From positions 161,553-225,552 of the forward strand of contig NZ_SJPW01000008.1 in assembly GCF_007860125.1 (NCBI RefSeq): a stretch of DNA of 64,000 nt, written 5' to 3'. The notes beneath the pieces are model-generated. The model searched no databases. It was not told the DNA's origin and saw nothing but the letters and a program-made list of their open reading frames with translations. This DNA comes from Rubripirellula tenax. GTDB lineage: Bacteria > Planctomycetota > Planctomycetia > Pirellulales > Pirellulaceae. Shown piece by piece: positions 1-64,000 of this stretch. The first letter of the stretch is position 1. Every line of letters begins with the position of its first letter. The position numbers were made by a program, and so were the translations under genes.

Positions 1-106
1 GCATGACGGCGTACCGTCGTAGTTTTCGGTACGTTGAAAACCGTTTGTCACACAGTTCAGCAAAATGGTCCAAGACGGCGACGATCTGGTCAGGTGTTGG
101 CTTCAC
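1..106 (-). CDS. Partial cassette gene, unknown product (5' end only)
   Basis: A frame opens at a GTG (104-106) just after the attC at 120-212 and runs off the left edge of the window. The readable N-terminus is VKPTPDQIVAVLDHFAELC followed by DKRFSTYRKLRRYAVM. Position and direction fit a cassette gene: minus strand, start a few bases past the recombination box, as with the neighbouring cassettes. No in-frame ATG exists, so GTG is inferred. The short segment matches no family I recognise. Only 35 codons are visible, so this is a reasonable rather than a firm call. Confidence 0.45.
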   Translation of the reverse strand, partial: MKPTPDQIVAVLDHFAELCDKRFSTYRKLRRYAVM

Positions 107-119
107 GGTTGCTAGGTGC

Positions 120-212
120 CAATAACGGTCCGCATCAGCGGGCGTCGGGAGTGATCTTGCAAGCAAAGTGAGCCGCCGACCACCGACGCTCCGTTGCATG
201 CGTTGGTTATCC
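120..212 (-). other. attC site 1 (integron recombination site)
   Basis: Terminal boxes on the plus strand are aataac (121-126) and gttatcc (206-212). The inner arms gcgggcgtcgg and ccgaccaccgacgctccg pair imperfectly, giving the long hairpin typical of attC. It belongs to the same shape class as site 2. Confidence 0.8.
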
Positions 213-560
213 GCGATTGTGGATACGAGGCGGACTGCCAGCGAGCATGGGCCGCGCGAGCGGAAAACAACGACGGAATGTCGCCGCGGTGGGCTGCGAG
301 AGCAGAAAACAACGGCGGGACGCCGCCAGCCTGGACTTCGCCCACGTGGGTGACAACTGTCGAGGTGTGATCGTATCAAAGACGAGTCAGTCAAGCAAGT
401 TTACACGAGTCGATGCCAGCAGCGCGTCGGGCGCACCGGTCAACGAGAACAGAGGCAGCGCACCGATCATCGAGCATTTGTCGAGCGCACGAATCATCGG
501 GCATGCGTTCAGCGCACCATCCGCTGAGCATCAGGACCGCGCAACTCCACGCGCCGAGTC
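213..560 (-). other. Gene cassette without a convincing gene
   Basis: This 348-bp cassette lies between attC 1 and attC 2. Frames on both strands are open because the DNA is repetitive, but every one runs into a flanking attC and none has a good start. It contains a two-copy imperfect repeat of 42 bp (starting at gagcggaaaac, 258, and gagcagaaaac, 300) and the 27-bp tandem repeat listed separately. I see no recognisable protein. Confidence 0.6.
418..552. repeat. Degenerate 27-bp tandem repeat, five units
   Basis: Units start at 418, 445, 472, 499 and 526. The best shared core is (a/c)gcgcac near the middle of each unit, with gagca at the head and atcatc at the tail of several units. The period is a multiple of three, so both strands stay open: minus reads DDSCARQML-like nonapeptides and plus reads ENRGSAPII-like ones. 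It may be a fast-evolving minisatellite inside a cassette rather than a gene. Confidence 0.75.
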
Positions 561-653
561 GGATAACGGTTCGGTTCAGCGGGTGGCGGGAGTGCCCGTG
601 CAAGCAAACGAAGTCGCCGACCACCGCCACTCCGTTGCAACCGTTGGTTATCC
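561..653 (-). other. attC site 2
   Basis: The boxes are ggataac (561-567) and gttatcc (647-653), with inner arms agcgggtggcggg and gccgaccaccgccactccg. The stop codon of the following GNAT gene (TAA, 648-650) lies inside the right box, as is common for cassette genes. Confidence 0.88.
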
Positions 654-1115
654 GCAGTCATGCCGAGACATCGGTTGAAACCGAACGCCATCAATATCGA
701 CCACGCCCCCATCGGGCTTGAAACCAAAGCGCATGTAAGCGGAAACAGCGTTGAGTGAGGAGTTGACAGTAGCAAGGCGCAAGCCACATGAGCGTTGGAC
801 GCGACGGTCGGCTTCGTCGAGCAGTTTAGTGCCAATTCCCGAGCGCTGCAAATCGGAACGAACGAACAAATGGTACAGGTGGATCGGTGGTTTAACGACG
901 ACAACGGCGACGAGGTCGCGATCATCGAATGCGGCTAGATGAAGCCAGTCGTCTTTAAGTCGCTGTAGCGTCGAATCAAAGTCCAGGCTTGCGATCAGCA
1001 CGTCGAGCCCACCAGGCCCGAGCGAAGGGCCAATGTGCTCGCGGGCAAGCGATGACACCAAGAGCGAGATTGCAGCGGCATCGTGTGTGCTGGCATCGCG
1101 AATGTCTACGTGCAT
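648..1115 (-). CDS. GNAT family N-acetyltransferase (cassette gene)
   Basis: The 155-aa protein has GNAT motif A with the acetyl-CoA pyrophosphate loop QRSGIG (about residues 89-94) after the beta-strand HLYHLFV, then motif B NSSLNAVSAYMRFGF. GNAT enzymes move an acetyl group from acetyl-CoA to an amine; the substrate here cannot be told. The frame is open further upstream through the attC, but the ATG at 1115, eight bases past the recombination box, is the natural start and gives a normal GNAT length. The stop is inside attC 2. GNATs are among the most common cassette cargo. It is probably read from a promoter near intI or one within the array; none is visible directly upstream. Confidence 0.9.
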   Translation of the reverse strand: MHVDIRDASTHDAAAISLLVSSLAREHIGPSLGPGGLDVLIASLDFDSTLQRLKDDWLHLAAFDDRDLVAVVVVKPPIHLYHLFVRSDLQRSGIGTKLLDEADRRVQRSCGLRLATVNSSLNAVSAYMRFGFKPDGGVVDIDGVRFQPMSRHDCG

Positions 1116-1122
1116 TTCAGTC

Positions 1123-1212
1123 GGATAACGCTCGACATCACCGGGTGGCGGCGAAAGTCGTGATTTCGAAAAAACGTGACCACCGCCACTCCGGTGCATG
1201 TCATGGTTATCC
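1123..1212 (-). other. attC site 3
   Basis: The boxes are ggataac (1123-1129) and gttatcc (1206-1212). The arms catcaccgggtggcggcg and ccaccgccactccggtgcatg form the hairpin. It is nearly the same class as attC 2, 5 and 6. Confidence 0.9.
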
Positions 1213-1346
1213 CGTCCCAGCCGGCACCGCAATTCGGGTTTTGGGCAGCGGGAACCGCGTCGCTAGATTCTAGCGGGCGCTGGATTCGGCAGCAAGCAAA
1301 TCGAGCATTGCGGTCGTCCAGCGGGTGTTGATCGTAATCGAAGGTT

Positions 1347-1591
1347 GGCCGAAACGGGGACTCTCTCGCCAATGGGTTGTCATGGTGGGAAAAGACAAAT
1401 CGAGCCATTGGCGAGAGTGTCCCCGTTTCGGCCCGTGGAAGCAACGCAAGCCGCTCCAATGGTTAAACAGCCGCAAGTTTCGAGCGTTGCAAAACGTCGG
1501 CAGCAACTTGGAGAACACGACGTTCTGCATCGCCGGAAAAAATAGATCAGCATTACCGAGAGATTTTCCGGCGATGCAGTACGTCGTGTTC
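1347..1591. other. Twin-hairpin cassette element, copy A
   Basis: This fills most of the cassette between attC 3 and 4, which has no convincing gene. Hairpin 1 has arms 1347-1375 and 1405-1433 (29 bp, one T-T mismatch at stem position 16) and a 29-nt loop. Hairpin 2 has arms 1513-1540 and 1564-1591 (28 bp, one T-T mismatch at position 12) and a 23-nt loop. The spacer is 79 nt. Copy B at 2457-2701 has identical arm, loop and spacer lengths. The stems differ from copy B at many places, but changes occur on both arms so pairing is kept. Loop 1 keeps agacaaatcga in both copies. Minus-strand frames cross the element but share no start. Function unknown: a structured RNA, a folded ssDNA site or a small mobile unit are all possible. 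Confidence 0.8.
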
Positions 1592-1700
1592 GTACGTCAA
1601 TTCGAGACAACCGTTGCATCAAAGCCAGTCGGCACACCCGGCATTCGGGCGATGCAAAGCCCAATCGCAAGCATCCGGTCGGCACTCCGCGCTTTCGTCG

Positions 1701-1791
1701 GGATAACGGCGGACATCACGGGGCACGGAGAGTCGACTATCCATTGCAAGAAACGCCGCAAGCCGTGCTCCCGTGCATGTCATGGTTCCCC
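1701..1791 (-). other. attC site 4
   Basis: The boxes are ggataac (1701-1707) and gttcccc (1785-1791), with arms catcacggggcacggagag and gccgtgctcccgtgcatg. It is nearly identical in its core to attC 7, so these two sites form a subclass. Confidence 0.88.
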
Positions 1792-2238
1792 CCGATTTCC
1801 ACCGATACCTCGCACGACGTTGAGCGCTGTTTTAATCCACGGATGTGTCGGTTCGGGAGTATCGAATATACCACCCTCGTATACAGTCAATCCAGAGTGC
1901 AATTGGCTGAGAGTGCCAAAAACATGTTCGATAGCAGATTCGTCCGAGTAGCTGACAACTTGCATTGTCACCATGCAAGTCCCGCCGTTCAGTCTCGCGA
2001 CCAGCCCATCATGGTCACGTCGCTTTGTCGCGAAGCCAATGAGAAGATCAATGTCGTCGTCGAAAATATCTGACCCACGCTCCGTGACGTCAATTTGAAG
2101 AGCGCAATCGTGGTCACCGCGAACTAACGCCTCACCGTCAAAGCGGTATGCGTCGTCGATGGATCGAAGGGCTGTTTCCAACTCGGGAAGCGAGATGGTT
2201 GCCGCATCATCCAGTACGTAGCGGTGGTAGGTTGTCAT
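1780..2238 (-). CDS. Hypothetical cassette protein, 152 aa
   Basis: An ATG twelve bases past the recombination box of attC 5 opens a frame filling the whole cassette and ending inside attC 4, the usual layout for a real cassette gene. The protein is acidic and soluble, with no signal peptide, membrane segment or cysteine motif. The N-terminal part (MTTYHRYVLDD, then ISLPELETALRSIDDAY) looks helical; the middle is beta-like around TCMVTMQVVSYSDES. A stretch near the C-terminus, THPWIKTALNVVRGIGG, could be amphipathic. I do not recognise the family. A cytoplasmic immunity or partner protein would fit its size and composition, but nothing shows that. Confidence 0.75.
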   Translation of the reverse strand: MTTYHRYVLDDAATISLPELETALRSIDDAYRFDGEALVRGDHDCALQIDVTERGSDIFDDDIDLLIGFATKRRDHDGLVARLNGGTCMVTMQVVSYSDESAIEHVFGTLSQLHSGLTVYEGGIFDTPEPTHPWIKTALNVVRGIGGNRGEP

Positions 2239-2249
2239 TCAAGTATGTG

Positions 2250-2339
2250 GGGGAACGTTTGCCATCACCGGGTGGCGGGGGACGACGTGACTTCGAGAAA
2301 ACCCGACCACCGCCACTCCGGTGCATGGCTTGGTTATTC
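2250..2339 (-). other. attC site 5
   Basis: The boxes are ggggaac (2250-2256) and gttattc (2333-2339), with arms catcaccgggtggcgggg and gaccaccgccactccggtg. Same class as attC 3 and 6. Confidence 0.88.
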
Positions 2340-2456
2340 GGTTCCCAGTTCCGCTTAGCAGCGGACAGCACTTGGCCATTGTATTGGGCGGTGAAATCGA
2401 AGACAACCTTTCCGGAGTTGGTTTCCGCTACGGGCTTGGCGCGGTGACCAGCGGGA

Positions 2457-2701
2457 GGCGGAAACGGGGTTGTCGTCACCAATGGTGAGTCCCGGAGGGG
2501 ATAGACAAATCGAACCATTGGTGACGTGAACCCCGTTTCCGCCCGTTGAAGCGAGGCAAATGCTGCCAATGCCGAATGAGTGACCGTAGATGGGCGTTGC
2601 CAACCGCTGGCCTTAGCTTGGAGATCGGGACGTTCCGTATCGCCGGTGACAATGAACCAGCGCGACCAAGAAAGTCACCGGCGATACGGTACGTCCCGAT
2701 C
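2457..2701. other. Twin-hairpin cassette element, copy B
   Basis: Second copy of the 245-nt element, in the cassette between attC 5 and 6. Hairpin 1 has arms 2457-2485 and 2515-2543 with a 29-nt loop; mismatches are at stem positions 16 (G-G) and 17 (T-T). Hairpin 2 has arms 2623-2650 and 2674-2701 with a 23-nt loop and the same T-T mismatch at position 12 as copy A. The spacer is again 79 nt. Relative to copy A, six pairs in stem 1 (positions 4, 14, 15, 18, 19, 22) and eight in stem 2 (3, 5, 6, 14, 16, 25, 26, 28) are changed on both sides. No protein-coding gene is convincing in this cassette. Confidence 0.8.
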
Positions 2702-2822
2702 GGCCTGGCCATCGAATAGACAGTTGAAACAGAGCCATCCAGCGTTGCCGGCAGTCGTGTGAGCCTATCACGCATCCGGCCTTGAGCGAGGATTGGCGTC
2801 GACGACCAAAGTGTTGCAGCCC

Positions 2823-2912
2823 GAATAACGTCTCACATCACCGGGTGGCGGCGATTGACGTGATTCCAAAGAAACGTGACCACCGCCACTCCGGTGCATG
2901 TGTTTGTTATCG
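2823..2912 (-). other. attC site 6
   Basis: The boxes are gaataac (2823-2829) and gttatcg (2906-2912), with arms catcaccgggtggcggcg and ccaccgccactccggtgcatg. Same class as attC 3 and 5. Confidence 0.88.
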
Positions 2913-3278
2913 GCATTTATGAACGGGCATTGGTCGAGCATCGGGCAGCGGTTGCCACGCCGCCACAGTTTAGCGGGACTTGGTTCACGCGGCAAGCAAT
3001 TGGGCGTTGACCGGGTCGGCAGTAAAACGGCAATTGTCATCCGACAGTGCTTGTTGACGGTAAACGAAGGATCAAAAGCGTTGTCGCTTGATCAGCAAAC
3101 GAAAACAGCGAACACGTTCAAGAATTGCGAGCGGCTTGGAGGGAGGAAATCGCAAACGGAGGATCAATGCGTTTGACTCGCAAATTCGCTAACGCGAATG
3201 CCGAACGACAAATTTCCAATCAGGCGTTGCAGCAATCGCTAGTGCGAGCGAACGCGTGAAACACCTGAGACGTCAGTC
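2913..3278 (-). other. Gene cassette without a convincing gene
   Basis: In this 366-bp cassette no minus-strand frame spans the space between the recombination boxes. The longest minus stretch is about 34 codons from a TTG, ending at a TGA and followed by another short open stretch. A plus-strand frame of 92 codons starts inside attC 6 and looks like a shadow. The notable content is a direct repeat (listed separately) and a small hairpin, aaaagcg-ttgt-cgctt, flanked by gatca on both sides. Confidence 0.55.
3062..3167. repeat. Imperfect direct repeat, 14 bp, 92 bp apart
   Basis: The sequence aaacgaaggatcaa at 3062-3075 recurs as aaacggaggatcaa at 3154-3167, each followed by a gcgtt within a few bases. 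The first copy is the left half of a hairpin with cgcttgatca. The meaning is unknown. Confidence 0.5.
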
Positions 3279-3369
3279 CGATAACGTCGGACATCACGGG
3301 GCACGGAGAGTTGAGCATCCAATTCAGCAAACGCCGCAAGCCGTGCTCCCGTGCATGTCATGGTTCCCC
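3279..3369 (-). other. attC site 7
   Basis: The boxes are cgataac (3279-3285) and gttcccc (3363-3369), with arms catcacggggcacggagag and gccgtgctcccgtgcatgt. Core nearly identical to attC 4, although the cassettes they end are unrelated. Confidence 0.88.
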
Positions 3370-3522
3370 GCTATTCTCGTCTCAGTCGCTGGGTACCGTC
3401 AATGTCGTGATCGTCAATTTCGACTGAGTGTCGCGTTTTGGAGACCGCAAGAAATATCCCGCCGCTGCGTAATCGTCGATGCCAAGAACGCAAGGTAAAG
3501 CGTGAGCTTGCGCGTCGTCCAA

Positions 3523-3783
3523 TCAAGGTCCAATGCCAACAAGTACGCCAGCGGTAAGAAACACGACAACGCCTTCAACCAGAGTCATACCGCGTGAATT
3601 CAGTGGATAAAGCGATTGCCAAGGTAAATGGGAAACAATCATTTGCAGTCCGCCACAGAGCAGATAGGCCCAGCCAAGCCCGCGAAGGTTTGCGACGCGG
3701 AAACCGGCAAAGAGCAGTGCAAGGTAAAGCGTGACAATAAACAACGACAACAGGGAAAGCCGACGGTTTCGCTTTGAGTCCAC
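3523..3783 (-). CDS. Small membrane protein of a cassette, possibly frameshifted
   Basis: This 86-aa frame encodes three hydrophobic helices: LSLLSLFIVTLYLALLFAGF, then GWAYLLCGGLQMIVSHL, then VEGVVVFLTAGVLVGIGP. No ATG is in frame; GTG at 3783 or TTG at 3789, just inside the cassette, are the candidate starts. A different frame has an ATG at 3793 but its product is not membrane-like, so I prefer this one. The stop at 3523 leaves about 150 bp unused before attC 7. A neighbouring frame continues from that point with another TLYLAFLA-type hydrophobic stretch and ends at 3414, so a frameshift may have removed a fourth helix. Function unknown. Confidence 0.55.
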   Translation of the reverse strand: MDSKRNRRLSLLSLFIVTLYLALLFAGFRVANLRGLGWAYLLCGGLQMIVSHLPWQSLYPLNSRGMTLVEGVVVFLTAGVLVGIGP

Positions 3784-3799
3784 GATCAAACATTCAGTC

Positions 3800-3888
3800 G
3801 GGGAACGTCCGCCGTCACCGGGCGGCGAGAGTAAAGTGAGCCACCGGGAAACGCGATGACGCCGCTCCGGTGCACGGCATGGTTCGCC
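3800..3888 (-). other. attC site 8
   Basis: The boxes are ggggaac (3800-3806) and gttcgcc (3882-3888), with arms cgtcaccgggcggcgagag and gacgccgctccggtgcacgg. Confidence 0.86.
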
Positions 3889-3889
3889 G

Positions 3890-4213
3890 CTATGGTGCAT
3901 CATCAGTTTCCAGGTGTTCATCACTCTGTCCACTGTTGGCACTGTCCCTGCGCCCGCTCGTGAACGACCGATAGATTAGAGTGCAGCCGAAAACGGCAAT
4001 GGGCGCGCCGAAGTTGTAATACAGGTCAGGTGTCTCATCGAGAAAGAAGTCAATCGAAAATAGTATCACGAGAACAGCAAGGCCTTGCAGTATTGCACTA
4101 CGAAAGTCTTCCACGCTCAAGGTGCGGCTGGAATTTTCTTTTTCGGCTGGTGGTTCGTATGGATTCAATTCGCTGATCGGTTTGGTCGCTTGGGTGTCGG
4201 CGAACGTTACCAA
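3890..4213 (-). CDS. Small membrane protein with NPYEPP motif (cassette gene)
   Basis: The 107-aa frame has the motif ELNPYEPPAE near its N-terminus, followed by two hydrophobic segments (LQGLAVLVILFSIDFFL and YYNFGAPIAVFGCTLIY) and a charged tail. NPY-P(P) N-termini are very common in small planctomycete membrane proteins, so this cassette was probably captured within the phylum. The likely start is TTG at 4213, inside the attC on its right, meaning the start codon would come from the neighbouring cassette. A second in-frame TTG at the L of LNPYEPP is the alternative. The stop lies one base left of attC 8's right box. The role is unknown; it probably sits in the inner membrane. Confidence 0.7.
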   Translation of the reverse strand: MVTFADTQATKPISELNPYEPPAEKENSSRTLSVEDFRSAILQGLAVLVILFSIDFFLDETPDLYYNFGAPIAVFGCTLIYRSFTSGRRDSANSGQSDEHLETDDAP

Positions 4214-4288
4214 TCACCCGGCACGCGCGGTAGATTGTCCATTTGAAAACGCCCGGCTCGCGTGCTCGGGTGCATTGGATGGTTCTGC
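4199..4288 (-). other. attC site 9
   Basis: The boxes are ggcgaac (4199-4205) and gttctgc (4282-4288), with arms atcacccggcacgcgcgg and gctcgcgtgctcgggtgcat. It is related to attC 13, 15 and 16. Confidence 0.84.
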
Positions 4289-4846
4289 CTTCGCCCAGGC
4301 TTGAATCGCCTCACAAAGGCTGTCATGCACTTGATCGGGTATGCACAGCCCGAATCCAAGTAGCCCTGAGCGCGATTGCAGATGGAGCATTCCATGACTT
4401 GCCGTCAAGAGAACGTTCGAAACGTCTAAATCCCGACGATGCAGGTCCCAACGAATTCTTTTCTGGAGTGCGCGCGACCAGACTGGGTGAAGACGCTCGC
4501 CGTACGTGTTGCAAAGATAAAGTAATCCAGGGCGACCAGAATCGTATCCGATCTGGTGCGGTGTGAAATGCAAGGAAATCGGGACCGGGGGAAAGATCAC
4601 ACGCGAAGATGCAAATATGCCAATCGCAATCCATAGTCCGGCAAAGGCGAAGCGGGCAGCAAGCTCAGCCGATCCAAACCAATCGTGAGGGAATCTCGCT
4701 AAATGGATGTCGGGAAGAACGAGGATAAGTCCCACGCACATCACTGCGAACTGGACAACCGCGAGCGCCCGTTCCTCCGATGCGCTACCCAACGCGACTT
4801 CGATGGTCGTTTCGGAATCAGCTGACGCGATTGAGACGTCAATCAT
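4214..4846 (-). CDS. Cassette membrane protein with two TM helices and a cytosolic domain
   Basis: The 210-aa protein starts at ATG 4846, shortly after the attC 10 box. Residues about 28-48 (LAVVQFAVMCVGLILVLPDI) and 64-86 (ARFAFAGLWIAIGIFASSRVIF) are hydrophobic and likely membrane-spanning. The rest, from SLHFTPHQIGYDS onward, looks like a mixed alpha/beta domain of the kind found after paired TM helices in PH-like membrane proteins, but I cannot assign it to a family. The last 25 or so residues are translated from attC 9, so the functional C-terminus is probably near SLCEAIQAWAKA. No neighbouring gene hints at function. Confidence 0.75.
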   Translation of the reverse strand: MIDVSIASADSETTIEVALGSASEERALAVVQFAVMCVGLILVLPDIHLARFPHDWFGSAELAARFAFAGLWIAIGIFASSRVIFPPVPISLHFTPHQIGYDSGRPGLLYLCNTYGERLHPVWSRALQKRIRWDLHRRDLDVSNVLLTASHGMLHLQSRSGLLGFGLCIPDQVHDSLCEAIQAWAKAEPSNAPEHASRAFSNGQSTARAG

Positions 4847-4867
4847 CGGAAGTGCAAATCTTCAGTG

Positions 4868-4959
4868 GCAGAACGGTTACGATCACCGAGCCGGAACGAT
4901 AAATCTAATTACTGAAAAAGACGCGCAAGTCCGGCTTCGCGTGCATCGTTTTGTTATCC
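4868..4959 (-). other. attC site 10
   Basis: The boxes are gcagaac (4868-4874) and gttatcc (4953-4959), with arms ggttacgatcaccgagccgg and ccggcttcgcgtgcatcg. Outer arms match attC 11 almost exactly; the loop between them differs. Confidence 0.86.
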
Positions 4960-4970
4960 CGCGATGAGAA

Positions 4971-5471
4971 TCAATATTGATCCAGAAATGGTTCCATAAA
5001 AGATTCGCCCTGAACCTCTTCAAATTCTGTTGAAAACCGAACAACTTGACCAAGGGATCCTTGAAGTTCAATCGCCTTTTTAAGCGATTCGACCATCTCT
5101 GGATATCGTTTAAGTTTCATTAATGCATATGATTTCCGGTAGTGTGCGGTGAATGAGCGAGACCAAATGCTAAGTGCAGAGTCGAATTCCACCAACGATT
5201 CTTCGTAGCGACCTAATTCAATCAAGGACTTTCCGGCATAGTTTCTCGACGAGACGCCCCACGGGTTAATAAGTGAAGCCCTCCTGAAAGAAGTCACGGC
5301 GGATTCCATTTCGTTTTCATCCAGTGGTTCGTATATCGTCGAACCGCCTCCCGCCTCGTAGTATCCCCAGCCCCATTGCCAACAAACGGAGTAGGCGAGC
5401 CACCAACACGTTGCCAATATCACGACGCCGCTGAGCAATCGCCGCCACCATGTTTTTTTGGATTTGCTCAA
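4971..5471 (-). CDS. Membrane-anchored TPR protein (cassette gene)
   Basis: The 166-aa protein begins MSKSKKTWWRRLLSG, a positive N-terminus, followed by one hydrophobic segment (VVILATCWWLAYSVCW, about residues 16-31): a signal anchor. Residues about 55-125 carry tetratricopeptide-type helix pairs, seen in NPWGVSSRNYAGKSLIELGR, YEESLVEFDSALS and AHYRKSYALMKLKRYPEMV. TPRs bind proteins; the partner is unknown. The gene nearly fills its cassette and its stop lies just before attC 10, so it looks intact. The domain should face the periplasm given the positive N-terminus. Confidence 0.82.
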   Translation of the reverse strand: MSKSKKTWWRRLLSGVVILATCWWLAYSVCWQWGWGYYEAGGGSTIYEPLDENEMESAVTSFRRASLINPWGVSSRNYAGKSLIELGRYEESLVEFDSALSIWSRSFTAHYRKSYALMKLKRYPEMVESLKKAIELQGSLGQVVRFSTEFEEVQGESFMEPFLDQY

Positions 5472-5487
5472 AAGACTAGCCTAAGCG

Positions 5488-5581
5488 GGATAACGGTTAC
5501 GATCACCGAGCCGGAACGGAAATCTTGCAAGCAGAAAAAAGCACACGCAAGTCCGGCTTCGCGTGCATCGTTTTGTTATCT
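5488..5581 (-). other. attC site 11
   Basis: The boxes are ggataac (5488-5494) and gttatct (5575-5581). The left arm ggttacgatcaccgagccgg and right arm ccggcttcgcgtgcatcg are shared with attC 10, while the central loop is about 3 bp longer. Confidence 0.87.
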
Positions 5582-6199
5582 GGCCAATTCTTCGGGTCGG
5601 CGCTCCTCGAACCAGTCATTCAGGATGAAACTATTTGGTTGAGGATTGCCAAACATCGGTTTAGTTTCAATGTTCTGGAGAATCGGTTGAATCATCATGA
5701 ATTTCATGAATGATGGATCGTCAGTCGGGAAGTTCTGAATTTGATTTGCTGCGGTCTCAGCGGAATGCTTCACGGCAGTAGAGAAGTTTTCCCAGAGTTC
5801 CGCTGGAACGTCAGATCGCTCTTTCGTGTTCTTGAAGTTCGCGCAAATCGCAGCGCAAATCGACAAAGGCCATTGGGCATCCTTGGGATCGCTCGATTGA
5901 GCAGCGATTTTTTCGAGATGTGGATAGACAGCATAGGCTGCGGGGTAAATCTCGAAAGTCTCAAGATCGCAACATTCGTGGAAGATCCTAAAGTATTGAT
6001 CGTCACCATTGGGAGGCAAGCTCAGCAGTGACGCAATGTCTGATCCAGTGCCGGTTCGACTGGCGTAGTTGGCCCATTGCGCATCATCCAGCCCAAGTAC
6101 GTTTCTGTTCACGGTGACCTCATTGGTTGAGTTCGCACTCTCATTGCAGCCAGCAAGCATAAAGAGCAGCGCTACGATTGGGATGTAATTGGCTCTCAT
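5576..6199 (-). CDS. Cassette lipoprotein, 207 aa
   Basis: The frame is open through attC 12, but ATG 6199 is chosen because it gives a clean lipoprotein signal: MRANYIPIVALLFMLAGCNE with lipobox LAGC and Cys18 as the lipidation site. The mature part is soluble and mostly helical, with residues such as FRIFHECCDLETF and LSICAAICANFKNT. Spacing of the cysteines does not suggest a metal site I know. The stop TAA lies in the box of attC 11. The N-terminus after Cys18 is followed by a Ser/Asn/Thr-rich linker, normal for surface lipoproteins. Family and function unknown; the protein is likely attached to the outer or inner membrane after processing by Lgt. Confidence 0.8.
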   Translation of the reverse strand: MRANYIPIVALLFMLAGCNESANSTNEVTVNRNVLGLDDAQWANYASRTGTGSDIASLLSLPPNGDDQYFRIFHECCDLETFEIYPAAYAVYPHLEKIAAQSSDPKDAQWPLSICAAICANFKNTKERSDVPAELWENFSTAVKHSAETAANQIQNFPTDDPSFMKFMMIQPILQNIETKPMFGNPQPNSFILNDWFEERRPEELAR

Positions 6200-6210
6200 T
6201 GGTTCAGGCC

Positions 6211-6301
6211 AGATAACGATTGCAATCACCCGGTCGCGACGAGAGATTCTCAATTGTCAAAACGCCCGACTTCGCGACTCGGGTGCATTGCTTGGTTATT
6301 T
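6211..6301 (-). other. attC site 12
   Basis: The boxes are agataac (6211-6217) and gttattt (6295-6301), with arms gcaatcacccggtcgcgacg and cttcgcgactcgggtgcatt. Confidence 0.86.
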
Positions 6302-6769
6302 GGCTTCCGCTGCTCTGAGTTTGTTTATCGCCTTCAGCACATTAGCTCGGTTCTTGGCGGCAATCATCCATGCGGGGAGCGAGCTTGCAAGGGTCGAGTT
6401 TCGAATCCTTTTTTCAATCGCTGTCGCTTCCGTCAGGCCGATACGATGATCCGCACCGACATACGAAGCGAGAAACGTTAAGTGGGAGTAGTTGTATGCC
6501 CACAGCGTATGTCCGCAGCAGGGAGTCTGTAGTCAAAGATTGTATCCGAAAACCCAATCCACTGGTTCACGGTCTGACCAACCGCCCAACCTTCCATCCT
6601 TTGTCGATCCACAATGTGGACAACAGAAACGTGCGCGCCATGGATGAACTTCAACGTCGGTCTCGAATCGGGTCACGTCTGCGCACGAATCACACTTCGG
6701 GCATCGAACCAAGAACCGGCCAGTGAAATCGTGGATTGATGTTCCGTCATCCAGATGGCGAGTGTCCAT
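6296..6769 (-). pseudogene. Zinc-ribbon cassette protein interrupted by one in-frame TGA
   Basis: From ATG 6769 the frame gives a zinc ribbon (RCPKCDSC, CCPHCGSTKDG) and reaches a TGA at 6533-6535 after 78 codons. The same frame stays open past the TGA for 78 more codons and ends at a TAA (6296-6298) inside attC 12, exactly where intact cassette genes end. The downstream part reads LQTPCCGHTLWAYNYSHLTF, then LASSLPAWMIAAKNR and [14 protein letters not shown]. From memory, zinc-ribbon proteins of this kind have the block LWLQTPCCG, so the TGA replaces the Trp codon TGG by one base change. It is either a recent nonsense mutation or a site of readthrough. Downstream codons show no other damage. 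Confidence 0.78.
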
Positions 6770-6779
6770 GGTCTTTGCC

Positions 6780-6870
6780 AAATAACGTCCCGCGTCACCG
6801 GGGCCCGTGAGTTGAGTATCCATTCGAGAAAACGAACCAACGGGCCTCCGCGTGCACGCGATGGTTACCC
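6780..6870 (-). other. attC site 13
   Basis: The boxes are aaataac (6780-6786) and gttaccc (6864-6870), with arms gcgtcaccggggcccgtgag and acgggcctccgcgtgcacgc. Confidence 0.86.
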
Positions 6871-7392
6871 GCCGTTACGGGTTTCGAGCATCGTGTTAGG
6901 TTTAGAATCGTGTAGCCGCTTGATCGCGGCGTCAGAAAATGGCGCCGTACCCGAGACGATCGCGTAAGGTTGTTCAAGCTCCGATAGGCGGTCAGCCGAT
7001 CGGTCAGTTAGGTTTGGGCAGTCGAGGGAGACAGACATCAATGGCAGTGTGCACAAAGCATCAAAGCCAACGTCGGTCATCGTTGAGTTGTCGATCGAAA
7101 CATAAAAGAGCCGGGATTCGCCGGGACCGAGAAATGTAAAGCCAGTTGGAAGGCGCGACAATTCAGGGACGAGGGCAAGCATGGCGTCGTCGGTTGCAGC
7201 GTCACCGCGGAGGTCGAGCATGTAGTTTCCGTCAACCATGTCAAACATCATGAAACCACCGTGAGATTCAACCAATTCGCGAACGCGGTCGAATTGCGAT
7301 TGGCGTTGATGGTAGACGAGAAACGGAGCCGTAAGCAGGCAACCAGTTGCGAGAGCGAAGCACGTCGTCAGAATCGCAAAGCGTCGTGACAT
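6865..7392 (-). CDS. Cassette protein, exported or lipid-anchored, LRR-like
   Basis: The 175-aa protein starts MSRRFAILTTCFALATGCLL, which is either a lipoprotein signal (ATGC, Cys18) or a signal anchor. The mature region has features of short planctomycete leucine-rich-repeat-like proteins: regular Leu/Asp spacing in LDLRGDAATDDAMLALVPEL, MTDVGFDALCTLPLMSVSL and LTDRSADRLSELEQPYA, where TD-GF-AL resembles their repeat unit. It fills its cassette and its stop is in attC 13. The LRR protein at 42286-43179 shows the same T-D/E-G pattern, so the cassette may derive from a planctomycete chromosome. Exact function unknown. Confidence 0.75.
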   Translation of the reverse strand: MSRRFAILTTCFALATGCLLTAPFLVYHQRQSQFDRVRELVESHGGFMMFDMVDGNYMLDLRGDAATDDAMLALVPELSRLPTGFTFLGPGESRLFYVSIDNSTMTDVGFDALCTLPLMSVSLDCPNLTDRSADRLSELEQPYAIVSGTAPFSDAAIKRLHDSKPNTMLETRNGG

Positions 7393-7410
7393 GTGGATGT
7401 GAATTCAGTC

Positions 7411-7502
7411 GGGTAACGCTGGCGATGACCGCGGTCGCCGTGAGCGATCATCCATTGTCAAAACGGCCGGATCGGCGACTCCGGTCCATCGCTTGGTTCG
7501 CC
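7411..7502 (-). other. attC site 14
   Basis: The boxes are gggtaac (7411-7417) and gttcgcc (7496-7502), with arms ggcgatgaccgcggtcgccg and gatcggcgactccggtccatc. Confidence 0.86.
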
Positions 7503-7520
7503 GCTTCCCTTGGCGAGGCG

Positions 7521-7877
7521 TTACGACCCAGCCATCCCTTCGTATTCCCATTGCATGAAAACACGCAGTTGACCCACAAGCTCTTCCCAGCTGTGGCCGC
7601 AGACCGATTCTACACGATCACGAATCGCTTTCTCGACCGTTGCGGCATCATATTGGTCTACCAGTATACCAGGCACAAATTTATCGTGTTTGATTCGTCC
7701 AACAGCACGTGGAGTAGCGACGCAAACCTGAAAATCATTGCCGCCGAGAACGTCGGTGGCACCAACCGTCAAATGGAACCATCCGAAGTCATCGTATGGG
7801 TCAGGTGACTGGTATTGTAGGAAGGCATTCCAGTCGACATGGTCGTTAGATTCTAAGTGGTGAATTTCAGCCCGCAT
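7521..7877 (-). CDS. Imm8-like immunity protein (cassette gene)
   Basis: The 118-aa protein from ATG 7877 matches my memory of the Imm8 family of polymorphic-toxin immunity proteins: an N-terminal MRAEIHHLESNDH, then a beta-rich core FGWFHLTVGATD, then DFQVCVATPRAV, a helix DAATVEKAIRDRVESV, and CGHSWEELVGQLRVFMQWEYE at the end. Imm8 proteins are thought to bind and neutralise a cognate toxin in the cytoplasm. No toxin gene is present in the window, so the gene is an orphan immunity candidate that could protect against neighbours. An upstream in-frame start at 7958 lies within attC 15 and is less likely. Assignment rests on pattern memory, not a search. Confidence 0.75.
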   Translation of the reverse strand: MRAEIHHLESNDHVDWNAFLQYQSPDPYDDFGWFHLTVGATDVLGGNDFQVCVATPRAVGRIKHDKFVPGILVDQYDAATVEKAIRDRVESVCGHSWEELVGQLRVFMQWEYEGMAGS

Positions 7878-7907
7878 CACATCAGGTCTTGCGCAAGTGA
7901 TTCCGTC

Positions 7908-7999
7908 GGCGAACGGTACGCGTAACCGGGAACGCGCGGGAAAGATTCTAACGGCCAAATCACTAAGCTCGCGTTCTCCGGTTCACGCGATGGTTACCC
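7908..7999 (-). other. attC site 15
   Basis: The boxes are ggcgaac (7908-7914) and gttaccc (7993-7999), with arms gcgtaaccgggaacgcgcgg and gctcgcgttctccggttcacg. Confidence 0.85.
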
Positions 8000-8367
8000 G
8001 CCGTCTTGGTAGTCAGTCTAGTGTCACCGATCCCTACCGTGCCCGCAATGCGAGCAGACCGATCCATCCCAGCGAAAACGAAATCCGCAGGATGGACAAC
8101 GTCCAGCATGGCCCATCGAGTGCGGTCATGCGGTTTGACGCGAAGCCAGTCACAGTTCGGGCAGTCCATCTGTGTAGGGCTGCGATGTCCAGCGCCACAA
8201 CCGGGGCAAATGCCGCTGTAAGACGTAAAGAAGATCGGCGGTCTTTTATTCTCAATACGTTCGATAGCGGATTCAAGTGAGCCAGCATCGTCGATTAGTA
8301 GCTTGCATTGGAGGACGCCAAACCCCGTCAGTTTCCGAAGTGCCATTACGTCTTGTGCGTTTGTCAT
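7963..8367 (-). CDS. Cassette protein with EF-Ts/UBA-like helix bundle and zinc ribbon
   Basis: The 134-aa protein starts MTNAQDVMALRKLTGFGVLQ and continues CKLLIDDAGSLESAIERIE. This resembles the UBA-like N-terminal domain of elongation factor Ts (pattern KELRE-TGAGMMDCKKAL), though the gene is clearly not EF-Ts. A treble-clef or zinc-ribbon motif follows: ICPGCGAGH then DCPNCDWL, four cysteines about 13 residues apart by pair. The last 20 or so residues come from attC 15, so the native C-terminus may be near AGTVGIG. In EF-Ts the domain binds EF-Tu; a similar role here is only a guess. The start is a clean ATG 34 bp past the recombination box. Confidence 0.75.
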   Translation of the reverse strand: MTNAQDVMALRKLTGFGVLQCKLLIDDAGSLESAIERIENKRPPIFFTSYSGICPGCGAGHRSPTQMDCPNCDWLRVKPHDRTRWAMLDVVHPADFVFAGMDRSARIAGTVGIGDTRLTTKTAGNHRVNRRTRA

Positions 8368-8400
8368 GGAGTCGCGTGTTACGTCTGCGGCATTTCAGTC

Positions 8401-8491
8401 GGGTAACGTCACGCGTCACCGGGCACGCGCGAAAGATTCTCAACTGCCAACTCGCCTGGCTCGCGTGCTCCGGTGCACGCGATGGTTCGCC
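8401..8491 (-). other. attC site 16
   Basis: The boxes are gggtaac (8401-8407) and gttcgcc (8485-8491), with arms gcgtcaccgggcacgcgcg and gctcgcgtgctccggtgcac. Confidence 0.88.
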
Positions 8492-9335
8492 GCTTCTTCG
8501 ATTTCGCGTCGAATATGAACCGTAGGCGTCGTAGATTCTCCGTTGGATCGCCATTGTGGACGGCAAGATGGCAATTGGAGCAGATGCACATCAATTGGTC
8601 TAGCGTCGTCCTATGGTTTGGTTGCATTTCAGCCAAAGGCACAGTGTGGTGAACCTCGATCAAACCGCGACCCATGGGACCGTATTCCTTCTCGAAATTG
8701 AAACCGCAGATTTCGCAAAACAGGTCGCCGTGTACGGCAAGAAACGCGTTGATCTTCTCAAGTCGAATCTTGTGATCGCGTTCCTTGTCGCGATGTATTC
8801 TATATTGTTCGTCACCCTCGAATGCCCAGATATCGCGATGCAGATCATCTTCTATTGTCCGGCGTCGCGGCATTGCGAACGCATCTTCGGGCCATTCGGC
8901 ATCGAGATTCGCGATGGCAGTCTTGCGAGCCTCGATAGCAAGCCTCTTTGCTTCCTCCTCTCCATATTTGTCAATCGAGAAATTGCGGTGCCGACGTTTA
9001 CCTTTGGATGGACACCAAGACGCGACCCAGTAGTAGACGGGCGTCCCATCGACGCGGTAGTGGCCTATCGTCTTGTAAACACCCGTGATTCCGGAGGTGT
9101 TATGAGACTTCCCAAGTTCGGCGTACTCGCGACGGTCGCGTGGCGGAATGATTTCCAGCGCTTCCTTGCGCCAAGCGATCGCTGCTTCGAGGGATTTTTC
9201 AGGTGAGCCGTACTTTGCGTCCGAAAAAGACTGACTGAAGGGTACGCCTTCGCGCATGTATCGAGCATTCCATCCCGTAATGGATTGCTCGTAGTCGAGC
9301 CGAGATATGCCGCGTGGAGGATCGGGGATAGCCAT
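8409..9335 (-). CDS. AP2-like DNA-binding / HNH nuclease (cassette gene)
   Basis: The 308-aa protein has a likely AP2/ERF-type DNA-binding region at about residues 79-135 (NTSGITGVYKTIG, YYWVASWCPSKGKRRHRNFS) and an HNH nuclease domain at about 204-262: CEIC (Cys207, Cys210), EVHHTVPL (His229-His230), then CSNCHLAVH (Cys252, Cys255, His256, His260). The paired cysteines should bind a structural zinc and the histidines a catalytic metal. AP2-HNH fusions occur in mobile homing endonucleases and phage nucleases, while other HNH proteins act in restriction, so a mobility or defence role is plausible. The residues after about 283 are translated from attC 16. It is among the youngest cassettes, near attI. 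Confidence 0.87.
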   Translation of the reverse strand: MAIPDPPRGISRLDYEQSITGWNARYMREGVPFSQSFSDAKYGSPEKSLEAAIAWRKEALEIIPPRDRREYAELGKSHNTSGITGVYKTIGHYRVDGTPVYYWVASWCPSKGKRRHRNFSIDKYGEEEAKRLAIEARKTAIANLDAEWPEDAFAMPRRRTIEDDLHRDIWAFEGDEQYRIHRDKERDHKIRLEKINAFLAVHGDLFCEICGFNFEKEYGPMGRGLIEVHHTVPLAEMQPNHRTTLDQLMCICSNCHLAVHNGDPTENLRRLRFIFDAKSKKRRTIACTGAREPGELAVENLSRVPGDA

Positions 9336-9348
9336 GGCAGTTGTTGTC

Positions 9349-9438
9349 GGCGAACGTCAGGATTAACCGAGTCGCGAGGAATGACTATGGATTCACAAAA
9401 CAACGCTGCCGCGACTTCGGTTCAATCCGTTGTTCGTC
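9349..9438 (-). other. attC site 17 (closest to intI)
   Basis: The boxes are ggcgaac (9349-9355) and gttcgtc (9432-9438), with arms aaccgagtcgcgagg and gccgcgacttcggttcaatcc. The plus-strand gene that follows starts inside it. Confidence 0.8.
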
Positions 9439-9686
9439 GTTGCGTCGATTGCGGCTCGACCAATATCGTCAAAGAGTTGCCAATTCGCGATCGTGTGCAT
9501 GAAGGTCCACAGCCGTCGCTTTGTTGGCCGGATTTATGCCGCCATCAAGTCCAAGTGCAAATGATGGATGGTAGTGACCCGCCAAGATGTGCGTGGTGCG
9601 GCAAAGACTACAGCGAGACTCGCGAATTGACGCTAGAAGAACAAATGGACTCGATGGCAAGGAATCGTGCCGCGTGGCTCGATTAG
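9387..9686 (+). CDS. Small zinc-finger protein in reverse orientation to the array
   Basis: The 99-aa frame is on the plus strand, toward intI, opposite to the other cassette genes. It has two CxxC knuckles, VRRCVDCGSTN and PRCAWCGKDY, about 45 residues apart, suggesting one zinc ribbon, and an acidic tail TRELTLEEQMDSMARNRAAW. ATG 9387 (or 9381) lies within attC 17, so the N-terminal 15 codons are attC sequence; a start at the end of the attC would lack an ATG. The middle includes SLCWPDLCRHQVQVQ. A minus-strand frame here (9469-9660) is shorter and less convincing. Inverted cassette genes are known but uncommon. Confidence 0.6.
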   Translation: MDSQNNAAATSVQSVVRRCVDCGSTNIVKELPIRDRVHEGPQPSLCWPDLCRHQVQVQMMDGSDPPRCAWCGKDYSETRELTLEEQMDSMARNRAAWLD

Positions 9687-10212
9687 CATACGACGAACTT
9701 GTTTCTCACCCGTTGCAGTGGGTGGAAATACCGTGTTTTGACTTATTATCACGGGATGAACCTTCGGTAGCCTGGGGGGCGGCCGGACTTATTATCTCCT
9801 GGCGAGGCTTCGCTACCGCGTTGGTCATGGACTTATTATCACCGGTTCGGATGGGGGATGCAATCATTGGTAGCGCCGAGTTCAGAGCAATTTTCACTTC
9901 GAGGGCGCCGTCCTTTTGAGCGGTGTCGGTGGCACTGCTGTGCTGTTGCTCCCGCCGTTGTCGAGGGCTCTCTAAGTTCTCTTGTCTAAGCTCTCTTGTC
10001 ATCCGGCAATGAACTACTCGACGCAGACTGCCTGGTCGCCCAAATAGAAGTGCTTCTGTGCTGCATCGCCGTTGCATCCCCGCTGGAGGATGGTGTACGT
10101 TATTGCACTCACCGCTCGACACTTGGTTGAAGCGGTGTTTTGTCCGTCGGGCAGATCGGGGCGGCGGTGAATTTCTGCCTCGGTGAGGACCTAGAGCCGC
10201 AAGGTTGAGGGA
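9687..10212. other. attI-like region between the array and intI
   Basis: This 526-bp non-coding stretch is where attI, the array promoter Pc (reading left) and the intI promoter (reading right) should lie. The triplicate repeat at 9740-9840 is listed separately. A short direct repeat, ctaagttctcttgt and ctaagctctcttgt, occurs at about 9973-10001. I cannot place the exact attI crossover, and no clear -35/-10 pair or LexA box stands out. A frame at 9706-10122 minus has no protein-like features. Confidence 0.5.
9740..9840. repeat. Three direct repeats gacttattatc, 44-46 bp apart
   Basis: Exact 11-mers start at 9740, 9786 and 9830, each followed by (a/t)c. Regular spacing of about four helical turns beside intI suggests protein-binding sites, for instance the integrase direct repeats seen in some attI sites. 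On the minus strand they read gataataagtc, which also resembles -10 elements. Confidence 0.7.
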
Positions 10213-10221
10213 GTGGCGAAC

Positions 10222-11679
10222 ATGTCGATGTTTGAGAAGCCATCACGGGCTGAGCAGGAATTGAAGTGGGCGAAGATCTGGTTCAAGCAGTTCAGCAACT
10301 TTCATAAGCGAAGCGGGAAGACGGGCTGGGACTTCTCGCCCGACGATGTGATCCTGTTTTTGCGTTCCAAACGCGACCAGCGAATGCCAGCTTGGAAGCG
10401 AATGAAGATCCTGAACGGACTGCTGGTGTACCGCCGGTTTGAGCAAGAACTGCCGATTGATCCGTTCGCTTTCATCGTTGACAAGATGAAGGAAATTGTC
10501 GCCAACGAGCGGGCTAAACAAGACGGATACGACACGATCGAAGATGTGGTAGGCAAAATCGATCCAAAGGAATCGGATGCGATCCAACAATTCAGACGGG
10601 CCCTTCGCAAGGACGGCATGCGGTTGCAGACGGAGCGTTCTTATGTCGGCAAAGTGAAGGCTTTCATGGCGGACCGCGGCATGAGTTGCTTGGCCGATTT
10701 TGAAAGGGTGGGAGCTTCGGACGTCGAGGACCATTTGACGGATCTTGCGGTCGATGGCAACGTCGCCGCGTCGACTCAGAACACCGCGTTCCACGGTTTA
10801 CTGAAGTTCTTCACGCTGGTGCTGCGGCGTGACATGGGGCACATCGAGGCCATTCGCGCCGGCAAGGGCAAACAGATTCCGACGGTGTTGAGTACGAGCG
10901 AGGTCGCCCGCGTCTTTGACGGCTTGGAGGGCGTTCATTTGACGATCGCACAGTTGCTTTATGGATGTGGGATGCGGATCAGCGAGGCGATCCGGCTGCG
11001 AGTGAAAGATATCGATTTCGAAAATGGGTTGATTGAGATTCATCAAGCCAAAGGAGGCAAGAGTCGACTCGTGCCGTTGCCGTCGGAGTTGGCGGAGCCG
11101 CTGCGCCGGTTCATCGATTCACGACGTTCGCTTCACGAACATGATTTGGCTAATGGCACGGCGTCGGTTTGGTTGCCGCACGCGCTGCATCGCAAATACC
11201 CATCGGCTCATCGCGAGTTTCGTTGGCAGTACTTGTTCGCATCACACCGCTTGTCGCGTGACCCTCGCACCGGTGATCGTCACCGACACCATCTGCATCA
11301 CGAAACGTTCCCTCGGCACTTGAAAGTGGCGGTTGACGGGGCGGGCATCGACAAGCATGTGACCAGCCACACGTTTCGGCATTGTTTCGCAACGCATTTG
11401 CTTTGGACAGGCACGGACATACGGGCGGTGCAAGAGTTGCTGGGGCACAGTGACGTCAAGACAACGATGATCTACACCCACGTGATGAACCGGCCCGGGG
11501 TGCGGGTGACAAGCCCGCTCGACCGTTTGGTAGAGGAAGAGTCTCGCAAAATGGGCGAGGGCGATTCGCAGATTCAGGAATTGCCGACTGCATACGAGAC
11601 TGGGACGTTGCAATTCGATGGGAGGGATCGGGACGCTGTTTGCGTTGATGGAAACGCAGGTTATTTGATCGCGGGGTAG
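10222..11679 (+). CDS. intI: Integron integrase (tyrosine recombinase IntI) with long N-terminal extension
   Basis: Catalyses cassette insertion and excision at attI and attC. From ATG 10222 (preceded by gaggga) it has 485 aa, against about 320-340 for most IntI. The C-terminal domain has the tyrosine recombinase set: Arg252 (CGMRISEA), Lys in AKGGKSR, His383 and Arg386 (HTFRHCFATH), His409 (LGHSD) and Tyr418 (MIYTHV). The IntI-specific insert is present at about 320-345 (ALHRKYPSAHREFRW, LFASHR), which separates it from XerC/D and in IntI helps bind folded attC. The N-terminal 140 residues, FKQFSNFHKRSGKTGWDFSPD and on, resemble an extra SAM-like core-binding region. GTG 10213 is an alternative start. 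It is transcribed away from the array, the classical arrangement, and looks intact. Confidence 0.95.
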   Translation: MSMFEKPSRAEQELKWAKIWFKQFSNFHKRSGKTGWDFSPDDVILFLRSKRDQRMPAWKRMKILNGLLVYRRFEQELPIDPFAFIVDKMKEIVANERAKQDGYDTIEDVVGKIDPKESDAIQQFRRALRKDGMRLQTERSYVGKVKAFMADRGMSCLADFERVGASDVEDHLTDLAVDGNVAASTQNTAFHGLLKFFTLVLRRDMGHIEAIRAGKGKQIPTVLSTSEVARVFDGLEGVHLTIAQLLYGCGMRISEAIRLRVKDIDFENGLIEIHQAKGGKSRLVPLPSELAEPLRRFIDSRRSLHEHDLANGTASVWLPHALHRKYPSAHREFRWQYLFASHRLSRDPRTGDRHRHHLHHETFPRHLKVAVDGAGIDKHVTSHTFRHCFATHLLWTGTDIRAVQELLGHSDVKTTMIYTHVMNRPGVRVTSPLDRLVEEESRKMGEGDSQIQELPTAYETGTLQFDGRDRDAVCVDGNAGYLIAG

Positions 11680-12260
11680 AGGTAGTCGCGAGTGGGTGCC
11701 GTGTTGCACGAGCGGTTACGCCAAACGGGTTCTTGGTCCCGGGCTAGGAATCGCCGCAAATGCGAGGCGGCAATGGTTTCGACTCGCGTTGAGCAACGCC
11801 TTGCCGCGATGGCCCTGGTCGCTGTCGAGTCATGCCTGCCCGAACGCAAAATCGCACACGATCGGATCCTCCATCACATCAAGTTCGCACCATTGTTGAA
11901 CAATCTTCCCGCCAATCCAGTCATCACTTGGTAGGTCGAAACATGGAACGGGCGCTCCGCCGGAGTCGCCCACAGCGCATTGCCGTCGCTGGCGTATTCA
12001 CAAACGAAAGACCAACCCGGGAATTCCTGGGCTGCGGCGACCGGGTCCGTCTAAGCAGCGGCATCGGGATCGGGATCGGGATCGGGATCGGCTGCGTTTT
12101 TTGACTTGGATATTACCGCCGTTTTTTACACGACCAAACGGGTGGCCGAAAACCACGCGATTGAAACCACGCCGACGACGACTGAGCCGATAAGCGATGG
12201 TGTCCTTATATCAGGTCTTGGGTCTTGTACGAAAATTGAAGAGTAGCTGAACACAATCGA
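11680..12260. other. Gene-poor interval after intI
   Basis: I see no convincing gene in 581 bp. The most protein-like stretch is on the minus strand, 11874-12050: 58 open codons reading QEFPGWSFVCEYASDGN, then ALWATPAERPFHVSTYQ, with a stop on each side and no start codon. It may be a decayed gene end. Plus-strand frames are short. The hexamer repeat at 12063-12091 lies just upstream of that stretch. Confidence 0.5.
12063..12091. repeat. Hexanucleotide microsatellite (atcggg), 4.8 copies
   Basis: Perfect tandem atcggg units. On the minus strand it reads as an Asp-Pro run ending in a TAG. Perfect copies suggest recent slippage, so copy number may vary between strains. Confidence 0.85.
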
Positions 12261-13634
12261 CTACATCTCAATCTCGTAGCCTTCGCGGTAGGGGCGGCTC
12301 ATCATGCTGGCGGCAAGTTCATCGCCGGTGATCTGCTCGGTCGTCTGATCCCAATGAATCGTGCGATCGAGTCGGCAGCTGATGCCGGCCAAGTGACAAA
12401 CGTTGAGCATCTTCATGTGCGAATGCACATCGGAGATCGGTAAAGTGCGATGCTTTATGCTGTGCGTGAAATTGGCCCAGTGGGCATCGCGATCGTTGCC
12501 CATGATCGGCATGTCGCGATAGACTTTGGCGATTGCGTCCTTGGGTAACGGTTTCGTCGCTACATCCTCGATCGGCTTGCCAACTAACTTTCCGCGGTTA
12601 ACGAAGATCCGGCCGCGCTCGCCTTCAAACAGTATGCCATTGTCAACATCATGGCGTATGTTGATCTGAACATCGCGATCGGCAAAGTCGACGATCAGGT
12701 CAAACTCGCGGGCCGTGTTGTAACGATTGTCTTGCATGGGAACGCCATCCTTGAATTCGACGTCATGTCGAGATGATCCTCCAACGGAAACCGGGTCGTT
12801 GTTCTGCCCGGCTGCCGCGATGCCCAGCATAGCGATGTCGATGTGATGGGCACCCCAGTCCGTTAGTTTGCCACCCGAGTGTTCGTACCACCATCGGAAA
12901 TGCGTGTGCCCGTTGGTGTAGTTTCTGTCTGTATCTTTCTTGGGATCTTGAAGGTATCGAAAAGGCATCACGGGTGTTGGGCCGAGCCAACGATCCCAAT
13001 CGAGTCCTTCGGGGACATCGGCGACAGAAATTTCCGGGCTCCATCCACCCGCGTCGATGCCAACGGTGATCTTGTATAGTTTGCCAAGACGCCCATCCGC
13101 GATCACGGCGAGTGCTTTGTTGAAGAAGTTCATGCTGCTTCGCTGCTGAGTACCAACCTGAACGACTCGCCCTGTTTGCTTTTGAACCTTGCGAATCAGC
13201 TTGCCTTCGTCAATCGTCAACGTGAGTGGCTTTTCGCAATATGCATCCTTTCCGGCAAGCATCGCCTCGATCAAAATTTTAGTGTGCCAGTGATCGGGCG
13301 CAGAGATTTGCACGATATCAATGTCATCTTGGGCAAGCACTTCGCGATAGTCGCCATAGAGGTCCGCTTTTCCGTCGCACAACAGGCCATTTCCATGAGC
13401 TAAGTGCTTTGCATCGACATCGCACAGCGCAACCAAGTCAGCAAACTGCTGTCCGACGGGGGCGGTGCGAGTCCCGTTCCCACCCACGCCGATCAAAGCA
13501 AAGCGAGGGCGCTCATTGGGCGATTGAGCGGATACGCGCGAAGACAAAGCCCCAAACGGGACCAGAGAGGCGGATGCAATCGCTGCCGTCTGGCCAAGGA
13601 ATTGGCGACGCGAAGTGGGTTTCTTTTGAGTCAT
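12261..13634 (-). CDS. Tat-exported Gfo/Idh/MocA family oxidoreductase
   Basis: A 457-aa NAD(P)-dependent dehydrogenase-like protein, usually acting on sugars or inositols. The N-terminus has a twin-arginine signal (SRRQFLGQTAAIASASLV, RR at 9-10). The Rossmann nucleotide loop is FALIGVGGNGTR at about 45-56, and the family Glu-Lys-Pro motif is in DAYCEKPLTLTID. The C-terminal domain includes DWGAHHIDIAMLG, with the conserved Asp-His pair. Length and layout match the many planctomycete paralogues exported to the periplasm. No operon partner is close: the next gene, a sulfatase on the same strand, ends upstream with a 171-bp gap, so co-transcription is possible but unproven. Specific substrate unknown. 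Confidence 0.93.
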   Translation of the reverse strand: MTQKKPTSRRQFLGQTAAIASASLVPFGALSSRVSAQSPNERPRFALIGVGGNGTRTAPVGQQFADLVALCDVDAKHLAHGNGLLCDGKADLYGDYREVLAQDDIDIVQISAPDHWHTKILIEAMLAGKDAYCEKPLTLTIDEGKLIRKVQKQTGRVVQVGTQQRSSMNFFNKALAVIADGRLGKLYKITVGIDAGGWSPEISVADVPEGLDWDRWLGPTPVMPFRYLQDPKKDTDRNYTNGHTHFRWWYEHSGGKLTDWGAHHIDIAMLGIAAAGQNNDPVSVGGSSRHDVEFKDGVPMQDNRYNTAREFDLIVDFADRDVQINIRHDVDNGILFEGERGRIFVNRGKLVGKPIEDVATKPLPKDAIAKVYRDMPIMGNDRDAHWANFTHSIKHRTLPISDVHSHMKMLNVCHLAGISCRLDRTIHWDQTTEQITGDELAASMMSRPYREGYEIEM

Positions 13635-13805
13635 GTTTTTTCCTTGTCAGTGGTGTCGGCGTAAAGGATACACGAGTGGCTCGTCGAGGGTTCTGACGCT
13701 GCAGCGCCAGCGATGAACGTCGGGCAGTCGTCAGCATCGAACGACGATCGCTCCGCGTGATCGGTGCCTTCGGAGGCTATTCTTCGGTGATTGCCTTCGA
13801 CGGAG

Positions 13806-15398
13806 CTACTTGAGTTTTGACAGGTTTCGTTTGGACTTGAGGGTCGGATCCGCATCCGCGTCGACGTAATTCGGTGGCTTGTCGAAATGGATGTCGGGAA
13901 AGATTGCCCGTTGTTGCGGGACATGCCGTTTCATTTCAGCGATCCGCTGAGCGTGTTCGGGGTGTCGGACCAGGTTGGTCCATTCCATTGGATCAGTGCT
14001 GAGATCATAAAACTCTTCCGCACCCGACAGGTGATGGATGTAGTGGTAGCGTTCTCCCATCACGGATGTTCCGGTGGCGGAAACCGTGACGCCGAAATGG
14101 TCCCAGGGCGCTGTGGGAACTTGCAAAAGCGGTGTGAAATCGTGGCCGTCCAATTCTTTCGCAGGCAGACCGCATAGACTGACCAGCTTGGGGTAGAGGT
14201 CAATTAGACTGACCGCTTGATTGCATTTGGCAGAGGACGTCATGCCTGGTGTTCGCACGATCAATGGGGTCTTGGCCGATTCGTTCCACACGGTGTTTTT
14301 GAGGTAGCGATGCTTTTCGCCCAAGTGCCAACCATGGTCACCCCAGATGACGATGATCGTGTTGTCGGCGTGGCCGCTTTGTTCCAACGCTTCCAAAACC
14401 AAGCCAAGGCATGTATCGACATAAGTGATACTTGCCAAGTACGCGTGAACGGCGTCCTTCTGCAACCCATGTTCTTGAATCCACCGATACTCACCGGTTG
14501 CCTCAAACGCTGGCTTGCCGTCGGGCAACAAAATGTCTTCCAAGTCGTCCGCTTTGACGTCCGGAATTTGCAGTGAATCTCGATCGTATTTGTCAAAGAA
14601 TTCTTGGGGCACGACCCAGGGCAAATGCGGTTTTATGAAACCTATGGCCATGAAGAATGGTCTATCAAAGTCGCGAGTTAATTGTTCTCGAGACCAATCG
14701 GCGACTCGAAAGTCAACGGTTTCCTCGAAGGGACTCGTGGTCGGACCCCATGTCAGCTTGCTGCTGGTGCTTTTGAATTCAGGGCGTTTCTGGCCGTTGA
14801 TCACGCCCGACTTACTGCTGGTGTAACGAGTGGTGTCGGGACTGTCCTTCACACCTTGGCGAGCCCGCGCATGCTCGTCGAATGCCCAGTGGCCGAAGTC
14901 AACGCCGTGCTCGGTCCCGTGCTTGTGAAAAACTTTTCCGTTGGAAAGCGTGTGATATCCGTACTTGGAAAAGTACTCGGGCAGCGTGGCGTGCGTTTTG
15001 ACCGTTTCGCTGTACAGCATGTTTGAACCGTTGCCGTACACGCCGGTGCGGTTGGGCATGAATCCTGACAAAATCGCCGAACGTGAAGGGCCGCAGATTG
15101 GTGCAGCACAAACGGCATTGGAGAATAGGACCGATTCCTGCCTGCAGAAACGGTCCATGTTCGGTGTTTGAGCCTGCGGATGTCCGCCGAGTGGTCCAAC
15201 CCAGTCGTTAATGTCGTCGATGGCAATGAACAACACATTGGGCGGCGTTTGATTCCGCCCAGGGTGCGAGCCAAGAAGCGGTGAAATCGCCGGAACCCTT
15301 TGCGCGGCTTCATTTTCGAGAAACTCGGTTTGTGCCGATGCGTTGCTGCTGATCACGAATGCGATCAAGGCAGCCATAATCAATTCCAATCGCATCAC
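13806..15398 (-). CDS. Sulfatase (iduronate-2-sulfatase-like)
   Basis: The 530-aa secreted hydrolase has signal peptide MMRLELIMAALIAFVISSNASA. The catalytic motif is CGPSR (Cys102 to Arg106), the Cys being converted to formylglycine; it is followed by SAILSGFMPNRTGVYG. Metal-binding Asp residues are in LFIAIDDINDW, and further active-site residues in GDHGWHLGEKHRYLKN. The sequence order resembles iduronate-2-sulfatase, which removes sulfate from glycosaminoglycan-type polysaccharides. Planctomycetes carry many such genes for breaking down sulfated algal polymers. An anaerobic-type maturase is not in the window. Immediately upstream (6 bp) lies the remnant of a cytochrome gene that probably once began this operon. 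Confidence 0.94.
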   Translation of the reverse strand: MMRLELIMAALIAFVISSNASAQTEFLENEAAQRVPAISPLLGSHPGRNQTPPNVLFIAIDDINDWVGPLGGHPQAQTPNMDRFCRQESVLFSNAVCAAPICGPSRSAILSGFMPNRTGVYGNGSNMLYSETVKTHATLPEYFSKYGYHTLSNGKVFHKHGTEHGVDFGHWAFDEHARARQGVKDSPDTTRYTSSKSGVINGQKRPEFKSTSSKLTWGPTTSPFEETVDFRVADWSREQLTRDFDRPFFMAIGFIKPHLPWVVPQEFFDKYDRDSLQIPDVKADDLEDILLPDGKPAFEATGEYRWIQEHGLQKDAVHAYLASITYVDTCLGLVLEALEQSGHADNTIIVIWGDHGWHLGEKHRYLKNTVWNESAKTPLIVRTPGMTSSAKCNQAVSLIDLYPKLVSLCGLPAKELDGHDFTPLLQVPTAPWDHFGVTVSATGTSVMGERYHYIHHLSGAEEFYDLSTDPMEWTNLVRHPEHAQRIAEMKRHVPQQRAIFPDIHFDKPPNYVDADADPTLKSKRNLSKLK

Positions 15399-15403
15399 TG
15401 GAT

Positions 15404-15540
15404 CTCCATCTTGTTTAAGAATGCGGCCAATGAAGCGGCTTCCTGGGCTGTCAGTTGATTCTTCAAATCCGGCATCATCGACGTTTTTCCGGCCATCATT
15501 TGTTCGATGTCGTCATCGACCTGCCCAACAACAGGATGAT
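15404..15540 (-). pseudogene. 3' remnant of a c-type cytochrome gene
   Basis: The minus frame ends 6 bp before the sulfatase start and reads VGQVDDDIEQMMAGKTSMMP, then DLKNQLTAQEAASLAAFLNK. This is the end of a planctomycete cytochrome-c-type domain. The frame has no start or heme motif: about 45 codons are left, and further upstream the DNA belongs to a plus-strand recombinase fragment. The breakpoint lies at about 15500-15545. It is inferred to be the stump of the gene that preceded the sulfatase. Confidence 0.65.
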
Positions 15541-16132
15541 TGTGCGGAGCAACAAGACGCCGCCGATTCGTCGCTGTCCGATCTTTCCCGAGTTACGACC
15601 GCACCTGCTTCGTGCCCGCGAAATGGCCCCTCAAGGTGCCGTGTCAGTGCAAACCCGGTACGACCACAAGGCCAACATCCTGACGACGCTGGACAAGATC
15701 ATCACCCGTGCAGGATTGGTGCCATGGGAGAAGCCTATGCAGAATTTGCGAGCCACCCGCGAAACTGAATTGCTCGCCCACTATCCCGCCAAGGACGTCA
15801 CAAGCTGGCTTGGCAATTCACCGGACGTGGCAAACAAGCACTACGCGATGACGATGCAGGCAAGTTTCGACCGTGCTGTCGTCGATGGTGCCAAGATCAT
15901 TGGCGTGACCACGGCAGCGATGGCAGCACGCAAACCAGTCGCCGACCCGCAGGCCGAAAGCGAAGTGGTGGACCTAGAAAAAACACCACAAAATCCACCA
16001 CAGACGGTGCAGGCTAAGGGCGGACATCCTGAGACACAAAAAAAGCCGATTGAAGAAAACCCCGTAAATGACTGGGTATGTCTTCAATCGGCTTTGGCTG
16101 ACTTGCCATTAAGCTACCCCGCTAGGACTTGA
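15512..16132 (+). pseudogene. Truncated tyrosine recombinase of a tRNA-integrated element
   Basis: Only the C-terminal part remains. It reads MIVRSNKTPPIRRCPIFPEL, then GLVPWEKPMQNLRATRETEL and WLGNSPDVANKHYAMT, the catalytic half of planctomycete phage-type integrases (RxxR-like NLRATRETEL and the tyrosine in KHYAM). The N-terminal domain and start are missing; the frame merely opens at 15455. At the 3' end the frame reads through a terminator hairpin into tRNA-Gln, so the native stop is also lost. The location fits an element that used this tRNA as its attachment site and was later deleted. It should be inactive. Confidence 0.8.
16038..16095 (-). terminator. Terminator downstream of tRNA-Gln
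   Basis: Perfect 15-bp arms aaagccgattgaaga (16042-16056) and tcttcaatcggcttt (16081-16095). On the minus strand the hairpin is followed by a run of T residues, as expected for leftward transcription from the tRNA. Confidence 0.8.
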
Positions 16133-16185
16133 ACCTAGAATGGCTGGACCAAAACCAGCTGTGTTGCCAATTACACCACGGGGTA
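16114..16185 (-). tRNA. tRNA-Gln (UUG)
   Basis: On the minus strand the acceptor arms are TACCCCG and CGGGGTA with discriminator G. D-stem GTGT/ACAC, anticodon stem GCTGG/CCAGC with loop TTTTGGT (anticodon TTG), and T-arm CTAGG-TTCAAGT-CCTAG are all present. The U1-A72 pair is typical of tRNA-Gln. No CCA is encoded. The recombinase fragment next to it suggests past use as an integration site. Confidence 0.95.
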
Positions 16186-16326
16186 GTGATGGGTTGTGTG
16201 GGCGAAGTTTAGCACGACTTGCGCCTTCGCCAAAGAGGACATTTGGAAGTTCTCTTGGGTTCGGTTCTCTTCGGCGATTTTTGCTTCGACCTTTAACGCT
16301 GGATTCGGTTTTTTGCCCTCTTACCG

Positions 16327-17067
16327 TCATCTTTGGGCCTGAATCGCGAACGCCAACCGTTGAAGTTCGCTTGCCAGGTCGACGTTCACCACCGCGACGC
16401 GTGGAGGCAATTTCAGCGTGGTTGGTGCAAAATTCAGGATCCCGTTGACCCGGCAACCCACCAGACGGTCGGCAATCTCGTGGGCAAACTCTGCCGGAAC
16501 CGCCAAAATCGCCAATTCGGCCGGGTGATCGACGAGGAATTTTTCGATGGTTGCGGCATCGCGAATCTTGATCCCCGCGATCTCGGATCCGATTCGGTTG
16601 GGTGCGTTGTCGAACGCGGCGCTCAGTTCGAATCCGAGCCGCTCGAATCCCCGGTATCGCAGCAATGCGTCGCCCAGCGATCCCACGCCAACCAAAACCA
16701 CCTTCCACTGCATGCCCGACCCGAGCACCTCGCCGATCCGATCAATCAAACGCTGAACGTCGTACCCGACTCCGCGGCGGCCGATTGTTCCTAAAGCGCT
16801 GAGGTCACGCCGGACGACTGGCGGTGAGACGTTGACGAGTCGCCCAAGCTGCTGACTGTTGATGTTCGTCGAATTTGTTTCGAGCAGTCGATGCAATTCC
16901 CGATGATACAGACTGAGCCGCCCGATCGCGGGTTGTGGCAACGCCGGCGAACTGCTGACGTCTTGGTTTGCGGCGGTGGAATTTCCGGCAGACGAATTCG
17001 CGGGGGAGGGAGCCGCGACTTCGTCGCTTGATGGGTCGTTCGTTGATTTCGGATCGGTCACAAACAA
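16327..17067 (-). CDS. rex: Redox-sensing transcriptional repressor Rex
   Basis: The 246-aa repressor senses the NADH/NAD+ ratio and controls fermentation and respiration genes. After a disordered Ser/Pro/Ala-rich N-terminal extension of about 45 residues comes a winged helix: LHRLLETNSTNINSQQLG, LVNVSPPVVRRDLSALG, GRRGVGYDVQRL. The Rossmann domain starts VVLVGVGSLGDALLRYRGF, with the Gly-rich NAD(H) loop, and includes FELSAAFDNAPNRIG and IKIRDAATIEKFL. The C-terminal domain-swap helix is ASELQRLAFAI. The frame starts at TTG 17067; no ATG is available, and the alternative GTG is 6 bp downstream. The gene stands alone between the tRNA and the DUF1080 fusion. Confidence 0.95.
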   Translation of the reverse strand: MFVTDPKSTNDPSSDEVAAPSPANSSAGNSTAANQDVSSSPALPQPAIGRLSLYHRELHRLLETNSTNINSQQLGRLVNVSPPVVRRDLSALGTIGRRGVGYDVQRLIDRIGEVLGSGMQWKVVLVGVGSLGDALLRYRGFERLGFELSAAFDNAPNRIGSEIAGIKIRDAATIEKFLVDHPAELAILAVPAEFAHEIADRLVGCRVNGILNFAPTTLKLPPRVAVVNVDLASELQRLAFAIQAQR

Positions 17068-17341
17068 CTCGCGAGGAGGGCTCGGGCAACCTCCATCTTA
17101 CCCGCATCGGGTTTTCCCAACACGGAAAAACAGCCCGATTGGTGCGTCCACCACCTAACCGCCACGGTTGCACGGTTAATGACATGCAGTGCCAACGCAA
17201 ATCCGGATATGGAACGTCACCGTTGGCTACTGCCGCTACCCGAAAACCAACGAGCGGCCGTGAGCTCGGACCTGACTGAAGACCTAACTGAGGCAACCGC
17301 CTGGACGCGCGGTGCGTCCAGACGAATCGGTATAAGATCGA

Positions 17342-19291
17342 CTAGCGTTGCGCGACGTCCGATTTTTCCGTGGAATCGTCGAAACGGTAGATGCATTCAC
17401 CGCGGGCGCTGTTGGTCAGGATATAGACCTCGCCGTTTTGGTCCTGCCCGAACGACAACACTGCGACGCTGTTGGGAAGCACTTGTTCGTTACGCGTAGC
17501 CGTGCCCGTTGCTTGGTCGTAAGTCAGTGCCCAGACGGTGCCGGTGACGTAGTCGGCGTACAAGTATTTGCCTTCCAAGTTCGGCAAGCGGCTGCTGCGG
17601 TAAACGCGACCACCTGTGATCGACTTGCCGATTTGGTGATCGTATTCCCACACGGGTCCGATCGGCTGGGCACCTTCGGTTGCGGGTCGGTTTCCGAAGG
17701 CGTGCGTGCCTTCACGGGTACTCCAGCCGTAGTTGCCGCCCTTCGTAATCACCACGACTTCTTCCCACAATTCTTGGCCGACATCCCCGGACCAAAGATT
17801 GCCGGTTTTGGGGTCGAAGGCAATTCGCCAAGGATTTCGGACGCCGTAGGCATAGATCTCTGGCCTCGCATCTTTCACGCCGATGAACGGATTGTGGGAT
17901 GGGATGGAATAGTTTTTTCCGTCGGCGGCTTGGTCGACATCAATGCGCAAGATCGATCCCAGCAAGGTTGCAAGATTTTGTCCATTGCCGTGGGGATCGT
18001 TTCGATCGCCCCCGTCACCCAATCCGATGTACAGCTTTCCGTCTGGACCAAATTCCATGCTGCCGCCGTTGTGGTTCTGGTACGGCTGATCGATTTCCAT
18101 AACGATTGATTCTGATGCAGGATCAGCGACACCGGTTTCTTTGTTGACGGTGAATCGCGAGACGACGGATTTCGGCTCGGTCCCGTGGGTGTAGTAGACA
18201 AACAGGTAGCCGTTGTTCTTGAATCCAGGGTGCATCGCCAAACCGAGCAGCCCTTGTTCATTGGCACCCGGTTTTTTCCAGTCATAGGCTTTGCCGCGCA
18301 GATCCAAAACCAGCTTTGATTCTTTAACGTCGGGTCGATTTTCGAACGACCAGATGCCGCCCTGCTGAGAAGCTGCGTACAAACGGTTGCTGCCGTCATT
18401 GGCGAACGTCAATTCCATCAAACGCAGGTCACGAATTTTTCCAGCGTCGTTGATGCCTTCCCATTGATCCCACTGCAAATCGGGGAACGCAAGGTTGCTG
18501 GCCATACCCAGGTTGGCGTCGATCGGTTGGGGCACGGACCCGTCTTCGCCGATTTCGCGAAGCTTGATGTTTCGATACGCGACTTCGTCGCCGTGATCTT
18601 GCAAACAGATGTAGCCTTTGCCGAGTGAACCGAAGTGCGGTAGCTTCGCAAACTTGCTAGCCCCGACCTTCTCTTTCCAATCTTTTGAACCGAGTTTGAA
18701 ACGGAAATAGCGAACACCGTTCATGCAGACTTCGCAGTCGTCGTTGGCGATTCGGATGTACAGTTGGTTCCATTGACCAGCGGGGCGGGTCGAATCAACG
18801 ACGGTCTTGTCCTTGGACCAGTTTGGCGCTGACGGTTGATACAGTTGGTAAAGCCAACCGGCTTTTTGCGGATCGTGTCCGTCGACGTTGTCTTGGACTT
18901 GGATTTCAGGGCCCGTGTGCCAAGGCGGACCGTCCGTTTCGCCGACATGGAACATCACACCGCTGTTGCCGGCGGCGCTGATTTTGTATTCGAGCGACAA
19001 TTCGAACGCCGCATACTCGTCGTCGGTGATCAGGTCACCGGCGCCTTTCTCGGCCCGAACGAGCGTCCCATCGACGATCTTCCAGCCCTTGGACACGCCT
19101 TCTTTCTTGTAGTTCCGCCAGCCATCGGTCGACTTGCCGTCGAACAGCAATTGCCATCCGCTCCGCTGTTCGGATTGGGTCAAGTGGTTGACAGCTGTTT
19201 CAGCGCGGGCCGTGCCGGCGGGAAGCATTAGCGTTGAAAAAAGGGCGATGGACGCGGCCGTCATCGCAAAAAGGCATCTGGCTTGTCTCAT
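17342..19291 (-). CDS. DUF1080 (keto-disaccharide hydrolase-like) fused to PQQ-glucose-dehydrogenase-like beta-propeller
   Basis: The 649-aa secreted protein has a signal peptide (FAMTAASIALFSTLMLPAGTA). The first half, about 40-250, is a DUF1080 / concanavalin-like domain: GWQLLFDGKSTDGWRNYKK, GVMFHVGETDGPPWHTGPE, CLQDHGDEVAYRNIKLR. The second half, about 285-640, resembles soluble glucose/sorbosone dehydrogenase propellers: RLYAASQQGGIWSF, QGLLGLAMHPGFKNNGYLF, YQNHNGGSMEFGPDGKLYIG, YGVRNPWRIAFDP. DUF1080 proteins are tied to 3-keto-disaccharide metabolism, so the fusion could oxidise a sugar and hydrolyse the 3-keto product in the periplasm. That coupling is inference. The gene is divergent from the isomerase-like gene at 19389, which may share the pathway. 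Confidence 0.9.
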   Translation of the reverse strand: MRQARCLFAMTAASIALFSTLMLPAGTARAETAVNHLTQSEQRSGWQLLFDGKSTDGWRNYKKEGVSKGWKIVDGTLVRAEKGAGDLITDDEYAAFELSLEYKISAAGNSGVMFHVGETDGPPWHTGPEIQVQDNVDGHDPQKAGWLYQLYQPSAPNWSKDKTVVDSTRPAGQWNQLYIRIANDDCEVCMNGVRYFRFKLGSKDWKEKVGASKFAKLPHFGSLGKGYICLQDHGDEVAYRNIKLREIGEDGSVPQPIDANLGMASNLAFPDLQWDQWEGINDAGKIRDLRLMELTFANDGSNRLYAASQQGGIWSFENRPDVKESKLVLDLRGKAYDWKKPGANEQGLLGLAMHPGFKNNGYLFVYYTHGTEPKSVVSRFTVNKETGVADPASESIVMEIDQPYQNHNGGSMEFGPDGKLYIGLGDGGDRNDPHGNGQNLATLLGSILRIDVDQAADGKNYSIPSHNPFIGVKDARPEIYAYGVRNPWRIAFDPKTGNLWSGDVGQELWEEVVVITKGGNYGWSTREGTHAFGNRPATEGAQPIGPVWEYDHQIGKSITGGRVYRSSRLPNLEGKYLYADYVTGTVWALTYDQATGTATRNEQVLPNSVAVLSFGQDQNGEVYILTNSARGECIYRFDDSTEKSDVAQR

Positions 19292-19388
19292 GGATTAGCA
19301 ACCGAAGGGAAGGCGGGGTGAGGAAAACGGATGGCAAGAGTATTATTCATCCCCGACCAAGTCACAACTGCGATGGAAAACGACCAGC

Positions 19389-20168
19389 ATGCCGAAGAAT
19401 GCCCCAAAATACCGCCCCTCTGTCTGCATCGACGCGGTGTTTGGAACGATCAGCTCGGTCGAAGCGATCGACCAAGTCGCTGCGGCGGGAATCAAGGCAT
19501 TCGAATTTTGGGGGTGGTGGGACAAAGATCTCGACGCGATCGAAGCCGCCCGGGATCGCCACGGCATGCAGATCGCGGCCTGCTGTACCAAGTTTATCTC
19601 GTTGGTCGATCCCGCGACGAGGGACGACTATCTGGCAGGGCTGGCCGAGTCGATTCGAGTGGCAAAGCGGTTGAAGTGTCCGACGTTGATTTCCCAGGTC
19701 GGCGATTTTCGACCGGGTGTTGACCGCCGCGCCCAGCATGATTGTCTGGTGATCGGCTTGCGTCAGGCATCGAAACTTTTGGCCGACAGCGGCGTCACGC
19801 TGGTCATTGAACCGCTCAACGAGTTGATCGATCACAGAGGCTATTTCCTTGTCCGAAGCGACGAAGCGTTTGAAGTCATCGATCAAGTGGAAAGCGAACA
19901 CGTCAAAGTGGTGTTCGATATCTACCACCAACAAATCAGCGAAGGACACGTGATCACGAATTTGCGGAACAACATCGACAAGATCGGTCACTTCCACGCA
20001 GCGGGAAATCCGGGCCGCAACGAATTGACGCGAGGCGAACTGAACTACCCCCAAATCTTTAGCGCCATCGGTGAAACGAACTACGGCGGTTATGTCGGGC
20101 TGGAGTACTGGCCCACCAAAGACGCCGTGACGGGGCTGCGTGAAGTGGCGGGATGGTTCGGTCAATGA
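19389..20168 (+). CDS. Hydroxypyruvate isomerase-like TIM-barrel protein
   Basis: The 259-aa protein is a xylose-isomerase-type TIM barrel, probably interconverting hydroxypyruvate and tartronate semialdehyde or a related keto-sugar. The N-terminal strand is KYRPSVCIDAVFGTIS, followed by FEFWGWWDKDLDAIE. Likely metal ligands are Glu141 (IEPLNE), Asp177 (FDIYHQQ), His203 (HFHAAGNPGRNE) and Glu239 (GLEYWP). HFHAAGNPGR fits the Hyi family. No signal peptide, so cytoplasmic. Its stop overlaps the start of the MFS gene by four bases (atga), so the two are translationally coupled. Divergent from the DUF1080/PQQ gene, suggesting a small sugar-utilisation locus. Confidence 0.9.
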   Translation: MPKNAPKYRPSVCIDAVFGTISSVEAIDQVAAAGIKAFEFWGWWDKDLDAIEAARDRHGMQIAACCTKFISLVDPATRDDYLAGLAESIRVAKRLKCPTLISQVGDFRPGVDRRAQHDCLVIGLRQASKLLADSGVTLVIEPLNELIDHRGYFLVRSDEAFEVIDQVESEHVKVVFDIYHQQISEGHVITNLRNNIDKIGHFHAAGNPGRNELTRGELNYPQIFSAIGETNYGGYVGLEYWPTKDAVTGLREVAGWFGQ

Positions 20169-21553
20169 GCGATTCGCCCACCAATCCTTACGAACCAGCC
20201 GCCACCCCGCCGTTGCCGGGCGCCCCGTCATCGGGCCCGCGGCAAGCGGCGATGGCATTCATCCTGCTGACGCTGTTTATCGACATTCTTGGAATCGGAA
20301 TCGTGATTCCGGTACTGCCAGAGTTGGTTCGTGAATTGGTCGGCGAAGACCCCGTGTCAGCGACAATGATTGTCGACGCAGCCAGCATCGATGTGTCCAG
20401 TATCGATGTGGCGGTGACCGATGCTGTGGCGGCCAGCGAGACGAAAAGTTTCTCGAGAGCCGGACGTTACGTCGGCGTGATCGGTGCGACGTACGCGTTG
20501 ATGCAGTTCTTGTTTGCGCCCATCATTGGCGCGTTGTCGGACCGTTTCGGTCGTCGGCCGGTGCTGTTGTGTTCGATGTTTGGACTGGGAATCGATTTCC
20601 TGATCCAGGGTTTCGCAACCAACATTGCTTGGTTGTTCGCCGGACGCGTCTTGGCCGGCATCATGGGCGCGAGTTTGACGACGGGTAACGCTTACATCGC
20701 CGACGTTTCGACCGACGACAATCGGGCTCGGAATTTCGGTTTGGTTGGCGTGATGTTCGGACTTGGGTTTACGATCGGACCGGCGTTGGGCGGCTTGTTG
20801 GGCGGGATCAGTTTGCGTTTGCCGTTCTTTGTCGCGGCCGGATTGGCGCTGGTGAATTGGTTGTACGGATACTTCGTTGTGCCGGAATCGCTGGGCGTCG
20901 ACAAAAGGACGGCGTTCACGCTTCGCGGCGCCAACCCGCTGGATTCGCTGCGTCGCTTGGCCGACTATCCGCTGGTTGCCGCATTGGCGGCGGTGTTCGT
21001 ATGCAAATCGTTGGCCCAACGGGGACTAGAGAACGTTTGGGTGCTGTACACCGGGTTCAAGTTCGATTGGGATGCGGGCGTCAATGGATTGGCCCTTGGT
21101 TTGGTGGGCGTGATGGCGATCATCGTGCAAGGCGGGATGGTTCGACCGACGATCAAACGTTTCGGTGAACGGGGCGCAGTCGTCGGCGGGACGATCATTT
21201 CGGCAATCGCATTTGCTGGCTACGGACTTGCGTCCGAGGGATGGATGATTCCGATGATCATCGTCTTCGGAGCATTTGGAGGTGTCGCCGGCCCGGCGAT
21301 CCAGAGTTTGGTGACGGGATCGGTCAGCGAAACGGAACAGGGCCGAATCCAGGGAGCCCTGACGAGCCTGACGAGCTTGACCAACATCATCGCGCCGCTG
21401 TTCTTTAACACGCTGTTGTTTAGCTACTTCATCAGCGACCAGGCTCCGTTCGTGCTTCCCGGGGCCCCGCTTTTGGTGGGTTCCGCTTTGTTGACAGCGT
21501 CGATTTTCATCGCCATCAACGTGTTTCGCCGATTCCCCAAACCGGCGAGCTGA
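20165..21553 (+). CDS. MFS transporter, TetA-like
   Basis: The 462-aa inner-membrane transporter has about 12 helices. ATG 20165 overlaps the preceding stop; the alternative upstream start would sit inside the isomerase gene. The N-terminus has MSDSPTNPYEP, the planctomycete NPY-P motif. The first loop signature is ALSDRFGRRPVLL (MFS motif A, Asp-Arg-x-Gly-Arg-Arg) and LFAGRVLAGIMGASLTTGNA follows. TetA-type carriers usually export drugs with proton antiport; coupling to an isomerase hints at a sugar-acid substrate instead. Between helices 1 and 2 there is an unusual insert of about 40 residues with a repeated ASIDVSSIDVAVTDAV, probably periplasmic. Confidence 0.92.
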   Translation: MSDSPTNPYEPAATPPLPGAPSSGPRQAAMAFILLTLFIDILGIGIVIPVLPELVRELVGEDPVSATMIVDAASIDVSSIDVAVTDAVAASETKSFSRAGRYVGVIGATYALMQFLFAPIIGALSDRFGRRPVLLCSMFGLGIDFLIQGFATNIAWLFAGRVLAGIMGASLTTGNAYIADVSTDDNRARNFGLVGVMFGLGFTIGPALGGLLGGISLRLPFFVAAGLALVNWLYGYFVVPESLGVDKRTAFTLRGANPLDSLRRLADYPLVAALAAVFVCKSLAQRGLENVWVLYTGFKFDWDAGVNGLALGLVGVMAIIVQGGMVRPTIKRFGERGAVVGGTIISAIAFAGYGLASEGWMIPMIIVFGAFGGVAGPAIQSLVTGSVSETEQGRIQGALTSLTSLTNIIAPLFFNTLLFSYFISDQAPFVLPGAPLLVGSALLTASIFIAINVFRRFPKPAS

Positions 21554-21742
21554 TCCGTCGGGGTCGCGGCGACCAGGGAATCATCTCAAGCATAGGCTTG
21601 GTTTCAACTTTGCCAGGAAAACGGCGTCTGGAAACGACGTTGCCTAAAAGGCTTCGTAAGAATTTCCAAATTTTGGGTAATTTTTCCGAAGTTTGATGTC
21701 GAGAGATCGCAGGCTGCATCGTATGTCAGTCAAGGCAATTTT

Positions 21743-22261
21743 ATGTTGAATGCGAAAACGATCACCGAACATCTGCTCCAGAATCGGCTGGCGTTGACTT
21801 CATACGTCTATTCGGTGACTCGAAACTTCCATCTGGCCGAAGATGTTTTTCAAGAAATTTGCGTGAAAGCGGTTAGCCAAAAACACGATTTTGAATCTTC
21901 GGATCATTTATCGAAGTGGTTTCGCGTGAGCGCCCGCAATCGCGCGATCGATGTGATTCGTACCCGCGAAGGTCGGTATGTGGGGCTGTCGGAAGACATG
22001 CTCGGGCTGATCGAGGGGAATTGGGATCAATCCACGGACTCGCGACGCGAAACGCTGTTGGATTCCCTTCAAGATTGCTTGGCAACGCTGACTCCGCGCA
22101 GTCAGCGGATCGTCAGGCTTCGCTATTTTGAGAATCGTTCTGGACGCGAGGTGGCTGAACTGATGGGCCAAAAAGTCGAATCGGCCTACCAAGCGATTGC
22201 CCGCATCCACCGGTTGCTGGGCGATTGTATTTCGCAAAAGTTGGAGACCGAGTCGTCATGA
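21743..22261 (+). CDS. ECF-type RNA polymerase sigma factor
   Basis: The 172-aa sigma-70 family protein has only regions 2 and 4. Region 2 is at about 12-75 (LTSYVYSVTRNFHLAEDVFQEI, then WFRVSARNRAIDVIRTREG) and region 4 at about 112-165 (ATLTPRSQRIVRLRYFENRS, GREVAELMGQKVESAYQAIARI). It directs polymerase to a specific regulon. Its stop overlaps the next start by four bases (atga), so it is co-translated with the FecR-like membrane protein, a layout in which the membrane partner controls sigma activity. Planctomycetes have expanded families of such sigmas. The ATG at 21743 is the first good start. Confidence 0.93.
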   Translation: MLNAKTITEHLLQNRLALTSYVYSVTRNFHLAEDVFQEICVKAVSQKHDFESSDHLSKWFRVSARNRAIDVIRTREGRYVGLSEDMLGLIEGNWDQSTDSRRETLLDSLQDCLATLTPRSQRIVRLRYFENRSGREVAELMGQKVESAYQAIARIHRLLGDCISQKLETESS

Positions 22262-23835
22262 ATGACAATGAACGATTTCTTTTTGAGTGCCGAATCGCCG
22301 CGTACCAAGATGGCGGTTTGGACGAAGCCGAATTGGCCAAGTTTGAAAACGAGATGCGGAAAGATCCGGAAAAGCTAAGGCTTTTTATCGGAGTGCAGCG
22401 GCAAACGGGTGCCATGATCGAATTGTTCCGCAACGAAGCGTTTCAAATTGCGGACCATGACCACTGCGATGATGGCAACCTGAGTCGCGACAACATCGCC
22501 CTCCCGTTGTCTCGCGGTTCCGACGAAGCGGATCGCGAACACAGTCGCCGATACCGGTCGCGAAATACATGGTTCACGGTCGCAGCGGTTGCCGCAGTCA
22601 TCTTGGCGATGTTCACGGTTGGGGCGTTGGCGATTCGCGACGAACTTGCGAAGGGCTTGGTAGCCAACAACGGTTCTGCGACCGATCCGATACGCGATGA
22701 TTTGAACGCAAAGGATCCTGGCCTATCGGATTCTGCTCAATTGGAAGCGCTTTCACAAATAGAAGCTCGGGGCGCCATCATCACTTACGGGAGCCAAGCA
22801 ACGTGGTCGGACGGGAAGACGCGAAGCCTACGTGACCGGCTTGTTGATGGACAACGGTATCAACTGGTATCGGGAGCGACGCGTTTTCGTATGGCCGGCG
22901 GCGCGATCGTATCGATCGGCGGACCGGCGGAGTTTTCGATAGCCGATTCGACGACGATCGATTTCATATCGGGTCGATTGACGGCGCGGTTGCCAGACAA
23001 AAACAGTGATCTGAAAGTTCGTGCTGGGGATATGGAAGTGCGTGATCTGGGTACGGCTTTCGGATTGACGATGGCGGCGGACGGCAAAGTCGATGTTGCC
23101 GTTTTCGATGGCGAGGTCACCGCCCGTATCAACGGAGACATCAACCAGACTCAGGGAAAGACCTTCGGGCAAGGGATGGGATTTTCCGCAGACATCGACA
23201 GCGAACGACTCGAACCCATTCCCTATGCCCCCGAACCGTACCAGGACATTTGGCCTTTGACGGTTGGGATCAATGACGTGTCCGACTTGATCGAATTTGT
23301 GCCGCCGGGCCGAAACCAGTCGCTGCCGCTTTTGGCTGATGATCACAAACTGTTTCTGGTTGCTGAGCAGTTGAATCGCCGCATCGATCATCCATTGAGA
23401 GTTGATCTGTTGGGCGCAGGCCAGTCTTGGCCGTTGACCCGAGAAAATCGCCACCGTCTTGGCGAAGGACGGTTCGTCAGCAGTTACTTGTTGATTTATC
23501 AACCCGATGCGATCGAGAACCGGACAACACTCTCGATTTCCGGAAGCATCTCGTTCCAGCACGAAATTCTGGGGGTGGCAGTTTCACCTTCGCAGCTAAG
23601 CAAGACCGACGACATCTTTGGCTTGCCTGGAATCGACTATTCAAAATTTGACTTGCGTCGACTCGAGCACATTCCGACGGACAGTGGTCGAGTACCGGCC
23701 GACATTCTGCAAGCCAGCGAGGACGGTCGCGAGCTGCATTTCACGCTTTATGTATCGTCGGGCATGGATCACATTCGTGTGCTCGTTGACGACGGCAATC
23801 CGACGACGAAGGCTCGTATTGTTGGTGGTGAATGA
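22258..23835 (+). CDS. FecR-domain membrane protein, sigma partner
   Basis: The 525-aa protein starts at ATG 22258, overlapping the sigma stop. Residues 1-100 are cytoplasmic and acidic (ERFLFECRIAAYQDGGLDEAE is anti-sigma-like). One helix follows at about 105-126 (WFTVAAVAAVILAMFTVGAL). The periplasmic part has a FecR domain at about 165-300: LVDGQRYQLVSGATRFRMA, VSIGGPAEFSIADSTTIDF, RDLGTAFGLTMAADGKVDVA. The C-terminal part is beta-rich, with no known domain. In FecR systems the protein passes an outside signal to the sigma factor. Whether this one activates or restrains its sigma cannot be told. The following prepilin gene may be a target or just a neighbour. Confidence 0.88.
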   Translation: MNDNERFLFECRIAAYQDGGLDEAELAKFENEMRKDPEKLRLFIGVQRQTGAMIELFRNEAFQIADHDHCDDGNLSRDNIALPLSRGSDEADREHSRRYRSRNTWFTVAAVAAVILAMFTVGALAIRDELAKGLVANNGSATDPIRDDLNAKDPGLSDSAQLEALSQIEARGAIITYGSQATWSDGKTRSLRDRLVDGQRYQLVSGATRFRMAGGAIVSIGGPAEFSIADSTTIDFISGRLTARLPDKNSDLKVRAGDMEVRDLGTAFGLTMAADGKVDVAVFDGEVTARINGDINQTQGKTFGQGMGFSADIDSERLEPIPYAPEPYQDIWPLTVGINDVSDLIEFVPPGRNQSLPLLADDHKLFLVAEQLNRRIDHPLRVDLLGAGQSWPLTRENRHRLGEGRFVSSYLLIYQPDAIENRTTLSISGSISFQHEILGVAVSPSQLSKTDDIFGLPGIDYSKFDLRRLEHIPTDSGRVPADILQASEDGRELHFTLYVSSGMDHIRVLVDDGNPTTKARIVGGE

Positions 23836-23954
23836 TGCGACGGAAATATTGAATCAAACTTGAGTAACGTTGGCGGGCGCATGTTGTCGGTCGACACCCC
23901 TTTTTGTGTTTCGAACGTGTATGCGTTCAGTCTTTACTTTTTGGAATAGATATT

Positions 23955-25214
23955 ATGAGAACAGTGGTTCGGAATCGTTCCGGTTTCACTTTGGTGGAAC
24001 TATTGGTTGTGATCGCGATCATCGGCGTGTTGGTTGGCTTGTTGTTGCCGGCCGTGCAAGCGGCACGCGAGGCGGCGCGGCGCATGAGTTGCAGCAACAA
24101 CTTCAAGCAAATCGGCTTGGCCATTCACAACTACCACTCGGCCTACAAACAGATTCCCCAGCACGGATCTGGTACGGGACAGCGCGTCACCGTTGGCGCT
24201 GGCTTACAGTTCTGGAACAACAACAACTTTAAGAACCTCGAGCGATTGAGTTTCTTGGTTGCTTTGACCCCGTTCATCGAGCAACAGGCTCTTTGGGAAC
24301 AGATTGCCAATCCAAACGGGTACAACGCGGACGGAACGCTCCGAACCCCGCCTTGGGAAGCGATGGGGCCCACACCGAACGTCGGTACATATGGCCCTTG
24401 GGCAACCAACATTCCAGGCTTCCGCTGCCCAAGCGACCCCGGCGAAGGCTTGCCGGCTTTGGGACGAACCAACTATGGCGCTTGCTTGGGTGATTCGATC
24501 AACTGTTCGACCTTTGGTGGCAAGACGGCATGGGTGATTACGAATACGAACTTCGCCCAAGAGATTCGCGCATCGGGTCGCGGGGTTTTCACCGCCAAGC
24601 AAACTCGCGCCTTCCGTGACATCATCGACGGCTTGGCCAACACGATCATGGCGGGTGAATTGATGACCGACCTTGGCGATCGAAGTGTCGCGACACGAAT
24701 CGCAACAAACAACGATGGCCCGACCGTCTACACCAATCCAGCTTTTTGCGAGCAATTCGTGAATCCGCTTCGCCCTCAATTTTGGAACGAGACTGGCGTG
24801 ACGCTTGGTGGTACTGGGTTCGGACGCGGTTACCGCTGGGCCGACTTCTCGCCCATTTTCTCGGGTGTATTCACCATTCTTCCGCCCAACTCGGAACTTT
24901 GTGGAATCGACCACAGCACATTGTCGGGTTTGTCACCGATTCCCGGTGACATGACGCTGGTCCCATCCGGCCAAGACCATGCAAAGGAAGTCGTTGCGTC
25001 GCCCAGCAGCCGTCACCAAGGTGGCTGTCACGTTCTGATGGGCGATGGTGCGGTGAAGTTCATTACCGATTCGATCGAAGCTGGAAACCAGAACGGTGAA
25101 ATGGTCACTCGCCGTGGCACTGGACCGGCGGTCGCCGGCGCAGCTAGCCCGTACGGTTTGTGGGGCTCGCTAGGCACTCGGGCCAGTCACGAAGTTATCA
25201 GCGAAGAGCTCTAA
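23955..25214 (+). CDS. DUF1559 protein with type IV prepilin-like N-terminus
   Basis: The 419-aa protein begins with a class III signal: MRTVVRNRSGFTLVELLVVI with cleavage expected between Gly10 and Phe11 and Glu at mature position 5, then a long hydrophobic helix up to LLPAVQAAREAARRMSCSNN. The DUF1559 body follows: KQIGLAIHNYHSAYKQIP, FRCPSDPG, and the C-terminal H-x9-G pattern SSRHQGGCHVLMGDGAVKFI. DUF1559 pseudopilins are hugely expanded in planctomycetes and probably assemble at the cell surface or in a secretion system. ATG 23955 is chosen over the upstream frame because it gives the proper leader. A strong terminator follows. Confidence 0.95.
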   Translation: MRTVVRNRSGFTLVELLVVIAIIGVLVGLLLPAVQAAREAARRMSCSNNFKQIGLAIHNYHSAYKQIPQHGSGTGQRVTVGAGLQFWNNNNFKNLERLSFLVALTPFIEQQALWEQIANPNGYNADGTLRTPPWEAMGPTPNVGTYGPWATNIPGFRCPSDPGEGLPALGRTNYGACLGDSINCSTFGGKTAWVITNTNFAQEIRASGRGVFTAKQTRAFRDIIDGLANTIMAGELMTDLGDRSVATRIATNNDGPTVYTNPAFCEQFVNPLRPQFWNETGVTLGGTGFGRGYRWADFSPIFSGVFTILPPNSELCGIDHSTLSGLSPIPGDMTLVPSGQDHAKEVVASPSSRHQGGCHVLMGDGAVKFITDSIEAGNQNGEMVTRRGTGPAVAGAASPYGLWGSLGTRASHEVISEEL

Positions 25215-25258
25215 TCCTCTCCTCGTTACTTTGAGTCCAGAACGACTCTAAAGCCAAG

Positions 25259-25294
25259 AAAGCCAGCGATTTGCGGATCGCTGGCTTTTGTTTT
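25259..25294 (+). terminator. Rho-independent terminator after the DUF1559 gene
   Basis: 10-bp arms agccagcgat (25261-25270) and atcgctggct (25277-25286) with a 6-nt loop, followed by tttgttttt. It should separate the prepilin from the coiled-coil gene. Confidence 0.88.
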
Positions 25295-25423
25295 TGGCGG
25301 AGGCAACGTCGAACGAAATACCGGGAAACTTGGGTTTGCGTTCAAACGCCCCATTTCGCTAACTTCTTAGCCGGACGTCCAAAGAATACTGACAACTACT
25401 TAAGCGAGACACGAGGTCGCGTG

Positions 25424-27886
25424 ATGTGGTGGCTCGATAGCAATCTTCCCATACCCACGGTCACCAACAGACCCGTGGTCAGCGCCAGCCCCATGGCTAC
25501 CGACACCATCACGGCGGTCGAACCATGGCATTCGCGAAACGTCCCGGTCACGCCCATGCCGCCGCAATCGGCGTCAAAACCGGTGGAAAACGGCTCCGCC
25601 GCCAATCGGCCCAAGCCAACCCGACGAGAACGGTTGGTCGATTTGCTGACGCCCGAACAGCGTGCAGTGAATCGCCGTCTGATGGAAGCGCCGAGTCACG
25701 AGGCAGTGGGCAACGACGAGACCGGCAGCGAGCTACGCCAGTTATCCGTCGACTTGGCAGTGATGGAGAAATCGCTGCGTGAAAAATCAACAACGATCAA
25801 AAGCCTTTCTCAGCAACTCGAACGGGCGTCCGGCGAGAAAGAGAGCGCCGTCTCGGAGCTGTTCTTACAAATCAAGAATCGTGACGCCGACACCGAACGG
25901 ATTGGCGCGTTCATCGCTGGATACGAGGCGCTGCTGGCAAAACGCGACCAGGAGTATTCGGACATTGAACGAGAACTTGAGAAGGTTCGACGCGAGTCGT
26001 CGACTCGTTTGAAAACGCTCGAGTCAGGACTGGCCGCAGAAGCACGCCGAAAACGAGGCAGCGACGAAGCCGCTGAAATGGCCACCGCATCGATGGCCGA
26101 CCAAGTCAGGCGTTGGCAGAAGCGAATGTCGGCCCAATCAGCCGAGCACGCGAAACAACTCGCTTCGCTACAACGCGAAGCAGACGAAGCACGGCAGCAA
26201 TGGGCGAATCGGACGCGAATGCAAGCGGCAAGCGAGAGCCTTCAATCGGAAAACCTTCGCACGGCCGAAGAACGATGCGAGGAGCTGACTCGTCGCATGA
26301 ACGAGGCCATGACCAGAGTCACCGAAACCGACGCCGCTTTGAGACAACTGCAGCGCGACCGGGCGGCCGATCTGTCGCGGACCGAGATTGAAGTGAACGT
26401 CCTGAGGGCGCAACTTGAGTCATCGGTGACGAAAAATAGCGAGCTAGGCATCCGATTCGCAGAAGTCGTCGCCGAAAACGAAATACTGAAATCGGAAGTT
26501 GGCGATGCAGAGTCTTTCGTCGACGAAGTTTCCGGTACGAGCGAGCGCCTTCGTTCGGAACTGGAGATGACGAAACGATTGCTGGAACTGTCTGAGCGTG
26601 AAGCCTTTCGATGGCGTGCCGAGGCGCAACGCGGTCGGGTGGATGCAACGTCACTTTCGGCTCGATCACAGTGGAGCGCCACAGAATCCGACGCCTGGCA
26701 GCGAGAGGCCTTTCGATGGCGTGCGAAGGCACTGCGTCATCAGGCCGATGCTTTGACGATCCTTGCACGAAAACAGAAAGAGAGTTTTGAATCGAACGTC
26801 TGGGAAGCGGAGGCTTTCCGTTTCCACTCCGCATGGGTTCAGGCGTGCGAGGTCGCCGATGGACTGCAGCTCGACGTTGACAGTTTGGATGAATTGTCGG
26901 CAAGGCAAGCGGAATCGCATGCGAATCAGATGGATGATTTGCATGTTCGAATGACAGGCGATCATGACAACTTGAAATTGGCGTTGGGCGAAACGGAGTC
27001 GGCGACGGACCAGTTACGAGATCGATCAGAGCAACTACAGCGTTTACAGGGCGTGTTGGCACAGTGCCGCGGCGAACTGGCCGAATCTAGTCGCGCGCAT
27101 CAGGCCGCCGTCAATGACTTGGAGGCGAAGTCGGCCGAGCTGGAACGATTGGCGTCGCAGTTCGAGTCTGTGCGATCGAGCGCGGGCGCGTCGCAGGCCG
27201 ACTTGGTGACGCTGCGTACCGATTTGGCGACCGCCAAAGCCGATTTGTTGGCTAGAGAAAACGAGCTGACGATCATTCGATCTGACTATCTAGCGAAGCA
27301 GTCCGAGTGCGAATCGGCTTGCACGGACATCGATTCGCTCCGGATGGAGTTGTCGAGAACGCAAACCGAACTGACCGAAAATTGGAAACTGTCGGAATCA
27401 GTCACCGACCGACTGCAACGCCAAGAGGCAACTCTAGAGCGGATGCAAGAACAGGAACGGCGATTGATTGAGATTCAGAATTCAGAGTTCTTGTCGTTCC
27501 AAAACCGAATCAACGAGCTGCAGAACACGGTCGAGGAATTGACCGAAGAACTGGACCAGCAACGTCAGCAGCGATCCGAAACGGCATCGGAGGCGGGTCA
27601 GTTGCAGATCCAACGCGATGACCTGATTGAGCAGATGCAGTTGCTTCGAGAGCAGAGCGATGCGCAAGCGAAAGACCTGGCTCAACTGGCTCAGGTCGCT
27701 GCCTCAGCCCAGTCCTCGCAAACGGAAACGGCTCGATTACGTGCAAGGTTGAGTGCCGGTCAAGCACGTGGCAAACTGCTGATCGAACACTATCGCAGTC
27801 GCTTGAAGGCCGCCGGTGAACAACTGGATCGTTGCCAACAAGAACTGCGACGCTTGCGAAACGCGACCGCGCGGCGAGCTGCGTAG
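25424..27886 (+). CDS. Long coiled-coil protein, unknown function
   Basis: The 820-aa protein starts at ATG 25424 (the upstream open frame crosses the terminator, so it is not used). A Pro/Thr-rich, probably disordered head of about 95 residues leads to RRERLVDLLTPEQRAVNRRL. From about 120 to the end almost everything is heptad coiled coil rich in Glu, Arg, Gln and Leu, for example SLREKSTTIKSLSQQLER and LQNTVEELTEELDQQRQQ. A repeated block occurs in the middle: EREAFRWRAEAQR, QREAFRWRAKALR and WEAEAFRFHSAW. No signal peptide, so cytoplasmic; SMC-like ATPase motifs are absent. A structural or scaffold role is possible, but no family is recognised. Confidence 0.85.
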   Translation: MWWLDSNLPIPTVTNRPVVSASPMATDTITAVEPWHSRNVPVTPMPPQSASKPVENGSAANRPKPTRRERLVDLLTPEQRAVNRRLMEAPSHEAVGNDETGSELRQLSVDLAVMEKSLREKSTTIKSLSQQLERASGEKESAVSELFLQIKNRDADTERIGAFIAGYEALLAKRDQEYSDIERELEKVRRESSTRLKTLESGLAAEARRKRGSDEAAEMATASMADQVRRWQKRMSAQSAEHAKQLASLQREADEARQQWANRTRMQAASESLQSENLRTAEERCEELTRRMNEAMTRVTETDAALRQLQRDRAADLSRTEIEVNVLRAQLESSVTKNSELGIRFAEVVAENEILKSEVGDAESFVDEVSGTSERLRSELEMTKRLLELSEREAFRWRAEAQRGRVDATSLSARSQWSATESDAWQREAFRWRAKALRHQADALTILARKQKESFESNVWEAEAFRFHSAWVQACEVADGLQLDVDSLDELSARQAESHANQMDDLHVRMTGDHDNLKLALGETESATDQLRDRSEQLQRLQGVLAQCRGELAESSRAHQAAVNDLEAKSAELERLASQFESVRSSAGASQADLVTLRTDLATAKADLLARENELTIIRSDYLAKQSECESACTDIDSLRMELSRTQTELTENWKLSESVTDRLQRQEATLERMQEQERRLIEIQNSEFLSFQNRINELQNTVEELTEELDQQRQQRSETASEAGQLQIQRDDLIEQMQLLREQSDAQAKDLAQLAQVAASAQSSQTETARLRARLSAGQARGKLLIEHYRSRLKAAGEQLDRCQQELRRLRNATARRAA

Positions 27887-27989
27887 ACGAGGGCAGTTTC
27901 GTCGATCTGGATGGCGAGCCCACGAGAAGAGGGGTCGTCAAAATTTCCAGCGCCGCCTAGGGTGTAGACACGTTGAATGTGTTCGACCA

Positions 27990-28871
27990 ATGAAGGGTGC
28001 CGCTTTGTCTGATTCCGATGCTTCTGAACCTCGAGATTCGCAGCCATTACTGTTCGAGTCTCATTCCCATACGCCGCTTTGCAACCATGCGATTGGCGAG
28101 CCAACCCTCTATGCGGCGGCCGCCAAGAACCGGGGCCTGCGAGGCCTGATTGTGACATGCCACAATCCGATGCCCGATGGTTTTTCGTCGCGGGTCCGGA
28201 TGCGTGAAGATCAGCTCGATGAGTACATCGATTTGGTGGACGACACTCGTCAGCAATGGGCGGGCAGCGTCGATGTTCGACTGGGTTTGGAAGCGGACTA
28301 TTTCGAAGGCTACGAGGCGTATCTCGAGAAGCAGCTTTCGTCCGCGGATTTCCATTTCGTGCTCGGATCCGTTCACCCACAAATTGATGAGTTCCGACAA
28401 AAGTACTGGTCAGCTGACCCGATCGAGATTCAACGAACCTATTTCCGTCTGCTCGCCAAAGCCGCGAAGACGGGGCTGTTCGATTCGCTGGCTCACCCCG
28501 ATTTGATCAAGAACATGTTTTCGGATTCTTGGAACGAGCAGGCCGTCATCGATGACATTCGTAGCGCCCTCGACGACATCGCCGACACGGGCATCGCGAT
28601 GGAACTGAACACTTCCGGAGTGAACAAAATGATCTCAGAGATGAACCCGTTTCCGGGGATGCTTCGCGAAATGCAAACACGTGGAATCCCGGTCACTTTG
28701 GGCGCCGACGCCCACCAACCCGAACGGGTGGCCGATGGCTACGAGACGGCGCTAGAGTTATTGGCGGATTGCGGATACAAACACGTCAACTTTTTCCTGG
28801 ACCGCAAACGCCACTCGGTCGCAATCGACGACGCCATGGCGTCTTTGGTGCATCCGACAACGATCGGATAG
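27990..28871 (+). CDS. PHP-domain phosphatase, histidinol-phosphatase-like
   Basis: The 293-aa enzyme probably hydrolyses a phosphate monoester; the HisJ-type reaction is histidinol-phosphate to histidinol. PHP metal motifs: [12 protein letters not shown] (His25, His27, His33), CHNP after [31 protein letters not shown], and C-terminal [15 protein letters not shown] with Asp and His. These are typical of K04486-type HisJ proteins, length about 270-300. ATG 27990 is in frame and leaves a short spacer to the coiled-coil gene; a start further up would overlap that gene. The ppnP gene follows 41 bp downstream on the same strand. Whether it truly serves histidine synthesis is unproven, as no his genes are near. 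Confidence 0.88.
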
Positions 28872-28912
28872 CGATCTCCAGCCATTTTTTAACTCAACCG
28901 TTTCGAGCAAAC

Positions 28913-29191
28913 ATGAAAGTCAACGAGTATTTCGACGGCAAAGTCACATCCATCGGCTTCGAGAACAAAGAAGGCCGCGCGACCGCGGGCGTGATGGCGG
29001 CGGGAGAATATGAATTTGGGACGAGCGAAAACGAACTGATGAAAGTCGTTTCGGGTGAATTGCTGATCAAATTGCCCGGCGAAACGGACTTCACCAGCTA
29101 TGCGGCCGGAACCAGCTTCAAAGTCCCCGCGAACGTTAAGTTCGGCGTCAAAGTGCCGGAATCAACGGCCTATCTTTGTTTCTATGGCTAG
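28913..29191 (+). CDS. ppnP: Pyrimidine/purine nucleoside phosphorylase PpnP
   Basis: The 92-aa cupin-like protein matches the PpnP (YaiE) family in full: [75 protein letters not shown] and end AYLCFYG. The family phosphorolyses several nucleosides into base plus ribose-1-phosphate in the cytoplasm, feeding salvage. The length is exactly that of the family. ATG 28913 is the start, because an upstream open frame lies inside the phosphatase gene. The gene is 41 bp downstream of the PHP phosphatase and may share its transcript. Confidence 0.96.
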
Positions 29192-29284
29192 GGCGATGCC
29201 GCCGGCGATTTGATTGACGCCGGGCGCGGATGCGTTACGCTGAAAGGTAGAGACAAATCGTTTCACCTTTCACGGACCCCGGTC

Positions 29285-29845
29285 ATGAACCGCAATCTTG
29301 CAATGTTTTTGTCGCTCGTGCTTGCGATGTTTGTCGTCGATACGTTGGTGGCGCAGGATTCGATCGACCGGCGTTCCGCGCTCCGCCCGCGGTCGGATAC
29401 TTCGAAGGGTATTGTCGCGCCAGGTGCGAATTTGCAGCGACGAACGCCCCGCCAGGCTGACGTTCCGGTGCGAGTTCCTGCGGGCAACCAAACCGCCAAC
29501 GGGATCCCACACAGTCATGGACCCGGAAATCACGTCCATGACGATCAGGTCTTTCGGGGTCACGGGAATCACGGCGTGCGATACCCGGTCTATGGCAGCG
29601 GCTATGGAAATGGCTACCCAATCCAATACGGTTATCCATCGCAGTACGGCTACTCGGGTCCCTATTATGATCAGGGATATTATGGGTACGGCAGCTACGG
29701 CTATGGCGTTCCGATTTACGGATACGGATATGGCGGATACTACGGCAGGGGTTCAATCACGCGCGGTACGCCGCCGTCAGCAACGCCGGGAAGCCACTAC
29801 TTTGGCAATCCGCACGCTAGCCAGTACATCCCGGGAACGCGGTAG
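29285..29845 (+). CDS. Secreted Gly/Tyr-rich protein
   Basis: The 186-aa protein has a signal peptide (MNRNLAMFLSLVLAMFVVDT, cleavage near VAQ). The mature N-terminal half is basic (RRSALRPRSDTSK). A histidine-rich patch HSHGPGNHVHDDQVFRGHGN follows, possibly metal-binding. The C-terminal half is low complexity, full of GY and YG repeats (YGYGSYGYGV, YGYGYGGYYGRG). Such proteins are frequent in planctomycetes and may form part of the cell wall or extracellular matrix. ATG 29285 is chosen for the signal peptide. No partner is evident; the radC-like gene follows on the same strand. Confidence 0.8.
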   Translation: MNRNLAMFLSLVLAMFVVDTLVAQDSIDRRSALRPRSDTSKGIVAPGANLQRRTPRQADVPVRVPAGNQTANGIPHSHGPGNHVHDDQVFRGHGNHGVRYPVYGSGYGNGYPIQYGYPSQYGYSGPYYDQGYYGYGSYGYGVPIYGYGYGGYYGRGSITRGTPPSATPGSHYFGNPHASQYIPGTR

Positions 29846-29915
29846 AGCCACACAACCGATGCTTGGACCGTTAAGATTTTGGCTTCTCAACGCCATCTCT
29901 TGACGGGCGAAACCA

Positions 29916-30863
29916 GTGAGCATTGAACGACGCCAACGTCTCTTCGCGGTCATCGAACCGCTCGTCACGTTAAACGACTTTTCGTCCGAAGAAGCCAAAC
30001 AGAACTGCAGCGAGTCGCACCCCGCCTACGTCACTCGCACGCTCGGCCAATTGGTGACCGACGGCGTCTTGCAACGCAGCGAAGTGGCCGGTGAATTTCG
30101 TTACCGTTGGATCGAGTCGAAGAAGACGTTCGAAGCCGCGGTCTGGATCGACTCGCAAATTCACGGGACGCAGATCAAAGAAACACCGACCGAAGATCGG
30201 CCCCGCGAACGACTGCTTCGATTGGGCGCGGCATCACTTTCCAACGCCGAGTTGTTGGCAATCCTGATCCGCGTCGGCGTTGTCAAAGAATCCGCGGTCG
30301 TTGGCGGTAGAAAAGTCGCAAATCGGTTTGCCCAACGCATCGAGGATCTGTCCAAGTGTACGCCCAAGGACTTGAAGGACGTTTCCGTTGCGGTGAAAAA
30401 GGATAGCTACTGTCAAATCATGGCCGGCATCGAACTGGGCCGCCGCATCGCATCGATCGAGGCAAACCGGACGCCGATTGCAACCAAAATCACCAGCACC
30501 AAGGAAGCGATCGACTACTGCCAGCGCGCCTTCGCTCGACTTGCGACAGATGGCGTGCAGGAAGAATTCCACATCGTGACGCTCGACACGAAACACAAAC
30601 CGATTCAAACGCACTGCATCACGATCGGCACACTTGACGCCAGCCTGGTGCATCCACGCGAAGTCTTTCATCCGGCGATCCGCGACAGCTCTTCCGCGAT
30701 CTTGTTGGTGCACAACCATCCCAGTGGGGACCCGACGCCGAGTCGCGAGGATCATCAAGTCACCGATCGCTTAACCGAATCAGGGAAGATTCTGGGCATC
30801 AATGTCTTGGATCACATCATCGTTGCGCGACAACGATGTTTGAGCATCCGCGAATCAAGCTAA
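29916..30863 (+). CDS. radC: RadC-family JAB/MPN protein with N-terminal winged-helix-like extension
   Basis: The 315-aa protein starts at GTG 29916 (GTGAGCATTGAA). The C-terminal RadC/JAMM domain contains HIVTLDTKHKPI, VHPREVFHPAIRDSSSAI and the metal motif HNHPSGDPTPSRED (His266, His268, Asp279 region), as in standard RadC. The middle has the helix-hairpin-helix region RERLLRLGAASLSNAELLAI. The first 75 residues are an extra domain, RQRLFAVIEPLVTLNDFSS, AYVTRTLGQLVTDGVLQRS, resembling a winged helix. RadC is linked to recombination and transformation in some bacteria, but its role is unsettled. An insert, VVKESAVVGGRKVANR, replaces the usual HhH end. Confidence 0.9.
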   Translation: MSIERRQRLFAVIEPLVTLNDFSSEEAKQNCSESHPAYVTRTLGQLVTDGVLQRSEVAGEFRYRWIESKKTFEAAVWIDSQIHGTQIKETPTEDRPRERLLRLGAASLSNAELLAILIRVGVVKESAVVGGRKVANRFAQRIEDLSKCTPKDLKDVSVAVKKDSYCQIMAGIELGRRIASIEANRTPIATKITSTKEAIDYCQRAFARLATDGVQEEFHIVTLDTKHKPIQTHCITIGTLDASLVHPREVFHPAIRDSSSAILLVHNHPSGDPTPSREDHQVTDRLTESGKILGINVLDHIIVARQRCLSIRESS

Positions 30864-30866
30864 GGC

Positions 30867-33290
30867 CTACTGATCCGCATAGACAAGCGTGCTTTCTTCT
30901 TTCGAAACCGGCTTGGTTGCCTGATCGCTTACCACAACCGCCTTGACCAGGTGGGTGCCCGCTGCGACTCCGCGAACTCGCACGCGATACTTCATCTCCG
31001 CACCCGGTGCCAGTTGGGCACGCGGCTGGAACGCGACAAGGCCGCGTCCGTCGGTTCCTGCATCGCCATCCGCCGCGATCAATTCCAACCCTGGTGGCAA
31101 ATACAGTTCCAAGCGAACATTCGTATCCGGTTTCGAGCCACTGTTGTTGATGGTGATCTCGTAGCTGGATTCGGCGCCCAATTCGATGGGTCCGCCTGGG
31201 TTGATAATTTGAAAACTCAGTTCGGCAAGTCCTTCGACGCGAATCGTGCGTTCATTTTTCGCGGCGATCCCTAGATCGGCCCGTGCGTCAACGGTGATGA
31301 TCCGGTCGCCCGACTCAACCGCCAACAATGTCAAGGGAACCGACCCACGACCGCCAGGTGGCAACTGGGCCAATGACCAGAACACCGAATGGCGAGATGG
31401 ATCGTATTGGCCTTCGTAGTCCGTACTGACAAATGTGAATCCACGGTCAAGCTGAACGGAGACTTCGACGTTGTTCGCGTCCGCCGTTCCCGTGTTCATG
31501 ATTTCTAGCTGGCAAGCGACCTGGCGTTCCAGATAGCGAAGCGACGGAGCGGACAGTGCCACTTCGATCTTCGGCGCGATCACTTCGACGTTGATCGAGT
31601 GCTCGGCCGTCAAGCCGTCTTCGGATACCAAGCGAATGGTATTTTGAACCAAGCCGGGCGAAACAGCCTTAAGACGCAAGACCTGTGTACGCACTTCGCC
31701 GGGTGCCAAATTGCCGATCAGGTTATCGAGTTGACGACCCTTGGGGTGCTCGAGTCCGTCAGGAACGTCTTCCTGCAACGAGACGTTACCGGCCGTTCCG
31801 GATCCCGGATTGGAGACTTCCAGTTCGATTTCGAGCTGTTGTCCGATGAGTACTTTTTCGGGGGCGCGTTGGACGATCTTGAGTTCGGGTCGCGTGCTCA
31901 TCGTTCGCACCGAAGCAGCGGCTTCGAAGGTGACGCGAGCCACGCTGCCGATTTCGCCTTCCGTTTCGGGAACCAATTGCATTGTTACCGTTTGTTCGGC
32001 ACCGGCTTGCATTACACCAAGCTGCCACATCAAGACGTCGCCTTGCTGTACGGGTGCGGGCGAAGCATCAATCAAACGCGTTCCCTGCGGAACGCGATCG
32101 TGAACCGTGACGTCGGCTTCGACCGCACCGACATTTTGAACTTGGATGACGAACGTCGCCGGCTTTCCGACCGTGACTTGTGCGGGTGCCCGCTTATGAA
32201 TCACGATGCTTGGCGATTGAATGCCTTCGAGCCGTCGGTCGCCGGGTAAATCCACCAGTAATTTGGAATCCATCTCGATGGCGCTAGCTGGCTGGGGCAA
32301 TGCTTGCGGTTGATAGCCCGGCTCCGGTGCATATCCTTGAAACGCACCCGAGTTGGGCGCGGCCGCCGGATAGCTCGGCTCGGCACGCATGCCAGTGGGA
32401 ACGTCCGCCAGGCTGGCCATGCGGGGTGGAGGATTGTTCGTTGCGGGGTATCCGCCTTGCTGATCAGCGTTGTACGCATTCCCTGGATAGGCGGTTGCGG
32501 GTGCGTACGTTATCGGCGCGGGAGCGGCATAGGCTTCGGCGGGCGGCGCCGGTGGCATGGCGTCACGTGGCATGGCGTCACGCATCATGTCGCCAGCGGG
32601 CGCCGATCGCAGCAGATTATCTTGCGCCATCGGTTGCGGCGCGGGCTCTTGCTCGGCTTCATAGTACTGGACGTCCGGCATCTCGCTGATACTGAATTCG
32701 GGCATCGGCGCTGCAGGTTGCGACATTGCCGGCGCGGGTGCCGGTTCACCGGGAGCTTCGGATGGGAACGTCATCGACAGCGAACGCTCGGTTCGAACGT
32801 CGGCGGCGTCGTAGGACATTTCCGCGGCCACGTCGTACTGTCCTGGGTCTTGTCCTGCATACTGCCCTGGGTCTTGCCCTGCATCGGGCGGCATCGCCCA
32901 TTCCATTTCCGGTTGGGGGCTGCCAAGTGCGGCGGGAGCCGACGGCGGTGCGAAACCGGAATCGGCGGCGTCGTAACCATAGTCGTCCTGCGGCACTTCT
33001 TCGGTGTGCTGGACCATAGCGACGTTGGACGCCGCAAAGACGTCATCGTGAACATCACGATTTTCGGTAAACGATGCCTGCGCGAATTGGCGACGCTGTT
33101 CGTCGGGCTCGCTCAACCATTGCTCTTCCGCGATCCCGGCGATCGGTGCAGCCGGCTGGCCGATCGACGGAGCCTCGGCTGTCCAAGAACTGGTGCCGTT
33201 TTGCTTGTCTTTTTGGGCAAGGGCAGCCGCGTAGGCGCCAAAAACGATAGTAACCAGACCAGCGGCAAGTCGAACGCCAAACGATTTCAT
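30867..33290 (-). CDS. Exported DUF11-repeat protein with Pro/Ala/Tyr-rich linker
   Basis: The 807-aa protein starts MKSFGVRLAAGLVTIVFGAY, an export signal. ATG 33290 is preferred because gaagga lies 9 bases before it; ATG 33299 is the alternative. Residues about 70-390 are a low-complexity Pro/Gln/Ala/Tyr-rich linker with repeats such as DPGQYAGQDPGQYD and RDAMPRDAMPP. From about 400 on come at least four Ig-like DUF11 repeats: VTVGKPATFVIQVQNVGAVE, DVTVHDRVPQGTRLIDA, VLIGQQLEIELEVSNPGSG, GAESSYEITINNSGSKPD. It is probably a surface or cell-wall protein. It is divergent from a second DUF11-type protein at 33704. Confidence 0.88.
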   Translation of the reverse strand: MKSFGVRLAAGLVTIVFGAYAAALAQKDKQNGTSSWTAEAPSIGQPAAPIAGIAEEQWLSEPDEQRRQFAQASFTENRDVHDDVFAASNVAMVQHTEEVPQDDYGYDAADSGFAPPSAPAALGSPQPEMEWAMPPDAGQDPGQYAGQDPGQYDVAAEMSYDAADVRTERSLSMTFPSEAPGEPAPAPAMSQPAAPMPEFSISEMPDVQYYEAEQEPAPQPMAQDNLLRSAPAGDMMRDAMPRDAMPPAPPAEAYAAPAPITYAPATAYPGNAYNADQQGGYPATNNPPPRMASLADVPTGMRAEPSYPAAAPNSGAFQGYAPEPGYQPQALPQPASAIEMDSKLLVDLPGDRRLEGIQSPSIVIHKRAPAQVTVGKPATFVIQVQNVGAVEADVTVHDRVPQGTRLIDASPAPVQQGDVLMWQLGVMQAGAEQTVTMQLVPETEGEIGSVARVTFEAAASVRTMSTRPELKIVQRAPEKVLIGQQLEIELEVSNPGSGTAGNVSLQEDVPDGLEHPKGRQLDNLIGNLAPGEVRTQVLRLKAVSPGLVQNTIRLVSEDGLTAEHSINVEVIAPKIEVALSAPSLRYLERQVACQLEIMNTGTADANNVEVSVQLDRGFTFVSTDYEGQYDPSRHSVFWSLAQLPPGGRGSVPLTLLAVESGDRIITVDARADLGIAAKNERTIRVEGLAELSFQIINPGGPIELGAESSYEITINNSGSKPDTNVRLELYLPPGLELIAADGDAGTDGRGLVAFQPRAQLAPGAEMKYRVRVRGVAAGTHLVKAVVVSDQATKPVSKEESTLVYADQ

Positions 33291-33703
33291 GGGTCGCATT
33301 CCTTCGCAGAAAATAACGGCAATTCCTTTGCCATTTCTTCTCGGTACCAAATGCTCGGCTTCCGGCGAAAGAGCAATCGTTGTGAAACTTGGAACACGAA
33401 TTTGGTTTAGAACGATCAATCGGGGGATTGGCACCGAAGTGTCCCTGGCGACGCTTGCGTGTCGATGAGTTCGATGCCCACGTAAATGCAAGCAATGAAA
33501 GCATTTGCTCGTTGCAACCGCTACGAAGGTTCCTAGCCGTCCATCCGAGATGCTTTACCGCATCAAAACACGTTGCCTTTTCGCATCATTGCCCCAAAGC
33601 GCGTGCTAGGGTTCTTTGGGCAAACTCTGCCCAACTTGATTCCCTTTACCAACCCGCAGGACGCGGCCCTTTCGGCTGGCCCTGCGGATCCCATAGCAGG
33701 CTG
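33291..33703. other. Divergent promoter region between two DUF11 genes
   Basis: 413 bp with no gene. Promoters for both flanking genes must lie here, but no convincing -35/-10 pair or sigma-54 type site stands out. The plus-strand frame open through the interval has no good start and poor codon use. Confidence 0.5.
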
Positions 33704-36517
33704 ATGAATCACACTGCACGGACGAACGATTCGCTCGCCCCCAACAGATTGCCGATGTTTCGGTTGCTGTTGGTAGCGGTCGCTTTGTTGGTCGCCATCA
33801 GCAGTGGATGCACTCAGTTGCGGTTGCCAGCCATTGATCCGACCGGATCTTGTCTGCTGACCCCCTTGCCCACGACCACCTCACTCGCCCTGCCCGGTTC
33901 GGGCGGCGAGGGGTGTGGTTGTTTCGGATGCTTAACAGGACTGAGGTCCTGCTTTACAAATCACCTTCGCAGCAAGCCCGGCTTCAGCTTCCCGACACCG
34001 GCTTTTCAAGACCCCGTCGATCCGCCGGCATGCCCAACGCCGGGTTCGACCGTAACACTCGGACAGAGCAACGAGCCCTGCGTACCGAGCGCACCATGCA
34101 GCGGGTCGTGCGCCACCGGTCCTCGCGCCGTGCTGCTTGGCGCCGAAGCCGATAACCAATGCCAATGCAGTTTGCCTGATCGCGGCAAACGCGGCTGCAT
34201 CTTGCTGTCACCAACGAAAATTGTCGCCCCCGTGGGCGGCGAAGTCGTGCTGTTGTCGGGCGTCTGCGGCAACGACGGCTACTTGCAAATGAACGAGAAG
34301 CTTGAGTGGATGCTGGCACCGGATAGCGTCGGAACATTCATCCAAGTCGGCGACGATGACCCCGGAGTGATCGGCCGCCTTGCCGGTTCCAGCGTTCGTC
34401 CCGAAAAGAAGGATCCGTCCTACGCCATCGGCATCACCAGCACAAAAAAGACACTCATCACACGCGGCAATACGGATCCGCGTGACGACGTACGTCTGGA
34501 AAAAGGTCAAACGTGGATCACCATTTCCAGCCCCAGCGAAGGCGTCAGCCACGTCACCGTGCTGGCACCCGAAAGCGAGTGCTGGGACCAACGCAAATCA
34601 ACGGCCACGATCTACTGGGTCGACGCAAAGGCACAATTCCCGGGTGCCCAAATCGTTCCCGCTGGAACGACCGTTGACTTGACCACTCGCGTCACGCGAT
34701 CGGAACAAACCTTGCCGGCAAGTGGCTGGAAAGTACGTTACGAAATCCAGCAACCCGAATTGGCGACCTTCGCAGGCACCGGCGGATCGTCGGTAACCGA
34801 AGTCATCGTTGACGACTCAGGCAACGCGACCGCTCAATTGGTTCCCCTACCCGGCACCAGCGGCACCACCGCGGTCGACATGCAAGTCATTCGTCCCGGC
34901 GGACGAACGGACAACTTGCCGACGTTGACGCTTGGCCAAGGACAAACATTCGTAACCTGGAGTTCACCGAAGCTAGAACTTCGCGCCGGCGCTCCGGCTG
35001 TTGCTTCGTTCGACGTTCCCTATCAAGTCGTCGCGAACCTGCGGAATCCTGGTAACCAACCGGCCACCAATGTTCGCGTCGACCTTCAAACGCCTCCCGG
35101 GACTCGCATCATCCGTGCCGACGCATTCGCTCGCGTCGTGCCCAATGGTGTGACTTGGGAAATCGGCGTTCTGCCCCCGCAAACTCAGCTCGACCTGTTC
35201 GTCGAATTGGCGTCTCAGTCGCCCGTTGACCTCAGCTTCGAAGCTCGCGGTGACGGACTGGTTAGTAGCGACACCGTTCGCGTCGATGTGTTTCGACCTT
35301 CGCTGGGCTTGGCCGTCGCGGCTGTCGAAGATCGTGTGGAAGCCGGTCGACCAGTGACGTTCAACATCGACGTGACCAACAACGGCGACCGACCACTGAC
35401 GGGCGCCTATGTCACGGCAACGGGTGACTCGTCGATCATTCACGAAAGCGGCGGCGTCCAAGTTCAAGACAACAAAGACGGACCGCTTCAACCCGGCGAA
35501 ACGTGGCGAAAGAAAGTCGTCTTCACCCCCACCGAAGCCGGCCGCCGCTGCATCAAGGTCGAAGCATTCGCCGACGGCGGACAGCGAGCCGAGCAAGAAG
35601 CGTGCACTCTGGTCATCAATCCCGTACCACAAACCCCGCGACTGACCGCGACCATCGACGGAAAGTCTCGCGTCGCGACCGGCGACCCGACCTTAGTTCG
35701 CGCCCGGATCGTCAACGAAGGTCGTGGCGAAGCCCGCAACGTCAAATTCAACATGGTGTTCGATCCTCAATTGCAACTGAACTCAGCCACCGAAGGCGCC
35801 AGCGAACAAACGATCGGCCAGCGGATCATCACATGGAACGTGCCCACGATGGCTCCGGGGCAAGTTGTTGTTTTGGAAGGACTGTTCAACACGATCGCGC
35901 CGAGCCCTCGCTCGCGAGTATCGATCACAGCCGAGAGTGCAGAGGGTGCTCGTGCCAACGACGAATTCGCGTTCGAAATCATCGGGCCATCATCTTCGGT
36001 CCAACCGCCCCGCGGCCCCAACCTGCCGCCGGCCGGTACGTCACCCGAGATCCCCGGCGGACGAGCCCCCGAACCTCTTCGCGGCAACCCGAACGATATG
36101 GCACCACGAGGTGCGAATCCGATTCCGTCGGGCCCCGTCCGTTCGGGTCGACTGCAAACACAGTTATTCGGTCGGGACAATCCTGTTCGGGTCAATGAGC
36201 CGATTCGCTATTCGATCCGCGTCGCCAACGATTCGAACGTCCGTGACGGTCAAGTCGGAATACAGTTTGCGTTGCCTGACGGCGTTCGCTTGGAACGATT
36301 GGTGCCACAGACCAGTCCCGAGCTGAGCGACTATCGAATCGACGCAGGCGTCGTGTCACTACCCTACATCCCCAATCTTGAACCCGGCCAATCGGAAGAC
36401 TTCGAGTTGGTACTTAGCAGCAACCAGCCACAACAGTTCGACTTGAACGTTGGAGTTCGAAGTCTGAATATGCCAGACGGCTACGTCGAAACGGTCACCA
36501 CAACGGTCACTCCGTAA
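33704..36517 (+). CDS. DUF11-repeat lipoprotein with cysteine-rich N-terminal region
   Basis: The 937-aa protein has a lipobox after a long signal: MFRLLLVAVALLVAISSGCT, the Cys being the likely lipid anchor. ATG 33704 has agcagg upstream; ATG 33755 would give a shorter signal. Residues about 50-180 are unusually cysteine-rich: GGEGCGCFGCLTGLRSC, SNEPCVPSAPCSGSCATG, NQCQCSLPDRGKRGC, probably disulfide-bonded. The rest is a string of Ig-like beta domains with DUF11-type signatures (DVPYQVVANLRNPGNQPATN, GRPVTFNIDVTNNGDRPLTG, NEPIRYSIRVANDSN). Expected to be anchored at the cell surface. It is divergent from the DUF11 gene at 30867-33290, so the two may form one envelope module. Confidence 0.88.
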   Translation: MNHTARTNDSLAPNRLPMFRLLLVAVALLVAISSGCTQLRLPAIDPTGSCLLTPLPTTTSLALPGSGGEGCGCFGCLTGLRSCFTNHLRSKPGFSFPTPAFQDPVDPPACPTPGSTVTLGQSNEPCVPSAPCSGSCATGPRAVLLGAEADNQCQCSLPDRGKRGCILLSPTKIVAPVGGEVVLLSGVCGNDGYLQMNEKLEWMLAPDSVGTFIQVGDDDPGVIGRLAGSSVRPEKKDPSYAIGITSTKKTLITRGNTDPRDDVRLEKGQTWITISSPSEGVSHVTVLAPESECWDQRKSTATIYWVDAKAQFPGAQIVPAGTTVDLTTRVTRSEQTLPASGWKVRYEIQQPELATFAGTGGSSVTEVIVDDSGNATAQLVPLPGTSGTTAVDMQVIRPGGRTDNLPTLTLGQGQTFVTWSSPKLELRAGAPAVASFDVPYQVVANLRNPGNQPATNVRVDLQTPPGTRIIRADAFARVVPNGVTWEIGVLPPQTQLDLFVELASQSPVDLSFEARGDGLVSSDTVRVDVFRPSLGLAVAAVEDRVEAGRPVTFNIDVTNNGDRPLTGAYVTATGDSSIIHESGGVQVQDNKDGPLQPGETWRKKVVFTPTEAGRRCIKVEAFADGGQRAEQEACTLVINPVPQTPRLTATIDGKSRVATGDPTLVRARIVNEGRGEARNVKFNMVFDPQLQLNSATEGASEQTIGQRIITWNVPTMAPGQVVVLEGLFNTIAPSPRSRVSITAESAEGARANDEFAFEIIGPSSSVQPPRGPNLPPAGTSPEIPGGRAPEPLRGNPNDMAPRGANPIPSGPVRSGRLQTQLFGRDNPVRVNEPIRYSIRVANDSNVRDGQVGIQFALPDGVRLERLVPQTSPELSDYRIDAGVVSLPYIPNLEPGQSEDFELVLSSNQPQQFDLNVGVRSLNMPDGYVETVTTTVTP

Positions 36518-36535
36518 CGGTGAAAGCCGCCGAAA

Positions 36536-37543
36536 TCAGTTCCCGAAAAATCCGGACGGAATCGGACCAATGGTGAACGATTTGTAGAAAACTTCTTGCT
36601 CTTCCGCTTCGAGCGCTCGATCGACCGGAACACTCGGGTCGGCACCCATGCTCTTGGGCGCACAACCGAGGATACAGAATCGTTCGTCGACGTGGAAAAC
36701 TTCCACCTGCATTCGCGGCAAGAAAATACTGCCATCGAGGACGCCCTTGATACCTTTGTATCCATTGCGTTCCATTTCTTGCCCGCCAAGAATCTCGCCA
36801 CCGAGTTGCCGTTCGGCTTTCTTGCGCATTTGGTCCTTGTCCAGTGGTCGCTTGCCACCGTTCATCGCACCCAGAAAATAGGTCGACTGACTCTCGAACG
36901 TCGAAACCGCTTTACAATCGATGACGCTGGGCAGGTTGTCATAGGCGCTGCCCTTTGGCATCAGCACCAACACGCCTTCGATGCCTACGGCCTGATAGCC
37001 ATCGGGCGCCGAAACCTGTAGCTTTGCGATCGCTTCGGCTTCGGACGGACCTGCATTCATGCGTTGTCGCCAAATCAAACCGCCGATGGTCGAGCAAACG
37101 ATCAGCAACAACAATCCGATTGACATCCGAACGATCGCTGTCGTACTCATCCCGCCCTTTTTCTTCTTCTTGCCAGACGCAGGCGGGGCATCACCGTCGC
37201 CGCCCGCACCGTCGGATTTATCGGGCTCGGGCGCGAGCGGGTCGCCGGGAATTGGCCCCTCGTACATCGATGCTTGACCGGCGACTGGAAAGTGGCTGAC
37301 GGCCGCGGTGGCCGATGCCGACGGAAAACTGATTCGGCCGAAATCGAAATTGTCGTCGTCTGGATCAACAGCGGCCATGGGCGCAGTGCGCTGGGCGGGT
37401 TGGCGCGTGGGTGCTGCCCCCGCCTTGCCAGCCGGATTTACGGCAACGACGGTTGCGCATTTGGGGCACTTGACGCGGCCGCTCGCCGGCGCCTGTGCCA
37501 ACTTCATGGCGACGGCACACTTTGGACATTTGACGGTCAACAT
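36536..37543 (-). CDS. Membrane protein with MJ0042-type zinc ribbon
   Basis: The 335-aa protein begins MLTVKCPKCAVAMKLAQAPA with a second KCPKCATVVAV, two CxxC knuckles of one zinc ribbon on the cytoplasmic side. A charged, disordered linker follows, ending in GKKKKKGGMS, then one helix at about 140-158 (MSIGLLLLIVCSTIGGLIW). The C-terminal domain of about 170 residues includes QAVGIEGVLVLMPKGSAYDN and VFHVDERFCILGCAPKS and should be extracytoplasmic. This layout (zinc ribbon, TM helix, outside domain) is common in planctomycetes. Function unknown. It is convergent with the DUF11 lipoprotein gene, with 18 bp between their stops. Confidence 0.82.
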   Translation of the reverse strand: MLTVKCPKCAVAMKLAQAPASGRVKCPKCATVVAVNPAGKAGAAPTRQPAQRTAPMAAVDPDDDNFDFGRISFPSASATAAVSHFPVAGQASMYEGPIPGDPLAPEPDKSDGAGGDGDAPPASGKKKKKGGMSTTAIVRMSIGLLLLIVCSTIGGLIWRQRMNAGPSEAEAIAKLQVSAPDGYQAVGIEGVLVLMPKGSAYDNLPSVIDCKAVSTFESQSTYFLGAMNGGKRPLDKDQMRKKAERQLGGEILGGQEMERNGYKGIKGVLDGSIFLPRMQVEVFHVDERFCILGCAPKSMGADPSVPVDRALEAEEQEVFYKSFTIGPIPSGFFGN

Positions 37544-37764
37544 CTGGAAATCGATTCCCTCAGGCTGTTCTAGAATACGGTCCCTCCAATCGTATCTTGC
37601 ATCCTAATCGATCACCACCGACAAAGGCCGTTGATGGCCCCTTTGTTTCGAGTTCGCCGCGCGTCAGATCGGGCGTTTGATCGTGTATAACGGTCGTGGA
37701 GAATCGGACGGGTCGTCCGAATCGGAATTTAGGCCAATTCATCGCCGCACACGTTCACAGATTC

Positions 37765-38904
37765 ATGAAGATTCATTCCGCACGCATCCTGGCTGGTTTC
37801 CCCGAGAAGAATGGGTCGCTCTATCGGCGGCTGGGCGTCGCGCTTGGCGATCCGGCGGCTTGGATCGAACTCGATTCGCGCCGGATCGGTTTGGTTCGGG
37901 ATCTGGAAATGGATCGCGTACGTCAAGTTGGACATGTCGACGATGTGACCTGCCCGGCCGAACACTCGCCGCCGGCCGGTTTGAGCGCGGACCGAGAAAC
38001 GGCGACGGCCGAAGCCGCCGTACAGATCCTGCGAAGCGCTCGTTGCGAACGAGTGACGGCGGATCGATCGCTGCCATTCATCTTTGCTTGGCATCTGCAG
38101 CAAGCAGAAATCGTCGTCGAGTACGATGAGGGTCTGGGCGTCACCGACCGTCGTGCCAAAACGCGTTCAGAGATCGACGCACTGTCCAAAGCCCAGTCGA
38201 TCACCGAAGAGGTGATGAAATGGATCTGCCAAATCATTGCTCGATCGGACGTCGGTGACAGCGGCGTGCTAGTACACGAATTCGAACCGTTGACCAGCGA
38301 ACGTGTTCGATCGATGGTGGCAATCGAGTTTCTGAACCGCGGTTGCAGCATGACCCACGGCGCCATCATCGCATCGGCGCCCCAGGTTGCCGATTGTCAC
38401 CACAGCGGGGCGGGGCCGCTGCGAACAGGCACCCCGATCATTGTGGATCTGTTTCCACGTGACGAGTCGACTCGTTATTGGGGCGATTGCACGCGAACCG
38501 TCGTCAATGGAAACATCAGCGACGAAGTCAAGGCGATGCACGCGGCCGTCGTCGAAGCCAAGGCAGCGGCGACGGCGAAATTAGTCGTCGGCGAAACTGC
38601 AAATGCCGTTCACCTTGCGTCCGAGCAGGTGTTGACGCGGCACGGATATCCGATTTCGCGCGGCACGTTGACCGACGGGCCCAGCATCCAGCATGGGACC
38701 GGACACGGCATCGGTCTCGATTTGCATGAACCCATCCTGCTGGATCATGGCGGCGGCGAAGTGATGGAGGGCGAAGTCTTTACGATCGAGCCCGGTCTGT
38801 ACGGACGCCTTTGCGGCGGTGTGCGAATCGAAGACATGTTGGTCGTCACCGGTGGCGAAGCAAAGAACTTGAACGCGCTACCGGATGGATTGACCTGGGA
38901 CTGA
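37765..38904 (+). CDS. M24 family metallopeptidase (Xaa-Pro aminopeptidase-like)
   Basis: The 379-aa protein is a pita-bread-fold peptidase that removes N-terminal residues, often before proline. All five metal ligands are visible in the C-terminal domain: Asp in PIIVDLFPRD, Asp in YWGDCTRTV, His in HGTGHGIGLDLHEP, Glu in EVFTIEPGLYGR and Glu in CGGVRIEDMLVV. The N-terminal 170 residues are the usual non-catalytic domain. ATG 37765 (MKIHSARILAGFPEKNG) is chosen over the upstream 37696 start. No signal peptide, so cytoplasmic. It may be co-transcribed with the next gene, whose start lies 7 bp downstream. Confidence 0.92.
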   Translation: MKIHSARILAGFPEKNGSLYRRLGVALGDPAAWIELDSRRIGLVRDLEMDRVRQVGHVDDVTCPAEHSPPAGLSADRETATAEAAVQILRSARCERVTADRSLPFIFAWHLQQAEIVVEYDEGLGVTDRRAKTRSEIDALSKAQSITEEVMKWICQIIARSDVGDSGVLVHEFEPLTSERVRSMVAIEFLNRGCSMTHGAIIASAPQVADCHHSGAGPLRTGTPIIVDLFPRDESTRYWGDCTRTVVNGNISDEVKAMHAAVVEAKAAATAKLVVGETANAVHLASEQVLTRHGYPISRGTLTDGPSIQHGTGHGIGLDLHEPILLDHGGGEVMEGEVFTIEPGLYGRLCGGVRIEDMLVVTGGEAKNLNALPDGLTWD

Positions 38905-38911
38905 TGGCGGC

Positions 38912-41005
38912 ATGTCAATGAGATCCATTTGCAAGACTGTGATGCGAACGCTGTTGATGCTTGCCGCTGTCACTATGGTTACTGTCACCATGGTTTTAAC
39001 GCAAGCCATCGGCCAAGACGGGGCGATGTTGGCCGATTCGTCTTGGGTTGAGCGACTCAAGGGAGACGACGTTCGGCTGTGGCTGGATTCGACCGGGATG
39101 CACGTGATCGAAGCAAGGCTAGCGGGGAAAAGCGGTGACTCCGTCGCGTTGAAGCGACTCGACGGTCAAACCATGTCGATTCCGGTCAACCGACTCAGTC
39201 GCGGCGACCAACAATTCATTGCTGCGTCAGGCGGCGCGGCCGAACAGGACTCCGCTGAAGAATCCCCCAGCCCCGCCAAGATCCCCTCGACGGTACGGCA
39301 ATTCTTATCCGTCCAAGTGGACCGCGTCACTTCGTCCGCATCCGCCCGCGACAAAACCGTCAACGGCGTTCCGTGGCTTTCGGCGATGCTGCCGTCTTCG
39401 GCAAACCCACAACCCTTGGCGATGGATCGATCGGGAAAGTTCGTGATCGTCACCAGCGACGGGCCCGGCGAGGACGCTCGCAGCACCGGTCCATCGACGT
39501 CGGTCGTCTTTGATGTCGAAAATAATGTTGCGGTCGCAACGATCCAGTGGCCGGCCACCGTGCGCGTGCTGGATTACGACCCGCTATCGGACCTGTTGTT
39601 GGTCGGAACGCTTCTGCCGGGCGTCAGCACGAGTCGCTATTCTTCGACGAAGAAGCCCGAGTACAGCTTTCTGGTTGCGATGGCGGGACTACGGAGCTTT
39701 CGCTTGGCGGGGATCGGTTATGTCGACGCAGCTTTTTTTCTGCGCCCCGAAGAAATCTTTGCGACACGATCCAACTACGGCAACAACAACGAAATGTTCT
39801 CGGGCGGCGCGGTACTCGGCGATCGCATGCTGGTTCACAAATTTGACCGGATGTGTGGAGTCATCATCGGGCAAAGTAAACCGTTGTGGAGCTATCCGCT
39901 TGTGAACGAGGGCACGATTGCCGTCAGTCCCGATCGACGGTTCTTCGCCGCCAGTGACAACGAAGTCATCGGCGTCGTGGATGCGTCCACTGGCAAAATG
40001 ATTCGCACGTTGCAAACCGGCGACGGCCAAGTCCGAACGATCCTGAGCTTTTCGACCAACGGCCGACAACTCGCCGCGATTTATTCCACGCGGATCGAGG
40101 TCTGGGATCTGGCTTCGTCGAATCGAATCGCCGAATCGTCTCACAAAAACGTGACGGGCAATTTGCTACCGACGGCAATGACGTGGATCGACAACGACAA
40201 CATCTTGCTGGATCGAAAATGGCTTTACAACTTGAAGACACAGAACTTCATTTGGGAGTATTCGTCGATCAATGCAGTGGTGACGTCACGTGGTTGGACA
40301 ATGGTGGACTCGCATACAGATTCGGCCCAATTGGTCGCGTTCGACCTTCCGCATTCGCCTGCGTCGGCCGCGATCGCCGACCTGGCGACTCAACCACAGG
40401 CCGTGGTCGTTGACAGTTCCTCGCCGATGCAAGTGTTGGTCGATGCGACGCCAGACCTTTACAACAAGCTTGAAAAGATTGCGACCGAAGTCGGAAAACG
40501 ATCCGGATGGAACTTACAGAAAAAGGCCGACGTGTCGCTGATAGCGAGGGTCAAGCAAGAGCCCGAACCGATCGAGATCAGCGTGACCACGTTTGCAACT
40601 CGAACTATCGACGTTGGACCGCCCAGCGGATTTGGAGGTTCGTCGGGACTTGGCCAGTTCTTTCCGCCCTCGTTTCGACCGCCGACGTTCGGGCCACGAT
40701 CGATTCAAGTCCCGTCGCGCGAGACGCCACGGCCACCGAGAAAGATCAAGTTTCAACCGTATTACTGCGAACTCGAAATCCGCAAAGACGGCGAGTCCGT
40801 TTGGAATTGGCGAAACGGATGGCGACCCGGAGGCTCCGTATCATCACCGGATACGGAAAGTGAAGCCGATCTGATCAAGCGGTTGTCCGTACCCAATATC
40901 GAAGGTATGCGAACGGTCTTCATCCCGCGAAGGATCGTCGACGAAGACGACCTGATCGAACTGGGAAAAAGCCAGCTCACCGATTCGGGTATCGTGGAAC
41001 ACTGA
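38912..41005 (+). CDS. Exported SHD1-domain protein with beta-propeller-like region
   Basis: The 697-aa protein has a signal peptide (TVMRTLLMLAAVTMVTVTMV). At about 55-105 is an SHD1 (SLA1 homology 1-like) domain: VRLWLDSTGMHVIEARLAG then VALKRLDGQTMSIPVNRLS, a very common planctomycete module. Residues about 170-480 form a WD40/PQQ-like propeller: GTIAVSPDRRFFAASDNEVI, VVDASTGKMIRTLQTGDGQV, LSFSTNGRQLAAIYS, IEVWDLASSNRIAESS. The C-terminal part is Pro-rich (SGLGQFFPPSFRPP) with a final folded region. Probably periplasmic or surface-located. It follows the M24 peptidase by 7 bp, so the two likely share an mRNA. Confidence 0.85.
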   Translation: MSMRSICKTVMRTLLMLAAVTMVTVTMVLTQAIGQDGAMLADSSWVERLKGDDVRLWLDSTGMHVIEARLAGKSGDSVALKRLDGQTMSIPVNRLSRGDQQFIAASGGAAEQDSAEESPSPAKIPSTVRQFLSVQVDRVTSSASARDKTVNGVPWLSAMLPSSANPQPLAMDRSGKFVIVTSDGPGEDARSTGPSTSVVFDVENNVAVATIQWPATVRVLDYDPLSDLLLVGTLLPGVSTSRYSSTKKPEYSFLVAMAGLRSFRLAGIGYVDAAFFLRPEEIFATRSNYGNNNEMFSGGAVLGDRMLVHKFDRMCGVIIGQSKPLWSYPLVNEGTIAVSPDRRFFAASDNEVIGVVDASTGKMIRTLQTGDGQVRTILSFSTNGRQLAAIYSTRIEVWDLASSNRIAESSHKNVTGNLLPTAMTWIDNDNILLDRKWLYNLKTQNFIWEYSSINAVVTSRGWTMVDSHTDSAQLVAFDLPHSPASAAIADLATQPQAVVVDSSSPMQVLVDATPDLYNKLEKIATEVGKRSGWNLQKKADVSLIARVKQEPEPIEISVTTFATRTIDVGPPSGFGGSSGLGQFFPPSFRPPTFGPRSIQVPSRETPRPPRKIKFQPYYCELEIRKDGESVWNWRNGWRPGGSVSSPDTESEADLIKRLSVPNIEGMRTVFIPRRIVDEDDLIELGKSQLTDSGIVEH

Positions 41006-41044
41006 ACCTCAACAGTTCGCGTCGGATTGTTCACGAACCGCCCA

Positions 41045-41815
41045 TCAATTTCGCGTATCGATGATGACATCGGCCAACGCGGTGGCCAACGGATCGTCGT
41101 TCGCGGCACAAAAGCCCCAGTGCTCGCGTCGCCGCCAACCTTCGGCATATTCAAATCGACCGCTCATCCGACCGACTTCGCGACTGACGTCTTTCGCTGT
41201 TTCGAGATAACTGTCTTGGCCTTGGCTGACATCCAGCCATTGCTTTTGACTCTCGTGACACGCGAGAGCTTCAATCTTGGCGTCGATCACCTCCGTGACG
41301 TCGACGTACATGTGCGGCGTCACCAATTCACCCGTCGGAATTCGGTTGTGCACCGGTTGGGCGTGATAGACCGTGACCGGTTCCATGTACACCGACATCG
41401 GCGGATCGCTTGGGAAGTTCGGCATCCCATGGGCAAAGGCCGCGCTAACGGCCAAGCGACAAGCGATTTCGTGATCTTCCATGTAGTCGATCGGCGAGTG
41501 CGTCAATACGATGGACGGCTTTGCTTTTCGTACAATGGCGGCAACCTTGGCCAAGTTCGCCGTGTTGTAACAAGCTTCCATGTCCGGATAGATTGGGCCG
41601 TAGAACGTCGCACCCAGAACCTTACAGGCCTGCTTCGCTTCGCCCAAACGTGTTGCCGCACATTCGGCCGGTGCCAGAGTCGTTGAACCTCGGGATCCGT
41701 CGCACAAGTTGACATAGTGCAAGTCCCAACCGCGTTTGGCCAACTGCAACATCGTACCGGCGTATAAGTATTCGATATCGTCGGGGTGGGCAGCGATCGC
41801 GAGAATTGACGGCAT
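41045..41815 (-). CDS. PIG-L/LmbE family deacetylase
   Basis: The 256-aa zinc-dependent deacetylase usually removes acetyl groups from N-acetylglucosaminyl compounds, including those used to make bacillithiol or mycothiol. The catalytic motif AAHPDDIE (His10, Asp12, Asp13) is at the N-terminus, and the third ligand region is LTHSPIDYMEDHEIACRLA. The length and order are typical of the family. Cytoplasmic; no signal. The true substrate is not visible. It is divergent from the small gene at 41903. No bshA or bshC homologue is in the window. Confidence 0.93.
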   Translation of the reverse strand: MPSILAIAAHPDDIEYLYAGTMLQLAKRGWDLHYVNLCDGSRGSTTLAPAECAATRLGEAKQACKVLGATFYGPIYPDMEACYNTANLAKVAAIVRKAKPSIVLTHSPIDYMEDHEIACRLAVSAAFAHGMPNFPSDPPMSVYMEPVTVYHAQPVHNRIPTGELVTPHMYVDVTEVIDAKIEALACHESQKQWLDVSQGQDSYLETAKDVSREVGRMSGRFEYAEGWRRREHWGFCAANDDPLATALADVIIDTRN

Positions 41816-41902
41816 GACGCAGACTTCCGAAAGAGCAAGGACTCAAATGAAACGAAGCACGATCCGCCATTGTCCACAAAATATCGACTTCGGGAAACCG
41901 TC

Positions 41903-42247
41903 ATGATCGCCCGACATCGAGCGTTGGCGCTGCTGCAGGAGTGTACGGGAGAAACCCTTTGGCCGATCGACCATTGTCGACTTCGCGGAGTGCCGGAGCC
42001 TTGGATCGCTGAGCTGACCGATACGTTCGAGTCCGGCTTCGACAACGATCGCGATACGATCTATGCCAACGACATATCGTTTGCCCAGCGTCAACCCACC
42101 AACCAATTCCACGGAATTCGCGACGTTGATTTGGCAATGCGTTTGGGACGCGAATTGGGCGTCGATGTTCAACGACTGCAATCGACGGCGTTGGGACGGG
42201 CAACCCTGGTCGCTGCGATCAAACAAACATTGATGGACGGCGAATGA
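41903..42247 (+). CDS. Conserved-looking small protein, unknown
   Basis: The 114-aa protein from ATG 41903 (MIARHRALALLQECTGETLW). It has helical stretches (EPWIAELTDTFESGF, VDLAMRLGRELGVDVQRLQS) and ends ATLVAAIKQTLMDGE. No signal, membrane segment or metal motif. Basic and acidic residues are mixed and hydrophobic spacing suggests a compact helical fold. The frame has codon use like its neighbours and fills the interval between the PIG-L gene and the LRR gene. I do not recognise the family. A shared promoter region with the divergent PIG-L gene is 87 bp long. Confidence 0.7.
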   Translation: MIARHRALALLQECTGETLWPIDHCRLRGVPEPWIAELTDTFESGFDNDRDTIYANDISFAQRQPTNQFHGIRDVDLAMRLGRELGVDVQRLQSTALGRATLVAAIKQTLMDGE

Positions 42248-42285
42248 CAACACGATTCGCCGCTAACAGCGCGTTAAATCGTTTT

Positions 42286-43179
42286 TCAGGATCCGCCGTC
42301 GTGATGGACGTGCTTTTGCGGATCACGGTCGTGGTGTTCTTGATTGATATGAATGTGCAGATTGCCATGATGGTCGAATAACCAAGCCCAACCGGCTTCG
42401 GTGACCGCAGAATCATCCAGATAAAGCGATTCGAGTTGGGGCATTTCAGCCAACAGTTTCAAACCTTCGTCGGTGACCGGCACTTTGATCAAATGGACCG
42501 TCCGCAGGGTCTGAATCTTTGCGATTTCCCGCGTCGCGTCGTTTCCCAATTTCGGGGAACCGATTCGCAGCTGACGAAGTCTCGGCAGACTCGCCAAGGC
42601 CGCGATACCTTCGGCAGTGCATTCGCACTGGGGCAGATTCAGAAACATCAACGACGGGCACTTCGACAACTCGCGAAAGCCTTCGTCTCCGATCGGCGAT
42701 AATCGCAGCCGCAGTTGTCGCAGATTTGGCAACGCAGCGATCGTCGGCATCGCAGCATCTGTCACGATCCCTTTGTCGACGATAAACGTTTCGATCGAAT
42801 CGTTATCCTCCAGCGCAGACATCATGGAGTCATCGACTTCGAATTCTTTCACGTGAACCGTCGTGATATCTTCGCTGTTCTTCACCTTCTCGCAGAGATC
42901 TTCGAACAACACAGACGGAGCGATCGCCAATTCTGATTCGACCTCGACAGAGTTCATCGCGAACGTCGACCAGATCAGGGCGCCGACGAACGCTCCGGTC
43001 AAAACTGCAGCCAGGATCACTTTACGGCGACGTCGTTTCTTTGTCAGCTTTTCGGCTGTGATCGCCAGCACGGTTTCGCCGGCTTCATCGACCGATTGGG
43101 ACGGGTCGACGTTGTCAGCGGCTACGTTGTCAGGGGCAACGTTGTCAGGGTCTGGCATTTCGGGATCTTGGTTCGACAT
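42286..43179 (-). CDS. Single-pass membrane protein with leucine-rich repeats
   Basis: The 297-aa protein has an Asn/Asp/Pro-rich head with a DNVAPDNVAADNVD repeat, a basic stop-transfer signal (KLTKKRRRRKVI) and one helix (LAAVLTGAFVGALIWSTFA, about 56-74). The outside domain has cysteine-poor LRRs of the planctomycete type: MPTIAALPNLRQLRLRLSPI, GFRELSKCPSLMFLNLPQ, GIAALASLPRLRQLRIGSP, GLKLLAEMPQLESLYLDDS. The C-terminus is histidine-rich (HIHINQEHHDRDPQKHVHH), a possible metal-binding tail. LRRs bind proteins; the partner is unknown. A strong terminator of the upstream transcript stands just before the gene. Confidence 0.88.
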   Translation of the reverse strand: MSNQDPEMPDPDNVAPDNVAADNVDPSQSVDEAGETVLAITAEKLTKKRRRRKVILAAVLTGAFVGALIWSTFAMNSVEVESELAIAPSVLFEDLCEKVKNSEDITTVHVKEFEVDDSMMSALEDNDSIETFIVDKGIVTDAAMPTIAALPNLRQLRLRLSPIGDEGFRELSKCPSLMFLNLPQCECTAEGIAALASLPRLRQLRIGSPKLGNDATREIAKIQTLRTVHLIKVPVTDEGLKLLAEMPQLESLYLDDSAVTEAGWAWLFDHHGNLHIHINQEHHDRDPQKHVHHDGGS

Positions 43180-43198
43180 CGGTGCCCGTCAACAGTCT

Positions 43199-43243
43199 AA
43201 AAAAAATGCATCAGGGCGTCGCGATTCGCGAACGCCCTGATGC
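43199..43243 (-). terminator. Rho-independent terminator, minus strand
   Basis: 12-bp arms gcatcagggcgt (43208-43219) and acgccctgatgc (43232-43243), extended by cgcg/cgcg; eight A residues on the plus strand (43199-43206) make the T-tail for leftward transcription. It ends whatever is transcribed across 43245-43440. Confidence 0.9.
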
Positions 43244-43253
43244 GTATGAAATT

Positions 43254-43367
43254 TCAGCGAGAAGCCACTTGCCGAGACGATTGACCCAGAAACCGTCGCA
43301 TGCAAACGATTGACGCTTTGACTGTACGAAACAGGTCAGTGAACATTTCCCGCAAAGTGTTCACCAC
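43254..43367 (-). CDS. Candidate 37-aa small protein with own promoter and terminator
   Basis: Between the FAD reductase gene (stop 43581) and the LRR gene lies a frame from GTG 43367 to TGA 43254. It encodes VVNTLREMFTDLFRTVKASI then VCMRRFLGQSSRQVASR: short, basic, with an amphipathic first half. A good sigma-70-like promoter is placed about 77 bp upstream and a strong terminator starts about 10 bp after the stop. No clear ribosome-binding site precedes either GTG. The transcript could equally be a non-coding RNA of about 200-240 nt. Existence of a transcript is better supported than translation. Confidence 0.35.
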   Translation of the reverse strand: MVNTLREMFTDLFRTVKASIVCMRRFLGQSSRQVASR

Positions 43368-43443
43368 ACCGAAACTTCAAAAACGCTCAAACTACCGGGC
43401 GGGCAAAGCCATTTTCGGCCACTTGTCCGTCACGGTATTAGGG

Positions 43444-43472
43444 GATTAACAGCCGTCTGGGTAAAGTGTCAA
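43444..43472 (-). promoter_or_regulatory. Candidate sigma-70-type promoter, minus strand
   Basis: On the minus strand TTGACA (43467-43472) is followed after 17 bp by TTAATC (43444-43449). The -35 is perfect and the -10 matches at four of six positions. It would start a short transcript ending at the terminator 43199-43243. Confidence 0.45.
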
Positions 43473-43580
43473 CCGTGATTCCCGCCCTGGAAAACCATTT
43501 TTGCAGGGATCGTTGGTCATTGCTGGCAACATCCAGCATCCCATCGTTTCACTGGGTCGGCCGACTCAAAACAACGTTTT

Positions 43581-44702
43581 TTACGACGGCGACCGGTTCA
43601 GTCCTCGGACCAACGGCGAGGCGAGCCCCGGAAACATCGCCAGTGAGCCAGCCGCCACAATCCTGGCTAACGGCCATCGCAGAGCGCTGGTGACCCAACG
43701 ACATGTGCGTTTTTCGGCGGCCAACAGCGTCAAACAACGCGTTTGCCACGCGTCGCCGACACTCGCGGGTTGATGGATGTGTTCGGCAATCACATCGGCG
43801 GCGGCAACACCGCTTTGCAGGGCCCAAGTCATGCCTTCGCCCGTGAACGGTTCGATGTATCCCGCCGCATCACCGATCGCCATCAGTCGCCCATTGCCGA
43901 CACGGCGCGACCGGCGAAGCGGCGGAGTCGTCATCGCCGTCGATGCGTTTTCGATCGACGAAAAATCAAACTCACTTCGTTCCAACAACCGACGCACCCG
44001 CTCGACCGGCGCTATTCCGTTCGATGCCGCACCTGATCGAAGCGCGGCGGCAACGTCGATTCGACCGTCGGCCAGTTTCACCAGTCCCACGTATCCGTCG
44101 TCGTCGCAAGCCATGTAGATCACGCCACTTTCGACGTCCCGAACGTCGGCAAGAAACGAGATCCCGAAAGGGCCGTGGGGCGCCGCGGTCCATGGTAACT
44201 CGCGACTGATACCGCCCGCTCTCAGTCCCGCCGCGACCACGACGATCGAATAGCTTTGCTGATGATCGCCGGAACCTGCGATGTTGCGACGAACATCGAC
44301 GCGGTCTTTGTGGACCGAGGCCACCGTCGCTTCACATCGCATTGCGACGTTTACGCCCACGGCAGCGGCGTGTTCGATCAGCATCGGATCAAGTGATTCC
44401 CGCGAGATCGCCAAGCCAGTCGGCAGGGGGACCTCGATCCTGCGCCCGCCCATGGAAGCACACCAGCGGTCCGTCGAAACGCCGCGGTCTTTGGCAAATT
44501 GTTTCAACCCCAAACGGTCCAACATCGCCAAACCCGTGACGCCGATGCAGCAGCCACAAACTTTCGGCCGCGGGAAGGACTCTTTCTCAACCAAATCGAC
44601 TGCGATGCCTTGCTGACGTAGACGAATGGCGCACGCGGAACCCGCAATACCGCCACCGATAACCAGAATCGACGCTTCGGATGCAGTGGTTGGCATCAAC
44701 AT
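43581..44702 (-). CDS. FAD-dependent oxidoreductase, geranylgeranyl-reductase family
   Basis: The 373-aa flavoprotein has the dinucleotide-binding loop ILVIGGGIAGSACAIRLRQQ near the N-terminus and the family motif PRPKVCGCCIGVTGLAML. The second FAD motif is LMAIGDAAGYIEPFTGEGMT. The family reduces isoprenoid chains or works in lipid and polyketide modification. ATG 44702 (or 44696) follows the stop of the methyltransferase gene by four bases, so the two are co-transcribed. In other planctomycetes a similar reductase/methyltransferase pair lies beside a type III polyketide synthase; no such synthase is seen here. The frame extends upstream to 44873 but that part overlaps the methyltransferase. 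Confidence 0.9.
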   Translation of the reverse strand: MLMPTTASEASILVIGGGIAGSACAIRLRQQGIAVDLVEKESFPRPKVCGCCIGVTGLAMLDRLGLKQFAKDRGVSTDRWCASMGGRRIEVPLPTGLAISRESLDPMLIEHAAAVGVNVAMRCEATVASVHKDRVDVRRNIAGSGDHQQSYSIVVVAAGLRAGGISRELPWTAAPHGPFGISFLADVRDVESGVIYMACDDDGYVGLVKLADGRIDVAAALRSGAASNGIAPVERVRRLLERSEFDFSSIENASTAMTTPPLRRSRRVGNGRLMAIGDAAGYIEPFTGEGMTWALQSGVAAADVIAEHIHQPASVGDAWQTRCLTLLAAEKRTCRWVTSALRWPLARIVAAGSLAMFPGLASPLVRGLNRSPS

Positions 44703-44706
44703 GGTT

Positions 44707-45435
44707 TCACGCGAAAGCGACCGACGACTCGACCACCGTGCTGGTGTCCAGTGTTGCGATAAACCGACAGGGGAACGAACGCCACACACTGACCGGACGC
44801 GACAACGATTTCTCGGCAATCGCCTTGAATTCTTCGGCTGTGAAAGCCGAACGGACACTGACTTTGGCGTCATGGTGGACGATCCGCGATCGCGAAAGCA
44901 TGTGTGCGCCGATCGTCACCAAACCTAAGTTCGCGCGAGATCGATCCAAGTCGCAAATCAGAATCCCGTCGTTTGCGGCCACCTGCATCGACTGCAGCAA
45001 ACGAACGACTTCCGAATGGTTCAAGTGGTGCATGAACAGCGAACAAGTCACCAGATCAAAACCTTGTGGCAACGGTGCGGTCAAGCAATCCGCGGTCAGC
45101 GATCGGATCGTGACGCCGGCGGCACTCGCGCGACGTTGCTGTTCTTCGGCGGCGAAGTGACTGATATCGATCGTCGTCACTTGCAGAGCCAGCCCATCAC
45201 GGCGCGCTTTTTTTGCCCACGCAATGGGTACATCGCCGGCGCCGCTGGCGATATCGAGCACTTTCATTGCCCGGCCGTTACGATTCACAGCTAGCTTGCG
45301 AAGCTGGCGGTACATCGCCGCCGAGACACCTGTGAAACTGTTTAATCGCACCAATCCGGAGAGCGCCGCGGCATGCCGCTCGGATGATAAACCGGGCTGG
45401 TCCATCCACTCGGGTTGAATGTCACGGGTTCTCAT
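44707..45435 (-). CDS. SAM-dependent methyltransferase
   Basis: The 242-aa class I methyltransferase carries motif I VLDIASGAGDVPIAWAKKA, motif II TTIDISHFAAEEQQRRA, and GFDLVTCSLFMHHLNHSEV. The layout matches UbiE-like or natural-product O-/C-methyltransferases. Cytoplasmic. It lies between lgt (9 bp upstream) and the FAD reductase (4 bp downstream), making a three-gene run on the minus strand. The pair methyltransferase/reductase suggests a small-molecule or quinone-like product. The substrate cannot be told. Confidence 0.9.
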   Translation of the reverse strand: MRTRDIQPEWMDQPGLSSERHAAALSGLVRLNSFTGVSAAMYRQLRKLAVNRNGRAMKVLDIASGAGDVPIAWAKKARRDGLALQVTTIDISHFAAEEQQRRASAAGVTIRSLTADCLTAPLPQGFDLVTCSLFMHHLNHSEVVRLLQSMQVAANDGILICDLDRSRANLGLVTIGAHMLSRSRIVHHDAKVSVRSAFTAEEFKAIAEKSLSRPVSVWRSFPCRFIATLDTSTVVESSVAFA

Positions 45436-45444
45436 GCGTCCGCC

Positions 45445-46722
45445 TCAGCCGTTCGGTGAAGCTTCCGAATGGAGCGCGGCCGACGATGTTCCTCGATAGA
45501 TCCACACGAGGCCGACGATTGAAAAAGCGAACACAAAGAGGCTGACCCACTGAGAAATCGACAAGCTGGTTCCAAATTGGCCGGCTTCATCGACGCGAAT
45601 CAATTCCATGATGAAACGCAACACCGCATAAGACGCGAAACCGGCAATCATCACGGCGCCAGCACGAAGATTCGCAAGTGACAATCCGCAAAGGGCTAAG
45701 CATAGCACAAGTGCGCCGAAGCTGCTGATCAGTTGAGCCGGTGCGACGGGCAGTGCTTTGGGCGGCAGTTCGTCGGGCGTCCATCGATACCGCCGACCGT
45801 CGACCGTCGCGATCACGCCCGGAAGTACGTCTTCGGCGGGGATCGCCCGCGAGGCGTTTGCGAACACGCTGCGATCTTCGGCGAACTCGTTCAAACGCGC
45901 ACCAACTTGGATGCCCGCACGGTCCGCGATCGATCCGTCGCGCACGTCGGTGATCTGGCGAGTATCACGGTCATAGGAAAACCCCAACAACTGGCCGTCA
46001 AATAGCTGGTCCTGGTAGACCTTGGCCCCCGGCGGAAAATGCAGCGCTGTCGGGCCTTCTTCGCATCGTCCGCCGTAACAACATCCATTCATCAAACAAC
46101 CGATGCGACCAAAGAACAGACCCAAGAACATGCAGGGCACGATCACGTCACCGAACTTCAAGACGGGTAAGTGATGTCGGAACAGGAAGTAAGTGACTGC
46201 CAACGAACCGCCGATGAAAGCGCCGTAAACGACCAAACCGCCTTCGGTGAACTTCAACATGTTCCCGATCGTTTCGAACGTGGTTTCGCCAATGAATTGG
46301 TCGCGGTACTGAGTCACAAAGAACAAACGAGCGCCAAAAATTCCGCCGAAAAATGCCCACGGTGCCATGGCGTAAATCAGGTCTGGATTCATACCCGCCC
46401 GCTTGGCGCGAAAGGCCGCGAGCGAGACTGCGGAACCGACCGCCAACAACAACATCGCCCCGTAGCCACGAAGCGCCATGCCGACCGGTTCGCCGTCAAG
46501 ATTCTTCAGTTCGACCATTGGCAAAACGATCGTGACCGCGGCGACGGCCATCGCCCAAACCATGCCTTCGGTTCTGACCACGTCACCGATCGTTTGCCCC
46601 CGCCGCTTGGCGACAACGATTCGAACGACCAACCCGACCGCCAAAGCGATCAACAGCCACCCGAATCCAAAAACGGGCAGCCCGGCGATCTCGTGCGGGA
46701 TCATCAATAGGGTTCGTCGCAT
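45445..46722 (-). CDS. lgt: Prolipoprotein diacylglyceryl transferase with inserted PDZ-like domain
   Basis: Lgt transfers diacylglycerol to the lipobox cysteine of prolipoproteins in the inner membrane. From ATG 46722 it has 425 aa, against about 260-300 in most bacteria. Signature regions are present: FTEGGLVVYGAFIGGSLAV and GRIGCLMNGCCYGGRC, with the essential glycine and arginine area, and C-terminal ELIRVDEAGQFGTSLSISQW. The extra length lies at about 265-345, where ITDVRDGSIADRAGIQVGAR looks like a PDZ peptide-binding module placed in a periplasmic loop. Several lipoproteins in this window would be its substrates. Confidence 0.93.
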   Translation of the reverse strand: MRRTLLMIPHEIAGLPVFGFGWLLIALAVGLVVRIVVAKRRGQTIGDVVRTEGMVWAMAVAAVTIVLPMVELKNLDGEPVGMALRGYGAMLLLAVGSAVSLAAFRAKRAGMNPDLIYAMAPWAFFGGIFGARLFFVTQYRDQFIGETTFETIGNMLKFTEGGLVVYGAFIGGSLAVTYFLFRHHLPVLKFGDVIVPCMFLGLFFGRIGCLMNGCCYGGRCEEGPTALHFPPGAKVYQDQLFDGQLLGFSYDRDTRQITDVRDGSIADRAGIQVGARLNEFAEDRSVFANASRAIPAEDVLPGVIATVDGRRYRWTPDELPPKALPVAPAQLISSFGALVLCLALCGLSLANLRAGAVMIAGFASYAVLRFIMELIRVDEAGQFGTSLSISQWVSLFVFAFSIVGLVWIYRGTSSAALHSEASPNG

Positions 46723-46882
46723 GGCAGCGGCCGTAGGGCAAAAGTGAGTTGTGCGTTGTTGGTCTGGACGGGTACCGATCCACTTTTCTACGCTCCAGAC
46801 GGCCAAACCGTCTAGGTCGACCTCGGCGGAACGCCATCGACTTCACCGTGAAACTTGCATCATCCATCGGAGATCATCGACG

Positions 46883-47641
46883 ATGTCGTCCCATTCACAA
46901 TTTTACCGTGGCTTATCCATGGTCGTCGCGATTGCCGTCGGATGTACGCTTGGGGCTCGTCCGAGTTCTGCGGAAGACCGTACGTTTTGCGTCACCGTGA
47001 AGACGTTTTTAGGTACCAGTGCGGACGCATCGGCCGAGCACCGTATCATTTTCGACAACGGTCTGATTTACGACTTGCCCCAATTGGATCCGGCAACCGT
47101 GACGGTTTACGATCCGGCCCAGGGCCGCGTGACGATGTTGGATCGCCCTCGGCAGGTCCAGTCGTCGATTCGCATCGACGACCTGATCGAATTCACGTCC
47201 AAGGCTCGCGCGGCGGCAACCACCGATGAGCAAAGGGCCCAGTTGGGCCTCAATTCCAAGGTCAAAACCAGCGATCGAATGATCGGTTACATGATCCAAT
47301 TCAGCGGCGCGACCTACCATACGTCGACCCAGAAACCGGCGGATCCAAAAATGGCGAGCGAGTTTGGTCAGTTTTTTGATCTAGCTTCACGACTGAACTT
47401 GGTCCGCAACACCTGGTTGCCCCCATTCGCGCGAATGACATTGAATGACCGGCTAACTTCGTCGGGCGAAATTCCGTTGGAAACGACGCTGACGATCAAA
47501 CGCGGCGAACAGACCAACGAATATCGCACAACAACGACCATCGACGGGCTCGCCGACCGCGATCGCACGGCCATCGATGAGGTCCGGGGAATGATGACTC
47601 TTTACAAAGAAGTGGCTGCCGGCGATTTTCCTGATGCCTGA
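46883..47641 (+). CDS. Secreted protein, unknown
   Basis: The 252-aa protein has a signal peptide (GLSMVVAIAVGCTLGARPSSA, cleaved near AEDR). The mature part has no cysteine pair or known catalytic motif. Regions such as IIFDNGLIYDLPQLDPATV, VTVYDPAQGRVTMLDRPRQV and TLTIKRGEQTNEYRTTTTID suggest a beta-rich periplasmic fold that recognises a ligand or partner. It starts at ATG 46883, chosen for the signal sequence. It is divergent from lgt and 105 bp upstream of acs. I do not recognise the family. Confidence 0.78.
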   Translation: MSSHSQFYRGLSMVVAIAVGCTLGARPSSAEDRTFCVTVKTFLGTSADASAEHRIIFDNGLIYDLPQLDPATVTVYDPAQGRVTMLDRPRQVQSSIRIDDLIEFTSKARAAATTDEQRAQLGLNSKVKTSDRMIGYMIQFSGATYHTSTQKPADPKMASEFGQFFDLASRLNLVRNTWLPPFARMTLNDRLTSSGEIPLETTLTIKRGEQTNEYRTTTTIDGLADRDRTAIDEVRGMMTLYKEVAAGDFPDA

Positions 47642-47746
47642 TTCAGAATCGGTCGAGCCGGCCGGTCCGTTGGGCATTCGTTTGTACTAAACTGGTCGTT
47701 TACGTCCTGTCGACGTCCCTTCGACCGTTTATTGAGAACTGCCGCA

Positions 47747-49705
47747 ATGAGTGACCCTTCCGGTCAAATCGACCACGTACTGATCGAAAACCGTTCGTTT
47801 CCCCCGCATCCAGAATTCAAGAAACGCGCGGTCATCTCCAGTGATGACCAGTACGAACAGTTGTACGCCCGCGCACGCGATGATCGTGATGGGTTCTGGA
47901 AGGAAGAAGCCAACGAGCACCTGCATTGGTTCGAACCGTTCGGCGAAGTGTGCCAGTGGAAGGCGCCGCACGCGAAGTGGTTCGTCGGTGGCAAAACGAA
48001 CGCCAGCTACAACTGTCTGGATCGTAACATCGATGCCGGTCGAGGCGACAAGTTGGCAATCGTCTGGGAAGGCGAGCCCGGTGACACACGAACGCTGACT
48101 TATTCCGAACTTCGCACCGAAGTCGCCAAGTGCGCTGCCGCTTTGACCCAAATGGGAATCGGCGTCGGCGACGTGGTCAGCATCTATATGCCAATGACAC
48201 CCGAGTTGCCGATTGCGATGCTGGCTTGTGCCCGCATCGGCGCGATCCACTCAGTCATCTTCGCAGGCTTTAGCGCCGAATCGATCGCAGATCGCAACAA
48301 CGATGCTTCCGCGAAATTGGTAATCACGGCCGACGGGCTGTATCGCCGCGGGAAGGTTCTGCCGCTGAAAGAAACCGTTGACGAAGCCCTGGCAAAATCA
48401 CCGACCGTTGAAAAGTGTTTGGTCTTAAAGCGAACGGGGACGGACAACGTCCCCATGACCGACGGTCGCGACATCTGGTGGCACGACGTCGTCGATACCC
48501 AATCCGGCGACTTCGACGCGGTGCCGCTTGATTCCGAAACGCCGCTATTCATCCTTTACACGTCCGGCAGCACCGGCAAACCGAAGGGAATCCTGCACAC
48601 CACCGCGGGATACAACTTGTGGGCCAAGCGAACGTTCGAGTGGGTGTTCGACCATCGCGACGATGACATCTATTGGTGTACGGCCGATTGCGGTTGGATC
48701 ACCGGTCACAGCTACATCGTGTACGGCCCGCTGTCGGCCGGCGCGACGTGTTTGCTTTACGAAGGCGCACCGAATCACCCGGCCGAAGATCGTTTTTGGG
48801 ACTTGGTCGAAAAGTACAAAGTCACGATTCTTTACACCGCGCCGACAGCCGTTCGCGCGTTCATCAAGTGGGGCGACGAACACGTCGACAAACACGACTT
48901 GTCCAGCCTTCGATTGCTAGGCAGCGTCGGCGAAGGCATCAACCCCGAAGCGTGGATGTGGTACCACAAAAAGATCGGTGGCGAACGTTGCCCGATCGTC
49001 GATACTTGGTGGCAAACGGAAACGGGCGGCATCATGATGAGCCCGCTGCCCGGCATCACCGCCACGAAGCCCGGATCGTGCACCACACCGCTGCCGGGCG
49101 TCGTCCCGGCAATCGTTGACGAAGCCGGCAACGCCGTTGATGCCCAACACGGTGGCATGTTGTGTATCGCCCAACCCTGGCCCGGGATGCTTCGCGGCAT
49201 CTACGGGGACGAGCAACGTTTCGTTGAACAGTATTGGTCGATGGTCCCCGGCAAATATTTGACCGGCGACAACGCGCGGAAAGACGAAGACGGCTTTTAC
49301 TGGATCATGGGTCGGATCGACGATGTGATCAACGTGTCCGGTCACCGACTCAGTACGATCGAAGTCGAAAGCGCGCTGGTCAGCCACGAAGCGGTCTGCG
49401 AAGCCGCCGTGGTCGGTCGCCACGATGACTTGAAAGGTCAAGCGATCGCGGCGTTCGTCACGATTCGAGATCGTGAACCGAACGAAGAACTTCGCAAAGA
49501 ATTGAAAATGCACGTTCGCAAACAAATCGGTGCGTTGGCACAACCCGACGACATCCGCTTTGCCGCCACGCTGCCCAAAACGCGAAGCGGCAAGATCATG
49601 CGACGGTTGCTACGTGATGTCGCGTCCGGCCGTGAAGTCGTCGGCGACACATCAACGTTGGAAGACTTGTCCGTGCTGGCGAAACTGAACGACGACGAAG
49701 CCTGA
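47747..49705 (+). CDS. acs: Acetyl-CoA synthetase
   Basis: The 652-aa AMP-forming enzyme makes acetyl-CoA from acetate, ATP and CoA in the cytoplasm. Motifs: P-loop [18 protein letters not shown], acetate-pocket [36 protein letters not shown], and the hinge/Lys region [20 protein letters not shown], whose Lys is the usual acetylation switch. Length is that of the family (about 650). ATG 47747 ([16 protein letters not shown]) is chosen over the upstream start. queA follows 44 bp downstream on the same strand, a coincidental pairing. Confidence 0.97.
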
Positions 49706-49749
49706 TCGCCGTGTCTCGCCAAGATTAGCCGGATCGCTACAATGCGGCC

Positions 49750-50835
49750 ATGAACGAAATCGACCTCTACGACTATCAGTTGCCGAAGGAACTGATCGCC
49801 CAAGAACCTCTGGCCACACGCAGCGATTCGCGGTTGATGTTGGTCGATCGTGATCGCGGCACGATCGATCATCACCATGTTCGCGACTTGCCCGAACTGC
49901 TGGCCGCCGGCGACACGTTGGTGATGAACAACAGCAAGGTTGTGCCGGCGCGTTTGGTCGGATATCGATCGATCACTGGCGGACGTTGGCAAGGGTTGTT
50001 CTTGCAGGCCGATCGGGAAACCGGCATTTGGGAGGTGCTGACCAAGACTCGGGGCACGCTTCGTGATGGCGAAACGATCGTCGTGAAAGATCGCGACGGT
50101 CGGGACGGAATGCACTTGGTTGTCGTCGCGCGAACCGACGATGGCAAACTGCTGGTCAAACCAAGTTTGCCCGAAGATTCAGGGGCAACCCAAGCGGCGG
50201 ATTTGAAGGAACCGGCCGATTGGCTGGACCGTTTCGGACGGATCCCGTTGCCGCCGTACATCCGAGACGGACACATGGTTGACGCCGATGTCCAAAATTA
50301 TCAAACCGTCTACGCCAAGGATCGCGGCAGCGTCGCCGCTCCGACGGCGGGTCTGCACTTCACCAAAACGTTGCTTGAAAAAGTTCGTGCCGCTGGCGTC
50401 GATACTGCCGAAGTCACGTTACACGTGGGCATCGGAACGTTTCGGCCGATTCAAACCGAAACGTTGGATCAACATGCGATGCACACCGAATGGGGTAGCA
50501 TCGATGCGGCGACGGTCGAAAACATTCGCGCTCGCCGCGCCCGGGGACGTTGCATCGCGGTAGGAACGACCAGCGTTCGCGTTTTGGAGAGTTCGGCTAG
50601 CAAGAACGACGGCAAGTTAACGCCGTGGACGGGCGAAACAGATCTGTTCATTCGTCCGCCCTACGATTTTAAAGTGGTCGACGGCATGATGACCAACTTT
50701 CATTTGCCGAAGAGTTCGCTGCTGGTCTTGGTTAGCGCGTTCGCGGGTCGCGAGTTGGCGCTGAAGGCCTATCAAACGGCGATCGAGAACGAATATCGCT
50801 TCTACAGCTACGGCGATGCGATGCTGATTGTTTGA
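49750..50835 (+). CDS. queA: S-adenosylmethionine:tRNA ribosyltransferase-isomerase
   Basis: The 361-aa enzyme transfers the ribosyl part of SAM to 7-aminomethyl-7-deazaguanine in tRNA, a late step of queuosine synthesis. Family signatures: IDLYDYQLPKELIAQEPLAT, NNSKVVPARL, GSVAAPTAGLHFTKTLLEKV, VTLHVGIGTFRPIQTET, GTTSVRVLESS, DLFIRPPYDFKVVDGMMTNF, HLPKSSLLVLVSAFAGRE. Full length with no damage. A short hairpin (gcatcaa-gaa-ttgatgc) after the stop, at 50837-50853, may terminate both this gene and the convergent one. Confidence 0.97.
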   Translation: MNEIDLYDYQLPKELIAQEPLATRSDSRLMLVDRDRGTIDHHHVRDLPELLAAGDTLVMNNSKVVPARLVGYRSITGGRWQGLFLQADRETGIWEVLTKTRGTLRDGETIVVKDRDGRDGMHLVVVARTDDGKLLVKPSLPEDSGATQAADLKEPADWLDRFGRIPLPPYIRDGHMVDADVQNYQTVYAKDRGSVAAPTAGLHFTKTLLEKVRAAGVDTAEVTLHVGIGTFRPIQTETLDQHAMHTEWGSIDAATVENIRARRARGRCIAVGTTSVRVLESSASKNDGKLTPWTGETDLFIRPPYDFKVVDGMMTNFHLPKSSLLVLVSAFAGRELALKAYQTAIENEYRFYSYGDAMLIV

Positions 50836-50859
50836 AGCATCAAGAATTGATGCAATCGT

Positions 50860-51564
50860 TCACATCGTTCTTGGCGACTCTGAATTGAGTTCGCCAATGC
50901 CGGTTTCGGCAACGCAGGCCAGGGACGGTTCACCGGCAAGCAATTGATCCACCACAGCAAACTGTGCTGCACCCGTTCGACGCGACAAGCTGCTTAGTCG
51001 CAACGGGACCGTCATTCCCGATTTCCATTGGCGAGGCGGTTCGCCGCGGACCACCACCGGCCCGACGTGAGCCGTTCCGGCGATGCGGGCCCGCCAACCA
51101 CCGCGGCGAGTCTTTTCGTCCAACAAAACGCAACGCACCTGGTCGCCGCTGGTGAAATGGCCGCTTGGTTTGCCGTGACGGACGATTCGAGATGGACGCA
51201 ATACCTGGTCGATCCCGCCACGTCTCTCGTTTACCGCTTGCCAGCTTCCCGCAGTTGGCGTTCCGACCCACGCTTGCACGAACACTCGTTTGGGTTGATT
51301 GCCTTGCGCTGTCCCAATCACCAAGCCATCGTCCAGCCTGGCTTGCTGTTTTCTAACGATAGCCAGAGCAACCAACCTTGCCGCCCGAAGCGTTTCTTCG
51401 ACACAGACAAGTGCCACAGTGCTGTCTCGGTTCTGAACCATGACGCGATAGTTCCGCACGAAAACACCCGTGACCTTTGCCCCGGGGCACTCGGCATCGC
51501 CGGCGTCCGATTCAACCGACGGTTGTGACCGACACGTCTCCCTCGAGATTTTTGACATCAACAT
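50860..51564 (-). CDS. Hypothetical protein, 234 aa
   Basis: The frame runs convergent to queA. The start MLMSKISRETCRSQPSVES lacks a signal peptide. The body has a predicted strand-rich C-terminal half (SGDQVRCVLLDEKTRRGG, GPVVVRGEPPRQWKSGMTV, VPLRLSSLSRRTGAAQF) and a more helical N-terminal half (TVALVCVEETLRAARLVAL). It is rich in Arg and Val. A competing plus-strand frame (51028-51528) is less protein-like and has no good start, so I prefer this one. No family recognised. Its position between queA and the flagellin genes says little about its role. Confidence 0.5.
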   Translation of the reverse strand: MLMSKISRETCRSQPSVESDAGDAECPGAKVTGVFVRNYRVMVQNRDSTVALVCVEETLRAARLVALAIVRKQQARLDDGLVIGTAQGNQPKRVFVQAWVGTPTAGSWQAVNERRGGIDQVLRPSRIVRHGKPSGHFTSGDQVRCVLLDEKTRRGGWRARIAGTAHVGPVVVRGEPPRQWKSGMTVPLRLSSLSRRTGAAQFAVVDQLLAGEPSLACVAETGIGELNSESPRTM

Positions 51565-52329
51565 TCACTCCCACTCAAACGGGCATCGCCGAATGGACGT
51601 GCCGACCGACATGGCCGGCGCGCACCGATACCGCATGGTTCAAGCGTTGGAGTGAAAGAGGTCGCTAAAGATCAGGCATGAATCGCTCGTTGGAAGGTTT
51701 CGCATCTGCAAGGACGGTTGTAAAACGCCCCCGCTCTGTCAACCAAGAGAAGCGAGGTTCGCACTGGGTTCACAGTAGATTCGCAGAATCTAATTCTTCG
51801 TGACGCAGGAAGCGGCAATAAGTGGAAAATCTCACGACCGAGGACTGAGAGCTCGAGCGGGGCGCGACGACGTTTCCCTTCGAGCCGTTTTGCCGAACCG
51901 TGCATCGTTGTGTGCATTTCCCAAAAAACAACGCACACCCGACTTTGTTGCGATGGTCTTGCGATTCGGCGAATGTTGTCGGCTAGTTCATCACTCAAAT
52001 TTGCAAACTCAGCTGTATTGGAGTGTTCTCTGTGATCGTTGTGACGTCTAGCGAAGCTGGATGGGCGAGGCGGCGACTGCTTTCCTGATGCCTATAGCGA
52101 TGATGTCGATTGCACGGCCCTAGGTGAACGAACCGGCACCGTTTTCCCAACTTCTGCAACAGTGCACACCGGAAAAGTGACCCATGTTTCACTCGGACGC
52201 AGAGCTTGCAGGCATGTTGCGATCGGTTGTCGATCGCTGCCACGCGGGGCACGCGTTGTAACCGGTCGATAGCGGCCGGATCCATTTTCCTCGAATCTGC
52301 GATTCGCCGCACCTTAGGGATACTTAAAC
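51565..52329. other. Long upstream region of the flagellin cluster
   Basis: 765 bp with no convincing gene; minus frames at 51672-51998 and 51995-52312 look random. The first flagellin promoter must be here, but I could not find a clear sigma-28 or sigma-54 site. The leader motif at 52219-52284 is listed separately. The size suggests complex control or loss of an old gene. Confidence 0.5.
52219..52284 (+). promoter_or_regulatory. Shared flagellin leader element, copy 1
   Basis: A short hairpin cgatcg-gttgt-cgatcg followed by gcggccggatcca 46 bp before the flagellin ATG. The same two blocks in the same order precede flagellin 2 (54656-54713). The motif ggccggatcc contains a GGA that could be a CsrA-type binding site in the mRNA. 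Sequence similarity outside the blocks is low. Confidence 0.5.
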
Positions 52330-54438
52330 ATGACCAGAATTAACACTAACGTTTCGTCGCTCGTCGCTCAAAACCGTTTGCAATCGAGCAACAAAGACTT
52401 GAACTCGGCCTTGACTCGCTTGAGCACGGGCCTTCGCATCAACAGTGGTGCCGATGACCCGGCCGGTTTGATCGCCAGCGAAGCCTTGCGATCGGAAATC
52501 ACGGGTCTGAACAAGTCGATTACCAATACACAACGGGCCAGCCAGATCATTTCGACCGCTGACAGCGCTTTGGGCCAAGTCAGCAACCTGCTTAACGACG
52601 TCCGTGGCTTGGTTGTCGAGGCCGCCAACAGCGGTGCTCTGAGTGCCGACGAAATCGAAGCAAACCAACTGCAAATTGACAGCTCGCTGGAAGCGATCAA
52701 CCGAATCGCCCAAACAACGACCTTCCAAGGTCGTAAGCTGCTCGACGGCAGCCTGGGTTTCCAAACCAAAGCCGGCACAAACTTTGGTAACGTCAAGGAC
52801 TTGCAAGTCGACCAAGCCAACCTTGGTTCGACCGATAAAGTTGACGTTTCGGTCACGATCAGCAAAGCTGCTGAGCAAGCATCGGTATCGCTGGCAAACA
52901 TCCCCGCCGGAATCACCGCCGAATCTGCAACGGGCGACTTGACATTTACCAGTCAGACAGCCGCAGCAGCATCGACGGTCGATTTCACACTGGGAACGGA
53001 GAGCTTTACACTCACCGCCGATGCTGATGGCGTAGCCGGCGATGATCTGAGTGTTGTCGTTGCTAACACCGGTGCATCGGGGACGTCCCCGGTAGTCTCC
53101 AAGACCGGTGACGAATACACCATCACCCTTGCAAGCGATTCGACTGCAACAGCTGACGATATCGCACTCGCGTTCAACACTTTCGTTGACGCTAACGACG
53201 ACGATGTCACGCTGACCACGACAGGTGGAACGACTGACGTCGGTGCAGCCACATTAGCGTCGACATCACTTGCCGGCGGTGCTGATATCGGTGCGGCCAC
53301 AACTGCAACGATCAACCTGACAGCCAAAGAAGGCGGAACCGCAAGCAACATCACCAGCATCGCCTATGCGGAAGTCAGCGGTACAACGCCTCCGACCGCA
53401 GCGTTCGATTCCGGCACCGGCGTCCTAACCGTAACGGTTGACGATGCGTCAAGCGTAACGTTGGACTCCATCGTTGACGCGATCAACGCGGGCGATGATT
53501 TCAGCGCCGCAGTCGAAGCCGGTGGTGACTTTACAAGCTTCGATCCAACGATTTCCGCTGGTGCGGGCAGCAATTTCGTCGACGGAATCGACGCTGGTGG
53601 TGGATTGGCTGAAGCAGCCGTTTTCGAACTGCAAGGCGCCAGCGGCAGCGAAGTGTTCAACGTCAGCAAAGGCACCACAATTGACGAATTGGTCAGCCAA
53701 ATCAACTTGGTTTCAGACGCAACGGGTGTAAAAGCCGAAGCCGACGGGACCACTTTGAACTTGACTTCGACCGCTTACGGATCCGCCGCGATCGTCGACA
53801 TCAATGTCATCAGCGAAGCGTCGACGGGTACATTGACCGCAGCAGTGGGTGCCGGCAAACGAACCACCGGTTCAGACATTCAAGCCAAGGTCAACGGTAT
53901 CGATGCCAGCGGTAAAGGCAATAGCCTGAAGATCAACACCTCGACGTTGGACTTGTCGCTGACCGTTAACGAAGGCTCGAATGAAAACATCACGTTCACG
54001 ATCAACGGTGGTGGAGCGAAGTTCCAACTCGGTTCGGACGTTGTCGGAAACCAACAAGCTCGTATCGGCATCAACAGTGTTAACACCGCTCGCTTGGGCG
54101 GAACCGCTGGTAAGTTGTTCGAACTGGGCAGTGGCGGTTCGGCAGCTTTGTCGAAAGATCCATCCAAAGCAGCAAAGATTGTCACCGAAGCCATTGGGCA
54201 AGTGACCGGTCTTCGTGGCCGTCTTGGTGCGTTCCAAGCGACGACCTTGGACAGCAACTTGATCAGCTTGAACGAAACCAAGGCCAACCTGCAAGAAGCT
54301 GAAAGCTCGATCCGCGACGCCGACTTCGCTCAAGAATCGGCCAAGTTGACGCGAGCACAAATTCTGGTTCAGTCGGGCACCAACGTGCTGTCGCTGGCCA
54401 ACCAGAACCCACAAAACGTTCTGTCGCTGCTTCGTTAA
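52330..54438 (+). CDS. fliC: Flagellin 1
   Basis: The 702-aa flagellin has the conserved ends that pack in the filament core: MTRINTNVSSLVAQNRLQSS, LTRLSTGLRINSGADDPAGL at the N-terminus and FAQESAKLTRAQILVQSG, TNVLSLANQNPQNVLSLLR at the C-terminus. The middle of about 400 residues is a Thr/Ala/Gly/Asp-rich surface domain with flagellin-IN-like motifs (GSEVFNVSKGTTIDELVSQ). Typical flagellins have 270-550 aa, so this one is long. It begins at ATG 52330. It is followed by a 15-bp terminator hairpin and then flagellin 2, with fliD and fliS after it. Secreted through the flagellar export channel without a signal peptide. Confidence 0.96.
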   Translation: MTRINTNVSSLVAQNRLQSSNKDLNSALTRLSTGLRINSGADDPAGLIASEALRSEITGLNKSITNTQRASQIISTADSALGQVSNLLNDVRGLVVEAANSGALSADEIEANQLQIDSSLEAINRIAQTTTFQGRKLLDGSLGFQTKAGTNFGNVKDLQVDQANLGSTDKVDVSVTISKAAEQASVSLANIPAGITAESATGDLTFTSQTAAAASTVDFTLGTESFTLTADADGVAGDDLSVVVANTGASGTSPVVSKTGDEYTITLASDSTATADDIALAFNTFVDANDDDVTLTTTGGTTDVGAATLASTSLAGGADIGAATTATINLTAKEGGTASNITSIAYAEVSGTTPPTAAFDSGTGVLTVTVDDASSVTLDSIVDAINAGDDFSAAVEAGGDFTSFDPTISAGAGSNFVDGIDAGGGLAEAAVFELQGASGSEVFNVSKGTTIDELVSQINLVSDATGVKAEADGTTLNLTSTAYGSAAIVDINVISEASTGTLTAAVGAGKRTTGSDIQAKVNGIDASGKGNSLKINTSTLDLSLTVNEGSNENITFTINGGGAKFQLGSDVVGNQQARIGINSVNTARLGGTAGKLFELGSGGSAALSKDPSKAAKIVTEAIGQVTGLRGRLGAFQATTLDSNLISLNETKANLQEAESSIRDADFAQESAKLTRAQILVQSGTNVLSLANQNPQNVLSLLR

Positions 54439-54474
54439 GAAGTCAGTTTCACGCTGAACGATTTACATAGAGCG

Positions 54475-54508
54475 CCAGCCGGCCGAAGGGAAACCTTCGG
54501 CCGGCTGG
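54475..54508 (+). terminator. Terminator after flagellin 1
   Basis: Perfect 15-bp arms ccagccggccgaagg and ccttcggccggctgg with a gaaa tetraloop, followed by a T-poor tail (ttgcgttaatcttt). The hairpin is strong; it may also protect the mRNA end. It separates flagellin 1 from flagellin 2. Confidence 0.85.
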
Positions 54509-54655
54509 TTGCGTTAATCTTTCATTGAAACGTCAAGTTGTGACGTCTGAAGGATCTTTCTCGGGCACCGGCGACCAAATTCGCCACTCTTCCCCAAACG
54601 GCTTCGGAATTCGGCGCCTGCAAAGCCGATGTCCCCAACGAAGACCTCGCCGTGT

Positions 54656-54713
54656 TGATCGATGTTCGATCGCCTGGGCAACGGTCCGTCCCGGTCCATC
54701 GCGGCCGGATCCA
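54656..54713 (+). promoter_or_regulatory. Shared flagellin leader element, copy 2
   Basis: gatcgatgttcgatcg, then gcggccggatcca 41 bp before the flagellin 2 ATG, in the same order as copy 1. The rest of the 315-bp interval between the flagellin genes holds only the terminator and this motif. Confidence 0.5.
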
Positions 54714-54753
54714 AACTCAATCCGCCCCGCGATTAGCCTAATAGGGTCCACCC

Positions 54754-57198
54754 ATGACAAGAATCAACACTAACGTTCCTTCACTCGTTGCACAAAACCG
54801 TTTGCAAACGAGCAATAATGATCTTCAAACCGCGTTGACTCGTCTGAGCACGGGCCTTCGCATCAACAGCGGTGCTGACGACCCGGCCGGTTTGATCGCC
54901 AGCGAAGCACTGCGATCAGAAATCACTAGCTTGGGCAAAGCAATCAGCAACACCCAACGTGCAAGCCAAATCATCTCGACAGCTGATAGCGCCTTGGGCC
55001 AAGTCAGCAACTTGCTCAACGACATTCGGGGTCTTGTCGTCGAAGCGTCCAACAGTGGAGCTCTAAGCCCCGACGAAATTGCGGCGAACCAACTCCAAAT
55101 CGACAGTTCGCTGGAAGCGGTCAACCGTATTTCTCAAACGACGACTTTCCAAGGACGAAAGCTGCTGGACGGAAGTCTTGGTTTTCAGACGACCGCTGGA
55201 GCAAACTTCGGCAATATCGCTGATCTGAAGATCGATCAAGCAAACCTTGGTGCAACCGGATCGGTTTCGGTCGATGTGACCATCAATGCGGCTGCCGAAC
55301 AAGCCGCTGTCGCGTTTGACATTCCCGTCGGTGTGGCATCCGTCGCCGCGACGGGATCGGTCTCGCTTTCGCAAGCACCTGGATTAACGGCGGCGTCCGG
55401 ATCCGTTGGGTTCAGCCAGACGAACACGGGGTCGGCATCGACCGTGGACTTCACGCTTGGTGGAGAAGCCTTCACATTGACGGCCGACGCCAACGGAACC
55501 GCGGGCGATGCACTGACCATTGCGGTCAATGATTCGGGTGCGGGAGCAACAGGTATTGTTGTCGGCAAGACAGGTGATGACTACACGATCACGGTTGAGA
55601 ACGGACTAGCCGTCACTGCGGACGAAATTGCACTCGCCTTCAACAACTTTGTTGATGCCAACGACGATGACGCGACACTGACCACAACTGGCGGGACGAA
55701 TGCAGTCACCGGTGGTACGTTGGCCTCGACATCGCTTGCCGGTGGTGTCGACGACACCACCAGTACGGCGTCTATCAACGTCACGGCCGATGACGACGGC
55801 ACAGCCGGAAACGTCAACTTGGTCTTCACGAAGACAGTCGGTGCACCGACCAGTGCAAGTATCAACGGCAGCGGCGACATTGAAATTGTCGTCGACACGA
55901 CCGGCACAACGACACTCGAAGAGATTCGTGCCGCGATCGACGGAATCGAAGGTTTCTCTGCGGCGTTGGTCAACACCGATTCCCCGATCGTGGGTGACTA
56001 CGACAACACCGGTGCCGATCCAGCATTGACCGACTTGACGGGTGGAACCGACGGTACCGCAGTCACCGCATCGATCGCATTGACTACGGCGTCCAACGGC
56101 GCAAGTTCGAACACAGCCGGAATCACGTTTGCTCGTGTCAATGGAACGACGACGCCAACCGCGACGGTCGATGCCAGCGGAAACCTAACGGTCACGATTG
56201 ATGACACGGATGACACGACGATCGCCAGTATCGTCAATGCAATCAACTCGGAAGGAACCTACGAAGCGGTTGCCGATGTCAGCGGTGGATTGACGACAAT
56301 CAACGGCGACAAATCAACGGAAACGCCGACACCGTTCGCCGGTGGCGTCGACGGATCGGGTGGATTAGCCGAAGACGTCGTTTTCGAACTGCAAGGCAAG
56401 ACGGGCAGCGAAGTATTTAACGTCAGCAAGGGAACCACAATCAATGAACTGGTAAGTCAGATCAATTTGGTTTCCGACGCTACCGGAATCAATGCCTCTT
56501 CCAACGGAACGACCCTGAGTTTGGAATCGTCTGCCTACGGTAGCGATGCCGTCGTCGATTTGCGAATCATTCAAGAGGCAGATACGGGAACGCTCACCGC
56601 CGAACTGGGATCTGGTATCCGTGACAACGGCGAAGACATCAAGGCAAAGGTCAACGGCATCGATGCGAGCGGTCGCGGCAATACCTTGACGATCAATACC
56701 GCAACGCTAGACTTGTCGATCACCGTCGAAGAAGGCAGTGAGGACCCGATCAGCTTCAGCATCAATGGTGGCGGTGCTAAATTCCAACTCGGAGCCGACG
56801 TCGTTGGAAATCAACAAGCTCGCATCGGGATCGACAGTGTCAACACTGCACGTCTGGGTGGACCTAGCGGAAAGCTGTTCCAGCTGGGTTCGGGTGGATC
56901 AGCCTCACTTGACAACGATGCAACGACGGCTGCTCGAATTGTCACCGAAGCGATTGACCAAGTCACAAGCCTTCGTGGTCGACTCGGCGCATTCCAAGCG
57001 ACGACTTTGGATAGCAACTTGATCAGCCTCGGTGAAACTCGAGCGAACCTGTTGGAAGCTGAAAGCTCCATCCGCGACGCCGACTTTGCACAAGAGTCCG
57101 CCAACTTGACGCGAGCACAAATTCTGACCCAATCCGGTACCAACGTACTTTCATTGGCCAACCAGAACCCGCAGAACGTTCTGTCTTTGCTGCGATAA
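54754..57198 (+). CDS. fliC: Flagellin 2, longer paralogue
   Basis: The 814-aa flagellin shares its N- and C-terminal core almost exactly with flagellin 1: MTRINTNVPSLVAQNRLQTS, ATTLDSNLISLGETRANL, TNVLSLANQNPQNVLSLLR. The surface region is 112 residues longer. The extra length is a second copy of an about 110-residue unit: STASINVTADDDGTAGNVNL with TTTLEEIRAAIDGIEGFSA, then TASIALTTASNGASSNTAGI with DTTIASIVNAINSEGTYEA. Flagellin 1 has a single such unit (TATINLTAKEGGTASNI, SIVDAINAGDDFSAAV). A separate leader motif and its own terminator suggest independent expression. Confidence 0.96.
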   Translation: MTRINTNVPSLVAQNRLQTSNNDLQTALTRLSTGLRINSGADDPAGLIASEALRSEITSLGKAISNTQRASQIISTADSALGQVSNLLNDIRGLVVEASNSGALSPDEIAANQLQIDSSLEAVNRISQTTTFQGRKLLDGSLGFQTTAGANFGNIADLKIDQANLGATGSVSVDVTINAAAEQAAVAFDIPVGVASVAATGSVSLSQAPGLTAASGSVGFSQTNTGSASTVDFTLGGEAFTLTADANGTAGDALTIAVNDSGAGATGIVVGKTGDDYTITVENGLAVTADEIALAFNNFVDANDDDATLTTTGGTNAVTGGTLASTSLAGGVDDTTSTASINVTADDDGTAGNVNLVFTKTVGAPTSASINGSGDIEIVVDTTGTTTLEEIRAAIDGIEGFSAALVNTDSPIVGDYDNTGADPALTDLTGGTDGTAVTASIALTTASNGASSNTAGITFARVNGTTTPTATVDASGNLTVTIDDTDDTTIASIVNAINSEGTYEAVADVSGGLTTINGDKSTETPTPFAGGVDGSGGLAEDVVFELQGKTGSEVFNVSKGTTINELVSQINLVSDATGINASSNGTTLSLESSAYGSDAVVDLRIIQEADTGTLTAELGSGIRDNGEDIKAKVNGIDASGRGNTLTINTATLDLSITVEEGSEDPISFSINGGGAKFQLGADVVGNQQARIGIDSVNTARLGGPSGKLFQLGSGGSASLDNDATTAARIVTEAIDQVTSLRGRLGAFQATTLDSNLISLGETRANLLEAESSIRDADFAQESANLTRAQILTQSGTNVLSLANQNPQNVLSLLR

Positions 57199-57227
57199 CG
57201 AACTTCGCAGTCGAAATGATCGAAGTA

Positions 57228-57261
57228 AGGACCGGCGAGTCAGCTCGCCGGTCCTTTTTTT
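57228..57261 (+). terminator. Terminator after flagellin 2
   Basis: 12-bp arms aggaccggcgag (57228-57239) and ctcgccggtcct (57244-57255), tcag loop, then a run of T residues. A classic intrinsic terminator. Confidence 0.95.
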
Positions 57262-57459
57262 ACAAATCGCCCGGGTTTTCGGAATAATTGGCCCAAACCA
57301 CCCTAACGATCGACACCCATCGAGAGTCCCTGGAATTGTGTGACTGCCCATCCCGCGAAAGCCTGGGGAGTGTGCTAGCGTTTTTGTGGACCCGATGTTC
57401 TCCCCCAGCCGATCTTAAGTGACTGGTGGAACTTCTTTCTCAAACACCGTTTGCCAATT

Positions 57460-60222
57460 ATGGGGCGATTACAGTCATCTGTCGGATTGGTCACCGGTAC
57501 GAATATCCAAAGTACCGTCGATCAACTGATTTCTATTAGCGGGCAACCTCGCGATCGCCTGATTTCGCGAACCGAGCAGCTCCAGAACCAGCAACGAGCG
57601 ATCGCTGAATTGACGGCGTCGGTTATTGGCGTGCAGTTAGCGGGCAAGAAGCTAGCCAATGCATCGGCTTTTCAATCGAAAAGCGCCGTATCATCGAACG
57701 CTGATGCACTCTCAGCCGCCGCCGGCGAGAACGCAAAGGCAGCGACGCATACCGTTCGCACGCTCCAGACCGCCGCTACCCACGCAACCAGTTCAAGACA
57801 GCGATTTTCAAGTGCGGACGTTGCGCTCGGATTCACCGGACAAATAAGGGTCGCTCCCTCGGGCGGATCGATAGACGGATCTGCTGACTTGTCGAAACTG
57901 AACGATGGACGTGGCGTTGAAGCAGGCGTCATTCGGTTTACTGATCGCTCGGGCGCGTCGGCCGAAATCGACTTCAGTGATGCGAGAACGATTGATGACG
58001 TTTTGCAGATCATCAACGATGCCGAGGTGGACATCACTGCAACGACTGAAAACGGCGCTATCAAACTGGTTGACAAGAGCGGCAGCACGGCATCGAACCT
58101 GAAAATCGAACAACTTGGTGACACAGAAACCGCGGCCGACCTCGGGCTATGGGGCATCGACGAAGCATCCAGTTCCGTTTCTGGGCTGAAGTTTGAACTA
58201 CCAGAAGGCGTTTCGTCACTGCGTGGAACGGCGTTATCCGAACTCGGCGGTGGAAACGGCATTGGCCCGCTCGGCAACCTGGACATCGAACTCTCCGATG
58301 GATCATCCGCAACCATCGATCTATCAAATGCGACCACGACGGCCGAGGTCATCGACTCGATCGCTGCGTCTGGGCTTTCTCTGATCGTAAAGTACAACGA
58401 CGCCAAGAACGGCTTTCAACTTCGCGACGTCTCGGGCGGCACTGGCAACTTTAAAATCTCATCGACGGATGATACGGCCGTCGACTTGGGCGTGGCCAAC
58501 GACACAACCGACGATGTTGTTGTCGGAGCGAGCCTCAATCGGCAAACCGTAACATCCGACACGTTACTTTCGTCACTGAATCAGGGGGCCGGCGTCAACG
58601 GAAGCTTCACAATCAAGGACTCGTCCGGCAAAATCGGCGCGATCAATCTGAAACTGAAGAACATCACCAACATGGGTGAGTTGATCGATGCCATCAACGA
58701 ATTGTCCGTCGATGTGACCGCCTCGATCAATGAAAACGGTGACGGCATCTCGATCGTCGATAATGCTGCTGGCTCCGAGACACTCACTATTCGTGACGCC
58801 GGGTCGGGAACAGCTGCAAAAAGCCTAGGAATCGCCGGAGCAGCAACCGCCCAAACCATTGGCGGTCAAAGCGTCTCAGCGCTCGTCGGCACCCAATCCA
58901 ATGTCATTGAAGTCACCGAGACCGATACACTTGCGTCTCTGGTTGAGAAAATCAACCAGGACGGTCGCTACGGCACATCTTCGATCCAATCCAACTCGGA
59001 CGGCACGTTCGCCCTCCGCATCCGCAGCAACACCGCCGGCGGCCAGGGACAGTTTGCGATCAACACGACCGGCTTCGACTTGGACCTCCGGACCGAAAGC
59101 CGCGGCCGTGATGCGTTGATTGCAGTTTCAACCGACGAAGGATTGGAACGTTTCGTAACAAGCAGCGACGGAGTGTTCGACATTGATGGCGCTGCGGGAT
59201 CCGAGCCAATTACCTCGGCATCACTGCTGAGCTCACTTTCGGGGTCCGCGGCTTCCGGTAGCTTCACGTTGACTGACAGTGCCGGAAAGACAAGCGCGAT
59301 CAATATCACCACTCAGGGTATCAAAACGGTCGGTAGCTTCATCGATGCGGTCAATGCTCTCGACATTGGCGTGACCGCGTCCATCAGCGAAGACGGCGCC
59401 GGAATCACATTGATTGATACCGCGGGGGGAAACAAGACACTGACAGTTTCTGATGTCGGCAACGGCCTTGCCGCATCGAGTCTTGGAATCGCAGGTACCG
59501 CTAAAACGCAAACCATCAATGGCGAAAGCGTATCGGCTCTAACGGGATCAACGTCTTCTGCTTCCACCGAATCGACCGGCTTGGTATTCACTCTGAAGGA
59601 ACTTTCTGATTCGCCGATCACGATCACCGTTGCAGAAGACTCCAAAGCAGTTGAATCAGCAGCAAAAACGTTCGTCGATCAATACAACAAACTGATCACA
59701 AAAGTTGACTCTCTGACCTTCTTCAATGCCGACTCGAACGAAGTCGGATTGCTGTTTGGATCAAGCGAGGTTCAACGAATCACAACCGGATTCAGTCGTC
59801 TTTTGTCGGGCACTGTCAATGGTGCAGGACCAATCAAGTCGGTTGGGCAAGTCGGGATCAAGTTTGCAACCGGCGGAAAACTAGAGCTCGACAACGACAA
59901 GTTGGTCGCCGCACTGGAAAGCAATCGGGAAAACGTGCAAGCGTTCTTCGCGACCGATGAAACCGGCCTTGCAAATCGACTGGACGAGCTGTCCGATCGT
60001 ATCGCTGGTGTCGACGGAGGCCTACTGCTGAATAAAACGGATACGTTGGGTTTGCAAATCGAACGCAACAGTACGCAAGTCGACAAGATGAACGCTCGAT
60101 TAGACAAAGAACGCGATCGATTGCTTGCAACGTTTTATGCGAATGAGACTGCGATATCGAAGCTGCAAAGCAACAGTTCAGCAATCGACCAGATTCAACG
60201 CATCACTATCGACGGCAGCTAG
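57460..60222 (+). CDS. fliD: Flagellar filament cap protein FliD, enlarged
   Basis: FliD caps the filament and helps flagellin fold. Here it has 920 aa, against about 450-670 usually. The N-terminus MGRLQSSVGLVTGTNIQSTV, DQLISISGQPRDRLISRTEQ and the coiled C-terminus (AVESAAKTFVDQYNKLITKV, LDELSDRIAGVDGGLLLNKT, QVDKMNARLDKERDRLLATF) are typical. The middle is built from at least four related repeats of 100-150 residues with a shared (S/T)-G-G/D-IN-(L/I) pattern: VIRFTDRSGASAEIDFSDA, GSFTIKDSSGKIGAINLKL, GSFTLTDSAGKTSAINITT and NLDIELSDGSSATIDLSNA. ATG 57460 is used; the TTG nine bases upstream is less likely. It follows flagellin 2 and precedes fliS. Confidence 0.94.
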   Translation: MGRLQSSVGLVTGTNIQSTVDQLISISGQPRDRLISRTEQLQNQQRAIAELTASVIGVQLAGKKLANASAFQSKSAVSSNADALSAAAGENAKAATHTVRTLQTAATHATSSRQRFSSADVALGFTGQIRVAPSGGSIDGSADLSKLNDGRGVEAGVIRFTDRSGASAEIDFSDARTIDDVLQIINDAEVDITATTENGAIKLVDKSGSTASNLKIEQLGDTETAADLGLWGIDEASSSVSGLKFELPEGVSSLRGTALSELGGGNGIGPLGNLDIELSDGSSATIDLSNATTTAEVIDSIAASGLSLIVKYNDAKNGFQLRDVSGGTGNFKISSTDDTAVDLGVANDTTDDVVVGASLNRQTVTSDTLLSSLNQGAGVNGSFTIKDSSGKIGAINLKLKNITNMGELIDAINELSVDVTASINENGDGISIVDNAAGSETLTIRDAGSGTAAKSLGIAGAATAQTIGGQSVSALVGTQSNVIEVTETDTLASLVEKINQDGRYGTSSIQSNSDGTFALRIRSNTAGGQGQFAINTTGFDLDLRTESRGRDALIAVSTDEGLERFVTSSDGVFDIDGAAGSEPITSASLLSSLSGSAASGSFTLTDSAGKTSAINITTQGIKTVGSFIDAVNALDIGVTASISEDGAGITLIDTAGGNKTLTVSDVGNGLAASSLGIAGTAKTQTINGESVSALTGSTSSASTESTGLVFTLKELSDSPITITVAEDSKAVESAAKTFVDQYNKLITKVDSLTFFNADSNEVGLLFGSSEVQRITTGFSRLLSGTVNGAGPIKSVGQVGIKFATGGKLELDNDKLVAALESNRENVQAFFATDETGLANRLDELSDRIAGVDGGLLLNKTDTLGLQIERNSTQVDKMNARLDKERDRLLATFYANETAISKLQSNSSAIDQIQRITIDGS

Positions 60223-60257
60223 ACCGAGCTGGCTTTCAAGACCCATCAAGGATGACC

Positions 60258-60749
60258 ATGTCGACCAATCCCGAAAATTTTCGTCCGCGCCAAGGCTTCG
60301 GCAGCGACCAGTATTTCGAGTCTGCGATCCGAATGGCGTCACCGGCGCGATTGCGTCTGATGGTGACCGAGCGGGCCGTAGAAGTTGCCGCCACGTTGGC
60401 GAGGGTTTGGAAAAACGGTGAACAGCTCGGGCCGAACGAACACTCGCTTAGTTTGCTAGAACTGATTGGCGAGTTGCTTAGCGGAATCGCAGGAAGTCCC
60501 GACCCTGACGAAAAGAAACTCTGTAACCAGATCAGCGATCTGTATGTGTTTCTGTCGAAACACTTGGTGCTGGCGGAAGACAACAGCGATTTTGCTGCCA
60601 TCGACGACATTCGCCTTGTCCTTGAACTGGAAGCCGAGACATGGCGTGCCGTGTGTGCGCAAGAACTGACTTCCAAACAGGCGACAACCGAGCCCGTGCG
60701 GAACGCAGAGCCGTCTGGAGCGTCGAACGGACTGAATTTCAGCGCTTAA
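60258..60749 (+). CDS. fliS: Flagellin export chaperone FliS
   Basis: The 163-aa helical protein binds the flagellin C-terminus in the cytoplasm and prevents early polymerisation. Typical features: YFESAIRMASPARLRLMVTE, RAVEVAATLARVWKNGEQ, ISDLYVFLSKHLVLAEDNSD, and a charged flexible tail (SKQATTEPVRNAEPSG). It is longer than many FliS (about 130 aa), due to the tail. ATG 60258 is preferred because aagg lies 6 bases before it; ATG 60252 is the alternative. It follows fliD by 35 bp, so the two are likely co-transcribed. Confidence 0.93.
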   Translation: MSTNPENFRPRQGFGSDQYFESAIRMASPARLRLMVTERAVEVAATLARVWKNGEQLGPNEHSLSLLELIGELLSGIAGSPDPDEKKLCNQISDLYVFLSKHLVLAEDNSDFAAIDDIRLVLELEAETWRAVCAQELTSKQATTEPVRNAEPSGASNGLNFSA

Positions 60750-60922
60750 TGCGAAGACGTCCGAAACGTCGTCGCCAGATTTTTCAATCGCTGAGACACG
60801 CTCTTTCCGTCCCGGAACGAACGCAAGTTGCCGTATCAGGTCCGAAGCGCTATCCTACGGGAAGTGAGCGGTCGCAATTGCGGTCGTTAGAGACGTCGAC
60901 CGCTTTCCCAGAGGCCGGATGA

Positions 60923-61852
60923 ATGCGCTGGATTATTGTTTCGCTCGGATTGATCTTTGCCTTTGCATCGGCGGTGGCCAATGCACAAACTGCGGTTGCC
61001 GACCCACCGGTTGCCGACTCGCCTCAAGACGCAGCAGATGACGATGGCAAAACGCTGGTTGACGAACTCTACATCCGATTCGCGAAAACGGATGACGACA
61101 AACCTAAAGCACTGCAAACAGCGATCGTTCGTTTTCGCGGCAAACCAGACACGCAGCACGCGGGCAAAATTGTCGATCTGGTCGGCGTCGTCCACATCGG
61201 TCAGCGGGAATATTATAACGACTTGAACGATCGATTGTCCCGATACGACAGCGTGTTGTACGAATTGGTTGCACCGGACGGAACTCGTATTCGCCCCGAA
61301 GATTTGAAAGATCGGCGCAGCGTTCTCGCATCGATGCAAACCGGCATGAAGGACATGCTGAATCTCGAGTACCAACTCGAGATCATAGACTACATGGCGA
61401 CCAATTTTCGTCACGCCGATATGAGCCCCGAGGAATTTGTCGAAGATCTCGAAAAACGCGGCGATAGCGTTTGGAAAATGGTCGCTCGAATGATGGGCGC
61501 GGGACTAGCGTCGCAAGCGTCCGGCAACGGCGGCGATGCAGGCATGTTGTTCGCACTGTTCAGCAACGACCGATCCAAGAAAATGAAACAAGCCATGGCT
61601 CGCCAATTGGTCGACATCGAATTGGTGACGGCGGGAATGGACGATGCCAGTGGCCACAACACACTGATCAAAGGCCGCAATATCAAAGCCTTTGAAGTCC
61701 TAGAAGACGACCTTGCCAAGGGCAAAGAAAATGTGGCTGTGTTTTACGGGGCCGGTCACTTGCCGGACATGGCCGAAAGGTTAGAGCAAGACTTTGGGAT
61801 GGAAGCGACCGAGACCACTTGGCTAGACGCCTGGGATTTGACGCGGAACTAG
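60923..61852 (+). CDS. Secreted TraB/PrgY/GumN-like protein
   Basis: The 309-aa protein has a signal peptide MRWIIVSLGLIFAFASAVANA. Signs of the TraB/GumN/TIKI-like fold are LVGVVHIGQREYYNDLNDRL, SRYDSVLYELVAPDGT, LIKGRNIKAFEVLEDDLAKG and VAVFYGAGHLPDMAERLEQD near the end, in the usual order: first GxxHxG-like motif, second E residue, RN motif, then YGAGH. Family members are thought to be metal-dependent peptidases or inhibitors of peptide signals; the function here is unknown. It is separate from fliS by 173 bp and on the same strand. Probably periplasmic. Confidence 0.85.
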   Translation: MRWIIVSLGLIFAFASAVANAQTAVADPPVADSPQDAADDDGKTLVDELYIRFAKTDDDKPKALQTAIVRFRGKPDTQHAGKIVDLVGVVHIGQREYYNDLNDRLSRYDSVLYELVAPDGTRIRPEDLKDRRSVLASMQTGMKDMLNLEYQLEIIDYMATNFRHADMSPEEFVEDLEKRGDSVWKMVARMMGAGLASQASGNGGDAGMLFALFSNDRSKKMKQAMARQLVDIELVTAGMDDASGHNTLIKGRNIKAFEVLEDDLAKGKENVAVFYGAGHLPDMAERLEQDFGMEATETTWLDAWDLTRN

Positions 61853-61948
61853 TCGCAAAAATCGTGACCAAGTCGAACTAGACGGGTCGCGCGTCAAGGT
61901 GTCTCAGCTACAATAGGGTTCCCACCTTACTCTTGCTGAGAAAACGTT

Positions 61949-63250
61949 ATGGCGACGACCACGTCCCCCCGCCGCGGCTTTTTGAAAGCTGCTGGCATTT
62001 CCATTGCCCTACCATCGCTTGCTTCCAACACGCGGGCCAGCGCGGTCGATGCGAAACGCCAGTTGCCGTCGCCGCCCAAGCGGATGGTGTGCGTCGGGAA
62101 CGAGTTTGGAATGTACCCGGGCGCGTTCTGGCCCGCGATCGATAAAACGCACAGCGACGCGTCGGCGAAGTTGTCACCGCTGCTGACCCCACTTGAAAAA
62201 CACCGTCGCAACTTCACGCTGTTCTCACATCTCGATCACGGCCTGAAGGGCGGTCACTTCGCTGTCCACACGTTTCTAACGGGCGTCAAGGCTGTCGATG
62301 CAGGCGGAATGCCCGACGGTGGAATCAGTCTGGATCAACGAGCGGCGGAGCACGTCGGATCGCAAACTCGATTTCCGTCATTGACCGTCGGCAGCGAATC
62401 CGGATTGCATGGCGGTTGTCGGATGAGCTGGACTCGGACAGGGACACGCGTACCGCCGATCCAAGGACCACGCGAACTGTTTCGCATGCTGTTCGTCGAC
62501 ACCAACAAAGACGCCAAAACGAAAGCCTTTGATCGAATCGATCTGCAGGGTTCGATTCTTGATGCTGTGTTGGGCGATGCCAATTCACTCTCGCGTCGCC
62601 TGAACCCGCGCGACAAAGATAAATTGGACGAATACTTGTCATCCGTCCGTGAAGTCGAATTGCGACTCGAACTCGACCGACGGTGGCAGAAGGTTGCTAA
62701 ACCGAAAGCCACCATCGACGAACCGTCGGATCAGGGTCTGACGCATGACCTTCCCAAGATCTACGACCTGATCGCATTGGCGCTGCAAACCGATTCGACA
62801 CGCGTTGCGACGATCGAAGTCGGCGGCAGTTTCGCGGCGTCCGATTTAGGAATTAAGAAGGGTTACCACGGTCTTTCGCACCATGGACAAGTTCAACAGA
62901 ACATCGATCTGTTAGTTCAAATCGAACGCTATCAGGTGGAACAGTTCGCACGCTTCCTTGATCGACTGTCGTCGATTCGCGAACCAGAATCGGATGGAAC
63001 GCTGTTGGATCATACGATGGCCCTCTTTGGCAGCGGCATGGGGAACGCGAACTCGCATACCAACAACGACCTTCCCGTCGTGTTGGCCGGCGGTGGGTTT
63101 AAGCATCAAACGTTGCTTGAGATGCCGTCGGAAAAGAATCGTCGACGGCCGCTGTCGAATCTGTTTTTAACGATGCTGCAACAGTTCGGCGTCGAAACCG
63201 AATCGTTTGCGACCAGCACGGGAACGCTGACCGGATTTGAAACCGTATGA
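61949..63250 (+). CDS. DUF1552 protein with Tat signal
   Basis: The 433-aa protein starts MATTTSPRRGFLKAAGISIA with the twin-arginine motif (PRRGFLKAAG), so it is exported folded. The body matches planctomycete DUF1552: PKRMVCVGNEFGMYPGAFWP, FTLFSHLDHGLKGGHFAVHT, FLTGVKAVDAGGMPDGGISL, LPKIYDLIALALQTDSTRVA and MALFGSGMGNANSHTNNDLP. No catalytic role is proven for the family. Its stop overlaps the next start by four bases (atga), which couples it to the DUF1592-type cytochrome gene, the usual partner in planctomycetes. The pair probably works together in the periplasm, perhaps in redox breakdown of polymers. Confidence 0.95.
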   Translation: MATTTSPRRGFLKAAGISIALPSLASNTRASAVDAKRQLPSPPKRMVCVGNEFGMYPGAFWPAIDKTHSDASAKLSPLLTPLEKHRRNFTLFSHLDHGLKGGHFAVHTFLTGVKAVDAGGMPDGGISLDQRAAEHVGSQTRFPSLTVGSESGLHGGCRMSWTRTGTRVPPIQGPRELFRMLFVDTNKDAKTKAFDRIDLQGSILDAVLGDANSLSRRLNPRDKDKLDEYLSSVREVELRLELDRRWQKVAKPKATIDEPSDQGLTHDLPKIYDLIALALQTDSTRVATIEVGGSFAASDLGIKKGYHGLSHHGQVQQNIDLLVQIERYQVEQFARFLDRLSSIREPESDGTLLDHTMALFGSGMGNANSHTNNDLPVVLAGGGFKHQTLLEMPSEKNRRRPLSNLFLTMLQQFGVETESFATSTGTLTGFETV

Positions 63251-64000
63251 AGATGCGAATTGCAACTCTTGGCGCGACCTTCGTGATCGCAATGTCTTCC
63301 CCCGTCGCTGCCGACCCGCCCCCGCCCGAATCGAAGTTTGCGTCGGCGATCCAACCGTTCGTTGAAAACTACTGCATCGAATGTCACGGCGACGACGATC
63401 CGAAAGGCGATCGATCGTTTGAATCGCTCGCTGCAGTGATTTCGGACGACGAAGTCTTGGTTGACTATCAAGACATGCTGGACCAATTAAATTTGTCCGA
63501 AATGCCGCCGCCCGAAGCCGACCAGCCGAACGACCAGCAGCGTCGCATTGCGATTGATGCTCTGACCGATGTGATCCAGCAATATCACGCGTCGCGAGTG
63601 GAGACATCCAATCGTTCCGTGATTCGGCGTTTGAACGCACGAGAGTACCGCAACACCATTCGAGATCTTCTCGACCTCGACATCACCATTTTTGATCCAA
63701 CGACCCGGTTCCCCAGAGACCAGCGGGTCGAACATCTCGACAACATCGGCGAAAACTTGGTGACGTCGTCTCACCTGTTAACGGCCTATTTGAACGCTGC
63801 CGAGCAAGTGATTGAGCGAGCGTTCTATCCCCTTGAAAAACCACCCGCTCGAACTTGGTCTTTCCGAGACAGTTTCCGACAACAGCCCGAAATCGACAAC
63901 GTCCATCGAACGTCCAATCGATTCAAGCATATGACGCTTTACGATGTCGTCGGTGCCGACAAACCGGAAGGTGCCTATGGTCCAATTCTGGCGTTCGCGG
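63247..64000 (+). CDS. DUF1587/DUF1592-type planctomycete cytochrome, partial (3' end outside window)
   Basis: The frame starts at ATG 63247, overlapping the DUF1552 stop, and runs off the right edge with 251 codons visible. It has a signal peptide (MRIATLGATFVIAMSSPVAA). A cytochrome-c-type heme motif is ENYCIECHGDDDPKGDRSF (CIECH). PSD/DUF-type features follow: NRSVIRRLNAREYRNTIRDL and FPRDQRVEHLDNIGENLVTS. The layout matches large exported multidomain cytochromes that pair with DUF1552. The 3' remainder, including the DUF1592 and DUF1585 parts, is not visible. Confidence 0.92.
   Translation, partial: MKMRIATLGATFVIAMSSPVAADPPPPESKFASAIQPFVENYCIECHGDDDPKGDRSFESLAAVISDDEVLVDYQDMLDQLNLSEMPPPEADQPNDQQRRIAIDALTDVIQQYHASRVETSNRSVIRRLNAREYRNTIRDLLDLDITIFDPTTRFPRDQRVEHLDNIGENLVTSSHLLTAYLNAAEQVIERAFYPLEKPPARTWSFRDSFRQQPEIDNVHRTSNRFKHMTLYDVVGADKPEGAYGPILAFA

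Follow-up and report, generated by a model that had tools for sequence, protein, structure and literature searches.

A putative gene-less integron cassette with a twin-hairpin body and a promoter-like segment in Rubripirellula tenax

The window, a stretch of 64,000 nucleotides from Rubripirellula tenax (contig NZ_SJPW01000008.1, positions 161,553 to 225,552), contains the head of an integron array, in which a recombinase gene on the plus strand (10213-11679) is followed by cassettes that read leftwards and carry attC repeats. The Pfam matches PF00589 and PF13495 identify the gene product as a tyrosine recombinase, presumably the integron integrase, with its integron type assigned by position and by the attC array and not by an IntI-specific model. 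It comprises 488 amino acids with the Pfam domains starting at residue 124, and the N-terminal part is without a Pfam match. Two other open reading frames (ORFs) of the array match the Pfam immunity protein Imm8 (7521-7958) and the Pfam AP2 and HNH endonuclease domains (8409-9335).

Two cassettes on the minus strand each contain a pair of long hairpins. Cassette 1 (578 bp, 1130-1707 from crossover to crossover) was cut out after attC detection, with its boundaries visible in an alignment of copies. Read in cassette sense, its start is followed by hairpin 2 (1513-1591; 28-bp arms, 23-nt loop, mismatch at pair 12), a spacer of 79 nt (1434-1512) in which CTCCAAG adjoins hairpin 2 and TTGG lies farther along, hairpin 1 (1347-1433; 29-bp arms, 29-nt loop, mismatch at pair 16), a predicted sigma70-like promoter (TTGCTG-17-TAGAAT, 1267-1295) and the attC site (1126-1212, approximate ends). 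Cassette 2 (573 bp, 2257-2829), delimited by attC detection and cassette cutting, shows the same order with hairpin 2 at 2623-2701, a 79-nt spacer at 2544-2622, hairpin 1 at 2457-2543 with mismatches at pairs 16 and 17, a predicted promoter (TTGTCT-17-TACAAT, 2378-2406) and an attC site at 2253-2345, again with approximate ends. Both spacers were identified by reading, and the hairpins of cassette 2 as inverted repeats. The covariance models R2 and R1 described below match hairpins 2 and 1 with 103 and 96 bits in cassette 1, a copy used for training both models, and with 100 and 95 bits in cassette 2. The cassette downstream of cassette 1 carries an ORF with a Pfam match to GNAT acetyltransferases (648-1232, minus strand); as listed this ORF overruns the attC site, and the frame inside the cassette begins later and encodes 155 amino acids. 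Downstream of cassette 2 lies an ORF of 152 amino acids (1780-2238, minus strand) without a Pfam family.

The twin hairpins extend over 245 nt each (1347-1591 and 2457-2701) and were detected as four inverted repeats (I1-I4). In positions 1-10000 of the window four centres of such repeats were found, compared with none in 20 mononucleotide shuffles, and the RNA-fold z-scores of the two copies against shuffles were -13.6 and -10.2. The geometry given in the original prediction, with arms of 29 and 28 nt, loops of 29 and 23 nt and a spacer of 79 nt in both copies, was confirmed, and its estimate of about two thirds identity corresponds to 66.5% in an ungapped comparison over 245 nt. Stem 1 differs at eight pairs and not at six as first counted, stem 2 differs at the eight pairs expected, and all of these pairs are altered on both sides. 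In plus-strand letters, the stem-2 mismatch at position 12 is indeed T-T in both copies; the stem-1 mismatch at position 16 is retained as a site, but reads T-T in copy 1 and G-G in copy 2, and copy 2 has an additional T-T mismatch at position 17.

Two copies turned out to be an underestimate. A search of the genome with copy 1 revealed 16 further long matches with 76-81% identity in addition to copies of a second type, and altogether the R. tenax genome contains 25 complete elements (21 close and 4 diverged) and one partial element. In an alignment of 19 copies with their flanks, in which two rows (L013 and L020) were trimmed wrongly, conservation covers the region between successive attC crossovers and gives way to unrelated sequence beyond them. 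Since the conservation stops at the attC crossovers, the twin hairpin constitutes the body of a whole cassette. Such elements are present in 26 of the 259 detected cassettes (about 10%), always in the orientation of the array; attC sites and cassettes were counted using a purpose-made regular expression which misses sites. Both hairpins were found in 25 of these cassettes, and in the remaining one (C10:13963-16476) hairpin 2 was recognized by model R3 with 53.8 bits and R1 finds no hairpin 1. The elements thus form units with attC crossovers at both ends, in an array headed by a presumed integrase gene, and they are without a conserved coding frame. Judged from sequence comparison, the element is very probably a complete gene-less cassette consisting of a selected twin-hairpin body and a promoter-like segment directed at the cassette that follows.

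About 268 attC sites were seen in R. tenax, located on contigs C10, C17, C8, C23 and C29, at the ends of C6 and the end of C1, and near 832 kb of C1; these array pieces may be parts of a single very large integron. A number of contigs break off close to twin-hairpin cassettes, as repeats would lead one to expect. The sense strand of the twin-hairpin cassettes is rich in C and T, with a C/G skew of 0.091 in the 26 cassettes compared with 0.047 in 214 others. A second multi-copy gene-less family of 450-456 bp was also observed, with a 456-bp copy in the window at 2830-3285: 17 R. tenax cassettes align over 331-356 nt and 20 more share part of the sequence. By eye the window copy contains TTGCCG-17-TAAACT and a CTCCAAG stretch without twin hairpins. 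The 456-bp cassettes are more skewed (0.123, n = 17), likewise without twin hairpins.

To follow the element beyond this genome we used covariance models for hairpin 1 (R1) and hairpin 2 (R2) and a later, broader model (R3); the wide searches were strictly filtered, so that weak relatives may have been missed. The search, proposed in the original prediction, yielded many matches with covarying pairs. Within the genus, R1 detected the element in 3 and R2 in 5 of 22 genomes, R. tenax included. Among 241 genomes of the family R3 matched seven: R. tenax, four other members of the genus (G018, G021, G011 and G002) and one member each of two other genera (G032 and G240). G002 contains solely a single hairpin outside integrons, which leaves twin elements in six genomes, namely R. 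tenax, three other members of the genus, one of them Rubripirellula obstinata, and the members of the two other genera. Of 396 genomes of the order seven gave a match, five of which were already known; the other two (G047 and G397) gave weak matches to near-perfect, G+C-rich palindromes with no TTGG loop motif seen, and were taken for chance. Only R. tenax itself was matched among 392 genomes of the phylum, so that with these strict filters nothing credible was found in the genomes sampled outside the family. A pattern scan of genome contigs returned four stretches of Rubripirellula obstinata CECT 8602 and one of Streptomyces, the latter apparently a chance match; the corresponding scan of viral contigs was empty, and a search with one element in plasmids and in phages gave no match.

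The elements of G018, G021, G032 and G240 lie among attC-like sites as judged by reading, with an imperfect automatic check. The expectation that matches would always occur in cassettes without genes was borne out in part: the twin elements lie in arrays where the flanks are readable, but two single-hairpin relatives are located outside. These single hairpins have the hairpin-2 core and a CTCCAA flank and were seen in R. tenax (L104, G000:C6:327323) and in G002 (L102, C1:7739932); their surroundings are alike, and the sequence following the hairpin has matches in two more genomes.

In total 43 elements were collected. Hairpin 2 was evaluated in 38 of them, leaving aside L099 (contig end), L100 and L101 (degenerate hairpin 2) and L102 and L104 (single hairpin), and hairpin 1 in 37, with L138 also lacking hairpin 1 at a contig end. 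Diverged elements have largely different stem sequences and the same shape. For 15 sequences of hairpin 2, with the alignment structure drawn by hand from those same sequences, both sides were changed at 13 of 28 pairs and 99.0% of the cells were paired; the covariation score was 0.422, compared with 0.145 for shuffled and at most 0.103 for slid alignments. Eight sequences of hairpin 1, all with exactly 79 nt, showed changes on both sides at 15 of 28 pairs (score 0.494 versus 0.169), and seven sequences restricted to the lineages of the window at 7 of 28 pairs (0.286 versus 0.118). In this seven-sequence alignment the number of double-changed pairs was reached by 170 of 500 shuffles. Further pair types did not exceed the shuffles either, with the count reached by 347 of 500 for hairpin 2 and by 110 and 498 of 500 for the alignments of eight and seven hairpin-1 sequences. 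Covarying base pairs, as expected of an RNA family, were present in all three alignments, with the relatedness of the sequences outside the model. These comparisons support a cassette body of two long hairpins whose pairing appears to be under selection, with template switching, discussed below, as a partial caveat.

Hairpin 2 consists of 11 pairs, a 1x1 mismatch, about 15-17 further pairs, capped by a loop that mostly measures 22-26 nt, and the lengths of stems and loops are held nearly constant. At pair 12 an A.A mismatch is found in 35 of the 38 elements, and the remaining three, all from G240, have C.C at pair 10 together with further mismatches. Hairpin 1 carries an A.A mismatch in 35 of 37 elements at a varying pair number, and two copies have lost it. 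The core around the mismatch of hairpin 2, GACGTACCG / CGGAACGTC, is shared by most lineages of the genus and nearly so in G032. We also observed that hairpin 1 of diverged lineages (L009:9199-9451, L019:14440-14690 and relatives) contains the core of hairpin 2 with the arms exchanged, and that in diverged lineages similar CGCTTTT..CC stretches seem by eye to precede both hairpins; the sequences look as if the pair of hairpins had arisen by duplication. A pseudoknot between CTTGG in the loop of hairpin 2 and CCAAG just past this hairpin fits most Rubripirellula copies by eye. It is broken in L010, L014 and L009_8098 and absent in L136 and L137, and we do not claim it.

Variation among 16 close copies, picked by one sequence pattern, is concentrated outside the stems. 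Only 7 of 112 stem positions are variable (0, 5, 2 and 0 of 28 per arm), in contrast to 92 of 251 sites in the upstream region, loops and spacer, and diversity in the stems is about a tenth of that in loops and spacer. Low variation was also found outside the long stems, with 4 of 50 variable sites between hairpin 1 and the -35 box and 8 of 84 in attC.

Genes in cassettes are usually promoterless. Between hairpin 1 and attC a sigma70-like promoter is predicted in cassette sense, which would point at the next cassette. The prediction was evaluated with a purpose-made weight matrix and 60 shuffles per element for 25 hand-chosen elements out of 43, a set with many close copies, seven of the 25 representing one close type. 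The best sense match had p<=0.03 in 19 of the 25 elements; among the controls this value was reached in 2 of 25 elements upstream on the antisense strand, and in none of the 25 either upstream in sense or within the promoter segment read antisense. The six weaker elements (L019_4486, 0.07; L094_2545, 0.08; L100, 0.37; L136, 0.13; L137, 0.18; L139, 0.18) include all three tested elements from other genera. In the close copies one of six positions is variable in the -35 box and two of six in the -10 box, compared with 7 of 17 in the intervening stretch. The promoter of cassette 1 was recognized with p = 0.03 and that of cassette 2 with 0 of 60 shuffles as good; a simpler and stricter scan returned two sites versus 1.1 expected, with the cassette 2 promoter among them and that of cassette 1 missing. 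The two predicted promoters would be directed at the GNAT acetyltransferase cassette and at the cassette with the 152-aa ORF. A sense ORF of at least 80 amino acids within the first 100 nt opens the next cassette in 16 of 23 cases and in 125 of 212 other cassettes, and because of this similarity the neighbours add no support for the promoter. Blanco et al. (PMC11014356) report promoter activity for Vibrio gene-less cassettes and describe in silico prediction there as unreliable. The twin-hairpin cassette probably serves as a mobile internal promoter of the array.

The question of the strand on which the hairpins act was addressed by comparing wobble pairs. Among 1195 cells of distinct stems, read on the sense strand, 11 were G.U and 26 C.A. 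After collapsing by hand for shared ancestry the numbers were about 10 and 17, and within Rubripirellula they were about even. An excess of G.U over C.A, as expected of an RNA family on the cassette-sense strand, was thus not found in these small and partly dependent numbers, which lean weakly toward a role at the DNA level. The promoter-like segment, the share of about a tenth of all cassettes and a wobble pattern that does not point to sense-strand RNA had been overlooked in the original prediction. Folding with DNA parameters was clearly better on the bottom strand for the five hairpins 2 from G032 and G240, and among 30 distinct hairpins 2 the sense strand was more stable in 19, mostly slightly. 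As described in PMC8946536, the bottom strand is exchanged in integron recombination and the complementary strand is newly made. From the wobble pattern and the exchange of the bottom strand we rank folded DNA first, with RNA roles as a close second. The hairpins would be folded DNA structures with an effect in cis, and the most likely strand is the bottom one (the plus strand of the window), the strand in which attC takes its folded form and that is exchanged in cassette movement; here they could provide a site for starting complementary-strand synthesis or, alternatively, keep the bottom strand folded for recombination. We put this forward tentatively, with strand and function both inferred. 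The joint explanation, a gene-less cassette with a predicted promoter and hairpins acting as folded DNA, is our preferred reading at a confidence slightly short of even. That the cassette is of a distinct kind, combining a mismatched twin-hairpin signal in single-stranded DNA, which would aid its own movement or copying on the exchanged strand, with a promoter for its neighbour, is rather doubtful.

The alternatives account for parts of these data. The strong covariation of both hairpins would equally follow if they functioned in cassette-sense RNA, either in trans after read-through, which other predicted promoter cassettes in the array could supply, or as a 3'-end, processing or insulating element before the next promoter, and their position just upstream of the predicted promoter agrees with a role in RNA. 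Loop and flanking motifs kept across lineages fit RNA as well as DNA. A selected sense RNA, however, should show more G.U than C.A, the reverse of the observed ratio; upstream of hairpin 2 no consistent promoter is present, and a scan of six loci against Rfam gave no match at or above the gathering threshold. For positions 1-12000 of the window nine Rfam matches at E values up to 1 were obtained, all below gathering and eight of them microRNA models lying on the hairpins. A role as intrinsic terminator was rejected, as no T-run follows hairpin 1 and the region 1050-3400 contains four terminator-like sites versus 2.7 expected. We regard a function in sense RNA as possible, with a likelihood of roughly one third. 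A frame of 127 amino acids, whose start codon lies 13 nt inside the cassette, runs through both hairpins and had to be taken seriously as an ordinary gene for a small protein, as 7 of 16 close copies have kept it. Yet seven others stop after six codons and two enter other frames, one of them containing an N; variable sites are evenly distributed over the codon positions (31, 33 and 37 of 127), and the synonymous share of 38/117 (0.325) is close to the expected 0.299. In none of six frames did this share exceed expectation by more than 0.02. A conserved coding frame, which would have spoken against the original view that coding is not favoured, did not appear, and we consider a small protein extremely unlikely. 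With covarying pairs present and coding rejected, the proposed class of structured gene-less cassettes with selection for pairing is supported.

Paired changes can also arise by mutation, when replication switches templates between the arms of a quasipalindrome and corrects one by the other; PMC8794818 contains a description of such switching as a source of paired-change patterns without wobble intermediates. In agreement with this, the changes in the stems nearly always affect both sides, wobble intermediates are very few, and two copies have lost the hairpin-1 mismatch. The same process should, however, erase the A.A mismatch at pair 12 of hairpin 2, which is kept in 35 of 38 elements, and on its own it would not leave the stems with about one tenth of the variation of the loops; the lengths of both are nearly constant, and no inverted loop was seen by eye. 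Template switching is a likely contributor to the paired changes and improbable as their whole explanation. The two hairpins with a conserved mismatch finally recall the recognized hairpins of IS200/IS605-like elements, and could be the ends of a non-autonomous transposon of this type or of a MITE that landed inside a cassette. The single-hairpin relatives outside integrons in two genomes would agree with such an origin, but the conserved unit terminates at the attC crossovers and not at the ends of the hairpins, and the stem sequence is largely free across lineages, which makes transposon ends very improbable.

The preferred reading of a gene-less promoter cassette with hairpins acting as folded DNA was compared with known systems. 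Paired palindromes of the REP/BIME type are dispersed hairpin pairs able to act on DNA or RNA; the twin hairpins differ in lying inside attC-bounded cassettes and in their stems of 27-30 bp. With attC sites, as treated in PMC8946536, they share the imperfect palindrome, unpaired positions, folding of a single strand and a largely free sequence, but the cassette ends outside the twin hairpins, a normal attC is present in addition, and the stems are longer and paired. We also considered the twin hairpins themselves as attC sites and rejected this, as the cassette boundaries lie in the separate attC and not inside the folded hairpins. The nearest cassette-borne RNA found is sRNA-Xcc1 of Xanthomonas integrons, on a cassette widespread in that genus which, according to the account in PMC12444791, also encodes symE, both oriented against the array; the twin-hairpin cassette, in contrast, encodes no protein and has no Rfam match at the gathering threshold in six loci. 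The first description of sRNA-Xcc1, in PMC2996969, does not use the word integron in its main text. Similar in composition are the gene-less promoter cassettes of Vibrionaceae superintegrons, which in the description of PMC11014356 likewise have their own attC, a place in a large array and a promoter in sense orientation that can drive the following cassette, the last predicted in our case. What distinguishes the cassettes described here is their conserved twin-hairpin body, with covariation seen across three genera; the main text of PMC11014356 does not contain the words hairpin, secondary structure or palindrom. In the available text of open-licence papers on integrons with non-coding RNA, Planctomycetes arrays, gene-less cassettes, covarying RNAs and Rubripirellula, no such element was found. 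Taken together, the gene-less promoter cassette is a kind already known, with the promoter predicted here, and the structured twin-hairpin body is new.

A large chromosomal integron can contain hundreds of cassettes without an assigned use, which raises the questions of how the distant ones are expressed and how cassettes multiply. If the more far-reaching idea of a single-stranded DNA signal combined with a promoter holds, the twin-hairpin cassette would be selected for serving the integron and not for a gene. Hairpins that act on single-stranded DNA would give integrons a second signal of folded DNA in addition to attC; as RNA they would define a new class of RNA carried by cassettes. Accounting for about a tenth of one array, with a promoter-like segment and an elaborate twin hairpin retained despite wide divergence in sequence, the gene-less cassette may offer a direct handle on both the expression and the multiplication of cassettes.
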